Below, piece by piece: positions 1 through 38,730 of a stretch of 38,730 bases of DNA (positions are counted from its first letter, which is position 1; the number at the start of each line of letters is the position of its first letter). Under the pieces are notes generated by a model that ran no database searches, had not been told where the DNA came from, and saw only the letters and a program-made list of their open reading frames with translations. The position numbers were made by a program, and so were the translations under genes. The stretch covers positions 1 to 38,730 of the forward strand of contig JAQULH010000010.1 of the NCBI GenBank assembly GCA_029004215.1, read 5' to 3'. The DNA is from Patescibacteria group bacterium. GTDB taxonomy: Bacteria; Patescibacteriota; Patescibacteriia; 2-12-FULL-60-25.

Positions 1-146
1 CGGCTAAAACTTCGGACGAACTTCAGTCCGAAGGTCAGAGTCAGGCCACGGCCGTCAAAACCGATCCCAAATACAAGGACGTTGGCCGCAACGATCCTTG
101 CCCTTGCGGGTCAGGTTTGAAATTTAAAAAGTGCCACGGGAAATGA
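1..146 (+). CDS. secA: SecA C-terminal end (partial, host gene completed by prophage)
   Basis: The last 47 codons of a protein-export ATPase subunit SecA, open at the left edge. The frame read from base 3 ends in a SEC-C zinc-binding tail, [12 protein letters not shown] followed by KFKKCHGK and TGA at 144-146. In SecA this tail (CxC, then CH) binds zinc and helps contact SecB and the membrane. The tail sits at the prophage junction: the last codons after the shared core at 129-136 should be phage DNA that replaces the displaced host codons, so SecA stays intact in the lysogen. The match to the SEC-C consensus is essentially complete; SecA itself is inferred from this tail, since stand-alone SEC-C proteins also exist. 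Confidence 0.88.
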
Positions 147-155
147 GAGCATAAA
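120..155 (+). other. attL, left attachment site in secA
   Basis: This 36-base stretch matches 38601-38636 at 28 of 36 positions. The longest identical block is AAGTGCCA at 129-136 (right copy 38610-38617), a plausible strand-exchange core for the integrase encoded at the far end. Within the coding part the two copies differ only at third codon positions and in the stop (TGA here, TAG on the right), so both encode the same SecA tail. This is the signature of a phage that integrates in a gene's 3' end and restores it. Confidence 0.85.
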
Positions 156-185
156 GTAGGCTAAGATAACATAAATTCTGGAGAG

Positions 186-207
186 ACCTCGCGAAAGCGG
201 GGTTTTT
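186..207 (+). terminator. Intrinsic terminator behind secA
   Basis: CCTCGC pairs with GCGGGG (one G-U) across a GAAA tetraloop and is followed by five T. It lies 40 bases after the secA stop on the phage side of attL, so the phage brings its own terminator. It would insulate the prophage from secA transcription. In the excised circle it would end transcripts arriving from the promoter at 38414. Confidence 0.8.
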
Positions 208-253
208 CAAATCTCGAACTTGCCTAAGCGAACGTGTGTGGTCTGCACCTCGA

Positions 254-270
254 CAACTAAAGATGGATCC
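254..270. repeat. 17-bp inverted repeat, left copy (partner 3789-3805)
   Basis: CAACTAAAGATGGATCC here is the exact reverse complement of 3789-3805. Both copies lie outside confident genes, flanking the recombination block. The flanks do not match. The role is unknown; long-range pairing, a protein site or chance are all possible. Confidence 0.5.
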
Positions 271-319
271 AAACTATTCTGCCGGCTAAATGCGAATCTA
301 TTTTTAAACAAAAACCAAT

Positions 320-424
320 ATGTACGTATACCGTCCAAAGAAGCCTCGAAAATGGGGCTGGGGAGACTTCACCGCGTTGGCAATTCTAATTTTTTCTCTG
401 GCAATTTCCATTTACTTATCGTAG
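320..424 (+). CDS. Small single-pass membrane protein (34 aa)
   Basis: ATG at 320 gives a 34-residue protein: a basic, aromatic N-terminus (MYVYRPKKPRKWGWGDF) followed by a hydrophobic helix of about 16 residues, ending at TAG 422-424. The charge pattern predicts an inner-membrane peptide with the basic end in the cytoplasm. There is no Shine-Dalgarno sequence, but the leader is AT-rich like many starts in this phage. An overlapping frame from TTG at 220 begins with a CxxC and looks protein-like only for its first 25 or so residues; I preferred the membrane frame. The region 208-319 otherwise shows no clear gene and may hold the early promoter. Function unknown. Confidence 0.4.
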   Translation: MYVYRPKKPRKWGWGDFTALAILIFSLAISIYLS

Positions 425-484
425 GCGGGCAAGGCCACTGGCTTTGCCTTCGCATTTAGCCGGCAGAGCGAAATAGGAAAAATT

Positions 485-628
485 ATGGAATACAACGAAG
501 AAAGCCAGCACGCCTGTTTAGGGTGTGGCCGGCCCGTTGATATCGACGGCGATTGCCTGTCTTGCGAAAAGCTGGACGCGGAGATCGCCCGAGAAAAGGC
601 CCTCGAAGAGGGGGCGGAAGAGGATTAA
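485..628 (+). CDS. Small zinc-ribbon protein (47 aa)
   Basis: ATG at 485, with AGGAAA about 6 bases upstream, encodes 47 residues. It has two cysteine pairs, CLGC and CLSC, spaced as in a short zinc ribbon (residues about 11-27), followed by an acidic alpha-helical tail rich in E and K. It lies 21 bases ahead of recT and reads in the same direction, so it is probably in the early operon. Zinc-ribbon miniproteins of this kind in phages are usually DNA- or protein-binding accessory factors; the exact role is not recognisable. Confidence 0.6.
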   Translation: MEYNEESQHACLGCGRPVDIDGDCLSCEKLDAEIAREKALEEGAEED

Positions 629-649
629 TTCAAAAGGATAATTGAAATT

Positions 650-1489
650 ATGGACAATGCAGATCAAACGAAAGTCGTGATCAAAAATCCCGACGACCTC
701 AAGCTCTTCCTGGCAAAAAACTACATGAACCAGATTAAGAACTTCTTTGGCAATGAGAAACAAGCGATGAAGTTTCTGTCCTCGGTCATGTCAGCGGTCC
801 AGAAAATGCCAAAGCTGCTTGATTGCGAGCCTATGTCAGTCATCAATTCATTCATGACTATGGCTCAGCTTGGGCTTATGCCCTCGGACGTTTCCGGTGA
901 AGCTTTCGTCCTGCCCTATGACAGCAAAAAGAACGGGTTGGTGGCTCAATTCCAACTCGGCTATCAGGGGCTAGTGACTTTGTTTTACCGGGCAGGAGGC
1001 CAAAGCGTGCGCGCGGAGATCGTCCGTGAGCACGATGACTTCTCGTACGAGAATGGCGTAATCAGACACAAGATCGACATTTTCAAGTCGAACGAGGATC
1101 GCGGGGAACCAATCGGCGCCTACGCGATAGCTCTGGTGAATGGACAAGAGATAGCGAAAGCCATGAACAAAAAAGACATTTTGGACATGGCAAAAAACTT
1201 CTCCAAATCATTTAACAGCGCTTACACGCCGTGGAAGGAAATCAATGATCCCGAACTGTGGATGTGGAAGAAGACTGTTTTGAAACAGCTCGGGAAGCTC
1301 ATGCCGAAGAACGAGACGATTTTCAGGGCCATTGCGGAAGACAACCAGGATGGTGACCTGAAAAAGCCTGTTGAGGGACTGGTCGATTCCTCAAACTTGA
1401 AAATGGGTAACTTCTTGAAGGAAAAATATGAAAAGGATCCGCAGGGCGAAGCTCCGCAAGCTGACACCGCCAAAGGTGATAGCGCGTAA
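650..1489 (+). CDS. recT: RecT-family single-strand annealing protein
   Basis: A 279-residue protein of the RecT/Bet annealing family, which coats 3' single-stranded tails and anneals them to complementary strands during phage recombination and replication. The family core is clear: an N-terminal region around PMSVINSFMTMAQLGL, the central strand-helix QFQLGYQGLVTLFYRAG (residues 100-116), and the late signature with W195 followed by MWKKTVLKQLGKLMP (205-219). The C-terminal 45 residues are charged and low in complexity, as in other RecT proteins, where the tail binds partners. The next gene starts inside this one (62-base overlap), a layout that couples translation of RecT and its nuclease, as in recE-recT and exo-bet pairs. 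Confidence 0.93.
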   Translation: MDNADQTKVVIKNPDDLKLFLAKNYMNQIKNFFGNEKQAMKFLSSVMSAVQKMPKLLDCEPMSVINSFMTMAQLGLMPSDVSGEAFVLPYDSKKNGLVAQFQLGYQGLVTLFYRAGGQSVRAEIVREHDDFSYENGVIRHKIDIFKSNEDRGEPIGAYAIALVNGQEIAKAMNKKDILDMAKNFSKSFNSAYTPWKEINDPELWMWKKTVLKQLGKLMPKNETIFRAIAEDNQDGDLKKPVEGLVDSSNLKMGNFLKEKYEKDPQGEAPQADTAKGDSA

Positions 1490-3581
1490 TGAGGTCGGAA
1501 ACACAGAATTTGCCGGGTTCCCCCTGGATCACTACAGCTATTCCTCCTTCACGAAATTCAGCACCAACCCGCTCATGTTTAAGGTCAATTACCTAAACGG
1601 TGATCAGATCGAAACTACATCCTCGCCAACAAACGTGATCGGTAAAGCGGTCCACAAGGCCCTTGGTGCCTACCTCGGAGGAGAGGAAACGCCTCCTCCA
1701 TCGGATGAAGGTGAAGCCATAAAGTTCGGGCATAGCGCAGGGATCGATTATCTCAAGGGATACTCGGATGGATTCATTGAATACAACGATAGGATTAAAA
1801 ATCGCGCCAAGTTGGATGAAAAATTTGCTTTTGCTTTCTTTGGCTACATCAAAGAGAGCAACCTCAAAAAGAACATCAAGGAGATCCTGCTGGTCGAGAA
1901 AATGCTCCAACATAAAGTCGAAGTGGATGGCAAGGTGCTACCGATTCCGTTGAAAGGATCGGCTGACCTGGTTTACCGGGACTTGGAAGACAGGATCATT
2001 ATCTGGGACCACAAATTTACGGAACGTTTTTCCAACCCGGACGCGATAGACGGCGCGAAGCTGATTCAGGCGGCCACAAATTATTTGTTGGTTCACGCCG
2101 AACTCAATGAGGCGCCGCATGCCATGGTGTTCACGGAATACAAGATCACTGAAAATCAGGATAAGTCTCCCCAAATTAGAGAGTATTGGATTGTTTTCGA
2201 CCAACATCCCTTGGTCTTCCAATTCTTTTATCGCTTCTACGAGGACATCACGAACGCTTTGCTCGGAAGGCAAGTGTACGTGCCGAACTTGTACGCGATA
2301 TTCGATCGGGAGGTTGCGATCCTGGCCTACATCCACAGGCTCGATGTTGATGAAGAACGTGATAAAGCTTTCAAGAAATTGAAAGTCGATAACATCACAG
2401 ACTTCCTCAAAAAGAAAATCGAGAAGGACGGGGCAATGAAGCGATATCTTGAAACCGTGTCGCAAAAATTCATCTCTGCAAAAACCCTTAACTACAAAGC
2501 TATGACCGTTGAGGAAAGAATCAAAATGAAGCTCGCCGAACATGGCCTATCCGTTGATTTTCACTCAAAGGTTGTAGGTTGTTCGGTCGTGCAATACAGG
2601 TTTGAGCCTTCAATCGGGCTCAAGATGTCCAAAATAGAGTCTTACGTCAAAGATATCGAACAAGTCGTCGAGGTCTCGGGTATTCGCATTCTGGCCCCCA
2701 TTCCTGACACGGGATTGGTCGGGTTCGAAGTGCCGAATAAGGAACGCACCTACCCCGCAACCGCACCAAACGTGCGGGGATACGAGATCCCGGTCGGCGT
2801 CGATCTACTTGGCGAAGCTCTTTACTTGGACCTGCGGGAAGCACCGCACGTGCTGATCGCCGGCGCGACTGGATCGGGCAAAAGCGTGTGCATGACGAAT
2901 ATCATCAAGAATGCGCTCAGTTTGCCGAAATCCCAAGTGCATCTGATCGATCCGAAGATGGTGGAGTTGGCTCCTTTCGCCAAAGAAGCCGCATCGTACA
3001 ACCATGATCCGAAAATGATCTTGGACTTGCTCAAAGAGTTAGTCGATGGCATGAACGCGCGCTACGCAAAAATGCAGGAGGCCGGCGTACGCAATATCAA
3101 GGATTTCAAGCGAACAATGCCGTACCAATTTGTCTTCATTGATGAATTTGCGGACTTGATCATGACCTCGCGCCAACTCAAAGCGAGAAGCAAGGCAAAA
3201 AATTCCGCCAATAAAATAATTGCCAGGGAAGCCAAAAAGCTCGATCCGACTTTGGCCAGAAAGAAAATGAAAGAGATCCAAACTGACGTTGAAGAAGTGA
3301 CGGAATTTAGCTGCGAGGATCTGCTCATGCTTCTGGCACAGAAGGGCCGGGCCGCCGGCATCCACATCGTCATGGCCACACAAAGGCCCTCGGTGGATGT
3401 GATCAATGGATCGATCAAAGCAAACTTCCCGACGCGCATAGCTTTTAGGACATCCACGGCCATTGATAGCCAGGTGATTATCGACCAAGCCGGAGCGGAA
3501 AAGCTGCTCGGTAAGGGCGATATGCTGCTACTTGATCCGTCCAGGATCGGCTTGCAGCGCCTACAAGGATTTAACGCCTAA
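1428..3581 (+). CDS. RecB-type PD-(D/E)XK nuclease fused to an FtsK-type DNA motor
   Basis: A 717-residue two-part protein. Residues 1-300 carry the motifs of a RecB/Cas4-like nuclease: GKAVH (H76), GSADLV (D180), WDHK (D194, K196) and QAATNYL (Q214, Y219). Residues 370-717 match FtsK/SpoIIIE: the alpha-domain strand-helix pattern (SVVQYRFEPSIGLKMSKIES, 386-405), Walker A GATGSGKS (479-486), Walker B FVFIDEFADL (568-577), then LLAQKGRAAGIHIVMATQRP and IKANFPTRIAF. A lysine-rich insert of about 45 residues follows Walker B. The DNA-sequence-reading gamma domain of FtsK is absent. The start is supported by GAAGGA a few bases upstream. Beside recT, the likely job is to resect DNA ends as a motor-driven nuclease and hand the tail to RecT. 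The domains are seen; the joint action is inferred. Confidence 0.88.
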   Translation: MKRIRRAKLRKLTPPKVIARNEVGNTEFAGFPLDHYSYSSFTKFSTNPLMFKVNYLNGDQIETTSSPTNVIGKAVHKALGAYLGGEETPPPSDEGEAIKFGHSAGIDYLKGYSDGFIEYNDRIKNRAKLDEKFAFAFFGYIKESNLKKNIKEILLVEKMLQHKVEVDGKVLPIPLKGSADLVYRDLEDRIIIWDHKFTERFSNPDAIDGAKLIQAATNYLLVHAELNEAPHAMVFTEYKITENQDKSPQIREYWIVFDQHPLVFQFFYRFYEDITNALLGRQVYVPNLYAIFDREVAILAYIHRLDVDEERDKAFKKLKVDNITDFLKKKIEKDGAMKRYLETVSQKFISAKTLNYKAMTVEERIKMKLAEHGLSVDFHSKVVGCSVVQYRFEPSIGLKMSKIESYVKDIEQVVEVSGIRILAPIPDTGLVGFEVPNKERTYPATAPNVRGYEIPVGVDLLGEALYLDLREAPHVLIAGATGSGKSVCMTNIIKNALSLPKSQVHLIDPKMVELAPFAKEAASYNHDPKMILDLLKELVDGMNARYAKMQEAGVRNIKDFKRTMPYQFVFIDEFADLIMTSRQLKARSKAKNSANKIIAREAKKLDPTLARKKMKEIQTDVEEVTEFSCEDLLMLLAQKGRAAGIHIVMATQRPSVDVINGSIKANFPTRIAFRTSTAIDSQVIIDQAGAEKLLGKGDMLLLDPSRIGLQRLQGFNA

Positions 3582-3585
3582 ATAT

Positions 3586-3786
3586 ATGCGCACATTAGGA
3601 AATCGCTTGCCCATCACACGGGAAAAGCAATTGGCAAACCTGCGCAATTTGCATGAAAGGAAGCTTAGGAAAATCGGACAGATCAGGGCGCACTATCGAG
3701 GCATCTTCCTTCTAACCAGCGAACTCAAAAAGGAACAGAGGGAGCTAAAGCTCATTGAGGAGGAAGAAGAAAAGCTAAGTCAATAA
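3586..3786 (+). CDS. Coiled-coil small protein (66 aa)
   Basis: ATG at 3586, five bases after the nuclease-motor stop codon, gives a 66-residue basic-then-acidic helical protein. It has heptad-like runs of L, I, E and K (TREKQLANLRNLHERKLRKI, then ELKKEQRELKLIEEEEEKL), so one long coiled coil is expected. No Shine-Dalgarno sequence is close; translation probably continues from the upstream gene. The family is not recognised. Position suggests an accessory factor for the recombination proteins. Confidence 0.55.
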   Translation: MRTLGNRLPITREKQLANLRNLHERKLRKIGQIRAHYRGIFLLTSELKKEQRELKLIEEEEEKLSQ

Positions 3787-3788
3787 AC

Positions 3789-3805
3789 GGATCCATCTTT
3801 AGTTG
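3789..3805. repeat. 17-bp inverted repeat, right copy (partner 254-270)
   Basis: GGATCCATCTTTAGTTG, the exact reverse complement of 254-270. It lies right after the coiled-coil gene and before the leader of the replication gene. Confidence 0.5.
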
Positions 3806-3830
3806 GCCGGGGAGCCTTGTTCAAAGTTTT

Positions 3831-3906
3831 CTCTCCACCGCCCGTGAGGGCAACTGGCATAAAAGAGCTGTCCGCGTCATGACCCCATGGCTCGGGCGGC
3901 GGGGAG
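3831..3906 (+). promoter_or_regulatory. Structured leader that buries the RBS of the replication gene
   Basis: CTCTCCACCGCCC (3831-3843) pairs with GGGCGGCGGGGAG (3894-3906): 12 of 13 positions, with one A-C mismatch and one G-U. A further GAG/CTC pairing (3846-3848 with 3891-3893) extends the stem inward. Two smaller arms can form inside, around 3848-3872 (GGGCA with TGTCC) and around CATGACCCCATG. The 3' strand contains the GGAGG (3903-3907) preceding the ATG at 3922, so a closed stem would reduce translation of the replication protein. The fold was read by eye. The interval 3787-3921 holds no convincing gene. Confidence 0.5.
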
Positions 3907-3921
3907 GAAACTCGCTCTCTT

Positions 3922-4494
3922 ATGTCAAAAATAATTTATCCATTCGCAGCAATACCAAACCAAGTGCTCAGAGGAGGTCATGGACCAGTAAACGTCGCGG
4001 TCCTGGCGGTTCTCATGAGCCACGGAAGGAGCACCGCGTCAGCGAAAACTCTTGCCGATGAGGTCGGGTGTGATCGAAAGAGCATTTTTAAGGCAATTGC
4101 TTACTGGGTGGATAAGGGACCGGCCTTCGGAATCTTCCTTCGAACAAGCGGTGGAAAGACGACTGGCAAAGCAACGATCATTGAAATTGAGATCACAACC
4201 TGTACCGAAAACGGTACGGGTGCAGTCGAGGGGTGTACCGAAAACGGAACAGGTGGTGTTCCAAAAACGGAACACCTACCTGTACCGAAAACGGTACACA
4301 AAGAAGAACCTATTAAGAAGAACCCAGAAGAAGACGGTAGGACGTGTGGAAATGTGGATAAAACCAAAAGACCCTTTATCGAGGGGGATCCTGCCTTCTT
4401 CGACGAGATACGAAAGGTGTGGCGTGTCAAAACGCATAACGGAGTTTGGCTGGATTACGTGGGCGACGTGAAAAAGAACCTTGTTTACAAATGA
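3922..4494 (+). CDS. Lambda-O-like replication initiator
   Basis: A 190-residue protein with a winged helix-turn-helix in the first half (ASAKTLADEVGCDRKSIFKA at 39-58, then a wing-like KTTGKATIIEIEI at 79-91), a linker, and a charged C-terminal part. The linker DNA (codons 94-126) carries four inverted-repeat iterons and is followed by an A-rich stretch. This is the plan of lambda O, where the N-terminal domain binds iterons in its own gene and the C-terminal domain recruits the helicase loader. GGAGG lies 14 bases before the ATG, inside a putative stem. Family membership rests on architecture rather than sequence identity. Confidence 0.7.
   Translation: MSKIIYPFAAIPNQVLRGGHGPVNVAVLAVLMSHGRSTASAKTLADEVGCDRKSIFKAIAYWVDKGPAFGIFLRTSGGKTTGKATIIEIEITTCTENGTGAVEGCTENGTGGVPKTEHLPVPKTVHKEEPIKKNPEEDGRTCGNVDKTKRPFIEGDPAFFDEIRKVWRVKTHNGVWLDYVGDVKKNLVYK
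4202..4297 (+). repeat. Origin iterons inside the initiator gene
   Basis: Four 16-bp inverted repeats with consensus GTWCCGAAAACGGWAC lie at 4202-4217, 4235-4250, 4258-4273 and 4282-4297. The first and fourth are perfect palindromes around AAAA; the second and third carry one or two changes (the third has A where the others have G in the left arm). Spacings are 33, 23 and 24 bases. Immediately right is a purine-rich, A-rich tract (about 4298-4340), like the unwinding region of the lambda origin. The repeats keep the reading frame open and encode CTENGT and VPKT motifs. Confidence 0.8.
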
Positions 4495-4498
4495 TTTT

Positions 4499-5029
4499 AT
4501 GAAAAATTTGGATAACGAAAAAAGCACGAACGATTTAAACGTCCCAGGAGGCGAGGCCAAAGCCGGAGATGAGAAAGACATCGCGCAAGAGGGCACTCGC
4601 GCAAACGAGCCGGCAAATCTTTCGCCCGGCGACGTGAAAAAGCCGGAGAGCACCCACCACGTTTTGTGCGAGGAGGAGCTGACCAGAATTTCCAACATGG
4701 CCAAGTTCTATTCCAAGCGCATGAAACTTACGAGTTGGTGTGACGACACGCTTTGGCTGATCCAGCAACTCGAACGGGCGATCAATGTCGCGGATGATTT
4801 TGCCACAAGAGTAAATGTTTTTAGCAAGGCTTTGGATAAATTAACTAACGGAGGGTTCGCCGAATTGCACAAGGCTGGGCCGCTTTGGACCGAAAAGGAA
4901 GACAGAGAATTGACGGCTGAGCAAAAAGAGGAACGGATCAATGAATTTCTGCACAAGCGCACGTGTTGCAGGTGCGGTGGGAAGAAAACCAAGGCGGGGG
5001 GGGGTTCTGGCGCCGAGTCCGTGAGCTGA
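4499..5029 (+). CDS. Unknown protein with C-terminal zinc-finger-like cysteines (176 aa)
   Basis: ATG at 4499 follows the initiator stop by four bases and encodes about 176 residues. The first 50 are acidic and probably disordered. The middle (residues about 60-125) is helical (EEELTRISNMAKFYSKRMK, WLIQQLERAINVADDFATRV). The end has CCRCGG and a glycine-serine tail. Position directly after an O-like gene is that of a helicase loader or helicase-recruiting protein, but no ATPase motif is visible, so this is only a guess from context. A run of nine G near 4996 close to the 3' end is prone to sequencing or replication slippage and could shift the last residues. Confidence 0.6.
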   Translation: MKNLDNEKSTNDLNVPGGEAKAGDEKDIAQEGTRANEPANLSPGDVKKPESTHHVLCEEELTRISNMAKFYSKRMKLTSWCDDTLWLIQQLERAINVADDFATRVNVFSKALDKLTNGGFAELHKAGPLWTEKEDRELTAEQKEERINEFLHKRTCCRCGGKKTKAGGGSGAESVS

Positions 5030-5030
5030 T

Positions 5031-5492
5031 ATGACGCATCTTGAATTAATTGGCTATGGAATCACAAAACACGCACGCAAAAGCCACGGCGGGTGCGGGA
5101 CTTTCTTACTCGCACTTCTTATCCTCGCCCTCTGTGTCTTCGGGATTGGGTGCTTGGGGCAAGAATCAAGCGCGGCGAAAAATGGAATACGAGCAAAGCA
5201 AGTCATCGTCACGGCGTACACAAGCCGGATCGAAGAAACCGATGAGACTCCCTGCATATCATCCGATGGATCAGATGTTTGCGCTCTTGAAGCGGTTGGA
5301 GATCATAGTTGCGCAGCTAAATTCAATTTTAAAACAAAAATCTAAATACCGGGTTTCGGCCTCTGCACGGTCCGCGATAGGACGGCTTGGAAATATCGTG
5401 AGCGAATTGACCTGTATTTTGGAGGAAGAGAGCAAGTATGGCGCGCGAGAGAGTGGGGGAAACGGCAAATGACGGTTTGGGTCCTGGAATGA
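5031..5492 (+). pseudogene. Membrane-anchored 3D-domain (RlpA/MltA-like) protein, split by an in-frame TAA
   Basis: From ATG 5031 the frame encodes a basic N-terminus, a transmembrane segment (about residues 24-43) and the start of a 3D domain (VIVTAYTSRIEETDETPCIS, then CAAKFNFKTKI). It stops at TAA 5343-5345. The same frame then continues with the rest of the domain (IPGFGLCTVRDRTAWKYR, then RIDLYFGGREQVWRA and MTVWVLE) to TGA 5490-5492. 3D domains bind or cleave glycan in peptidoglycan. The continuity of family pattern across the stop shows that one codon has become TAA in what was a 153-residue protein. It may be a pseudogene, a sequencing error, or use stop readthrough. The cleavage role is inferred. 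Confidence 0.72.
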
Positions 5493-5506
5493 ACTTTAAA
5501 ACTGAA

Positions 5507-5667
5507 AGACGAATCCCGTTGGGAGGAGATGACATGAGGTTCGGGTAAGGGTGCAAGTACCATCCTCCCGAAGCAAAGAAGACAAGCGCCTCATGATCTC
5601 TCCCCACGGGGATTCGTCTCCCTATGCCGTAAGTAAACGCAGGGCACGCCCAGCGATGAAAACGGCA
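5507..5667 (+). ncRNA. Long-hairpin structured RNA just upstream of the tRNA
   Basis: Bases 5507-5539 pair with 5589-5619 to form about 29 base pairs with small bulges: GACGAAT/ATTCGTC, CCCGT/ACGGG, GGGA/TCCC, GAGAT/ATCTC and CATGAGG/CCTCATG. The tip folds again: TTCGGG (5540-5545) with CCCGAA (5567-5572), enclosing GGGTG with CATCC. A second hairpin follows, TGCCGT (5625-5630) with ACGGCA (5662-5667), enclosing CGC-GGG against CCC-GCG. The tRNA begins 3 bases later. No convincing ORF covers this stretch. The arm length suggests an RNase III substrate or part of a larger RNA that includes the tRNA. Confidence 0.6.
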
Positions 5668-5670
5668 CGG

Positions 5671-5745
5671 TTCGGGGTGGAGCAGCGGCAGCTCGTCCGG
5701 CTCATAACCGGAAGGTCGCCAGTTCGAATCTGGCCCCCGAAACCA
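5671..5745 (+). tRNA. tRNA with CAU anticodon, initiator-like body
   Basis: A complete cloverleaf of 75 bases with encoded CCA. Acceptor 5671-5677 pairs with 5735-5741; D stem 5680-5683 with 5691-5694 and a short 7-base loop; anticodon stem 5696-5700 with 5708-5712; anticodon CAT at 5703-5705; T stem 5718-5722 with 5730-5734 around TTCGAAT. The body resembles bacterial initiator tRNA, including the A11-T24 pair and the CTCATAA loop context. It departs from the initiator rules in having a paired T1-A72 end and C29-G41 in place of G29-C41. It could serve as Met (initiator or elongator) or, if modified by TilS, as Ile2. Confidence 0.93.
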
Positions 5746-5771
5746 TACGAGAACAAAGCCGAAAGGTTGCG

Positions 5772-5955
5772 TTTGTGAGGAATGGATTTTCTATCACAAA
5801 GCATTATCCACGTCGGCTCTCGCCGTGAGGAAGTTCACCAAGAGGTGAACAGAGCAATAGCTTGGGCTTGTCCAATGCAAGTACCAAGTGAAGCCGAATA
5901 GGTGGGTCATTGTTAAGCCACCTGTTTCCTCACGGCGGGATATCCCGCGAAATAA
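5772..5955 (+). ncRNA. Four-way-junction structured RNA with possible pseudoknot and 3' switch hairpin
   Basis: A 12-bp perfect stem, CGCCGTGAGGAA (5821-5832) with TTCCTCACGGCG (5926-5937), encloses three hairpins: GTTCACC/GGTGAAC (5833-5850), CTTGGGCTTG against CAAGT-A-CCAAG (5861-5888), and AGGTGG/CCACCT (5900-5923). TCGGCT (5813-5818) can pair with AGCCGA (5892-5897) as a pseudoknot. The 3' strand of the closing stem overlaps the palindrome GCGGGATATCCCGC (5936-5949), so two exclusive folds are possible. A separate hairpin lies at 5772-5800 (TTTGTGA/TCACAAA). It precedes the ATG at 5981. It may be a free RNA or a leader; no Rfam family was recognised by eye. Confidence 0.65.
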
Positions 5956-5980
5956 AAATTAATTCATTTTCATTCACACT

Positions 5981-6154
5981 ATGTTTTTTGGAGGAGTAAT
6001 CCGTGCGAGGGTCGAGGAAAAGATAAATCAGAAAATTAAGGAAGCCGAGGTTGAGTACGAGGACGAATGCGTCCGTCTCGAGCAACAACTCGAAATGGAC
6101 AAGCAGGGTATCGAGGACCGGATCGTGAACGGATTGATCTCAAAAATCCTTTGA
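5981..6154 (+). CDS. Small charged helical protein (57 aa)
   Basis: ATG at 5981 encodes 57 residues (MFFGGVIRAR, then VEEKINQKIKEAEVEYEDEC and a similar acidic-basic stretch ending ISKIL). The heptad-like spacing of hydrophobic residues predicts a coiled coil. The start has no Shine-Dalgarno sequence but a clean AT-rich leader (AATTAATTCATTTTC) directly after the structured RNA, which may regulate it. The family is not recognised. The protein-like composition argues that it is real even though it is enclosed by noncoding structured DNA. Confidence 0.6.
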   Translation: MFFGGVIRARVEEKINQKIKEAEVEYEDECVRLEQQLEMDKQGIEDRIVNGLISKIL

Positions 6155-6183
6155 TTACGGGCGATGACGACTTGTTCGTCTCT

Positions 6184-6255
6184 CGCCGCGAGCAGAGCGT
6201 CGTTGGCAAAGATCTACCAAAGGACACTGCTCACGGCGGGAATAACCGCGATAAA
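6184..6255 (+). promoter_or_regulatory. Second copy of the structured leader, related to 5813-5955
   Basis: CGCCGCGAGCAG (6184-6195) pairs with CTGCTCACGGCG (6227-6238), 11 of 12 positions. This echoes the closing stem at 5821, but with GCAG/CTGC where the first has GGAA/TTCC, so pairing is kept while sequence changes. The inner arm is GTC-TTGG against CCAA-GAC (6199-6225). The 3' flank again reads GGCGGGA, a few bases, then CCGCGA and an A/T-rich stretch, and GCGG/CCGC can form the alternative hairpin. It precedes the gene starting at 6267. Confidence 0.6.
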
Positions 6256-6266
6256 TTTTTCTCAAT

Positions 6267-6479
6267 ATGGGAGAAGACAAGTGCACGACCACGTGTGGGC
6301 CGGCTGAGATAGCGCCGGCGAGACGCAAGACACAGAGCGTCCGCATCCAAATGGTCGAAAACGGATTTTTAATTCATCGGGAAGGCAGCCAATACGGCAC
6401 TTTGATAGCAGGGGATCTGGATGAAGCAATGCGCTTGACCCGCCTGCAATTCCAAGAAGTAGAACCGGCTCAAGAATAA
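6267..6479 (+). CDS. Unknown small protein (70 aa)
   Basis: ATG at 6267, 12 bases past the structured leader, encodes 70 residues with two cysteines near the start (CTTTC) and then a compact stretch of alternating strands and a helix (VRIQMVENGFLIHREGSQYG, LDEAMRLTRLQFQEVE). That pattern suits a small alpha-beta domain. There is no Shine-Dalgarno sequence; the leader is AT-rich (ATAAATTTTTCTCAAT). The family is not recognised. Being the second gene behind a copy of the same RNA element, it may be co-regulated with the 57-aa protein. Confidence 0.6.
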   Translation: MGEDKCTTTCGPAEIAPARRKTQSVRIQMVENGFLIHREGSQYGTLIAGDLDEAMRLTRLQFQEVEPAQE

Positions 6480-6484
6480 AACAC

Positions 6485-6768
6485 GCGATCCCTTGGGGGT
6501 CGCACCCGCGAGACACCGCAACGTGGAGATCGGTCACAAACGAGGCCCTAGGTGACCTTAGCCTCTCTCCCCATAGTCGTTGCCTCTCGTGTGCGGCTCG
6601 TAAGAGCACGCTCGTCCCCGCCGAAAAATGCGTGGATGGAAAAGCCAAACTGATTACCGAAAACCTAGCCGTGTGTGTGAGTAGGATCAGTCCGCCGGCC
6701 ACGGAAAAGCCGAGCGGTGTATTGCGGGGAGGATGGAGGTACAAACTCGCATCCTCCCCGTGCAAAAA
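6485..6768 (+). ncRNA. Cluster of hairpins in a 310-base gene-free stretch
   Basis: No plausible gene lies between 6480 and 6790 on either strand. Structure is dense: GCGA-CCC/GGG-TCGC (6485-6503); GCAACG/CGTTGC (6518-6523 with 6578-6583) enclosing GGTCAC/GTGACC (6532-6557); GCTC-GTAA-GAGC (6596-6607) with a GNRA-type loop; CTGAT-CCTA/TAGG-ATCAG (6650-6690); CCGCCGGC/GCCG-A-GCGG (6692-6717); and a 14-pair hairpin CGGGGAGGATG-GAG/CTC-CATCCTCCCCG (6725-6760). No T tract follows the last hairpin, so it is not a normal terminator. A large noncoding RNA is the best reading; it could be contiguous with the RNA elements upstream. Confidence 0.5.
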
Positions 6769-6790
6769 ACTTTAATTCCTCTGAACAATT

Positions 6791-6949
6791 ATGAGCACTT
6801 TTTCAAAGGGTCAATCCAAGGACTACATCAAAAAGCGGAACGTCAAAAACAACAATTACCGCGATGACAATCCTTGGAAGCATACGCGACTTTACGATGG
6901 CGGGGGAGTTCTGCCGAAAAGCCGCAAATACAAGGAGAAAAAAGTATGA
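6791..6949 (+). CDS. Unknown small basic protein (52 aa)
   Basis: ATG at 6791 gives 52 residues, very rich in K, R and N (MSTFSKGQSKDYIKKRNVKN, then NPWKHTRLYDGGG), with no hydrophobic core and likely disordered. It has no Shine-Dalgarno sequence; the leader is AT-rich after the hairpin at 6725. Its stop overlaps the next start by four bases (ATGA), so the two are translated together. A nucleic-acid-binding or structural accessory role is possible but not supported by a recognised family. Confidence 0.55.
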   Translation: MSTFSKGQSKDYIKKRNVKNNNYRDDNPWKHTRLYDGGGVLPKSRKYKEKKV

Positions 6950-7116
6950 GCTGCCCACATTGCAATTACGAAAATCACGACGATTGCGTGAAGAAGGAAC
7001 GCCTGGCAGTCGTCAAAAAGGTCGAAAAGTTTGTGACTGAAAATTACAACAAACATCCGGAGGCAAAGACCATGTTTGATCAGTTGCTAACGAAACTCAA
7101 TTCCTTGGCTAAGTGA
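6946..7116 (+). CDS. Small zinc-binding protein (56 aa)
   Basis: ATG at 6946 is chosen over upstream starts because AAGGAG lies seven bases before it and because it overlaps the previous stop as ATGA. The 56 residues begin CPHCNYENHDDC, a likely metal site using C3, C6 and nearby H or C, followed by an amphipathic helical part (ERLAVVKKVEKFVTENYNKH, MFDQLLTKLNSLAK). It is the first of several consecutive cysteine-pair miniproteins. Function unknown. Confidence 0.65.
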   Translation: MSCPHCNYENHDDCVKKERLAVVKKVEKFVTENYNKHPEAKTMFDQLLTKLNSLAK

Positions 7117-7117
7117 T

Positions 7118-7339
7118 ATGAAAAAACCATGGAAGGAGCGGCACGTGTACGGCTTCACGTGCGCCAAGTGTGGACATCGCCGGCAATCGTTCCGGCGCGC
7201 TCGGGCGCGCAAGGAAGTTTGCCGACTGTGCCGGCCGCACAAGGCGGTGCCGGATAACCAAATGAGCATGTTTCAGGATCAGGATACGGAGATTGCGGAA
7301 ACGCTGAAAGATGGGTGCAAGCTTGAATACGTAAAATAA
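7118..7339 (+). CDS. Zinc-ribbon protein (73 aa)
   Basis: ATG at 7118, directly after the previous stop. It has a four-cysteine ribbon, CAKC and CRLC (residues about 15-40), embedded in an arginine-rich segment (RRQSFRRARARKEV) that should bind nucleic acid, then an acidic tail (DQDTEIAETLKDG). It lies in a run of tightly packed genes ahead of the RusA-like resolvase. Zinc ribbons with basic loops in this position often act on DNA or RNA polymerase; the precise role is not recognised. Confidence 0.65.
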   Translation: MKKPWKERHVYGFTCAKCGHRRQSFRRARARKEVCRLCRPHKAVPDNQMSMFQDQDTEIAETLKDGCKLEYVK

Positions 7340-7341
7340 AT

Positions 7342-7698
7342 ATGAAGTACACCATCTCTTTGCTTGGAGCCCCGACGGATAACAGACGCCATATCGTCAG
7401 GAGGCATACGAACCGGATGATTGACTCGAGCCAGTATCGTTCATGGAAATACGGAGCGGTTTTGCAACTTCAAAGCCAAAAACGTGGGCCAGTGCTTGTA
7501 CCCACGTTTGAGAGCCAACTTGCCTATCGCGTGAAGATTTACATGGCCAGCAAAAGGACGGACCAGATGAATTACATCAAAGGCTTGCAAGATGTTTTAA
7601 AGCATTCGGGTATCGTCGAGGACGACAAATGGATCTTTCCAATCCTTGAACCTTGTAGCATCGACAAGGTGAACCCAAGGATCGAAATCACGATATGA
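7342..7698 (+). CDS. rusA: RusA-like Holliday-junction resolvase
   Basis: A 118-residue protein with the size and layout of RusA: N-terminal strands, then the catalytic stretch KRTDQMNYIKGLQDVL (residues 71-86), GIVEDDKWI (90-98) and a final strand NPRIEITI. RusA uses three aspartates from the motif RxDLDNxxKxxxDxL and the following D-D; here D74, D84 and D94/D95 align, though the usual second aspartate of DLDN is replaced. RusA cuts four-way DNA junctions, which fits a phage that recombines through RecT and must give terminase unbranched DNA. The stop overlaps the next start by four bases. Confidence 0.75.
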   Translation: MKYTISLLGAPTDNRRHIVRRHTNRMIDSSQYRSWKYGAVLQLQSQKRGPVLVPTFESQLAYRVKIYMASKRTDQMNYIKGLQDVLKHSGIVEDDKWIFPILEPCSIDKVNPRIEITI

Positions 7699-8057
7699 GG
7701 CTTACCAGCATGCAGTTTACAACCTGGTACGCGGCATGGCTCTGTCGTAAGACCTACAGTGCGGACGGCTTGAAGGTTCTGACGGATGTCTACGAAAAAG
7801 GGAGGTTTTTTGTATTCGATTTCGAAAGGCCCAGGGATCCAAGTACTGAGGGGATCCAAAGGCTAAATACTGGAAGGAAAAGGAAAGATTTTACTAAGGG
7901 ATCATGCGCGGGCGCGGGACGGCGCGTGAGGCCGCTTACGCACGGGACACTCTACGCTTACCAGTACAAGCATTGCCGGTGCGAGGAGTGCGTGAAGACG
8001 GCCCGAGCGCACGCGAGGGCCAGGTACGCGCGGAAGAAGGGAGGTGTTGCGGTGTGA
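7695..8057 (+). CDS. Protein with C-terminal CxC-x2-C zinc motif (120 aa)
   Basis: Begins as ATGA overlapping the RusA-like gene. The first 55 residues are mixed (FTTWYAAWLCRKTYSADGLK, then GRFFVFDFERP). The last 45 carry a compact motif seen in many phage proteins: THGTLYAYQYKHCRCEECVK, then an arginine-alanine-rich helix (TARAHARARYARKKGG). The histidine plus C-x-C-x2-C suggests one zinc ion and a basic DNA-binding helix. This could be a small HNH-related or accessory DNA-binding protein; the catalytic residues of HNH nucleases are not clear, so I leave the function open. Confidence 0.65.
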   Translation: MRLTSMQFTTWYAAWLCRKTYSADGLKVLTDVYEKGRFFVFDFERPRDPSTEGIQRLNTGRKRKDFTKGSCAGAGRRVRPLTHGTLYAYQYKHCRCEECVKTARAHARARYARKKGGVAV

Positions 8058-8197
8058 GATTGATTCTAATCGTGAATTATTGGATGAGCCGCGTTGCATG
8101 CTTCCTTGGACTCCATGACTTTCAAAAGACGACTGTGCCATTTCTGTGGCGTTGTCAGCAATGTCACCGTGAATATTGGCGGTTTTTGAAGGGCTAG
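8054..8197 (+). CDS. Small cysteine-pair protein, GTG start (47 aa)
   Basis: GTG at 8054 overlaps the previous stop (GTGA) and has GGGAGG nine bases upstream, which decides the start. A later in-frame ATG at 8084 would give 37 residues. The sequence ends with a hydrophobic segment and WRCQQCHREYWRFLKG, a CxxC knuckle with a nearby histidine. Similar short proteins with a half-ribbon are common in phage operons. Function not recognised. Confidence 0.6.
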   Translation: MRLILIVNYWMSRVACFLGLHDFQKTTVPFLWRCQQCHREYWRFLKG

Positions 8198-8218
8198 TTA
8201 GACTGATATTTGAGAATT

Positions 8219-8755
8219 ATGGCGAGAAAGCAAAAAACAAAACCTAAGAAGCTCAAGAGATCAAATCCTAAGCGCGAGAGGCTGGTTAAGCTTCTCTTGG
8301 AAAATCGTGGAATTAGCGTAAGTGCAGCAATGAAAGAGGTTGGCTACTCGGACGCGTATGCAAAAAATCCGCAACAGATCACGAGCACTGATTCCTGGGA
8401 CGAACTCATGAAGAAGCATTTACCGGACGAGAAACTGGCTAAAGCCCACGAAGCCTTGCTTACTTCCAAACACGTTGAGCGTCTTGTCGTCCATGCTGGC
8501 ACGCCGGATGAGGATCTTGCGGATATGCTCAAAGAAGCGAACTGCACCCTGAAAAAGATTTATATCTTCATGGGCGAGAAACACGTTCTGTTTTGGGCGC
8601 CGAATGATAAAGCCCGCGAGGCGGCCGTGGACATGGGGTATAAACTCAAGGGCCGCTATACATCAAGAATTAAGATCGAACGGAGCTTGTCTGACCTCAC
8701 TGACGAGGAATTGGACCAGCTCTTGGACGAGGAAGCTAAAAAAATTGCTAAGTAG
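8219..8755 (+). CDS. terS: Probable terminase small subunit
   Basis: ATG at 8219 (no clear Shine-Dalgarno) gives 178 residues. A lysine-rich N-terminus is followed by a helix-turn-helix of the terminase-small-subunit type: LVKLLLENRGISVSAAMKEV, GYSDAYAKNPQQI (residues 22-54), the usual AMKxxGYS...A..NP pattern. A middle domain and an acidic C-terminal helix follow (SDLTDEELDQLLDEEAKKI), as expected for a subunit that binds the large terminase. Small terminases recognise the packaging site and regulate the motor. It lies four genes ahead of the large subunit, which supports the call. Confidence 0.75.
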   Translation: MARKQKTKPKKLKRSNPKRERLVKLLLENRGISVSAAMKEVGYSDAYAKNPQQITSTDSWDELMKKHLPDEKLAKAHEALLTSKHVERLVVHAGTPDEDLADMLKEANCTLKKIYIFMGEKHVLFWAPNDKAREAAVDMGYKLKGRYTSRIKIERSLSDLTDEELDQLLDEEAKKIAK

Positions 8756-8756
8756 T

Positions 8757-8915
8757 ATGGCTCTTAATCAAAAAGACTTGCGCATTAAAAAACTTTGGGA
8801 GAAGGGCATCCGTTCTATCGGCGAGATCGCGCGCAAGGTCGGGTATGGCGGGGCCATGGAGGAGGGAGTACGTCGGGTCGAGGAGGGACTAAAAAGGTTG
8901 GGAATTAAGAAATAA
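8757..8915 (+). CDS. Small helix-turn-helix protein (52 aa)
   Basis: ATG at 8757, one base after the terminase small-subunit stop. The 52 residues are nearly all one DNA-binding fold: MALNQKDLRIKKLWEKGIRS, then IGEIARKVGYGG, then a basic helix. This resembles Sigma-70-region-4 or GcrA-type helix-turn-helix motifs (an opening helix, IGEIARKVG as the turn). It may regulate late genes or assist terminase at the packaging site. The DNA-binding fold is fairly clear; the target is unknown. Confidence 0.6.
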   Translation: MALNQKDLRIKKLWEKGIRSIGEIARKVGYGGAMEEGVRRVEEGLKRLGIKK

Positions 8916-8920
8916 ATCTT

Positions 8921-9100
8921 ATGAGTAATGACTTTAAAGACGATTTCGTGATCGGGATACTGGCCTTAATTGTCGTAGTGGGTGTCGCATTAATTGCCAG
9001 CTACTTTGAGATGCGATCGTTTAACCGATGCACCGGAAGCCACGCAAGCTATTCCGATACCTTATTCACTGAATTAAGGGTCATGGAGTGTAAGAATTAA
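8921..9100 (+). CDS. Small single-pass membrane protein (59 aa)
   Basis: ATG at 8921 encodes 59 residues: a short acidic start, a strong hydrophobic helix (FVIGILALIVVVGVALIASYF, residues 9-29), then a polar tail with two cysteines (C37, C57) that could form a disulphide outside the membrane. There is no Shine-Dalgarno sequence. One membrane pass with an exported tail resembles small superinfection-exclusion or lysis accessory proteins, but location between terminase genes gives no firm hint. Confidence 0.6.
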   Translation: MSNDFKDDFVIGILALIVVVGVALIASYFEMRSFNRCTGSHASYSDTLFTELRVMECKN

Positions 9101-9110
9101 TTTATTTTTT

Positions 9111-9392
9111 ATGAAACCATCAACAGAGATTTTAAAGGCTATAGGTGTACGCCTAAGCAACGATTACGAGAAGGTCTTATCTGATTTTCCAATTGGCAGG
9201 CCAGTTGTCATGAATGGGATTAACGCCGTGGTCATTGCCCATCAAGAACAAGATATCTTCGGGTCCAAGTGTCTGTTTGTCACGATCCGCGCCGTGAATG
9301 GAGACGGCATGACAATCGACCCGTATTTCTGGGATTTGACCTATGCAGGCGAACCTTCGCAAGCTCAAAGAGGAAAAGGCAAGAAGGCTTAG
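9111..9392 (+). CDS. Unknown protein overlapping the terminase start (93 aa)
   Basis: ATG at 9111 follows a typical AT-rich leader of this phage (AATTAATTTATTTTTT). The 93 residues form a small beta-rich domain (PVVMNGINAVVIAHQEQD, CLFVTIRAVNGDG) with a basic glycine-lysine end. The last 50 bases overlap the large terminase in another frame. No family recognised. Overlap with terL suggests coupled translation. Confidence 0.55.
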   Translation: MKPSTEILKAIGVRLSNDYEKVLSDFPIGRPVVMNGINAVVIAHQEQDIFGSKCLFVTIRAVNGDGMTIDPYFWDLTYAGEPSQAQRGKGKKA

Positions 9393-10785
9393 AGACGAGA
9401 AGTACCGCTTCTTTGAACCAACTGGAAAGGGGGAGGAGTTTGTTAATGCCGTAGGATCCGGTGAAAACTTCATCTCCCTTTTTTCGGCCGCAAACGGAGT
9501 GGGAAAAACAACGCTGTCAGTAAACATGCTGGCGCATTTGTTTTGGCCCATGGGCAATCAATATTTCCAGCAACCCCTTTGGCAAAAGTGGCCTTATCTC
9601 AAGAAGGGGCGCATCGTGTCTGATCCCACGACGATCACGGAAGCCTTGATCCCGGAGTTGAAGAAGTGGTTTCCAGCCGGCCGCTATACCACACAGAATT
9701 GTAAAAAGTCATACGAGTATCGCTGGATCACGGACACGGGCTTTGAGTTCGATATCATGTCTTATGAGCAGGACGTTAAGGAGTTCGAGTCTGCAAATTT
9801 AGGATGGGTGATGCTTGATGAACCGCCGCCCGAGCCTATCTACAAGGCTTGTATTTCGCGTCTACGCAAGGGCGGGGTACTCTTTATGACTTTCACGCCT
9901 CTGACCGGCTGCGCCTGGGTTTACGATACGATCATTGCTCACCCAGAAAGGGACTTCGGCAAAGTGTTCTATCTTGAAGCTGATGTGTGGAGCGCAGTTA
10001 AGGGAGTGGGCGTTCGCGGCTTTTTGGAAAAAGAAAACGTGGAGAAGATGATCGCCAACTATTCCGAGGAAGACAAACAGGCTCGTATTTATGGCAAGTT
10101 CCAACACCTGACCGGTTTGATATTCAAGCAATTCAGTCGCAAGATTCACGTGATCAGGCCGTTTACGGTCACGATGAAAGATTTTTGTGTGCTCGAGCTA
10201 CTGGATCCGCACCCGCGCAATCCTGACGCTCTGATGTGGCTCGCGGTAGATCGCAAGGGCAACAAATACGTGGTTGATGAGCTGTTTATCAAGGTCAATT
10301 CAGATCAGGAATTAGCCGAGCGCATCAAAGCCAAATCTACGAATTACCGCATTACGCATCGATTCGCCGATCCGTCCGCTTTCGTGGCCAACCAGCACGA
10401 CGGGGACAAGCCCGAAAAAACCCTGGCCGAAAAGCTGGCTAAGTTTGGTCTGCATTACGCCGAGGCGTCCAAGCAAAGAACCATGTCGGACCGGCGCATT
10501 AAGGACGCCCTGGACTACCAAATGGTCGGGGACAACATGCTTAAGGCGCCGGAATTGTTTATTTTTGACACCTGCGAGCGGACGCAATTCGAGTTTGAGC
10601 ATTACCGTTGGCAGGAATGGACCGGCCGGCAGGTGGATTTTCATAACTCCAAGGAAAAACCTATCGACAAAGACGACCACATGATCGAAAACCTTGGTCG
10701 TGGTTTGATCTTTGAGCCTCGCTTTGTGGAGATGCCGAGCATGGATACGGGTTTATTCACACCCCCGTCATTAGACCCCTATTAG
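9343..10785 (+). CDS. terL: Terminase large subunit
   Basis: A 480-residue DNA-packaging motor with an N-terminal ATPase and C-terminal RNase-H-like nuclease. Walker A is AANGVGKT (residues 49-56), Walker B WVMLDEPPP (155-163), and the coupling stretch is MTFTPLTG. The nuclease has LLDPHPRNPDALMWLAVDR and VDELF as its first acidic strand, RFADPS as the second, and KDDHMIENLGR near the end as the third. The size is typical. It packages phage DNA into the procapsid through the portal encoded next. The start ATG lies inside the previous gene, with GGATTTGACCT rather than a strong Shine-Dalgarno sequence upstream. Confidence 0.93.
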   Translation: MQANLRKLKEEKARRLRDEKYRFFEPTGKGEEFVNAVGSGENFISLFSAANGVGKTTLSVNMLAHLFWPMGNQYFQQPLWQKWPYLKKGRIVSDPTTITEALIPELKKWFPAGRYTTQNCKKSYEYRWITDTGFEFDIMSYEQDVKEFESANLGWVMLDEPPPEPIYKACISRLRKGGVLFMTFTPLTGCAWVYDTIIAHPERDFGKVFYLEADVWSAVKGVGVRGFLEKENVEKMIANYSEEDKQARIYGKFQHLTGLIFKQFSRKIHVIRPFTVTMKDFCVLELLDPHPRNPDALMWLAVDRKGNKYVVDELFIKVNSDQELAERIKAKSTNYRITHRFADPSAFVANQHDGDKPEKTLAEKLAKFGLHYAEASKQRTMSDRRIKDALDYQMVGDNMLKAPELFIFDTCERTQFEFEHYRWQEWTGRQVDFHNSKEKPIDKDDHMIENLGRGLIFEPRFVEMPSMDTGLFTPPSLDPY

Positions 10786-10817
10786 ACGGCTTGTTAGAAA
10801 GATATTAGTGAAAATCT

Positions 10818-12746
10818 ATGCCGAAGGCCAAAGTGACAAAGGAAAAAGACAAAGCGGCCGAGGAGACCTCGAGCAAGAAGGCTGACCGAAATTACAAGGA
10901 ACTGATTGATCAGGTCGTGACCGAGTACAAGGAGGCTATTGAGTACATTCGACCCAAGTGGGACAAGTGGAAAACTCGCTTGGCGTTGTATAACAACCAA
11001 AAACGTGACTCTACGGCAGTGGGTGATCCATTGCTTTTTACGATCCACCAAACTGTCCTGGCCTCGCTTTACGATGACCGCCTAACCGTGAACTTTGGCG
11101 GACGCGAAGAAGGGGATGAGGATGCGGAGGAAAATTTGAATGCCCTGGCCGAGTATGATTACGAAGACATGGGCAAGGATGAAGTCGATTACGAATGGGA
11201 TTGGGATGCGTCGTTCTTTGGCCGCGGCGTCCTGCTATTCATGGAGTATGATCGCAAGACGTACACGCCAATTCCGGAAGTCGTTGATATCATGACTTTT
11301 TTGCGTGATCCCAAAGCCAAGTCAATTAACGGCGATAAGCGGGGCAGGGGAGCTTGCAGGTTTTTTGGCCGCGAGATCCGGTTGACCAAGGACGAGATGA
11401 AAGCCAGGAACAAGAGCAAGTCAGAGGTTTATTTCAATATTGGTCAAATCAAATCAGGTTCAGGCGAGAGTGAGATCGATCAGAATCGAAAGGCCAGGCA
11501 AGAGGCTCAGGGCTATACCGTGCAGCCCGAATCGAGCATTAAGGGCGATAACAAGGATTACCGGATCCTTGAGTGGTTTACGCATTACGATGGCAAAAAG
11601 GTTTTAGTTTCTTTAGCCAATGACAATAAAGTGGTCATTCGCTATCAGGAGCTTGAGGATGATGTCTGGCCGGCCGTAGATCGTACTCTGTATCCCGTAT
11701 CCCATGATTGGGATGGCGTGACAGTTCCGGATCTGGTAGAGGATAAACAACGCGCCCGGGCCAGAATGCAGAATTTTGGTTTGAAGACTGTAGAGGCTGG
11801 GCTATATTCGGCTTACACTTACAACCAGAATAAGATAACCAATAAAAAGCATCTCAACTTTGAACAAAATAAGTTCATTCCCATTGATGGTGATCCGAAC
11901 GGGATATTTGCTGAGGTGCCGCGCTCACATTTGGGCGCGGATGTTGGCTGGATCATGCAACTCTTGGATACCGGCGCGCAGAAGGCCACGGCAACGCCCG
12001 ACATTCAACAGGGCGCGACTTCTTCCGAGCGAAGGACAGCCACGGAGATCGGAGTCATTGCTCAAAAAGTGGATACTCGCTACTCATTGTCGGCCAAGAT
12101 TTTCGGTTGGTCTGAAAAGAGATTTTGGAGGCAGTGGTACAAGCTCTACAAAAAGCATTTCCATGAAAAGATTGACGAAAAAGTCATTCGCATTGTCGGA
12201 TCAGGCGGTCCACGCTGGCGCAAGTTGACCAGGGAGAATTTGATTTTGAATACTGACCCGGATATCAAGATCGAAAGTAAGGTCATTAGCGAGGCCAAGC
12301 GCGTACAAGAGCTCCAGGCTTTCATTAATTTTGGCAAGATGGCCATGGCCGAACCAGAGTCAAACCGTCGCTTTATTTTGAAGCGCATGGGCAAGCTGTC
12401 CGGTTTACGACGCGACGAGATCGATATGGCCTTGCCCAAGACCACGCATGAGCTTGACGCAGAGAGTGAAAATGAATCGCTGGACAATAACAAGCTTGAG
12501 GAGGTTTTAATCACGGACGATCACCAGGCGCATTTGATCATCCACGAGAAAGCAGCCGACACGCCGGCGCGCAAGGCTCACGTCAATGCCCACATTAAGG
12601 CTATGCGCGTCAAAAATTTGAATCCTGCGCTTGTGCCGCCGTCTCAGTCTGAAACCCCTATTCCAGGCCAAAACCAGCCCTCTACGCCCATGCCAAGACC
12701 TGCTATGGCTCCGGCAATGGGTGGAGGCGCGCCTTTAATGCAGTGA
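10818..12746 (+). CDS. Portal protein
   Basis: A 642-residue protein directly after terL, as in most tailed phages. It has an acidic-basic N-terminal arm, an alpha-beta core including YIRPKWDKWKTRLALYNN and VGDPLLFTIHQTVLASLYDD, a long helical stem and crown with SERRTATEIGVIAQKVDTRY and FGWSEKRFWRQWYKLYKKHF, then a proline-methionine-rich tail. The large size fits portal proteins of short-tailed phages of the P22 and N4-like groups. The dodecamer forms the DNA gate at one capsid vertex and docks terminase and tail. Assignment rests on order, size and the stem pattern. Confidence 0.85.
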   Translation: MPKAKVTKEKDKAAEETSSKKADRNYKELIDQVVTEYKEAIEYIRPKWDKWKTRLALYNNQKRDSTAVGDPLLFTIHQTVLASLYDDRLTVNFGGREEGDEDAEENLNALAEYDYEDMGKDEVDYEWDWDASFFGRGVLLFMEYDRKTYTPIPEVVDIMTFLRDPKAKSINGDKRGRGACRFFGREIRLTKDEMKARNKSKSEVYFNIGQIKSGSGESEIDQNRKARQEAQGYTVQPESSIKGDNKDYRILEWFTHYDGKKVLVSLANDNKVVIRYQELEDDVWPAVDRTLYPVSHDWDGVTVPDLVEDKQRARARMQNFGLKTVEAGLYSAYTYNQNKITNKKHLNFEQNKFIPIDGDPNGIFAEVPRSHLGADVGWIMQLLDTGAQKATATPDIQQGATSSERRTATEIGVIAQKVDTRYSLSAKIFGWSEKRFWRQWYKLYKKHFHEKIDEKVIRIVGSGGPRWRKLTRENLILNTDPDIKIESKVISEAKRVQELQAFINFGKMAMAEPESNRRFILKRMGKLSGLRRDEIDMALPKTTHELDAESENESLDNNKLEEVLITDDHQAHLIIHEKAADTPARKAHVNAHIKAMRVKNLNPALVPPSQSETPIPGQNQPSTPMPRPAMAPAMGGGAPLMQ

Positions 12747-12747
12747 T

Positions 12748-13101
12748 ATGCCTAAGAAGAAGCCCAGTGTAAAAAAGAAGAAGGTCCGAAAGGTTGAAGT
12801 CGCGGCTGTACCGAATGGCAATCTCTTACCTTTGAATGAAACCAGTCCGGACGAGATCGTATCTGATCTTCAATGTCTGGTTGCGTCAGCCGGCTGGAAA
12901 CGCCTCAAGCAGTTCATCCAAAGACAGGTGGATGAGTGGACCGAAAGGGTTGATAACGAGGAGTTTACGGACATGCACGTGTTCAACCAGGTCAGGGCCG
13001 AAAGAAATATCTACAGGTCCCTATTGTCCCTGCCAGAACGGCACATTAGGCTGATATTAGAGAAACCACAGGCTGAGAATTTGGATCCGTATCCCACGTA
13101 G
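12748..13101 (+). CDS. Unknown protein between portal and scaffold (117 aa)
   Basis: ATG at 12748, one base after the portal stop. The start is very lysine-rich (PKKKPSVKKKKVRKVEV), then a helical domain of about 70 residues (SDLQCLVASAGWKRLKQFIQ, VFNQVRAERNIYRSLLSLPE) ends in a proline-rich tail. The pattern suits a small helical virion-assembly protein; similar-sized genes often lie here. No family recognised. A structured RNA leader and terminator follow immediately, so this gene closes its transcription unit. Confidence 0.6.
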   Translation: MPKKKPSVKKKKVRKVEVAAVPNGNLLPLNETSPDEIVSDLQCLVASAGWKRLKQFIQRQVDEWTERVDNEEFTDMHVFNQVRAERNIYRSLLSLPERHIRLILEKPQAENLDPYPT

Positions 13102-13118
13102 CTTTGACAATCAAACAC

Positions 13119-13209
13119 TCGAACTTGCCAAGGTGGTAGCCCGTTTCGGGCCGCCGCGATGATTTGAATACTCACAATCATTTTCTCAATATCTTACTGG
13201 CAGGTTCGA
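13119..13209 (+). promoter_or_regulatory. Three-way-junction RNA element ahead of the capsid operon
   Basis: TCGAACTTGCCA (13119-13130) pairs with TGGCAGGTTCGA (13198-13209) in 12 pairs with one G-U. Inside are GGTG-GCCCG/CGGGC-CGCC (13132-13155) and ATGATT/AATCAT (13159-13181). A strong terminator follows 18 bases later. An aptamer-like junction then a terminator ahead of a gene block is the layout of a riboswitch or attenuator. It may set how much transcription passes from the portal unit into scaffold and capsid genes. The ligand, if any, is unknown. Confidence 0.55.
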
Positions 13210-13227
13210 TGTTGAGAACGCGGCCTA

Positions 13228-13257
13228 AAAGGGACTATCACACGATAGTCCCTTTTT
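13228..13257 (+). terminator. Strong intrinsic terminator before the scaffold gene
   Basis: AAAGGGACTATC pairs with GATAGTCCCTTT (12 perfect pairs, ACAC loop) and runs into TT. A second small hairpin, CGTATC-GCAA-GATACG with a GNRA loop, follows at 13259-13274. Transcription of the scaffold-capsid block must read through this or begin after it; the 64 bases from 13275 to the ATG show no consensus promoter. Confidence 0.85.
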
Positions 13258-13338
13258 CCGTATCGCAAGATACGAGATTACCCACGAACACAGGTTTTTC
13301 GCCATTTTCCTGCAAGTAGTGCGTACAAAAATTAATTT

Positions 13339-14094
13339 ATGGCAGATGAGAACAAACCGGAAGGCGGCTCGCAACAGCAGCCAACCGAGGGCGCCGGATC
13401 AGGCCAACAACCAACTGATCCTCAAGGCGGCAACAATGGGCAGCAGCCTGATAAGAAGCCAGATGCGGGAGGCCAACAGCAGCCAGCAGAAGGCGCACAA
13501 GACCCAAATAAAGCGCAAGAAGATGAGCCTAAGGTCCGCAAGACCCAAAAGGATTACATCATCGAGCGCATACAACGTCAGCGCGATAAAGCCCGGAAAG
13601 ATGCCGCGAATCCCGACGGTGGCAAAAAACCAACCGGCGACGATGGCAATCAGGGTGGAAGCGATGACGATATCGATCCCGAGGATGAAGCAAAAATCTC
13701 CAAGGTGCTCGATAAAAGACTTGGTCCCGTGATGGATGAACTGGATGCCGAAAGGCAGCAGGCCGCAGAGCAGCAAGAAGAAGCTGAACTGCAAACCTTC
13801 CTCACGGAATGTCCCCAGTTCAAGCCTTACGAGGCCAAGATCCGCAAGTGGGCGAAGCATGAATCGCGCAAAAATCTGCCTTTACTCTCTATCGCTTATG
13901 AAATAGCCGGACCCGATCTCGAAAGAATCGGAGCCGAAAGAGAAAGGAAGGCCGCGCAAGATGCCGCCGCTTCGGCGACTGGTGGCGGATCCACCAGAAC
14001 CGAATCTCCCAAGAAGCCAATTCCAGAGATGACTAAGGAAGAATTTAGGGATCTCGAGGAAAAAGCCAGGCGGGGAGAAATCGTGATCAGATAA
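13339..14094 (+). CDS. Probable capsid scaffolding protein
   Basis: A 251-residue acidic, glutamine- and glycine-rich protein immediately before the major capsid gene, the standard place for a scaffold. The N-terminal 100 residues are low complexity (EGGSQQQPTEGAGSGQQ and similar). The middle is strongly helical and charged (LDKRLGPVMDELDAERQQAA, EQQEEAELQTFL), followed by a small folded segment (CPQFKPYEAKIRKWAK) and a basic C-terminal helix (EEFRDLEEKARRGEIVI) that could bind the capsid protein. Scaffolds guide procapsid assembly and leave before DNA packaging. The start follows AAAAATTAATTT with no Shine-Dalgarno sequence. Confidence 0.75.
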   Translation: MADENKPEGGSQQQPTEGAGSGQQPTDPQGGNNGQQPDKKPDAGGQQQPAEGAQDPNKAQEDEPKVRKTQKDYIIERIQRQRDKARKDAANPDGGKKPTGDDGNQGGSDDDIDPEDEAKISKVLDKRLGPVMDELDAERQQAAEQQEEAELQTFLTECPQFKPYEAKIRKWAKHESRKNLPLLSIAYEIAGPDLERIGAERERKAAQDAAASATGGGSTRTESPKKPIPEMTKEEFRDLEEKARRGEIVIR

Positions 14095-14117
14095 CTTAAT
14101 TCAAATTTAAAAATGGT

Positions 14118-15086
14118 ATGTCTGACAATTTAACCACTAAAACCCAAATTTCAGACGAAGTGAACCAGTTTTACAGCAAGAAATTGCTGGAACGCGCCAA
14201 GTGTTTGCTTCTTCACGATAAGTTTGCGGATGTTGAAGACATCCCGCAAAACGCTGGGACAAAGACAATTGCTTTCCGCAGGTACACCAATCTTCCGAAG
14301 ATAACTACTCCTTTGACGGAAGGTGTCACGCCGGCAGGCAATAAGCTCGCTCAAACCACGCTCACTGCAGCGTTGGAACAGTATGGCGACTACACTGCCG
14401 TCACTGATGTTGTCGAGTACACGAGCCAAGATCGTGCCTTGACAATCGCCGTTGAATTACAAGGCGATCAGGCCGGTGAATCACTGGATGCAATTTTGCG
14501 CGACATCATGAATGCTGGAACCAACATCCAGTACGCAAATGCCCGCACTGCCCGCAATCAGATCACCGCATCCACGGATAAGTTGGATGCCACTGACATC
14601 GATAACGCCGTCATGACTTTGAAGCTTGCAAAAGCCAAGAAGATCACGGCAATGGTCAACCCGGATACTGGTTATAACACCACTCCGGTCCGACCTTGCT
14701 ATGTCGGTATCTGTCACCCCCGCGTGACCCCGATCCTTCAGGGCTTTACCGGTTGGATCGACGTTGAGAAGTACGCCAATAAGGCCGATGTGATGGAAGG
14801 CGAAGTTGGCAAGTACGGCGACGTACGTTTCATCGAAACCACGGAAGCCAAGGTGTTCACTGGCGAAGGTGCCTCGAGCATTGATGTGTACTCCACTTTG
14901 ATTCTCGGTATGCACGCCTACGCAAAGACGCGCCTTACCGGGAAAGAGATGGAATCAATCATCAAGCCGCTTGGTTCCGGTGAAGATCCGCTCAATCAAC
15001 GCTGCACCGCTGCCTGGAAGACATTCTTCACGGGCAAAATCACGAACGACACGTTCATGATCCGCGTTGAAGCCGCCGTTTCCTAG
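14118..15086 (+). CDS. Major capsid protein, N4-gp56-like
   Basis: A 322-residue protein with the pattern of the N4-gp56 capsid family (HK97 fold): an N-terminal helix (NQFYSKKLLERAKCLLLHDK), the strand stretch KTIAFRRYTNLPKITTPLTE, then TLTAALEQYGDYTAVTDVVE, the spine helix LDAILRDIMNAGTNIQYANA, and a later CHPRVTPILQGFTGW. This family is found in N4-like and many uncultured short- and long-tailed phages. The protein forms the hexamers and pentamers of the head. Upstream is the scaffold, downstream a GC-rich hairpin. The start context is AAAAATGGT-ATG without a Shine-Dalgarno sequence. Confidence 0.85.
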   Translation: MSDNLTTKTQISDEVNQFYSKKLLERAKCLLLHDKFADVEDIPQNAGTKTIAFRRYTNLPKITTPLTEGVTPAGNKLAQTTLTAALEQYGDYTAVTDVVEYTSQDRALTIAVELQGDQAGESLDAILRDIMNAGTNIQYANARTARNQITASTDKLDATDIDNAVMTLKLAKAKKITAMVNPDTGYNTTPVRPCYVGICHPRVTPILQGFTGWIDVEKYANKADVMEGEVGKYGDVRFIETTEAKVFTGEGASSIDVYSTLILGMHAYAKTRLTGKEMESIIKPLGSGEDPLNQRCTAAWKTFFTGKITNDTFMIRVEAAVS

Positions 15087-15100
15087 TCTGAAATTTTGGT

Positions 15101-15128
15101 GGGGGAAGTAATTAAAATTATTTCCCCC
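15101..15128 (+). terminator. Hairpin behind the capsid gene, weak or partial terminator
   Basis: GGGGGAAGTAAT pairs with ATTATTTCCCCC (12 pairs, one G-U, TAAA loop), 14 bases after the capsid stop. There is no T tract on either strand, so it may protect the abundant capsid mRNA 3' end or slow polymerase rather than stop it. Confidence 0.45.
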
Positions 15129-15144
15129 TAATCCAAAAAAGTTT

Positions 15145-15498
15145 ATGCCTACCAAAGGCGAAGAACAGAAGAAAGATGGGCAGGGTAAGCCGGCTAAGCC
15201 GGTGAGCGAATCTGCTCAAAAAGCGAACTACGACAAACAGTTGAGAGATACGAAGGAATCCTTGAATAAGGAGAAGAAAGTATCTTTCATGATCCCTCTC
15301 GCTCCTGGCGAACCGCCAGATTCAGAGGACACCGTCACGGTTAATGGATATCTCTACCGGATCAAGAAAAATTGCCTGGTTGAGATCCCTGAATCAGTGG
15401 CGAACCTCCTTGCAAACAAATACAAGGTTGAACGCGAGGCTGGAAGGGATCTGCTAGCCGATAGTTCGGAGGAAAAGCAAAGAGCTCTCAGCAAATAA
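15145..15498 (+). CDS. Small virion-associated protein (117 aa)
   Basis: A lysine-rich disordered N-terminus (EEQKKDGQGKPAKPVSESAQ) is followed by a compact beta domain: KVSFMIPLAPGEP, DTVTVNGYLYRIKKNCLVEI, then PESVANLLANKYKVE. The pattern of a short beta sheet carrying MIPLAPGE, VNG and VEIPE occurs in many phage genes directly downstream of the capsid gene. It is probably a small head or minor capsid component. The assignment comes from position and pattern only. Confidence 0.6.
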   Translation: MPTKGEEQKKDGQGKPAKPVSESAQKANYDKQLRDTKESLNKEKKVSFMIPLAPGEPPDSEDTVTVNGYLYRIKKNCLVEIPESVANLLANKYKVEREAGRDLLADSSEEKQRALSK

Positions 15499-15549
15499 GA
15501 TCTCAAGATCTGTTGAGAGAAAATAATTCATTCAAATTAACAGGTCTAT

Positions 15550-16047
15550 ATGGGTAAAACCATTGGGAAAAGTCCTAAGGTTGCCGATCAGAACATGCTC
15601 GACATCCTGACAAAACTCCAGACGCACATGGCAGACGCCTTGCTCGTCTCCGGTGCCCTGGCAATCGGCACCACCAAAACCAAAGTGAACGTCGCCGCGG
15701 CAATGTATGCCTTGATCGACGGCGCTTTGGTGACAAAGGCCATCACTAACGATGCCTTTACTCTGGCCGGCACGGTCACGAACGCCAAGTTCAATGTGTT
15801 TGTGCTGACTTTGAAGGCTGACGGCACCTGCACAGCCCGCATGGGCACGGAAGCCGCCACCTTGGGCGCAGTCGTTCTGCCTGCCATCCCGGCAGGCGAA
15901 GTAGTTGTCGGTTTACTGATCGTCAACCCGACCGGTACCGGCAACTTTGTTGGCGGCACCACGAACCTTGATGATGGCACGGTCGTCCCGAACGCCGTGT
16001 ACATCAACACGGCCCGCCCGTTCAACCCGAACGTATTATCCCTGTAA
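15550..16047 (+). CDS. Beta-rich head or decoration protein (165 aa)
   Basis: An alanine-, threonine- and valine-rich protein of 165 residues with an N-terminal helix (DQNMLDILTKLQTHMADALL) and a series of short beta strands (FTLAGTVTNAKFNVFVLTLK, EVVVGLLIVNPTGTG), with few charges. This matches trimeric decoration or fibre-like proteins that sit on capsids or tails. It lies two genes after the major capsid protein. The gap 15499-15549 is AT-rich and carries only a short AGATCT palindrome. Function inferred from position and composition. Confidence 0.55.
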   Translation: MGKTIGKSPKVADQNMLDILTKLQTHMADALLVSGALAIGTTKTKVNVAAAMYALIDGALVTKAITNDAFTLAGTVTNAKFNVFVLTLKADGTCTARMGTEAATLGAVVLPAIPAGEVVVGLLIVNPTGTGNFVGGTTNLDDGTVVPNAVYINTARPFNPNVLSL

Positions 16048-16062
16048 TCAAGGGAACGTGAT

Positions 16063-16770
16063 ATGACCCCTGCCGAATTAGCCGCCTACGTCAGAAAAAA
16101 GACTGGCACCAATGCCACGACTTTAGTTGACGCAGACATTCTCATTTACGCGAACGTCCACATGGATGATATCGCGAAAGAGATTGCGAAAACGCACAGA
16201 GGCTTTTTCGGCAGGGAGTTCACGTACAACTTGGTTGGCGATCAACGCGCTTATGATACCGAGCTTACTACCTTAAACGGCATCAGAAGCGTTGAAGCCA
16301 AAATCGACGGGACGAATTGGAAAGTGCTTACCCCCGCGGATCTCGTTTCGCTTGAGCAACCGAGCGATGAGACGAGCATCAAAGCTAAGTTTTCGGGCCA
16401 GTACAGATATGAAATTTGGCAAAAGAAAATTTACATCTATTGCGGGGAGGCGATCATAGCCGTAACCAGCGGCTTAAAAGTCCGGTGCGACATTTATCCG
16501 AAACATCTTTCGGGGTTGAGTGAAGCAACGGATGACATGTCCAAAGATCCAACGGCAACCGATCGAGGGTTTCCTCGCGCTGTTCATGAGTTATTGGCGC
16601 GCCGCATCGTGATTGATTGGAAGGAGTCCAAGGATAAACCAATTCCTTTGACCCAAACCGAACAAAAATACGAATACGACCTGGCCAAAGCCATTGCGGC
16701 TTTGCGTGATTCAAACCAGGACGAGGAAATCGTCGTAGCAACCCCTTATAACGACGGTTCTCAATATTAA
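16063..16770 (+). CDS. Probable head-tail adaptor (235 aa)
   Basis: ATG at 16063 has AAGGGA upstream, one of the few clear ribosome sites in the virion block. The helical N-terminus (TPAELAAYVRKKTGTNATTL, DADILIYANVHMDDIAKEIA) resembles adaptor proteins that plug under the portal. It then continues with beta strands (EFTYNLVGDQRAYDTE, RYEIWQKKIYIYCG) and a C-terminal helix pair (PRAVHELLARRIVIDWKE, EYDLAKAIAALRDS). Adaptors of this size are common in short-tailed phages between capsid and tail genes. The fold is inferred; no diagnostic motif exists. Confidence 0.6.
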   Translation: MTPAELAAYVRKKTGTNATTLVDADILIYANVHMDDIAKEIAKTHRGFFGREFTYNLVGDQRAYDTELTTLNGIRSVEAKIDGTNWKVLTPADLVSLEQPSDETSIKAKFSGQYRYEIWQKKIYIYCGEAIIAVTSGLKVRCDIYPKHLSGLSEATDDMSKDPTATDRGFPRAVHELLARRIVIDWKESKDKPIPLTQTEQKYEYDLAKAIAALRDSNQDEEIVVATPYNDGSQY

Positions 16771-16775
16771 ATTCT

Positions 16776-17354
16776 ATGGCAAAAGAAATTGCTCAATTAG
16801 ATGAGAACAGGAATAAAACCATGCTCTCTGTCGATGCGGACGGTACACCGCACAATATACGGAGTGGATTCACTTCGATGTTGGCAAAAACCGCGGCAAA
16901 CTTGCTGGGCTTTCTGAATACAATCGGATACGCCTTTTACAATGCCACCCCCACTACTCGCACAGATGGACAAGGTGGGCCGCTGGAGGCTGATGCTAAT
17001 GGCAACCTTAATATCAATTCTTCCACAAAGTTAGCTGGTGAAGACCTTACTAACGACGTGATGAAGGTTGAGCCGCAGGCTTCTTACGTCAACATTTCGG
17101 CCTCCGCCCTCGTTAAAACGGGAGCTGGCCGACTGTTTGGTTTTATCGTTAATTCATGTGCCGCTGGTGCCACGATAAAAATTTGGGATAACACTTCGGG
17201 CGCAACCACTGTGCTCTTAAACACCATGACATTCACGACGGCCGTAGCTGAAGGCCCAAAGGTTGTCGCTCTGCCGGCGGCGGCCAAATTCGGAGTCGGC
17301 TGCTACGTCACGATTGCTGTGGCGGCTGCTGACATAACTGTTCTCTACAACTAA
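16776..17354 (+). CDS. Beta-sandwich virion protein (192 aa)
   Basis: A 192-residue protein starting five bases after the adaptor stop. The C-terminal half is a small beta sandwich with a pattern common in phage structural proteins: SASALVKTGAGRLFGFIVN, CAAGATIKIWDNTSGATTVL, VVALPAAAKFGVGCYVTIAV. The N-terminal half is polar with a hydrophobic stretch (SMLAKTAANLLGFLNTIGYA). It is likely a minor head, neck or tail surface protein. Assignment from composition and neighbourhood. Confidence 0.55.
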   Translation: MAKEIAQLDENRNKTMLSVDADGTPHNIRSGFTSMLAKTAANLLGFLNTIGYAFYNATPTTRTDGQGGPLEADANGNLNINSSTKLAGEDLTNDVMKVEPQASYVNISASALVKTGAGRLFGFIVNSCAAGATIKIWDNTSGATTVLLNTMTFTTAVAEGPKVVALPAAAKFGVGCYVTIAVAAADITVLYN

Positions 17355-17356
17355 AT

Positions 17357-17656
17357 ATGAGCACTTATACCATCACAAAAATCGATAAGGCCTTGGGTCA
17401 TGTTTCCGTGATCTACTCCGTGGATGGCGTGGAACAAACTATGTGCGACTGCCCACTCGACAGTGAGGAAGCTACCAAAGCTTTCTTGGAAGATTATGGT
17501 AACCGCTATGAGTCCGCTAAAGCTCTCGAAGCCGAGACTAAAGTAGTGCCCCAGGCCGTTGCGGACCTTGAGGGCCAGACCTTTGACGTCCCAGTAGGGA
17601 CGGTAGAAGCGGCCCCGGAGGAAGTGCCGCCGGCTGCTGATGAAATAGTGTCTTAA
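17357..17656 (+). CDS. Small virion-region protein (99 aa)
   Basis: Starts two bases after the previous stop. The first 60 residues form a likely alpha-beta domain (STYTITKIDKALGHVSVIYS, CPLDSEEATKAFLEDYGNRY), then an acidic, proline- and alanine-rich tail (TVEAAPEEVPPAADEIVS). It lies directly before the fibre gene, six bases away. A chaperone or connector for the fibre is possible, but nothing in the sequence proves it. Confidence 0.55.
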   Translation: MSTYTITKIDKALGHVSVIYSVDGVEQTMCDCPLDSEEATKAFLEDYGNRYESAKALEAETKVVPQAVADLEGQTFDVPVGTVEAAPEEVPPAADEIVS

Positions 17657-17662
17657 AAAACC

Positions 17663-20600
17663 ATGGCTCAAGTCCAAAACCTGCTCCGTTATTCGGAGGA
17701 TCTGACCAAGACGATCGCTTGGAGCGTATCTGATTGTGTCGCTTCTTCCGCAATGATGATTTCAGACACGAATGACGCGATCGCCAAGTATCACTTTGTT
17801 TATCAAAGCGCGTCTTACGGCAATGCTCCACTCACGATTTCCGTTTCGGCCAAAGCTGGTACCAAATCTTGGCTTTGCTTTGACGTTAATGGTGCATTGA
17901 TTGCTTATTTCGATGTTGGCAATGGAGCCTTGGGCACGATCCAATCCTCTGCTTTTAAGTGCTCTATTGTTCCTGATCCGGTCATGGGAGCCGGTTGGTA
18001 CCGATGCACGATGACTTATACGCCAACTAGGTTTTTGGAATCCTTTACGTTCATCATGGCAAATGGCAATACCGCAGCTTCTTACCAGGGAGACGGCACT
18101 GGTACGATCTACCTGACCAGGATGCAGCTCACAAGTTCGAATCATGCTGGACCATACGTGAAAACTGAACTTGGCAAGATTGATACCGGAAATATCCGAT
18201 GTTTGGCTCAACCCTATACGCTAGTAAACATCCTTACGGATGGAAACATGGAGGCGACAAATCCGGCTGTTCCGCTTGTTGATGGGAATATGGAGGCGAC
18301 GGATACGAGTGCGTGGACGGCTGGAAATAATGCATCATTGGCCAAATCAACTACAAATCCTCATTCTGGGACACGAAGCTTAGTAGTAGATAGGACGACT
18401 TCAGATGCGCCTTTTGCTTATCAGACCATCTTGACTATTGGAAAAGTTTATAGGGTTCAGGGATGGGCTAAAGGCGATGGGACAGTGGCTCCTGTGCTTA
18501 CGGATGGCCCAAATGCTGTTTGGACCGGAACCAGCAGCACAAGTTGGCAACCTATTGATGTGACGTTTCTTTCGGCAGGGACGACTTTACGCTTAATTGC
18601 GAGCAATTATACAGGCGTTTCTCATCCTTGCGAGTTCGACGGCATTACGATCGTTGATCTGACGGCGGGAAGCTACACCTCGCAAGCTGCTATTTTATCG
18701 AAACAAACAGCCTCGCCTCATAGTGGCAGTCAGTGTCTCAGAGTTAAGGCGGACGGGACTCAGAGTTATGCCATAGCGAATCAACCGGTTACTCAAGGTA
18801 AAAGATACCGCGTTACCGGCTGGGCGCGAAGCGATGGGACCAGGGTGCCGCGGGTTTACCTTTTAAATGGCGCCTCATGGGTAGGAACAGCCTCAACGGG
18901 CTGGCAAAGATTTGATATTGCTGGCGTAAGCAACGCGGGGGCTTTGGTCTATTTCGGCCACTGGAGCAATACCGGCTATGTTGAATTTGACGATATTGAA
19001 GTGATCGATTTATTTACAACTCCAACCAGACAACTAGCTCAGCCATATCCTACTTTGAATCTCTTAATCGATGGCGATATGGAGGCAACCAATGCAGCCC
19101 CTGCCGCAACCGACCTGAATATGGATCTGGCCGATACTTCGGCTTGGACATCTTCTAATGCAACGCTATCAAAGCAGTCGGGGGCACGCACAGGAGGATC
19201 TGGATCGCGGGTTTTACGCGTAGCCGCAAATGGCGCCGCCTTTGGATATGCTTCCCAAGCCAACGGCCTCATAAACGGGCACGTTTACCACATCACGGGT
19301 TGGTTCCGTGGCGATGGTGTGAACGCCTCACCGGTGCTGTATGGAGGCGGTACGCAATACGCAACAGGAACAACCTCAAACGCTTGGCAGTCTTTCGATG
19401 TTATTGCCACCCAAACAACTAATAATTCTTTGAATCCTTACGGGAGCTTCCCCGGAAGCGTGGGTTATGTGGAGTTCGACGACCTTGTTATTACTGATAT
19501 TACGGCAGGGGCGTACACAGCCGGGGATTCGGCTTTGCTCTATAAAGTAACGACCAACCCTCATTCTGGAAGCCAAGCCTTGCGTGTGGCTTATAATTCG
19601 GTCAGCTATCCTTATGCGAGGCAATTGGTGTTCACCGTTGGAAAACCCTATTTGGTTAGAGGTTTTGCCCGTGGAGATGGAAGCAAAGCTCCAAAGATTT
19701 TCGATTCCACGACGGCAGCAGTGCTTTGGTCTGGTACATCCTCTACTACGTGGCAACCATTCGCGTTCGAGTTTATTCCAGGTGTTACTGCAGGTTGTGA
19801 TTTCTACGCTTATACGACTTCGGCTGGATATGTTGACTTCGATGACATTCAAGTTATCGATCTGACCTCTACGCCTCAAAGGCAATTAGCACAACCTTAT
19901 ACGCTCATAAACAAGTTGGTAGATGGAGACATGGAAGCAACGAACGCGGCGGTCGGTGGCTCTGACTGGGACATGGAGGCGCTAGACACGTCTGTCTGGA
20001 CGCCGGGAATTAGCGGGGCCACTTTGAGCAAGGTAGCCGGTTCATTGTCAGGGACAGGCTCAAGAAAGTTACGAGTGACTAGCACAGGTTCTGGCGGGTT
20101 TGCCTATCAATCAAACCTTATTCTCGGTCATACGTACCGATTTCGCGGTTGGGCGGCCGGAGACGGCGGTACGGGTATCCCATCCCTTAGGGTAGGCGGC
20201 GGAGGCACTTTTTGGACAGGCACAAATTCAATATCCCCTCAGTATTTTGACGTCGTGGCCACGGTAGATTCTTCTTCTTCGCCTCTGCTTAATAATTCCG
20301 GTGGAGCAGGTACTTATGCAGATTTTGATGACATTGTAATCAACGACGTGACCGCCGGAAGCTACACCGCCTATCAGTCAATAGTCTCAAAGAGTATTGC
20401 TTCACCTCATTCTGGAGCGCAAGCATTAAGAGTCGCATACGATGGATCACATGCGTACGGAGCGGCTTATCAAATTATTTTAACTGCCGGTAAAAGATAT
20501 CGCGTTACTGGTTGGGCGCGTGGCGACGGTGGTGTCGCCTTACCAATGATCGCGAAAGAAGGTTCGGCGGTTTGGTCAGGAACGGCTAGTGCTGCTTGGC

Positions 20601-21589
20601 AAAGATTTGATTTTGACCTTGGTCCGAATATCGGGACGGCTTTTTACCTGCAATGCAATAATCTTGCTGCGGGTAGATGGGTTGAGTTTGATGACGTGCA
20701 GGTTATTGATCTTTCGGCTACTCCAACACGATTTCAAGCACCAGTAATTCCTCCGGTAAATGTTCTCGTGGACGGCAATCAAGAAGCGACGAACTCAGCC
20801 GTGCCTTTGGTAGATGGGAATATGGAGGCAGCCGGAATTGCGGCCTGGTTGAATGTTATTGGTACCACCTCTAAGTCTTCCGCCAGTCCGCACTCTGGTG
20901 GGCAGAGCTTAAGAATAACCGCCACAGGCGGGGTTCTGGCAGAGGCGGCACAGATCGGTATTTTGCAAGCAGGACATGTCTATCGTGTTAAGGGTTGGGC
21001 GAGAGGAGATGGGCTGGCAGGCTCCGTCAACGTGATCATAGGCGGATCGGGCACAACACAACCGGTCGCCACACTAAGCAATACTTGGCAACAATTCGAT
21101 ATAACCGGCCTTTGTTCTGGCGCCGCAAGTCTTTATTTTTACAGTGCGGGCCTGACCAACAACACGGGTTATGCTGAGTATGACGACATCACCATCACAG
21201 ATGTGACAGCCGCGCTTGATTGGCTAGTCTATGGAGACGCGATCGTCTCGAAAAGGACAGAAACGCCGCATAGCGGATCACAGTGCCTCCGATTTACTTA
21301 CGGCGGAACACCTGGTTGGGGAGGGTACAAAGCCCTCACGGTTGGTCATAGGTATCTATTCAAAGGTTGGATGCGCGGGGACGGCGTAAGAGCTCCGATT
21401 GTTTACGATTTCGGCACAGGAGCGGTCCTGGTTACCGGGACAATCAGTACAGAATGGCAATACTTTGAAAAGGCATTTTGTGATGTCGGCGCTTTGACGA
21501 TCTATCTTTCCAGCTCGGCCGGCTACGTTGAGTTTGATGATCTTGAGCTGATCGACCTCACTTTAACACCAGCAAGAATGACCGCTTAA
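17663..21589 (+). CDS. Large tail fibre or spike with eight carbohydrate-binding-like modules
   Basis: A 1308-residue protein. The first 170 residues form a concanavalin-like domain typical of phage fibres (NLLRYSEDLTKTIAWSVSD, then YRCTMTYTPTRFLESFTFIM). The rest is eight beta jelly-roll modules of the CBM4/9 type, each with a DGNMEAT-like start, PHSGSQALRV, YRVTGWARGDG, a W-GT-ST-WQ-FD core and an ending like GYVEFDDIEVIDL. Odd and even modules differ in their ends (TAGSYT against TPxRQLAQPY), so a two-module unit has been copied four times. It probably binds surface sugars of the host or of its capsule. No hydrolase motif is visible. Confidence 0.8.
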   Translation: MAQVQNLLRYSEDLTKTIAWSVSDCVASSAMMISDTNDAIAKYHFVYQSASYGNAPLTISVSAKAGTKSWLCFDVNGALIAYFDVGNGALGTIQSSAFKCSIVPDPVMGAGWYRCTMTYTPTRFLESFTFIMANGNTAASYQGDGTGTIYLTRMQLTSSNHAGPYVKTELGKIDTGNIRCLAQPYTLVNILTDGNMEATNPAVPLVDGNMEATDTSAWTAGNNASLAKSTTNPHSGTRSLVVDRTTSDAPFAYQTILTIGKVYRVQGWAKGDGTVAPVLTDGPNAVWTGTSSTSWQPIDVTFLSAGTTLRLIASNYTGVSHPCEFDGITIVDLTAGSYTSQAAILSKQTASPHSGSQCLRVKADGTQSYAIANQPVTQGKRYRVTGWARSDGTRVPRVYLLNGASWVGTASTGWQRFDIAGVSNAGALVYFGHWSNTGYVEFDDIEVIDLFTTPTRQLAQPYPTLNLLIDGDMEATNAAPAATDLNMDLADTSAWTSSNATLSKQSGARTGGSGSRVLRVAANGAAFGYASQANGLINGHVYHITGWFRGDGVNASPVLYGGGTQYATGTTSNAWQSFDVIATQTTNNSLNPYGSFPGSVGYVEFDDLVITDITAGAYTAGDSALLYKVTTNPHSGSQALRVAYNSVSYPYARQLVFTVGKPYLVRGFARGDGSKAPKIFDSTTAAVLWSGTSSTTWQPFAFEFIPGVTAGCDFYAYTTSAGYVDFDDIQVIDLTSTPQRQLAQPYTLINKLVDGDMEATNAAVGGSDWDMEALDTSVWTPGISGATLSKVAGSLSGTGSRKLRVTSTGSGGFAYQSNLILGHTYRFRGWAAGDGGTGIPSLRVGGGGTFWTGTNSISPQYFDVVATVDSSSSPLLNNSGGAGTYADFDDIVINDVTAGSYTAYQSIVSKSIASPHSGAQALRVAYDGSHAYGAAYQIILTAGKRYRVTGWARGDGGVALPMIAKEGSAVWSGTASAAWQRFDFDLGPNIGTAFYLQCNNLAAGRWVEFDDVQVIDLSATPTRFQAPVIPPVNVLVDGNQEATNSAVPLVDGNMEAAGIAAWLNVIGTTSKSSASPHSGGQSLRITATGGVLAEAAQIGILQAGHVYRVKGWARGDGLAGSVNVIIGGSGTTQPVATLSNTWQQFDITGLCSGAASLYFYSAGLTNNTGYAEYDDITITDVTAALDWLVYGDAIVSKRTETPHSGSQCLRFTYGGTPGWGGYKALTVGHRYLFKGWMRGDGVRAPIVYDFGTGAVLVTGTISTEWQYFEKAFCDVGALTIYLSSSAGYVEFDDLELIDLTLTPARMTA
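18224..21586 (+). repeat. Four tandem copies of an ~840-bp two-module unit
   Basis: Units begin near 18224, 19057, 19906 and 20757, each about 830-850 bases. Protein motifs recur in register but the DNA has diverged, so the copies are old or kept by selection for protein shape. The conserved blocks could still recombine and change fibre length. Confidence 0.75.
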
Positions 21590-21600
21590 TAAATAAAAAT

Positions 21601-21897
21601 ATGGAAATAAGTACCCCAAAATCCCTCATTTCAAGTAGCACGCTTCTACCCCTTGGATTAGTAGCGATCCTAGTTGTTTCCCTAATCAGCGGCGTTATGT
21701 ACATCCAATCCATGGCCTCTGATGTGACCTATTGCAAACAGCAAATCGCTGAGCATAAAGCTAGTGACGATGCGCGCGTGCAAGCACTTGATGTGCGGGT
21801 CCAGGCCAGTGAGAAAAAAGGGGCTGTCTACGACGAAAAGCTGGACACCATCATGACCAAACTCGACTTAATATCAAAAAAACTTAATGTTTTTTAA
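21601..21897 (+). CDS. Membrane-anchored coiled-coil protein, possible lysis accessory
   Basis: 98 residues. A hydrophobic segment (STLLPLGLVAILVVSLISGV, residues 13-32) anchors the N-terminus, and the rest is a heptad-rich coiled coil (DVTYCKQQIAEHKASDDARV, YDEKLDTIMTKLDLISKKLN) that would face the periplasm. It overlaps the holin-like gene and lies in the lysis region ahead of the amidase, so an i-spanin-like or holin-partner role is plausible; no lipoprotein partner was seen. The topology is clear, the function inferred. Confidence 0.6.
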   Translation: MEISTPKSLISSSTLLPLGLVAILVVSLISGVMYIQSMASDVTYCKQQIAEHKASDDARVQALDVRVQASEKKGAVYDEKLDTIMTKLDLISKKLNVF

Positions 21898-21901
21898 CCA
21901 T

Positions 21902-22096
21902 ATGTTCAATCCTGAAATTACCAAAAAGCTGGCAGGGATGATCTCTGCCACTAAATGGGTCTTACTGGCCTTCGCTGGCGTGACCTGTGTCGGTTTCCTA
22001 ATGGGCAAGATCAGCGAACAGGTCTTTATGGGTGCGTCCATGCTCGTCCTGGGCTTCTACTTCGGGTCCAAGTACGACAAACCGCAACAGCAGTAA
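21902..22096 (+). CDS. Holin-like small membrane protein (64 aa)
   Basis: ATG at 21902 (an alternative at 21887 adds five residues and overlaps the upstream gene). It has two close hydrophobic helices, WVLLAFAGVTCVGFLMG and VFMGASMLVLGFYFGSK, with a charged N-terminus and a short polar tail. This is the hairpin topology of class II holins, which pierce the inner membrane and time lysis. It stands directly before a structured leader and one kilobase before the endolysin, consistent with a lysis module. Confidence 0.65.
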   Translation: MFNPEITKKLAGMISATKWVLLAFAGVTCVGFLMGKISEQVFMGASMLVLGFYFGSKYDKPQQQ

Positions 22097-22102
22097 GTTC
22101 TC

Positions 22103-22172
22103 TTCCGGCTTCCAGGTTGGCGCCTTTGTTCTTTCGTCGACACCCGAAAGGGTGCCGTCCCGGAGGCCGGAA
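22103..22172 (+). promoter_or_regulatory. Structured leader burying GGAGG and the start codon of the 53-aa gene
   Basis: TTCCGGCTTCC (22103-22113) pairs with GGAGGCCGGAA (22162-22172): 11 pairs, one G-U. The 3' strand is itself the ribosome-binding site GGAGG (22162-22166) and runs to the A of the ATG at 22172. Inside is CACCC-GAAA-GGGTG (22141-22154) with a GNRA loop, and AGG/CCT or the palindrome GGCGCC around 22114-22125. When closed, translation of the 53-aa gene should be off. Confidence 0.6.
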
Positions 22173-22333
22173 TGAGCAAAAAACAAAAATTGGTCGATTG
22201 GGTCGAGGAACGCAAACAAGTCGAGGCCGAGGATAAGCAACTTACCAGAAAGGAACTCGAGAGGATGCTCCTGCGGCCTCGAAAAAAGCAACCGCACTTT
22301 CATATTTCGCATCACAAGGGAGGTGGGACATGA
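22172..22333 (+). CDS. Small basic protein under RNA-leader control (53 aa)
   Basis: ATG at 22172 with perfectly spaced GGAGG. The protein is highly charged (MSKKQKLVDWVEERKQVEAE, DKQLTRKELERMLLRPRKKQ) and ends with a histidine-rich stretch (PHFHISHHKGGGT) that could bind metal. No family recognised. The start codon lies at the base of the leader stem; the stop overlaps the next frame as ATGA. Located among lysis and tail genes. Confidence 0.6.
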   Translation: MSKKQKLVDWVEERKQVEAEDKQLTRKELERMLLRPRKKQPHFHISHHKGGGT

Positions 22334-22477
22334 GACTCGCCACGCATGACGGAAGGATAGTTAGGCTTAAGCAATTCCGCTTTACGCATTGCAGAATTTC
22401 ACAAGTTCGTGCCCGTCCATGTCCTCGACCTCGAGGACTTCTACAGATCGTCCCTTCTCAATCTTCCTACCTCTTAG
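22330..22477 (+). pseudogene. Short gene apparently broken by a frameshift
   Basis: ATG at 22330 overlaps the previous stop (ATGA) and begins MRLATHDGRIVRLKQFRF. From about 22385 another frame reads RIAEFHKFVPVHVLDLEDFY and then RSSLLNLPTS-stop at 22475-22477, which looks much more protein-like than the continuation of the first frame. One extra base near 22381-22388 would explain the split. It could be a decayed gene, a sequencing error, or a programmed shift. If unshifted, the first frame runs to 22539 with a poor composition. Confidence 0.35.
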
Positions 22478-22596
22478 CCGACTTACTGTCGGCATCCCGC
22501 CCCTCATGCGAAGCATGGGGTTCCTCCTACACTCCATAAGCCCTTGGCTTGTGGGGCGGGATAATTCCTGCGGAGGTGCGTCCGCCGGATCCCCGG
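22477..22596 (+). ncRNA. Multi-branch structured RNA before the 116-aa gene
   Basis: Reading rightward: GCCGAC/GTCGGC (22477-22493); a 10-bp perfect closing stem ATCCCGCCCC/GGGGCGGGAT (22494-22503 with 22553-22562) that encloses CATGC-GAA-GCATG (22505-22517) and AAGCC-CTT-GGCTT (22538-22550); then GCGGA/TCCGC (22570-22585) and CCGG/CCGG (22585-22596). An AT-rich start leader (ATTAATTTATTTTCGT) follows. The GGCGGGATA then hairpin then AATT order resembles the 3' ends of the elements at 5937 and 6238. No gene fits this stretch. Confidence 0.55.
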
Positions 22597-22619
22597 ATTA
22601 TTCATTAATTTATTTTCGT

Positions 22620-22970
22620 ATGTTTGAAGTTACGAAGAAGATGGTTGACCTCTACATGGCCTATTTCGCTATGGAGGAAGGCCGTGATTCAGCCGAGGCT
22701 ACGCTTTTGGATCTCTCCAAAGGCAACTGCACTTTGCCGTCCAAGCTGGTTGATTTGGAAGTCTCGCTCAATGCCGAGAAATCCATCATGGCCCCCTTGT
22801 ATTACGCCTATTGGGGCGCCAAGGGCGTGACCGAGCCGACTTTGGCTTTGACGGTTGAAAATGCCAAGCCGGAGGAAAAGGAGCGTTTGATCAACGCCCT
22901 CAAGGTTGTCGATGAATTGAACCCGGACGAATCCGAAAAATCGACCGAGGATACCGCCGCTACCACCTGA
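22620..22970 (+). CDS. Unknown helical protein (116 aa)
   Basis: ATG at 22620 is preferred over upstream in-frame codons because the upstream extension is low quality and folds as RNA. The 116 residues are mostly helical (MFEVTKKMVDLYMAYFAMEE, KLVDLEVSLNAEKSIMAPLY), with an acidic, threonine-rich tail. No Shine-Dalgarno sequence; the AT-rich leader follows a structured RNA. It lies between the holin-like gene and the amidase, perhaps a lysis regulator or tail assembly factor. No family recognised. Confidence 0.6.
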   Translation: MFEVTKKMVDLYMAYFAMEEGRDSAEATLLDLSKGNCTLPSKLVDLEVSLNAEKSIMAPLYYAYWGAKGVTEPTLALTVENAKPEEKERLINALKVVDELNPDESEKSTEDTAATT

Positions 22971-22978
22971 TTTTGACG

Positions 22979-23072
22979 AGGCCCCGGACTTCTTGCGCGA
23001 GAAAGTGCATAAGCTCTGGGCCTGATCGATCATGTGCTTTTCGCTGGTGCCTGATTTCATAGGGGCATCAGC
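22979..23072 (+). promoter_or_regulatory. Paired hairpins ahead of the endolysin gene
   Basis: AGGCCC/GGGCCT (22979-22984 with 23018-23023) encloses a small GCGC/GTGC arm, and GCTGGTGCC/GGCATCAGC (23043-23051 with 23064-23072) forms nine pairs with one G-U, ten bases before the amidase ATG. There is no T tract, so this is not a usual terminator. It may time endolysin translation or process the mRNA. Confidence 0.4.
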
Positions 23073-23082
23073 ATAAAACCAT

Positions 23083-23556
23083 ATGAAAAAACCTTCTTAC
23101 ATCATGGTGCATCACAGCGCCGTGTCTCACGACAAAAATCCGGACCAATTCGTTGCCAATAACGAGTACCACCGCGCCAAGTGGAACTTTAAAAGCTCGA
23201 TGGGCTTTTTTCTGGGGTACAACTACGAGATCTCAAAAATAGGTCTTGTACGCCAGGCCCGCGCCGATGGCGAACCTACGGCGGCCTGCTATCAATCCCT
23301 GGCTTACCGAGGTGTTTTGCCGCGCTGGACCGGCAACATGAATGATGGCCGTTGTATCCATATTTGCTTGGACGGGTATTTTGATATTGAAAAGCCGGAG
23401 CCGGCGCAGGTTTACGCTTTGCGCGATCTGTTACGCAAGCTCGCAAAGAAATGGGGGATCCCGAAAGGCAATGTTTATTTTCATCGAAATTACGCACCCA
23501 AAACTTGTCCTGGCAAGAATTTGGATTTGAATTGGGTGCGAAATTTGATCGTTTAA
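23083..23556 (+). CDS. N-acetylmuramoyl-L-alanine amidase endolysin
   Basis: A 157-residue single-domain Amidase_2/PGRP enzyme that cuts the bond between muramic acid and the stem peptide. Zinc ligands are visible as H10 in MVHHSA, H134 in VYFHRNYAPK and C142 in TCPG. The middle has the family pattern NFKSSMGFFLGYNYEISKIG, then TAACYQ and the NDGRCIHICLDGYF strand. There is no signal peptide, so it depends on the nearby holin for release. The length is like T7 lysozyme and similar phage amidases. It is the main lysis enzyme of the window. Confidence 0.9.
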   Translation: MKKPSYIMVHHSAVSHDKNPDQFVANNEYHRAKWNFKSSMGFFLGYNYEISKIGLVRQARADGEPTAACYQSLAYRGVLPRWTGNMNDGRCIHICLDGYFDIEKPEPAQVYALRDLLRKLAKKWGIPKGNVYFHRNYAPKTCPGKNLDLNWVRNLIV

Positions 23557-23557
23557 T

Positions 23558-24949
23558 ATGCCCATCGAGTTCAAGGACATAAATCTTGGAGGGATCGCCG
23601 ATTCCAAGGATCAAGGCTTGGCCAGTTCCGTGGCCGCCCTGGTTGGCTTGGACGTGCATAGCTCGCCCGGCCTGATTAAATGCAACCAGCGTTTGATTAA
23701 GGATAGTGGCACGACTGTGGATGATGCAGTCTCCTCGATCGTCCCTTGCTCGGATGGCAGTACGTACTTTTTTGGAAAAACAAACGGAAAGATTTGGAAG
23801 CGCACGAGCGGGGGAGTTTGGAGCTTGGAAACTACGGCCGCACCGGCTGCTGGAACAGTCGGGATCATGGATGCCAAGGAATTTGACGGCTACATCTACT
23901 ACTCCATGCAAAGTCGCCTGGGGAGATGGCAGGTCGGGACGGCATGGAGCACGCGCGATGACAATTTTGCGACCTTCCCAAAAGCAGATCCAACCTTTCA
24001 TCCGATAATCATTTCAAATTTGGTGCTTTACGTGGGAGACGCTAGTCAACTGCATGATGTGGACGGCGGAGTTTTCCATGCGGATCGCGTGCACTTGGAC
24101 ACAAAATACAGGATCAAGACTTTGGGCGAGATGAACAACGATTTGGTGATTGGCACGTTCGTGGCCGACAACGTGAACATCGTGGTGGGCTTTCGCTGGA
24201 ATACTTGGTCCAGTCAGGTATCAACGCATGATTCTGTGCCCGAGACGGCCATAAACTCGTTTTTGCCCACGGATAACTACGTCCTGGCCCAATGCGGCTA
24301 TAAGGGCAATTTTTACACCTACGACGGGTCATTTTTCCAGCAAGCCAAGAGACTGCAAGGTGACTGGACTGGCACGAATAAAGCCGAGGTAAAGCCCAAT
24401 GCCGTGGCGTTCTTTGGCCTGCCTCTGTTTGGGATCTCGAACCTGTCCGGCAATCCCTGCTTACAAGGCGTCTATTCATTTGGAGGCTACGCCAACAACT
24501 ATCCCAAGGTCTTAGCTTTGGAGTACGTAATCTCAACCGGCCATACTTCAAACATTGAAATTCATGCCATACAAACCGTGGGGGATCTGCTCTTTGTTGC
24601 CTGGAAAGATTTAACTGGCGGCACAAGCTATGGCGTGGACGTGCTCGACACGGCCAACAAATATGCTGGCGGATATTTGGAAACAAGAATCATCAGGGTG
24701 GATCGAATCAACAAAAAGCAACTTACCGCTTATATCCCTTACAGGAGCTTGCCAACAGGGACAGATGTCACGCTTCTTTTAAGCGTGAACAACGGCGTGT
24801 TTGCGAGCGTGGCTTTGACGCCTGACGTGGATCGTTTGCTCAAAAAGGCGACGGACAAGATGCCGGAGGGTTCTTTTTTCCAACTTAGGTTGACCCTTAC
24901 GCCGAGTGCGAATCTAACGCCGGAAGTGGAGGGCTTAATTATTGAATAA
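23558..24949 (+). CDS. Tail nozzle-like beta-propeller protein
   Basis: A 463-residue beta-rich protein with repeated short strands and aromatic turns: SSIVPCSDGSTYFFGKTNGK, WKRTSGGVWSLE, FDGYIYYSMQSRLGRWQVG, LVLYVGDASQLHDVDGG and DLVIGTFVADNVNIVVGFRW. This blade-like pattern matches the propeller of short-tailed phage nozzle or stabilisation proteins (P22 gp10, T7 gp12 type). It is followed by a C-terminal beta domain (VDRINKKQLTAYIPYRSLP). The nozzle extends the tail below the adaptor. Position after the lysis genes and before the adhesin fits. The call rests on fold pattern, not on a unique motif. Confidence 0.6.
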   Translation: MPIEFKDINLGGIADSKDQGLASSVAALVGLDVHSSPGLIKCNQRLIKDSGTTVDDAVSSIVPCSDGSTYFFGKTNGKIWKRTSGGVWSLETTAAPAAGTVGIMDAKEFDGYIYYSMQSRLGRWQVGTAWSTRDDNFATFPKADPTFHPIIISNLVLYVGDASQLHDVDGGVFHADRVHLDTKYRIKTLGEMNNDLVIGTFVADNVNIVVGFRWNTWSSQVSTHDSVPETAINSFLPTDNYVLAQCGYKGNFYTYDGSFFQQAKRLQGDWTGTNKAEVKPNAVAFFGLPLFGISNLSGNPCLQGVYSFGGYANNYPKVLALEYVISTGHTSNIEIHAIQTVGDLLFVAWKDLTGGTSYGVDVLDTANKYAGGYLETRIIRVDRINKKQLTAYIPYRSLPTGTDVTLLLSVNNGVFASVALTPDVDRLLKKATDKMPEGSFFQLRLTLTPSANLTPEVEGLIIE

Positions 24950-27063
24950 TGGCAAACCAGAATGAATCTATTTTTACGAACCTGCCATACGTATCGCCTC
25001 AATTAACGCCTGCTGTCCAAGAGCAGGCAGGAGGTGCGAGCATTAATGATCTTAAAGAATTAGTTATAGGAAGCGGCAACAAGTCGCTTCATGCAAATCA
25101 AGAAGGTTTTTGGATGGGTGCGGAACGTTTTGCCGACGCCCCTCTTTCGTTTGACATGTTGGGTAATGGCATCCTCAAATCGATCACGGCCGAGGACTAT
25201 ATTCAGGCTGGCGGAGCCGCGGCTGATATCAATACCCACACGACGACTGTTTCTGGTGGCAAACTCACAGATGACACCGTAACGAGCGCTAAGGCCAAGC
25301 TCGCCATGAAAGGTTGGACCATGACCAACGCCTTAACAGCCATTGCGGCCGACAAGGTGGGTTGGGGAGCGGGCGAGATCCGAACATCAGACGGGACTGT
25401 TTACAGCATCGCGGCCGGCGACACCGGAGTCATGGCGGCCAGGACTTTCATTTATTTGGATTTGGGAGTTTCGCAAACGGCCTTGCAAGTCACGACCACG
25501 GCCGCCAACGCGATCGGTGACGGAAAATTGCTCGTTGCCACAGCTATCAATGGCACAGGCGAAGCGCAATTTGAAGTTTTTAGCGGAGTGGGCGGAATGA
25601 ATATTCCGGGCACATCGATCGTGGCAGGTTCGATCACTGGCAATGAAGTCGCGGCCAACACCATTACAGCCAACAAATTGAGTGTAGCTTCTCTTTCGGC
25701 CATTGCGGCCGACTTGGGTACGATCACGGCTGGCAATATCACTTTGAACACGTCCGGCTTTATTCGAGGTGGTCAAACTGATTTTAATACAGGCAACGGA
25801 TTCTATTTGGGGTATTCGGTTGGAGCCTACAAATTTTCGGTAGGCAATAGTGCGACCGGCCAATCATTGACGTACGACGGCGTGGTCATGAGGTTGAATG
25901 GCGTATCGCTTTCAAATGAACACATCTTTGGGTCTGGCATTGATGGAGCTTTTGATCTAGATGGAGTAAACACTTACGCCGGATTCTTTTCAAAGGTTGG
26001 CAATGTTTATACCCAATTAGTTGACCTATACTTTACTACCTTGATTGTCCGAAATGGTTGCACCTGGATCACGAACGGTTTTCGTTGGTTTGGCAAAACA
26101 AAACTGACGATTGAGGCCGGTGGTAAGGCTTGTTGGGATGGCAATAACGGTGTGAGCGGGCAAAATGGGACATCATCATACACGGTCGATGCTTTAGGCG
26201 GTGCCGGCGGCGCGGCATTGACCTCGCAATCTTTGGCAGGATCGGTTGCCGGCAAGGACGGTGGCTATGGTGCGCACATTCCTGGATCGGGTGGCTACGG
26301 CGGAGCTGGAATTGCTGGTGGTGCGGGCGTGGCCGGATCTTCGGTTTCAAATAGTTTTCAGTCGTCGTTTACGGGTACATCGGGCAACGGTGGGAATGGT
26401 GGCAGTGCTTTTGCAGATGGTATCGGTTCTCCAGCAGCCGGCGGCGGAGCCGGCGCGGCCGGAGCAGGTGGGACCTTAACCTCTGCTTCAAAAATTAGGC
26501 CGTATTGCGTGCAATTTGCGGTTGAGATGCTGGATAAATTTCCGGGTGCGGCTCTAGCTTATTTAACCTATAACGCGGGTTATGGCGGTGGTGGTGGCGG
26601 AGGATCGGGCACTTCGGCTTATAAGACAGGTTATGGCCAGTCACCAGGAGGAGGGGGCGGAGCAGGTGGCGGATCTGGTTCAGGTGGAGGCACGATGGTT
26701 GGTTGCTGTCGTGAGATTGTTAATAACGGCACGATTTCTTGCGTGGGCGGGAATGGAGGCAATGGCGGAAATGGCGTAAACGGACAAAATGGCGGCCCGA
26801 GCGCGCCGTATGGTGGCGGTGGCGGAGCTGGTGGCGGTGGCGGCCGAGGTGGACCAGGCGGAGTGATCGTCCTCGTTTATGCGTCTTTGAGCGGATCCGG
26901 AACGATCAGTGTTGCGGCGGGTGTTTGTGGTACTGGAGGAACAGGTGGTCTTAAGGGCACTGCTTATACGGGCTATACGCCAACCTATGATGGCGTGGCC
27001 GGAGCTAACGGCGTGACGCCAGCCGCAGCAACGGCCGGAAAGATAATCACATTTGAAATTTAG
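24949..27063 (+). CDS. Glycine-rich tail adhesin
   Basis: A 704-residue protein beginning on the last base of the previous stop codon. Residues 1-300 are fibre-like, with repeats such as NTITANKLSVASLSAIAADL and a beta-helix-type stretch. From about residue 395 the sequence is dominated by glycine runs separated by short variable segments, ending with VIVLVYASLSGSGTISVAAG and ITFEI. Long glycine tracts with intervening loops occur in the receptor-binding tip gp38 of S16-like phages, where they pack as polyglycine-II helices and the loops bind the receptor. Here the same arrangement probably displays host-range loops. It should work with the jelly-roll fibre. Confidence 0.7.
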   Translation: MANQNESIFTNLPYVSPQLTPAVQEQAGGASINDLKELVIGSGNKSLHANQEGFWMGAERFADAPLSFDMLGNGILKSITAEDYIQAGGAAADINTHTTTVSGGKLTDDTVTSAKAKLAMKGWTMTNALTAIAADKVGWGAGEIRTSDGTVYSIAAGDTGVMAARTFIYLDLGVSQTALQVTTTAANAIGDGKLLVATAINGTGEAQFEVFSGVGGMNIPGTSIVAGSITGNEVAANTITANKLSVASLSAIAADLGTITAGNITLNTSGFIRGGQTDFNTGNGFYLGYSVGAYKFSVGNSATGQSLTYDGVVMRLNGVSLSNEHIFGSGIDGAFDLDGVNTYAGFFSKVGNVYTQLVDLYFTTLIVRNGCTWITNGFRWFGKTKLTIEAGGKACWDGNNGVSGQNGTSSYTVDALGGAGGAALTSQSLAGSVAGKDGGYGAHIPGSGGYGGAGIAGGAGVAGSSVSNSFQSSFTGTSGNGGNGGSAFADGIGSPAAGGGAGAAGAGGTLTSASKIRPYCVQFAVEMLDKFPGAALAYLTYNAGYGGGGGGGSGTSAYKTGYGQSPGGGGGAGGGSGSGGGTMVGCCREIVNNGTISCVGGNGGNGGNGVNGQNGGPSAPYGGGGGAGGGGGRGGPGGVIVLVYASLSGSGTISVAAGVCGTGGTGGLKGTAYTGYTPTYDGVAGANGVTPAAATAGKIITFEI

Positions 27064-27103
27064 CGCAATTTTAAAGGGCTTGAGATAATTTATTAGTAAA
27101 AAT

Positions 27104-29638
27104 ATGGCGATCAAATACGACAAAAATGCTCCCTCAGGTTGGGGCATAGACGATACCGGGCATTTCACCAAAGTGCCGACTGGTTATGTGCTGCAAAATG
27201 GGCAATACATTGCCCCTTCTGCCGGTCCAACAGCCACACCTGCACCGAGCCCTACGGTTGCACCTGTTTCAGTTCCAAATACCCCTGCACCAACTACACC
27301 ATCCACTGATTTTACGACTTTCACAGGTCAAACTAAGCCCATGGCCGCTCCGGATGGTTATCAGACTTTAAGTTTTGATGATCAGGATCCCCAAGCCCTC
27401 ATGAAGCTTAAAGATCAGTACGATGTCATCTCTACTCCATATTCGTCTGGAGGTGTAATCAAATTGGCTTATTATGGCAAACCGATCCAATACAATTACA
27501 TGGTAGATGCGTCCGGGAATCGCAAAAAAGTGCGTTTGGATGACTCGGCTGGCATGCAAGCAGCCTTTGCCGCCGGATACAAAGCAGAATCCGCTCCGGG
27601 TGTGCCTACAGGAAATGCTGATATCAATACGGCCGGTGGTGCTGTTGATCAGTCCCAGATGAAAAGAGCGACTTTGCGTAAGGTTATGCCGGACGGGTCC
27701 GTTTCGCGCGTGGTTGTGCAAGTAGGATCGGCTGATGCCCAAAAATACTTTGGTGCTGGTTACACTTTGGAAACGGCCGCTCAGGCTCCGGACGTAGCCG
27801 TGACCATGCAGGCTCCGAACGGGACTACAACGGTGGCTCCGAATAAGGCAGAAGCCCAGAAATTGATGTCCCAAGGCTATACGCCCATCACGGTGGCTCC
27901 AAACACCCCGACGACTTTGCCGGCCTCTGTAGCCTCGCGTACGGGCAACGGCGCTATGGTTGGCGTCACGGACATAAACCAAGCCAACGCGGCCATTAAC
28001 GCCGATCAGGAAAAGGATCAGGCGTCCGCAGCCAAGAGCGAGGAACCGCCGGTCCGGGGAGGGGTGAGTTTAGCGACTACCACGCCTACAACTCCGACGG
28101 TGGATTTGAACAAAACATTGCAGGATCTGTTGAGCGGAATGAATCGGCCCGAAACTCCAAGCTTGGTCGAAACCTACGGGGATCTTAAAACCAAATACGG
28201 TACTGACAATCTGGAGACCCAGCTCAATGATTTGAACACCCAGTTAAACGATGTCATGGCCCGCAAAGCCGAGCGCATCGCCGCTGAAAAGAGCAAACCG
28301 GTTGATTTGAGCCTGGCGGCCGGCAGGGTGTCCGAAGTCGAGCAACAGGAAAATACCCGGATTACGGCTCTGCAAAATCAGATGCAGTCGGTCCAAAACC
28401 AGTTGACCCAAAAGATGCAAACCGTGGATACGATCATGAAGTACACCCAACAGGATTACCAAAACGCCACGGATGCCTATGACAGGCAATACAGCAACAG
28501 CATCCAGGCGATCAATCTTGTGCGAGGCTTGCAACAGGATCAGAAGGACGAAGCTGAAAAAGTTAAAGACGATGCGCGCGCCAACTTGCAGATCATCTAC
28601 AATTCGATCCAATCTGGCGGTACTGACTTTGATGCTTTGACTGCGGCCGAAAAATTGAACATTACGAAACTTGAAATGCAGGCCGGCTTGCCGCAAGGAT
28701 TCTATGCGACTCTTAAAAATAAAAATCCGAAAGGAGATGTCGTTTCCACCTTCAATACCGAGGAAAATGGCAAATCTTATGTGGGTGTGATGATGCGCGA
28801 TGGCGATAAGATTTGGACTCAGAAATTTGAGGTGGGAGACGCAAAGTCATCTTCACAAAACGGATTCGAACTTTCCGCAGCGCAGATCGCTGATATCGTG
28901 AATAAGTATGAAAATCCGCAAGAGGCCATAGACTACATGCGCGATCTTTATAATCAAAACAATGGTGGCTCCGGATCGGCCAATGGTCTTGCTGCCTCTC
29001 TGGTAAGTGCCCTACCCAAAATCGCCCCGACCGGTTCTGTCTGGATGCGCGGAGATAAGCAAGCGCCAGAATGCGGGCAATTCGTAAATGACATCACAGG
29101 CGTTGGAGTCGGGGACAGCTTAGCCTCTAAGAAAGCGATCATTGATCCATCCATCAAGTCGCCGCAGCCTGGCGACGTGGTTGTGACGACTGATGGCGGA
29201 ACGACGAATGGCCATGTAGCTATCGTTAAAACAAATAGCGGCGGAAAGATTACGGTCGTGGAGAGCAACTACAAAAAGAAGGATGGGGTTGGAATCATCA
29301 CGTATGATCGTGAAATTTCTCTGAGCGATAGCAGGATATTGGGTTTTGCGCATCCGAAAACCAGTGCCAGCAGTGGGACGGCTTCGGTTCCGACACCTAA
29401 AGCCAAGGACACTTCAAGCACTGACGAAAAAGCTTTTTATGACGACATCGCGGCCGCCCAAACTAAGCTGGCAGCCGGAACAATCGTTTGGGGCCAGGCA
29501 TTCGATGTGATCAAGGCAAAGTACGGAGCACCTGATGATGTAATCGACAAGCTTTTGAACAAAGACAAGTGGTACCAGACTGGAGCTTACGAAAGTACGA
29601 TAACCGCCAAAAAAGAGGCTGGAAACGCCGCAGGCTAA
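27104..29638 (+). CDS. Large virion protein with CHAP peptidoglycan-hydrolase domain
   Basis: 844 residues. A proline-threonine-rich start (ATPAPSPTVAPVSVPNTPAP) and repeated small beta units (RKVMPDGSVSRVVVQVGSAD) precede a long coiled coil (about 340-490). A CHAP domain lies near 645-750, with C657 in ECGQFVND, H704 in GHVAIV and E720/N722 in VESNY, the expected catalytic set. A helical tail follows. CHAP enzymes cut peptide crosslinks or amide bonds. Placement ahead of two other giant proteins suggests it is an ejection protein that opens the wall during DNA entry. The domain is clear; the virion role is inferred. Confidence 0.75.
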   Translation: MAIKYDKNAPSGWGIDDTGHFTKVPTGYVLQNGQYIAPSAGPTATPAPSPTVAPVSVPNTPAPTTPSTDFTTFTGQTKPMAAPDGYQTLSFDDQDPQALMKLKDQYDVISTPYSSGGVIKLAYYGKPIQYNYMVDASGNRKKVRLDDSAGMQAAFAAGYKAESAPGVPTGNADINTAGGAVDQSQMKRATLRKVMPDGSVSRVVVQVGSADAQKYFGAGYTLETAAQAPDVAVTMQAPNGTTTVAPNKAEAQKLMSQGYTPITVAPNTPTTLPASVASRTGNGAMVGVTDINQANAAINADQEKDQASAAKSEEPPVRGGVSLATTTPTTPTVDLNKTLQDLLSGMNRPETPSLVETYGDLKTKYGTDNLETQLNDLNTQLNDVMARKAERIAAEKSKPVDLSLAAGRVSEVEQQENTRITALQNQMQSVQNQLTQKMQTVDTIMKYTQQDYQNATDAYDRQYSNSIQAINLVRGLQQDQKDEAEKVKDDARANLQIIYNSIQSGGTDFDALTAAEKLNITKLEMQAGLPQGFYATLKNKNPKGDVVSTFNTEENGKSYVGVMMRDGDKIWTQKFEVGDAKSSSQNGFELSAAQIADIVNKYENPQEAIDYMRDLYNQNNGGSGSANGLAASLVSALPKIAPTGSVWMRGDKQAPECGQFVNDITGVGVGDSLASKKAIIDPSIKSPQPGDVVVTTDGGTTNGHVAIVKTNSGGKITVVESNYKKKDGVGIITYDREISLSDSRILGFAHPKTSASSGTASVPTPKAKDTSSTDEKAFYDDIAAAQTKLAAGTIVWGQAFDVIKAKYGAPDDVIDKLLNKDKWYQTGAYESTITAKKEAGNAAG

Positions 29639-29639
29639 T

Positions 29640-32600
29640 ATGGCAATCGATTGGAATAAAATCCGAGGCAACCTCGCGCTGGCTGATCCAACGCCTTCCA
29701 CCCAAACCAAGAAATCCGGTCTTGATTGGGATGTGATTCGAGAACGTATCAATAGCCAGCCGGCAGCACAGGCACCGGATAACGGATTCAAGATTAATAT
29801 TTCTCAAGAGCCTTCCAAGGGTGTACCAACAAGTTCGGCGGATTTTTTGAATCCCACACGAGATCTGGGTCCGGGGAGTTCCATCTCTACCAAAGCCATT
29901 CCGCCTTACAACGAAACGATTGATAAGATTGAACAAAAAGCCGCTGATTGGTATGAAAAGCCCGGCGCGGCTCAAACCGCCCTTAAGACAGTTTTTGGGA
30001 CGTTGGATAGCGCGTCGAAGAGCATAATCGAAGCAAAGCGAGCGGTTTCTTCACCAACGGCCACGTTTGCGCAAAAAGCAGATGCCGTCACGAAAGCTGG
30101 CCTGGGCTTTGCGGGCGTGGCGTTTCTGCCGGGAACAGTACCGCTTGCGGCCGCCGCTGACTTAAATACATCGTCTGGCATAAACAAATACAATCCAGCC
30201 GCTTATACGCTCAAATATGGAGCGAAGGCGGTTAATTCTGTTTTTGGTGCCTTAGGATCAATCGGTAGTTTTGTTTTCGGCAAAGGCTGGGACCTGTTGC
30301 CTCCTGAATATCAAGTCATTAGTAAACCTACTGCCGAAGAATTAGGAAGTTTTGCCGTAATGCTTTTAGGAGCCAAAGCGATACATAGTACCGCAAAAGG
30401 TGTTGGTGAGATTGGAAGATCTGTGGGTGAAATCAAAAATGTAAACGAAGTCGTAAGATCCTCTGCGGATGTACTTGGAATGGAAACTCGAACTGACATG
30501 CTTGGACGTGTTCGCAAGCCGACGGTTGAAGAAGTGAACCAACAATATAGGCGGGCCGCGCAAGAAGTGCACCCTGATAAAGGCGGGACCACGGAAGCCT
30601 TTCAAACCGTCGCGACGGCAAAGAAAGTTTTGCAAGACTACTCGAGCATGTCTCGAAAAGAATTTGCGAAAAAATGGACGACGCCATTGGAAGCGGTGAA
30701 GAGAGCTGTCAGCGGATACCTTGAAGACGGTACAAACCAAACCGAAATCAAAATGGTCGATAAGATGCGAGATTTAGAACTTCAAGACACTTCGGCCGGA
30801 TTAACAGAAACACCTTCGATCGATCCTACCTCATCACCGACATATAAAATCGAGCAACCATCATTCAATTCCAAGCCGGCGAATATAAAACAAGTCCCAG
30901 GCGAGGAGGTCTTTAAATTTGAACCGCCATCGGCACTGCCGAAAGATTTTACAACGATGCAGATGCGCGATCTTGTAGCCGATCAATTTAATTCACCTCT
31001 TCAAATAGAGGCGAAAAAATACGCAACATCAGAAGAATTTGTTAACTCAAAAATAAACGGTTTTCACCAAACAAATGAAAAGATTATACAATTCGATGAT
31101 CGATCGCCAGCTTTTTTCAATACAAAAAAGAGACTTGCTACCTATGGCAGAAACACGATATCTACGTTTATCGATTACAAAAAACCTTACGAAGGTGATT
31201 TCTATATTTCTCCAAGTGAACAGGAAAAGCTTTTTCCAAAATTAAAAAAACAAGGATACGATGCGGTCATTTTAAGGGGTACGCCTGAAAGTAATGAAGC
31301 AATAAGTACGATAATCTCACTTTCACCATCAAAGAATACTTATACAGAGGCCCAGCTCATTAATATCTGGAATGAGGTACATGCTGTAAACCAAGAAAAG
31401 ATGGCCGAAGCCCAGGTAAGACTGAACGAGTATAGAAAATCCAACGCAGAGCAGGTTTTAAACGTGCCCGTAGACGGTGGCAAGTCCTTGGCCAGTGTTG
31501 AACTTGTTCCGTACGAGGACGGCCGCTTTACGGTCAAAATTGAGGCAGATACGAGCGGTTTGAGCCTGTATGTACCTCATCAAAAGGTTTATATGAGTCG
31601 GGAGGCTGCCATCGAGGCCGCCAAGAGCCGGATCCTCGACTTTGCCAACCAGGCCGTTTCCAGTGCCGAAACTAAATCGGAGCTGGTCCAATTAAAGGCC
31701 ATCGTGGATGCAGTTAGGGCGCATAGTAAAGCCGCGACGGTGAAAGAGAAACCGGCCGTGGCAAAAATTGAGATGATGCAAAATCCGACCACGACGGAAG
31801 AAATGGATTTGGCGGTTAAGCAGGATCGCATAATGAACGAGTTGATCCACGCTGAAAAAGGCGAAAGAATCATGAGTTATGACTATGATAGCGGGGAGAG
31901 GCGGTTCATGGCCAAGCGATCCACATTCCCGAATTGGGTGCCTTCTGAATTGCGTAGCCGGGCATTGTTTGATCTCGTGGTTGAGCACATTACCAACGGC
32001 ACTGTCCCAACTAAGGCTAAAGAGATAAGATTATACGAGGTGGTGCGCCGCGAAATGGAGGGGCAAAAACTGGCCCAACAGTTCGTGGCTGAAAATCCTG
32101 ACGTTCCATTCTTTGATGCTGCCGAAAATGCGGCATGGAAATCTGACGAATTAACCAAACTATATGACGAAGCAAGAGCAAATCCAGAAAATCAAGAACA
32201 AGTTGCAGGATCTACCCCCGTTGATGAGACTTCCGTTTCTTCGCGGGCTGATGAGACTAACGGCCCCATTCAAGAAGCTCAAAGAGAAGTCGCGGCCGAG
32301 CTAGAGCGAGCTTTCGACGAATTAAAACAAATTCCAAGGGGTGAGCCTATTGAGAATCCGAACGGAATTATTAAAGCCCCTTATGAGATCCCGAATACCT
32401 TACTGGATGTGATTGGTGCCACAAGTCCAGAGATTTCATTTACACGTCGATCATTGAAGCATCTGTCAGAAAAAGGGGAGACTGGGGATGTCTTGATGAA
32501 ATCTGCCAAAGAAATATTGACCAGGCCGGATGAAATTAGGCAGGGTGATTTGGACAATCGGTATATATTCACTAAACAGATCCAAGAGACAAAAATGAGC

Positions 32601-33380
32601 AGGCCGTATTCGGCTGTACTTGAGGTAGTAGAAAAAAACGGGAACTTGATTGTTACCGCTTTTAAAACTGACAGTGGTTACCTTTCAGGTTACGAGCTTC
32701 TTTGGAGGACGGGAGCACCGGAGACCGGTGAGTTCCCTCCATCTGCATATTCGCCAGAGGCGAACGCTGGCAGCCGACCCGAATTTTCTGCTCTTAAAGA
32801 AGCTCAAAATCCAAAAGCTAACACTGCCAATATACCGGAAACTGCCCCCGAAGTCAATGTCAAAAAATCAAATATAGGTAAAAGCATTGAGGCCAAGGCC
32901 ATTGAGCAGGGTTTGACCCAGGGATTTGAGGGTACGGCCGAGTACACACCCGTGACGATCAAGGACCAGGCTAGAAGGGCATCAGAGCTGTTAAAAAGCG
33001 ACATGGACCGCGCCAAGCGCATTATCCGAGGAGAGGAGCAATTGCCGGACGGTCTGCTCGCTGGAACGCTTATAAAGGCCATGGAGGATTACGCCATGGA
33101 GACGCGCGACGCGGCACTAGCCTTGGAGATCGCAAACTCCCCACTCACGGCCGAGACGAGTATTCATGCCCAAGAGATGCGTATGCTGGCCGAACGCTCG
33201 CCTGATTCGGCTGTGGTAAACATCAAGATCCTCAAAAAGATTAAAGAGACGGCCGCTAAAAAGTCTAACAAGACTAAAAAGAGCGTGATCGACGAAATGG
33301 AAAAAGAGGTCAAAAAGACGAGAACCAAGGCCACTCAAGAGACCTGGTCATCATTCATTGATTCGATCACTTGTAAATAA
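29640..33380 (+). CDS. Polyvalent virion protein: J domain, ADP-ribosyltransferase-like and nuclease-like domains
   Basis: 1246 residues. Residues about 110-260 have hydrophobic segments (GLGFAGVAFLPGTVPLAAAA, LGSIGSFVFGKGW). A J domain at 272-335 shows VNQQYRRAAQEVHPDKGG with the HPD triad (311-313), then AFQTVATAKKVLQDY. At about 457-566, FHQTN, FFNTKKRLATYG and GYDAVILRG resemble the ADP-ribosyltransferase domain of phage polyvalent proteins. At about 925-1024, LKHLSEKGETGDVL, EILTRPDEIR, YIFTK, YSAVLEVVEKNGNLIVTAF resemble the barnase/EndoU-like toxin-nuclease fold of such proteins. Polyvalent proteins enter the cell with the DNA and disarm the host. Domain presence is good for J, moderate for the others. 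Confidence 0.7.
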   Translation: MAIDWNKIRGNLALADPTPSTQTKKSGLDWDVIRERINSQPAAQAPDNGFKINISQEPSKGVPTSSADFLNPTRDLGPGSSISTKAIPPYNETIDKIEQKAADWYEKPGAAQTALKTVFGTLDSASKSIIEAKRAVSSPTATFAQKADAVTKAGLGFAGVAFLPGTVPLAAAADLNTSSGINKYNPAAYTLKYGAKAVNSVFGALGSIGSFVFGKGWDLLPPEYQVISKPTAEELGSFAVMLLGAKAIHSTAKGVGEIGRSVGEIKNVNEVVRSSADVLGMETRTDMLGRVRKPTVEEVNQQYRRAAQEVHPDKGGTTEAFQTVATAKKVLQDYSSMSRKEFAKKWTTPLEAVKRAVSGYLEDGTNQTEIKMVDKMRDLELQDTSAGLTETPSIDPTSSPTYKIEQPSFNSKPANIKQVPGEEVFKFEPPSALPKDFTTMQMRDLVADQFNSPLQIEAKKYATSEEFVNSKINGFHQTNEKIIQFDDRSPAFFNTKKRLATYGRNTISTFIDYKKPYEGDFYISPSEQEKLFPKLKKQGYDAVILRGTPESNEAISTIISLSPSKNTYTEAQLINIWNEVHAVNQEKMAEAQVRLNEYRKSNAEQVLNVPVDGGKSLASVELVPYEDGRFTVKIEADTSGLSLYVPHQKVYMSREAAIEAAKSRILDFANQAVSSAETKSELVQLKAIVDAVRAHSKAATVKEKPAVAKIEMMQNPTTTEEMDLAVKQDRIMNELIHAEKGERIMSYDYDSGERRFMAKRSTFPNWVPSELRSRALFDLVVEHITNGTVPTKAKEIRLYEVVRREMEGQKLAQQFVAENPDVPFFDAAENAAWKSDELTKLYDEARANPENQEQVAGSTPVDETSVSSRADETNGPIQEAQREVAAELERAFDELKQIPRGEPIENPNGIIKAPYEIPNTLLDVIGATSPEISFTRRSLKHLSEKGETGDVLMKSAKEILTRPDEIRQGDLDNRYIFTKQIQETKMSRPYSAVLEVVEKNGNLIVTAFKTDSGYLSGYELLWRTGAPETGEFPPSAYSPEANAGSRPEFSALKEAQNPKANTANIPETAPEVNVKKSNIGKSIEAKAIEQGLTQGFEGTAEYTPVTIKDQARRASELLKSDMDRAKRIIRGEEQLPDGLLAGTLIKAMEDYAMETRDAALALEIANSPLTAETSIHAQEMRMLAERSPDSAVVNIKILKKIKETAAKKSNKTKKSVIDEMEKEVKKTRTKATQETWSSFIDSITCK

Positions 33381-33383
33381 ACT

Positions 33384-35063
33384 ATGCCTTATTGTTTGGT
33401 AAAACCGCTTGCAGATGCCTTTAAAAAGGCTTTGGTTGAGGGTAAGATCGATCCGCAAAAGCTGGCCGACATGACTAGCAAGGAGCGGCATGCTTTTTTC
33501 GAGGAGATAGTCGGCAAAGACAACGCCGGCCAGGTCAATTCACTCTTTGAGAGCAAATTACTCCTGAAGGACGTGGAGCGCGGGATGATTAACTGGGCCA
33601 AACAAGTCACGGGTATTAAGCCGGAAGTGCGAAACGATTTGATTTCGCGCATCCAAAAAATGGACGAGCGGATCCTCAACCCAGAAAACCAAAAGGCTTT
33701 CATGGAGGATCTAGCTGCTCGCCGGCTAGGAATAGACGTGACCCTTGAAGAGGCTAAACAAATTACTGAGCTTTCAATCAACTTGGCCAAAGCTAAGGAA
33801 AATATCGCAAATGACCGGCTGGCATACGGCGCCGCCAAGGTTGCGATGGAGAATTACTTAAATGATTTGAAGCGTGAAGCCAATAAATTGTCGTTGGACA
33901 GCTTTAGGGCAAGTCCCGTCGGGGCTTCGGTCCAAGCCGCTTCTGAGATCGCCGGCTTTGCCAAATCAATGAAAGCCACCTTGGATGTAAGTGCTTTGGG
34001 GAGGCAGGGATTTAAAGCGATTTTCACACATCCTAAGCAATGGGCCACCGGCGCCGCCCAAACGTTTCGAGATATTTGGATCACTCTTAAAAATAAAACT
34101 AGTGAGGATGTGGCCATGGATGCAGTGAAAGCCGAAATCTATTCGCGTGAAAATGCAGTCGATGGGACATATAAGCGGATGAAACTTGATATCGGTACCG
34201 GTGAAGAAGCCTATCCTACATCCTTGCCTGAGAAGATTCCGGCCTTTGGCCGAGTCTTTAAAGCCAGTGAAGTGGCTTACAACGGGTTTCTGACCCGTTT
34301 GCGTGCCGATATCGCGGATCGCTACATTCAAATCGCCTTGGACAATGGTGTTGACCTCAAAGACTCTTTCCAGGCAGAGGCTATTGGCCGTTTGGTAAAT
34401 TCCCTGACTGGACGCGGAAGTTTGGGACGATTAGAAAGTACCGGCAAAGTCATCAATACCATGTTTTTTGCTCCTAAAAATGTAAAGGCTAATTTCGATT
34501 TTCTGACGGCACACACTTTTGAAAAGACGAGTGGATTTGCTCGGAAACAAGCAGCATATAATTTGCTCAAAGTCGTTGGAGGTATCGCCGGAATACTGGC
34601 CATTGCGAAGGCAATAAATAAGGACAGTGTCGAGTTGGACCCGCGCAGTTCAGATTTTGGTAAGGTTCGTTGGGGAAACACGAGCTTTGAGGTTTCTGGT
34701 GGCATGTCCTCCTTAGTTACATTTGCCTCGCGACTGATTTCTGGGTCATCCAAGAGCAGTACAACTGGACGGATCACTAAATACAAATCTGGCTTTGGCC
34801 AAACTACGCGCTTTGATGCTTTGATTAGCTTTATTACGAATAAAGCTTCCCCGGCGTTCTCTGTCGGCGTCCATTGGGCAAAAGACCAGGATTCAAATTT
34901 TGAAAAGCCCACCATTCAGGGAGAGCTTTATAATGCTTTTGTTCCTTTGCCGATCACAAACGCCATCGAGCTTCTAAAGGATCCAGATTCCGCACCGGAC
35001 CTGATCGCTATGATGGCTGATGCATTTGGGATAGCGACGAATACGTACAAACGTAAGCGTTAA
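33384..35063 (+). CDS. Polyvalent-type internal virion protein, C-terminal partner
   Basis: A 559-residue protein starting three bases after the previous gene. The N-terminal 200 residues are helical. The C-terminal 300 carry a pattern widespread at the ends of phage polyvalent or MuF-associated proteins: YNGFLTRLRADIADRYIQIA, NSLTGRGSLGRL, FFAPKNVKANFDFL, a hydrophobic helix LLKVVGGIAGILAIAKAI, DPRSSDFGKVRWGN, VSGGMSSLVTFASRL, then NKASPAFSVGVHWAKDQD and FVPLPI. In other phages this block is fused to large multidomain proteins; here it is a separate gene beside one. It is probably ejected with the DNA and may contact the membrane through its hydrophobic helix. Confidence 0.7.
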   Translation: MPYCLVKPLADAFKKALVEGKIDPQKLADMTSKERHAFFEEIVGKDNAGQVNSLFESKLLLKDVERGMINWAKQVTGIKPEVRNDLISRIQKMDERILNPENQKAFMEDLAARRLGIDVTLEEAKQITELSINLAKAKENIANDRLAYGAAKVAMENYLNDLKREANKLSLDSFRASPVGASVQAASEIAGFAKSMKATLDVSALGRQGFKAIFTHPKQWATGAAQTFRDIWITLKNKTSEDVAMDAVKAEIYSRENAVDGTYKRMKLDIGTGEEAYPTSLPEKIPAFGRVFKASEVAYNGFLTRLRADIADRYIQIALDNGVDLKDSFQAEAIGRLVNSLTGRGSLGRLESTGKVINTMFFAPKNVKANFDFLTAHTFEKTSGFARKQAAYNLLKVVGGIAGILAIAKAINKDSVELDPRSSDFGKVRWGNTSFEVSGGMSSLVTFASRLISGSSKSSTTGRITKYKSGFGQTTRFDALISFITNKASPAFSVGVHWAKDQDSNFEKPTIQGELYNAFVPLPITNAIELLKDPDSAPDLIAMMADAFGIATNTYKRKR

Positions 35064-35073
35064 CTTTTTTGCT
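35050..35073 (+). terminator. Weak T-rich terminator at the convergent junction
   Basis: AACG-TAAG-CGTT is followed by AAC and six T directly at the end of the plus-strand late genes, whose stop overlaps the stop of the opposing membrane gene. The stem is only four pairs, so this is a tentative call. Confidence 0.3.
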
Positions 35074-35398
35074 TTTTATCAAGACCAACGTAAGACACGA
35101 CCGTAAAAATGCCCGAAGCGAAGATTAACAACATCGCTCCTGATTGATTTTGACGTACGGTTTTTACCCATTTAGGGATGCTTACGTATCTCAGATCCTC
35201 TTTGTATTGTTCGTGGCACGGTCCTCTGTCATCGTTTTCGCAAATTACATCTCCAGTGGGATAAAAATTACCGTGTGGGTAAAACCAATTCGCATAAAAA
35301 ACAACCGCCATGGTGGAGACCAAAACACCCACAACGGACCATTGAAGTATTTTTTGAAAAAAAGTGGGATCCTCCCCATGTGTTTTTATTAATTTCAT
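35060..35398 (-). CDS. Two-pass membrane protein with exported cysteine loop (112 aa)
   Basis: Start at 35398 is chosen because it overlaps the upstream stop as ATGA. Two membrane segments (residues about 17-37 and 87-106) flank a polar loop with two cysteines (C53, C61) that can form a disulphide outside the membrane. It is the last gene of a four-gene minus-strand operon of membrane proteins, opposite in direction to all lytic genes. Such placement next to the integrase is typical of lysogenic-conversion genes. Family not recognised. Confidence 0.65.
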   Translation of the reverse strand: MKLIKTHGEDPTFFQKILQWSVVGVLVSTMAVVFYANWFYPHGNFYPTGDVICENDDRGPCHEQYKEDLRYVSIPKWVKTVRQNQSGAMLLIFASGIFTVVSYVGLDKKQKS

Positions 35399-35718
35399 AC
35401 CTTTTTGCGTCTTGCCACCTTTTCTACAATCCACCGCGCTGTGAGATAGGCCGGAATCAGACAGAGCAAAACAAAAATTTCAATTAGTAGCTTCGCTGTG
35501 TCTTTTGCGACATTGAAATTCACAATTAAAACAGCCAGAGCAAGGCTTAATGGGATTGCGGCGACTAGCCCGAAAATCTTCCAAAGAATATAAGTCAAAA
35601 CTAATTTGGCCAAAGCCATCAGGCATCCGGAATTTTCTTCTGATCCTTTTTTGACCAACTCCGGTGTTAGCACAGCATCCTTAAGCTTTGGCTCGTCCGG
35701 CAAAACAATTTGATTCAT
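35395..35718 (-). CDS. Multi-pass small membrane protein (107 aa)
   Basis: Read on the minus strand from 35718, with AAAGG about seven bases before the ATG. A polar N-terminal 30 residues (MNQIVLPDEPKLKDAVLTPE) are followed by hydrophobic helices (LAKLVLTYILWKIFGLVAAI, PLSLALAVLIVNF, LLIEIFVLLCLIPAYL) and a basic end (RWIVEKVARRKKV). The basic tail should stay cytoplasmic. Part of the minus-strand membrane-protein operon; possibly a superinfection-exclusion or phage-defence component. No family recognised. Confidence 0.65.
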   Translation of the reverse strand: MNQIVLPDEPKLKDAVLTPELVKKGSEENSGCLMALAKLVLTYILWKIFGLVAAIPLSLALAVLIVNFNVAKDTAKLLIEIFVLLCLIPAYLTARWIVEKVARRKKV

Positions 35719-35757
35719 AGCTCAACCTTTAGCGCAAAAATGGGAATTTGTCAAGGG

Positions 35758-36474
35758 TCATTGGCCGAGCTTCAGCAAACAATCCTCACCATTCTCGCAG
35801 ACGTAGTAAAGATCAATAGACTCGATTTTAGCCGGACGCATGGAGGAAATGAATGTGTCCATGACGATGCGGCCCTTGTCGTTAAAATATTTGGACCAGT
35901 CCACGTGAGCGGGTTGCCTTTGTTCCGAATAGGGGACGCTCGGCAAATAAGGGATGTCGTTAAGCGCGTAAAACAATTCAGTCACGTCACCCGTCGGTAG
36001 CGGCAGGCTTTGGGGCCTGAACAGATGCCCTCCCTTGAAGTTCATCGTCAAAAAGACGCTTTCCCATTGCGTCAACGGTTTGCCGTTCAGAGAAGCGCGT
36101 ATGTATATATAGCCTTTGGCGATTTTTCCCTTTTCCAAAATGATTACGCGTTTTGTCTTGGACGGGTCTTTCGTAGCCTTCGGCGTCCAGCTTTCAAAGT
36201 CGCTAAGCACGGTTAGCTTCGCCATCGTCAGTCTGGAATCGAAGTCAGGATAAATCGACGGAGTGGTGGTTGTTTGGGCCACCTTGGTGTCAATGGTTTT
36301 CTGGATTTGTTGGACATCTTCACCAACCTTCTTCATCTGCTGCTCTAAGACTTCATTTTGTACTCGCTTGGTATAGCTTTGCCAACTTGATATGGCAAAC
36401 AAAATCAGAGCCAAAAGAATGACTCCAAATGTGCCAGCATAGCTTGGCCCGCGAGGGCTGTTAGTTTGTTCCAT
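35758..36474 (-). CDS. Membrane-anchored coiled-coil protein with exported domain (238 aa)
   Basis: The N-terminus carries one membrane helix (YAGTFGVILLALILFAISSW, residues 12-31), then a coiled coil (VLEQQMKKVGEDVQQIQKTI) and a beta-rich domain of about 150 residues (KRVIILEKGKIAKGYIYIRA, QWESVFLTMNFKGGHLFRP) with two cysteines near the end. Its start overlaps the upstream gene by 14 bases. The topology predicts a domain on the outer face of the inner membrane. It is the largest member of the membrane operon and could sense or block infecting phage. Function unknown. Confidence 0.65.
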   Translation of the reverse strand: MEQTNSPRGPSYAGTFGVILLALILFAISSWQSYTKRVQNEVLEQQMKKVGEDVQQIQKTIDTKVAQTTTTPSIYPDFDSRLTMAKLTVLSDFESWTPKATKDPSKTKRVIILEKGKIAKGYIYIRASLNGKPLTQWESVFLTMNFKGGHLFRPQSLPLPTGDVTELFYALNDIPYLPSVPYSEQRQPAHVDWSKYFNDKGRIVMDTFISSMRPAKIESIDLYYVCENGEDCLLKLGQ

Positions 36475-36889
36475 AGGCCTTTACTTTTTTGGTGAGGAAA
36501 GAATAGTCGATTGAGGGGATGAGAAAAATTACTACTAATATAATTATCGCAAGCCAGAGGATCTTGTTCAAGAAGCTCTGATTCTCAATCTGCGAAAGGC
36601 ATTCGCCTGACAAGATCCATATCCAAGATTGGGGCATCCACTTTTTCATTGAAAAAAGTTTTAAAATTGTATAAATAATCAACGCCCAAGCAAAATTCTC
36701 TATAACGCTTTCAGTTGGAATGAATTTTTGAATCAGTAGGGCTCCAACTACGGTAAAAACAAATTCTATGCACTTGCGGCGCCATGCCATTCTCGGGCCT
36801 CCACACTCGAGCTCTCTTTGTTTTTCTTCTTCGCCGCGGCGCTTAAATTCGTCAAGGAAAGGCTGCCATCCGCGGATGCCATTCTGCAT
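36461..36889 (-). CDS. Multi-pass membrane protein (142 aa)
   Basis: ATG at 36889 is preferred over a TTG twelve bases upstream. A charged cytoplasmic start (FLDEFKRRGEEEKQRELECG) leads to three hydrophobic segments (CIEFVFTVVGALLIQKFI, FAWALIIYTILKLF, ILWLAIIILVVIFLIPSI). First gene of the minus-strand operon, with candidate promoter sequences just upstream. Three to four passes and no enzyme motif. In context it is a likely lysogen-expressed membrane protein of a protective module. Confidence 0.65.
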   Translation of the reverse strand: MQNGIRGWQPFLDEFKRRGEEEKQRELECGGPRMAWRRKCIEFVFTVVGALLIQKFIPTESVIENFAWALIIYTILKLFSMKKWMPQSWIWILSGECLSQIENQSFLNKILWLAIIILVVIFLIPSIDYSFLTKKVKAYGTN

Positions 36890-36923
36890 ATTAGTATGCA
36901 AATTAATCAGAATTTGAAAAATG

Positions 36924-36949
36924 TGTCAACGCACGGGTGGATCATAGCA
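36924..36949 (-). promoter_or_regulatory. Candidate promoter elements for the membrane operon
   Basis: On the minus strand TGCTATGAT (36949-36941) is an extended -10 that would start transcription about 45 bases before the ATG at 36889. A TTGACA (36929-36924) followed after 17 bases by TTAATT is a second possibility, with a very short leader. They lie back to back with plus-strand signals for the integrase side. Sequence match only. Confidence 0.35.
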
Positions 36950-37002
36950 TGAATCGTTGAAATGCCACCAATTCCGTCTTTATTTTGATTTTAGTTCGCT
37001 CC

Positions 37003-37039
37003 TTGACATAAACCGGAAAATGTGCCCTACTAATAGTAG
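37003..37039 (+). promoter_or_regulatory. TTGACA element followed by a 13-bp operator-like dyad
   Basis: TTGACA (37003-37008) is followed by the perfect dyad CTACTA-A-TAGTAG (37027-37039), which sits where a -10 box would be (TACTAA at 19-base spacing). A repressor bound to the dyad would block this promoter. It would drive the 74-aa ORF and integrase. The interval 36902-37065 has no gene. Confidence 0.4.
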
Positions 37040-37065
37040 GTGCGGTGCTCCTTCCTCTCTCTTTT

Positions 37066-37290
37066 ATGCCGACATCTGACGACGGCTCAGGCCGTTTTTG
37101 CCGATGCAAGCTCTCCGGGCAGGAGGCCAAATTAAAAACGACCATACTGACCGTGCGGATTAGAGACGCCACGATGTTCAGGTGCAAAAAGAGAGCGCCC
37201 GTTTTTAATATTGACGGAAGCCTCCGCTCATCTGACACCACGGCCCTAAACCGTGTGAATCAGGTGGGCGGATTTTTGCAACGCATATGA
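37066..37290 (+). CDS. Possible small protein coupled to integrase (74 aa)
   Basis: ATG at 37066 opens a frame whose stop overlaps the integrase start (ATGA, 37287-37290). The sequence has CRC near residue 12 and FRCKKRAPVFNIDGSLRSS later, basic overall. Overlap with integrase supports it as a real coupled gene, perhaps a regulator or excision factor. Against it: no ribosome site, mediocre composition, and a small hairpin with four T inside it (37082-37099) that could attenuate transcription instead. Otherwise this stretch has no gene. Confidence 0.35.
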   Translation: MPTSDDGSGRFCRCKLSGQEAKLKTTILTVRIRDATMFRCKKRAPVFNIDGSLRSSDTTALNRVNQVGGFLQRI

Positions 37291-38402
37291 AAATGTTAGT
37301 AGCGATAAAAGAGTTTACAGACTGGAGGAAATTCAAAGTGAAGGACGTGACCGTGCGTGGCTATGACCGGGAGCTGCGGAATTTGTGCGTGCATCTTGGC
37401 AATCCGGAGATAGAGTCAATAGAGTTGGCCCATATTACCCGACTGCTGAACCTGATGGTTGAATGTGGTTGGGCCATGAATGGCCTGATTCCAAAATGCC
37501 AGGCATTTAAGAAGTTCTTTGAGTATTACCGTCTGCGAGGGCTCAAGGTGATCAATGAAGATCTGATCCCGTTGCCGGCCAAAGAATTTCATATCCCCCG
37601 CGTGATCACGGAGGAGGAGTACGCCAAGGTGCTTTCAGTCGTGCCGGTCAAAACAAATGATCCTAGGCATATTCGCAACCGAACCATCATCAACCTGCTT
37701 TGGGACACTGGCGCGCGCAATGGCGAGCTTTTATCCCTAAACGTGGATGATCTGGACGTGGTCAACCGCCAGGCGACCATACGAACCGAGAAAAACAAAG
37801 GCTCGCGTCCTATTCGGCAAATATTTTGGACCGAGGGAACCAACGAGCAACTGCTCAAGTGGCTACATAAACGTGAAAGCTTAAAATCAAAAATTGTATA
37901 CGAGGAAGCAGAGGCCGTCTTCATTTCCATCTGCTCCGGACCGACGCTTCGATCCGGCAAGAGATTTACGATCAAGGGAGTGGGGGAAATGCTACGACGT
38001 TATTGCAATCGCGCCGGCATCCCGTACAAGAACGCGCATGCGTACCGGCATCACATGGGTCACACGATTATTGAGCAAACGGGAAGTAATGCGGACGTCA
38101 TGAATATTCTTGGCCATGCCACTTTGGAGAGCACGAAGATCTACACTTGGATGGTTGGAAATGAGCTAAAAGCCAGGTGGCAACTGTTCAATGAACCTGG
38201 CCGGCCGAACGAAATCCACAGGGGATTTGACCAATCTAATACGGGGGCAGTACAATCCACACCATATGCCGAACCCGTTGCGTTGGGACAAAGTCGCGAA
38301 AGTCATGGAGTACCGCCGAAAAGGTATTCCGTTCCAAAAGATAGCCAAAATGCTAAAAAGCGACAAAAAAACCGTATGGCGGTGGCACAAATACGGGTGT
38401 GA
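37287..38402 (+). CDS. int: Tyrosine-family integrase
   Basis: A 371-residue site-specific recombinase. The N-terminal SAM-like core-binding domain (about 1-95) is followed by the catalytic domain with R144 in DTGARNGELLSL, a lysine near 169-171 (TEKNKGSRPIRQ), H251-x-x-R254 in HAYRHHMGH, H277 in LGHATLES and the nucleophile Y286 in KIYTW. It should join attP to the 3' end of secA using the AAGTGCCA core. The family normally ends 15-30 residues after the tyrosine; here about 70 low-complexity residues follow (from NEPGRPNEIHRGF), and this DNA also codes a helix-turn-helix protein in another frame. Lies at the far end from attL, next to attR. Confidence 0.93.
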   Translation: MKMLVAIKEFTDWRKFKVKDVTVRGYDRELRNLCVHLGNPEIESIELAHITRLLNLMVECGWAMNGLIPKCQAFKKFFEYYRLRGLKVINEDLIPLPAKEFHIPRVITEEEYAKVLSVVPVKTNDPRHIRNRTIINLLWDTGARNGELLSLNVDDLDVVNRQATIRTEKNKGSRPIRQIFWTEGTNEQLLKWLHKRESLKSKIVYEEAEAVFISICSGPTLRSGKRFTIKGVGEMLRRYCNRAGIPYKNAHAYRHHMGHTIIEQTGSNADVMNILGHATLESTKIYTWMVGNELKARWQLFNEPGRPNEIHRGFDQSNTGAVQSTPYAEPVALGQSRESHGVPPKRYSVPKDSQNAKKRQKNRMAVAQIRV

Positions 38403-38451
38403 AAGAAATCCACTTGACAGCGTAGGCAGTTCAACGTATCATCGTAAGTAG
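38266..38451 (+). CDS. Helix-turn-helix protein overlapping the integrase tail (61 aa)
   Basis: ATG at 38266 (or 38191 for an 86-residue form) opens a frame different from the integrase. It contains a convincing helix-turn-helix: KVMEYRRKGIPFQKIAKMLK followed by SDKKTVWRWHKYG. About 137 bases are shared with integrase. As a tiny DNA-binding protein next to integrase and attR, it may be the excisionase or a Cro-like switch protein. The -35 of an outward promoter lies inside its 3' end. The motif is strong; the absence of a ribosome site lowers confidence. Confidence 0.55.
   Translation: MPNPLRWDKVAKVMEYRRKGIPFQKIAKMLKSDKKTVWRWHKYGCERNPLDSVGSSTYHRK
38414..38442 (+). promoter_or_regulatory. Sigma-70-type promoter pointing out of the prophage
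   Basis: TTGACA (38414-38419), 17-base spacer, TATCAT (38437-38442), the best consensus promoter seen in the window. Start expected near 38449. In the lysogen it points across attR into the host gene; in the circular phage it points to the terminator at 186-207. Confidence 0.7.
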
Positions 38452-38470
38452 GACATTACAACTACACACG

Positions 38471-38524
38471 TTCGCTCGCTTTCCAAAACTGCTCTTGTCA
38501 GGGCGGGTCCGGAAGGCGAGTGAA
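38471..38524 (+). ncRNA. Hairpin RNA downstream of the outward promoter
   Basis: TTCGCTCGCTTTCC (38471-38484) pairs with GGAAGGCGAGTGAA (38511-38524), 14 pairs with two G-U. The tip forms CTGCTC/GGGCGG (38489-38506) with two G-U. It begins about 22 bases after the predicted transcript start. The G-U pairs suit RNA rather than a DNA operator. It may be a 5' leader or part of a small RNA. Confidence 0.55.
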
Positions 38525-38562
38525 AAATGAGTGTCTTTCTGGAATTTACTGTTTGAATAGCC

Positions 38563-38730
38563 ATGAAAAAAGCTCAAAAAATCCCCGTGGTACGCCATAG
38601 AAGTTTAAGAAGTGCCATGGGAAGTAGGAGTATGAATGGATCGATCCAAAATCAAAAAGAATTAATTGAAACCGTAAGGTATATTGTTTCTGAAACGATA
38701 AAGATGGCTCAGAAGATAGTCGGTAAGAGT
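38563..38730 (+). CDS. ORF crossing attR into host DNA (partial)
   Basis: ATG at 38563 in phage DNA reads MKKAQKIPVVRHRSLRSAMG, crosses the attR core, and continues in frame with the host-side sequence, open at the right edge. The native host start is probably ATG 38632, two bases behind GGAG at 38627-38630, giving MNGSIQNQKELIETVRYIVS and onward. In the unintegrated phage the same start would give a 25-residue peptide ending at TAG on the left side of attP. The host gene is not recognisable from 33 codons. Confidence 0.5.
   Translation, partial: MKKAQKIPVVRHRSLRSAMGSRSMNGSIQNQKELIETVRYIVSETIKMAQKIVGKS
38601..38636 (+). other. attR, right attachment site
   Basis: Second copy of the secA tail: codons K-F-K-K-C-H-G-K then TAG at 38601-38627, preceded in frame by a TAG, so it is not part of a gene here. 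The shared core AAGTGCCA is at 38610-38617. Bases right of the core should be the original host end of secA. Confidence 0.85.

Follow-up and report, generated by a model that had tools for sequence, protein, structure and literature searches.

The window analysed here, a contig of 38,730 nucleotides (C10) from a 1.2-Mb Patescibacteria genome bin that is 95.6% complete, carries a prophage gene in which a RecB-type nuclease and an FtsK alpha-beta motor are joined in one chain beside recT. Judged from its sequence and gene neighbourhood, the encoded protein most likely does the job of lambda Exo and RecE, the resection of dsDNA ends for RecT, and we consider it probable that it is the resection nuclease of a phage exonuclease-RecT recombinase in which the nuclease chain includes its own dsDNA pump. 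The relevant features of the window are:

3-146, + strand: C-terminus of the host SecA (SEC-C motif; PF02810, E 1e-11), probable prophage-chromosome junction
650-1489, + strand: recT annealing protein gene (PF03837, E 3e-35; TIGR00616, E 2e-42), overlapping the fusion gene by 62 nt
1418-1422, + strand: Shine-Dalgarno-like AAGGA inside recT, 5 nt ahead of the fusion ATG at 1428
1428-3581, + strand: nuclease-FtsK fusion gene, a single ORF with Pfam domains, 47 fused copies in total
1515-2297, + strand: PD-(D/E)XK nuclease domain, about residues 30-290 (PDDEXK_1, E 2e-8; fold matches to the AdnA nuclease, RecE and AddB)
2298-2492, + strand: helical linker from nuclease to motor in the AlphaFold2 model, part of it at low confidence (residues 344-353, pLDDT <50)
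2493-2738, + strand: FtsK alpha domain, residues 356-437 (PF17854, E 4e-14)
2784-3569, + strand: FtsK beta (RecA-like ATPase) domain, residues 453-714 (PF01580, E 1e-31; fold match to FtsK, 6t8o/2ius)
2862-2885, + strand: Walker A GATGSGKS, within the FtsK beta domain
3129-3146, + strand: Walker B FVFIDE, within the FtsK beta domain
3156-3320, + strand: lysine-rich insert after Walker B, hypervariable in the alignment of 34 members
37287-38402, + strand: tyrosine integrase of the prophage (PF00589, E 2e-22)

The fusion gene is one open reading frame of 717 amino acids with zero internal stops. Three Pfam matches in this protein each exceed the curated cut-offs, namely PDDEXK_1 (PF12705, residues 36-238) in the N-terminal half, and FtsK_alpha (residues 356-437) and FtsK_SpoIIIE (residues 453-656) in the C-terminal half; no single match in PHROGs spans both. 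The initial annotation had described a single-chain nuclease plus FtsK translocase overlapping recT. Both halves are recognized by their own profiles, 62 nt are shared with recT, and the fused frame on 47 contigs argues against two separate genes.

The nuclease half contains the RecB-family active-site motifs H...D...DxK...Q. Residues H76, E157, D180, D194 and K196 are conserved in all 47 fused copies and Q214 in 46 of them, which upholds the catalytic residues proposed from the sequence with the exception of Y219, present in only 21 of 34 members and hence not conserved. Modelled alone with AlphaFold2 (pLDDT 88.7, pTM 0.87), this half gives fold matches to the AdnA nuclease (Z 14.6), RecE (13.7) and AddB (13.7), followed by Dna2 (13.2) and the Cas4-type ACE1 (12.4). 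The four Fe-S cysteines of the Cas4 type are absent, residues 1-345 of the window protein being devoid of any cysteine. In Pfam the nuclease half gives PDDEXK_1 alone, with no match to the YqaJ (PF09588) or RecE profiles, so that its likeness to RecE is one of fold, and no NurA match was obtained for the 717-aa protein. By sequence, we classify the nuclease as a PDDEXK_1 member of the RecB/RecE/AdnA type. A search of the host bin for another PDDEXK_1 or RecB-family nuclease found none, and the phage may provide a nuclease activity missing from its host, the bin being incomplete. Standalone PD-(D/E)XK relatives of the phage nuclease half (275-299 aa) occur on three Patescibacteria chromosomes (L120, 6441-7268; L121, 7178-8065; L122, 6859-7758), with neither a motor nor recT nearby; two of them (L120 and L122) have common neighbours that by eye resemble hisS and dnaG. 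The phage nuclease may derive from these chromosomal nucleases or have given rise to them.

Searches of NCBIfam, PHROGs and PDB concur that the C-terminal half is FtsK, the matches including PRK10263 (E 4e-48), phrog_1358 (E 5e-75) and Pseudomonas aeruginosa FtsK (E 5e-51). DNA-bound FtsK is the top match in the fold search (E 6e-27), HerA reaches about 1e-6, and the Pfam match to DUF87 (HerA) is weak. The motor had been described as a complete alpha-beta unit lacking gamma, and this is what Pfam returns for the 717-aa protein: alpha and beta are matched, gamma is not, and in 34/34 members the chain stops 2 to 8 aa past the beta domain. Neither hallmark of cellular FtsK, the N-terminal membrane domain or the C-terminal gamma domain, is present, and the N-terminus is occupied by the nuclease. 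The alpha and beta domains are shared with bacterial FtsK at about 32% identity over the motor, whereas the missing membrane part and gamma domain, the N-terminal nuclease and a tree position apart from host FtsK set the fusion apart.

The catalytic equipment of the motor is retained: Walker A K485, Walker B D572 and E573, arginine finger R641 and sensor Q652 are found in all copies that are complete in this region. When positions are mapped to P. aeruginosa FtsK, the arginine finger R620 and loop II K643 are invariant in 34/34 members and R632 nearly so, and the K643 equivalent is conserved in 42/43 of a larger set. The loop I DNA contacts K657 and R661 of P. aeruginosa FtsK are not conserved in the fusions (R661 is R/K in 14/34), and the motor may therefore grip DNA differently from that enzyme. 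The lysine-rich insert that had been singled out as unusual does exist in the window protein, where it is 55 aa long, but it is not a feature of the family, as its length varies from 9 to 91 aa across the 34-member alignment. In the full-chain AlphaFold2 model (34 sequences, pLDDT 85.8) the pTM of 0.51 leaves the placement of the nuclease against the motor unfixed.

Of the 47 fused copies, one is that of the window, one lies in a prophage of a different genome from the same class (G326) and 45 are on IMG/VR contigs, 32 with full-length fusions from alignment-based scans and 13 from a RecT-based scan. Single-protein scans of the viral contigs returned nothing for the whole protein and one locus for the nuclease half, and it was a scan with an alignment including two relatives that opened the family, in which identity to the window protein falls as low as 32%. 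Three close pairs (L054/L055, L168/L170 and L051/L059) had diverged enough at synonymous sites for both halves to be compared; their dN/dS of 0.01-0.10 for the nuclease and 0.04-0.15 for the motor speaks for purifying selection on both halves. A single clade (34 rows, SH-aLRT 98) holds the fused motors, separate from host FtsKs and unfused phage FtsKs; on this tree and within this sampling, the fusion has one origin and was retained. A recent capture of the motor from a host FtsK is not supported, as the host FtsKs form a separate clade (98). Scanning GTDB r220 genome contigs with the nuclease alignment gave no relative, INPHARED and PLSDB gave motor-half matches only, none covering 80%, and the RecT survey contained no split version with the motor and this nuclease as separate neighbours. 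In BFVD, virus sp. ctkyY8 has a PD-(D/E)XK protein (A0A8S5RDL0) with 28% identity to the fusion over 436 columns and a separate 155-aa FtsK piece (A0A8S5RET9); this pair may be a further fusion broken by gene calling or by an alternative code.

The gene context points to a partnership with an annealing protein. Upstream of the fusion and on the same strand, an annealing-protein gene is present in 34/34 members of the main alignment, of the RecT type in 31 and of the RecT-like phrog_561 type in three (L054, L055 and L060, the first and last scanned and L055 assigned as near-identical to L054). The phrog_561-type gene overlaps the fusion by 4 nt in these three loci. As expected of an SSAP-nuclease gene pair, the two genes abut or overlap in 26/34 members, with a gap of 0.4-2.4 kb in the other eight. 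The flanks (mostly 6 kb) of 26 unfused phage FtsK loci contain no such nuclease and no RecT of the fusion-linked kind; the RecT profile used there was built on fusion-linked RecTs, and other SSAPs might escape it.

A scan from the RecT side gave 80 loci, 39 of them with the fusion, a proportion that is not an unbiased rate since the scan was seeded with fusion-linked RecTs. Every fusion-linked row of the RecT tree falls within one 46-row clade (99), in which 42 rows have the fusion, two are cut by a contig end and two have a YqaJ nuclease. In the latter two phages (L142 and L148), nested in the clade, YqaJ (PF09588, E 4e-19 and 2e-17) is encoded by the next or next-but-one gene downstream, so that by position in the sequence the fusion and lambda-Exo-type nucleases are interchangeable. 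Nucleases known to accompany recT include YqaJ, DUF3799 and RecE (PMC8093625), and YqaJ stands in the same slot; the fusion therefore most simply takes the role of nuclease partner to RecT. The 47 phage loci, the RecT-like gene upstream in each of the 34 members examined and the YqaJ swap in two phages together support the earlier proposal of a single-chain nuclease-motor serving an annealing protein.

The remainder of the window is a tailed phage with a terminase large subunit (phrog_2, E 1e-15), a portal and the tyrosine integrase at the right. Its left end is probably chromosomal, because the SEC-C tail lies there and the secA gene of the bin is cut off at the edge of contig C44. The records most similar to the host FtsK come from Patescibacteria, Candidatus Uhrbacteria among them, which points to an Uhrbacteria-like member of the Patescibacteria as the host. 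In the prophage that carries the second fused copy, on the 842-kb contig of G326, genes for a serine recombinase and an S24 repressor lie close to recT and the fusion; near the integrase of this prophage, at 1788-3971 of L123, are genes that by eye resemble those of a mercuric reductase and Mer transport proteins. Near the window fusion, the gene at 3922-4494 has weak matches to the replication-initiator family phrog_270 and to HTH_36. Within it, at 4198-4297, four 20-nt repeats around the palindrome GTACCGAAAACGGTAC, with spacings of 33, 23 and 24, are possibly origin iterons inside an initiator gene, an arrangement known from lambda O. A sparsely coding stretch holds, at 5671-5745, a tRNA-Met(CAT) gene of the phage, and a 1308-aa protein built from repeats of one kind (DGNMEATN...SGSQCLRV-like) is encoded at 17663-21589; it may be a virion protein that binds carbohydrates or a receptor.

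The fusion can be compared with several known systems. RecE-RecT, lambda Exo-Bet and YqaJ-RecT have the same layout of a nuclease beside an annealing gene and the same PD-(D/E)XK fold, but RecE, lambda Exo and YqaJ have no motor domain, and the fusion nuclease is of the PDDEXK_1 rather than the YqaJ type. HerA-NurA likewise couples a ring-shaped dsDNA pump of the HerA/FtsK class to a nuclease (PMC9960219), although as separate proteins with a HAS-barrel motor and a nuclease of the NurA family, whereas the fusion unites an FtsK-alpha motor with a RecB-family nuclease in a single polypeptide and, unlike HerA-NurA, is found in phages beside RecT. Membership in HerA-NurA is rejected, given the FtsK alpha/beta motor with its weak DUF87 match and the absence of a NurA match. 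The description 'HerA-NurA-like' in the initial annotation thus serves as a working analogy and fails as a family label (FtsK about 1e-26 against HerA about 1e-6). RecB-family (pfam12705) nucleases fused to SF1 helicases are known (PMC5704561); RecB, AddB, AdnA and UvrD-Cas4-like fusions unite the same nuclease family with an ATP-driven motor in one chain, differing from the 717-aa protein in that the motor is an SF1 helicase instead of a hexameric FtsK pump and the nuclease is usually C-terminal instead of N-terminal. DndH, one of the HerA/FtsK capture systems, already joins an REase-type nuclease and a HerA/FtsK ATPase in one polypeptide, with FtsK-alpha in one clade (PMC10853773), so that the principle of the fusion has a precedent; DndH is about 1700 aa long, has extra domains and belongs to a defence operon (DndFGH), in contrast to 717 aa beside recT. 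What appears to be new is that, in phages, RecT is partnered by a RecB-type nuclease combined with an FtsK alpha-beta pump.

In the mechanism that we propose, six chains would form an FtsK-like ring on a dsDNA end, and ATP hydrolysis would draw the duplex in through the beta ring and on towards the alpha ring. FtsK pumps DNA in this direction, with the exit at alpha (PMC7321959), and since the nuclease is N-terminal to alpha and attached by a partly flexible linker, it would lie at the exit side; NurA docks on the exit face of HerA, at the N-terminal HAS-barrel (PMC9960219). The nuclease domains tethered to alpha would meet the emerging duplex and degrade its 5' strand, RecE being known to digest DNA ends in the 5'-3' direction (PMC8093625), and the remaining 3' strand would be bound and annealed by RecT, which is probably made from the same message as the fusion. 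The lack of gamma would mean no KOPS-type loading and no XerCD activation, which fits loading at ends. Several points count against this resection model: the 0.4-2.4 kb between recT and the fusion in 8/34 members, the lost loop I contacts and the pTM of 0.51. FtsK, moreover, is a translocase of intact duplex with no known unwinding activity, which weighs against a process that leaves 3' ssDNA.

Other functions can be envisaged for the same protein. Lambda Exo and RecE do not require ATP, and as nucleases of this ATP-free kind occupy the same slot and the FtsK loop I contacts have decayed, the fusion could be an ATP-independent exonuclease in which the motor only positions or tethers the nuclease, or moves RecT or the nuclease along the duplex with no powered resection. 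We regard this as unlikely: Walker A and B, the arginine finger and loop II K643 are kept across great divergence and the motor is under purifying selection, and this implies a need for ATP turnover. An improbable reading, too, is a DndH-like weapon that degrades the DNA of the host or of a competing phage, for nucleotide supply or superinfection exclusion, with the RecT link reduced to co-expression. It draws on matches to the PADLOC SspH and mads_8 profiles; these are restricted to the motor, the four scanned neighbour proteins match no defence family, and the unvarying association with annealing proteins, which belong to at least two families, and the replacement by YqaJ favour recombination. 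Membership in DndH/SspH is rejected on the same grounds, the SspH profiles covering the motor only and the scanned neighbours matching no PADLOC model.

DNA ends and branches are substrates of Cas4/RecB-type nucleases and of FtsK-like pumps alike, and the fusion lies near the gene with the weak initiator match. This would also suit a replication or packaging factor, in which the motor would act on branched or concatemeric DNA of the phage, clearing or resolving it, and the nuclease would trim branches or ends ahead of the terminase. Since the phage has its own terminase large subunit and portal, and a swap with lambda-Exo-type nucleases is not expected of a packaging factor, we consider such a role very unlikely. 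Resection for RecT by a nuclease with a built-in pump remains the preferred reading. To its most detailed form we give even chances: a phage recombinase of novel architecture, namely a homohexameric ATP-driven dsDNA pump with the resection nuclease fused to its exit ring, from which RecT would receive the 3' strands. Such an enzyme would be a single-protein equivalent of HerA-NurA with one origin, since dispersed through phages of which at least some infect Patescibacteria.

In the phage annealing systems known so far, the partner of RecT or Bet is a passive exonuclease, and we know of no earlier case of a motorized RecT nuclease in phages. The literature searched, a partial coverage of the field, yielded no paper describing this nuclease-FtsK fusion. 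In a survey of recT neighbours in Firmicutes phages, YqaJ, DUF3799 and others were reported and an FtsK fusion was absent (PMC8093625). Dozens of related phages hold the fusion where others hold a motorless nuclease, and it thus looks like a self-powered form of an established phage DNA-recombination tool. If this is true, end resection is a task to which FtsK pumps have been adapted, and the fusion is a candidate processive recombineering enzyme encoded by a single gene. It also offers a testable one-chain model of a duplex pump feeding a nuclease, a question also posed by HerA-NurA, and a marker gene for the phages of Patescibacteria, whose viruses are little known.

Follow-up and report, generated by a model that had tools for sequence, protein, structure and literature searches.

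The attC sites of integrons carry core boxes with the sequences GTTRRRY and RYYYAAC. Among phage RNAs, GOLLD and ROOL are encoded in phages or prophages near tRNA genes (PMC12286853), and the put RNAs, which are about 70 nt long and consist of two stem-loops, lie in early phage operons (PMC9378689). We compared these systems with a locus in a 38,730-nt stretch of DNA, hereafter the window, which holds two related elements, C and D. As with GOLLD and ROOL, structured RNA-like sequence in a prophage adjoins a tRNA gene; in contrast, GOLLD and ROOL are each one conserved RNA of many hundred nucleotides, made as a long, abundant transcript and assembling into a multimeric cage, whereas the window has short modules before genes, no Rfam match, and unstructured joining stretches. 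Like attenuators and riboswitch-like 5' leaders, C and D lie just before a gene and, as predicted, could adopt two exclusive folds from four complementary segments, the last of which is near the start codon. Unlike such leaders, they conserve a stem base and not a ligand-binding core, their apex is free, and elements of this type occur in several copies per phage operon. With attC sites they share a location between small ORFs and an imperfect stem whose ends are conserved while its terminal structure varies, but they carry an extra hairpin (P0) and a tail, and the ends read CTCTCGC...GCGGGA in all members, with no core boxes on inspection. With the HK022 put RNA, compared by description and not by sequence, they share two abutting stem-loops in what would be phage transcripts, but they are larger, have a variable apex, and are present in several copies.

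The window is the entire contig C10 of a 1.2-Mb genome (listed relatives, approximately 0.6-1.6 Mb), so that its host is probably Patescibacteria-like, and looks like an integrated prophage, on the basis of genes for RecT, an FtsK-like protein, a terminase, and an integrase, the last being an ordinary phage tyrosine recombinase. A SecA-like C-terminus is encoded at 3-146, and an imperfect 37-bp direct repeat (119-155 versus 38600-38636, 28/37 identical) copies the end of this frame (KFKKCHGK-stop); the two copies are likely the attachment sites of the prophage. A perfect 19-bp inverted repeat (278-296/449-467, spacing 152 nt) was also present, with no strong fold in the tested stretch 270-419.

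Table 1. Structured elements, tRNA gene, and neighbouring small ORFs of the window, with related elements in L055 and leaders in G006:C12
Feature	Coordinates	Strand	Basis
Element A, long branched hairpin, outer stem AGACGAATCCC/GGGATTCGTCT	5507..5619	+	inverted repeat I1, fold z
Hairpin B, between A and tRNA	5625..5667	+	fold z, weak
tRNA-Met (CAT), initiator-type body, U1-A72, CCA encoded	5671..5745	+	ARAGORN; Rfam tRNA 64.4 bits
P0 of C, stem AGCCGA/TCGGCT, inner hairpin	5757..5818	+	52/1000 shuffles with equally long stem there
Element C, P1 TCTCGCCGTGAGGAA/TTCCTCACGGCGGGA closing four-way junction	5818..5940	+	fold, family, covariation
Tail of C, GCGGGATATCCCGC, hairpin competing with P1 base	5935..5948	+	alternative-fold analysis
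Small ORF, 57 aa, 3' of C	5981..6154	+	ORF list
P0 of D, GACGA/TCGTC, conserved with D' of L055	6166..6180	+	sequence comparison
Element D, P1 TCTCGCCGCGAGCAG/CTGCTCACGGCGGGA, short apex	6181..6241	+	fold; family model R2
Tail of D, GCGGGAATAACCGC, competing hairpin	6236..6249	+	alternative-fold analysis
Small ORF, 70 aa, 3' of D	6267..6479	+	ORF list
Block F, hairpin cluster	6505..6600	+	at chance level
Hairpin E, arms GCGGGGAGGATG/CATCCTCCCCGTGC, before ORF 6791-6949	6724..6761	+	fold z
Small ORF 3' of E	6791-6949		
C'	L055 8446-8529		C/D build
D'	L055 8847-8965		C/D build
H'	L055 9615-9733		C/D build
Two paralogous leaders	G006:C12 19262-19360, 20280-20376	-	= L014 11263-11360, 12281-12377

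Fold strength was expressed as a z-score against dinucleotide shuffles (200 per element; 100 for 5480-5980). The structured region was real but uneven, in that A, C, D, and E beat the shuffles by a wide margin whereas B and F did not clearly do so (Table 1). An earlier note on this DNA had placed a long branched hairpin at the start of the locus, and this was borne out as element A (-59 kcal/mol, z -6.2, equalled by 0/200 shuffles), for which no homologue was found. Its second hairpin is present as B but weak (z -1.8, 10/200 shuffles as good) and also had no homologue; the tRNA begins three bases further on, as the note had said. The proposed four-way junction was recovered as element C (z -7.5, 0/200 shuffles). 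The supposed related second junction, element D (z -4.0, 1/200 shuffles), does share the stem base of C but folds as one long hairpin and not as a four-way junction. Hairpin E, which lies outside the C/D family, was strong (z -7.4, 0/200 shuffles), whereas the further hairpin cluster, block F, tested as 6480-6600, gave z -0.8 (51/200 shuffles as good) and 6480-6725 overall gave z -1.5 (16/200). The locus is indeed among the most structured parts of the window, but it is not alone: in a fold scan of the + strand, C ranked first and 4201-4340 and 13141-13280 were nearly equal. The former, inside ORF 3922-4494, has z -9.6 and repeated near-palindromes (ACCGAAAACGG-like); at the latter, a branched hairpin (13120-13206) is followed by a perfect terminator-like stem (13227-13256) upstream of a gene at 13339. 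An 11-mer, TGCAAGTACCA, is common to A and C and was taken as weak evidence.

The predicted tRNA is, by its body, an initiator tRNA. Over most of its length, this body matches tRNAs from many family and class genomes at 75-86% identity. The acceptor stems of those tRNAs, where the sequence was fully shown, read CGCGGGG/CCCCGCA with C1 opposite A72; the window tRNA has U1-A72 and U2-A71. The C1.A72 mismatch is a main identity element of bacterial initiators, and because U1-A72 replaces it here, the window tRNA may be altered in initiation.

Searches of Rfam with cmscan at the gathering score returned only the tRNA at the locus. At E 5, none of GOLLD, ROOL, OLE, or HEARO was returned, in agreement with the earlier note, which had recognised no GOLLD- or ROOL-type sequence, and one extra sub-threshold match lay over the tRNA. 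At the same cut-off, Rfam models of self-cleaving ribozymes matched neither 5400-6900 nor the relative L055 described below, and under strict and loose thresholds alike Rfam as a whole gave only tRNAs and weak chance matches. Among the matches listed, BLAST of the locus against phages found the tRNA only, and family searches with the 57-aa and 70-aa ORFs behind C and D gave no match.

Viral contigs were scanned with the stem arms of C and D, which yielded eleven stretches, one of them from a true relative, IMGVR_UViG_3300007363_000081 (L049, re-fetched as L055). This phage encodes a 52-aa protein that is 84% identical to that of window 8757-8912 and a zinc-ribbon-like protein that is 31% identical to that of window 7118-7336. 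Window ORF 5031-5345 shares about 50% identity with a portion of an L055 protein of 175 aa and stops earlier, inside the overlapping ORF 5050-5472. BLAST of the L055 region gave one 30-bp chance match. C and D have the stem-base strands TCTCGCCGYGAG and CTCACGGCGGGA in common and, with C', D', and H' of L055, make up a small predicted RNA family that Rfam lacks, five members from two phages in all. Each member has an invariant stem base, CUCGC/GCGGG, which includes one U-G wobble, and a 5' hairpin that abuts the stem. The apex is structured but variable, at approximately 31 to 93 nt, and ranges from a single hairpin to several branches. P0 is a perfect hairpin 0-3 nt 5' of the CTCGC motif in 5/5 members, and an equally long stem was found by chance in 2-59/1000 shuffles across them; since D and D' are homologous in this upstream hairpin (23/27 identical), their P0 hairpins are not independent. 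Element D scored 44.7 bits with family model R2, whose own alignment includes D.

The earlier note had proposed a check for covariation, and C and D do covary with their copies in L055. In the alignment of P1 from the five members, made with the apex cut out and laid out on the proposed stem, and with three of the five members from one contig, 7/15 pairs were altered on both sides, which 0/500 shuffles reached. In the same alignment, 90.7% of cells pair, as against 39-52% in slid versions. When R2 was run on 380 class genomes, and in wide pattern scans, all matches that were checked looked like chance and had neither the stem nor its context; one Patescibacteria match (L154) was rejected, as it lies inside a 464-aa ORF. 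Because R2 in default mode misses the large-apex members (C, D', and H') and the last genome scan covered only C- and D'-like apex lengths, the absence of C/D elements elsewhere is not proved. The novelty is confined to a family of RNA, or possibly DNA, elements that is absent from Rfam and of which five members are known, from two phages.

In C, D, D', and H', 13-32 nt separate the end of the element from the ATG of a small same-strand ORF, and in each the CCGC that follows GCGGGA can form a small hairpin with the GCGG of the stem; C' has neither a gene behind it nor a CCGC tail. In C, D, and D', the 5' stem strand has an alternative pairing partner in upstream sequence. Many start codons of this phage have no Shine-Dalgarno site and an A/T-rich context, so the lack of such a site before the ORFs behind C/D-type elements carries little information. 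We calculated the gap between the best fold and the best fold with the stem base penalised, and used 300 shuffles of both flanks as the control. The gap was 0.0 kcal/mol for C (0/300 flank shuffles as small), 1.5 for D (11/300), and 5.3 for D' (13/300). It was 5.6 kcal/mol for H' (91/300, not unusual) and 4.9 kcal/mol for C' (180/300). Covariation of the tail hairpin was looked for across the members and none was seen. These calculated gaps suggest, without proving, an attenuator-like switch in the members with a gene behind them. The structure of C and D, their family, the covariation of P1, the position before genes, and the competing folds all come directly from sequence and calculation.

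The reading that we tentatively adopt, with somewhat less than even confidence, is that the locus comprises separate structured elements in the messages of a prophage operon together with a tRNA gene, with C and D as leaders in cis and not as parts of a giant RNA. Each leader would have a fixed build of P0, abutting P1 with its invariant base, variable apex, and CCGC tail shortly before the start codon, and would adopt either a closed P1 or an extended P0 plus a tail hairpin beside the start region, as in an attenuator. Most likely, the element would govern how well the downstream gene is translated or how stable its message is, with control exerted either by the choice of fold or by a factor that recognises the invariant base. 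Transcription of the elements, their action in cis, and a trigger of the fold switch are what we infer. Two features expected of a leader in cis are present, namely compensatory changes (the 7/15 P1 pairs above) and a same-strand ORF downstream (4/5 members). This reading has to contend with the small number of members, the lack of a gene behind C', the tail that does not covary, and the ordinary gap of H'; in addition, A.C oppositions and the better opposite-strand folding of some members would be unexpected for a purely RNA function.

A congeneric genome supplied a parallel in its prophage (G006:C12), whose terminase is 65% identical to that of the window. A fold scan there revealed two copies of another RNA, a three-way junction with conserved GCAACC...GGTTG..GCA, in which 33/33 pairs are kept in both copies and 13 are altered on both sides. 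These leaders end 0-1 nt before the ATG of genes for a DnaB-like helicase and a DnaD-like helicase loader, respectively. Their sequence is unlike C/D and had no match in Rfam; model R1, built from them, was run on 41 family genomes and 13 sources and recovered nothing beyond the two source copies, and the R1 core had no exact match in viral contigs. A short frame, M[PL]KTT[IN]L[IV], lies upstream of both. The parallel shows that such prophages place predicted structured RNAs as leaders, and leaders in cis best fit the position, the covariation, and this parallel taken together.

An unlikely but substantial alternative is that the tRNA and the long stems punctuate a polycistronic phage transcript and divide it into separate stable messages. 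RNase P and tRNA 3' enzymes would cut at the tRNA, while the stems would either be cleaved by a double-strand RNase such as RNase III or block decay. In agreement with this, the tRNA and the elements lie in one orientation, interspersed with small ORFs. L055 also has, between small ORFs and between D' and H', a tRNA-like sequence (9226-9342, 39.4 bits) with intact acceptor stem, D arm, and T arm, in which the anticodon loop is replaced by an extended hairpin, formed by an insert of about 45-50 nt; because of this replacement it hardly decodes. A tRNA or tRNA-like sequence co-occurs with C/D elements in both phages. The terminase relatives (36-65% identical; L002-L010, G006, and G093) had neither a tRNA nor a C/D element in the searched sequence, so the two appear to go together, on few cases. 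However, an invariant CUCGC/GCGGG base, a P0, and a tail would all be superfluous in processing sites.

It is improbable, though a serious rival, that the elements act in DNA as recombination sites folded from single strands, like integron attC, with the small ORFs as exchangeable cassettes. The stems hold both A.C and G.U (G.T) oppositions, the opposite strand gives the better fold for D, C', and H', and the family has no consistent strand preference; this is what makes the rival serious. The conserved ends with a wholly variable apex point the same way, as do the small ORFs, which are not the same in the window and in L055, and the array, which is placed elsewhere among the conserved genes in L055. 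On the other hand, the ends lack attC core boxes, no integron-type integrase was noticed, no empty or swapped site was found, and the P0 and tail before start codons would be left unexplained.

The earlier note had proposed one ornate non-coding RNA that includes the tRNA, and this did not hold up well; we consider it just as improbable. The stretch 5480-5980 has the tRNA as its sole assigned gene and folds strongly (z -7.7, 0/100 shuffles), and some GOLLD RNAs adjoin a Met-tRNA or hold tRNAs (PMC12286853). However, in L055 the C/D-type units are separate modules in a gene order that differs from that of the window, and the tRNA-like sequence is placed differently relative to them. The terminase relatives have neither a tRNA nor such modules in the searched sequence. 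The joining sequence is unstructured both at 6480-6725 and in L055 8530-8845, no homologue was found for A or B, and none of the known giant RNAs matches; a single ornate RNA is therefore not favoured. The L055 8530-8845 non-coding block was itself tried as a large RNA and rejected because it folds no better than shuffles. Antitermination elements that bind RNA polymerase, like the HK022 put RNA, would account for P0 and P1 as two abutting stem-loops but not for several copies per operon, a large variable apex, and tails near start codons, and are very improbable.

Returning to leaders in cis, a bolder version, which we regard as quite unlikely, is that C and D represent a new modular class of two-state RNAs in phages of small-genome bacteria. 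In such a class, a fixed socket (P0, stem base, and tail) would carry an exchangeable apex before small genes, would be recognised by a single factor from the phage or the host, and would be linked to a transcript-cutting tRNA or a non-decoding tRNA-like sequence. Phages of hosts with tiny genomes, probably Patescibacteria, are known mostly from metagenomes, and their gene control is largely untested. Repeated putative leaders outside Rfam, in which the base is fixed and the apex free, offer a concrete handle on this control. The tRNA-like sequence without an anticodon loop bears on why phages carry tRNAs, and the C/D elements together with the unrelated leader family of G006 suggest that these phages may commonly use structured leaders.
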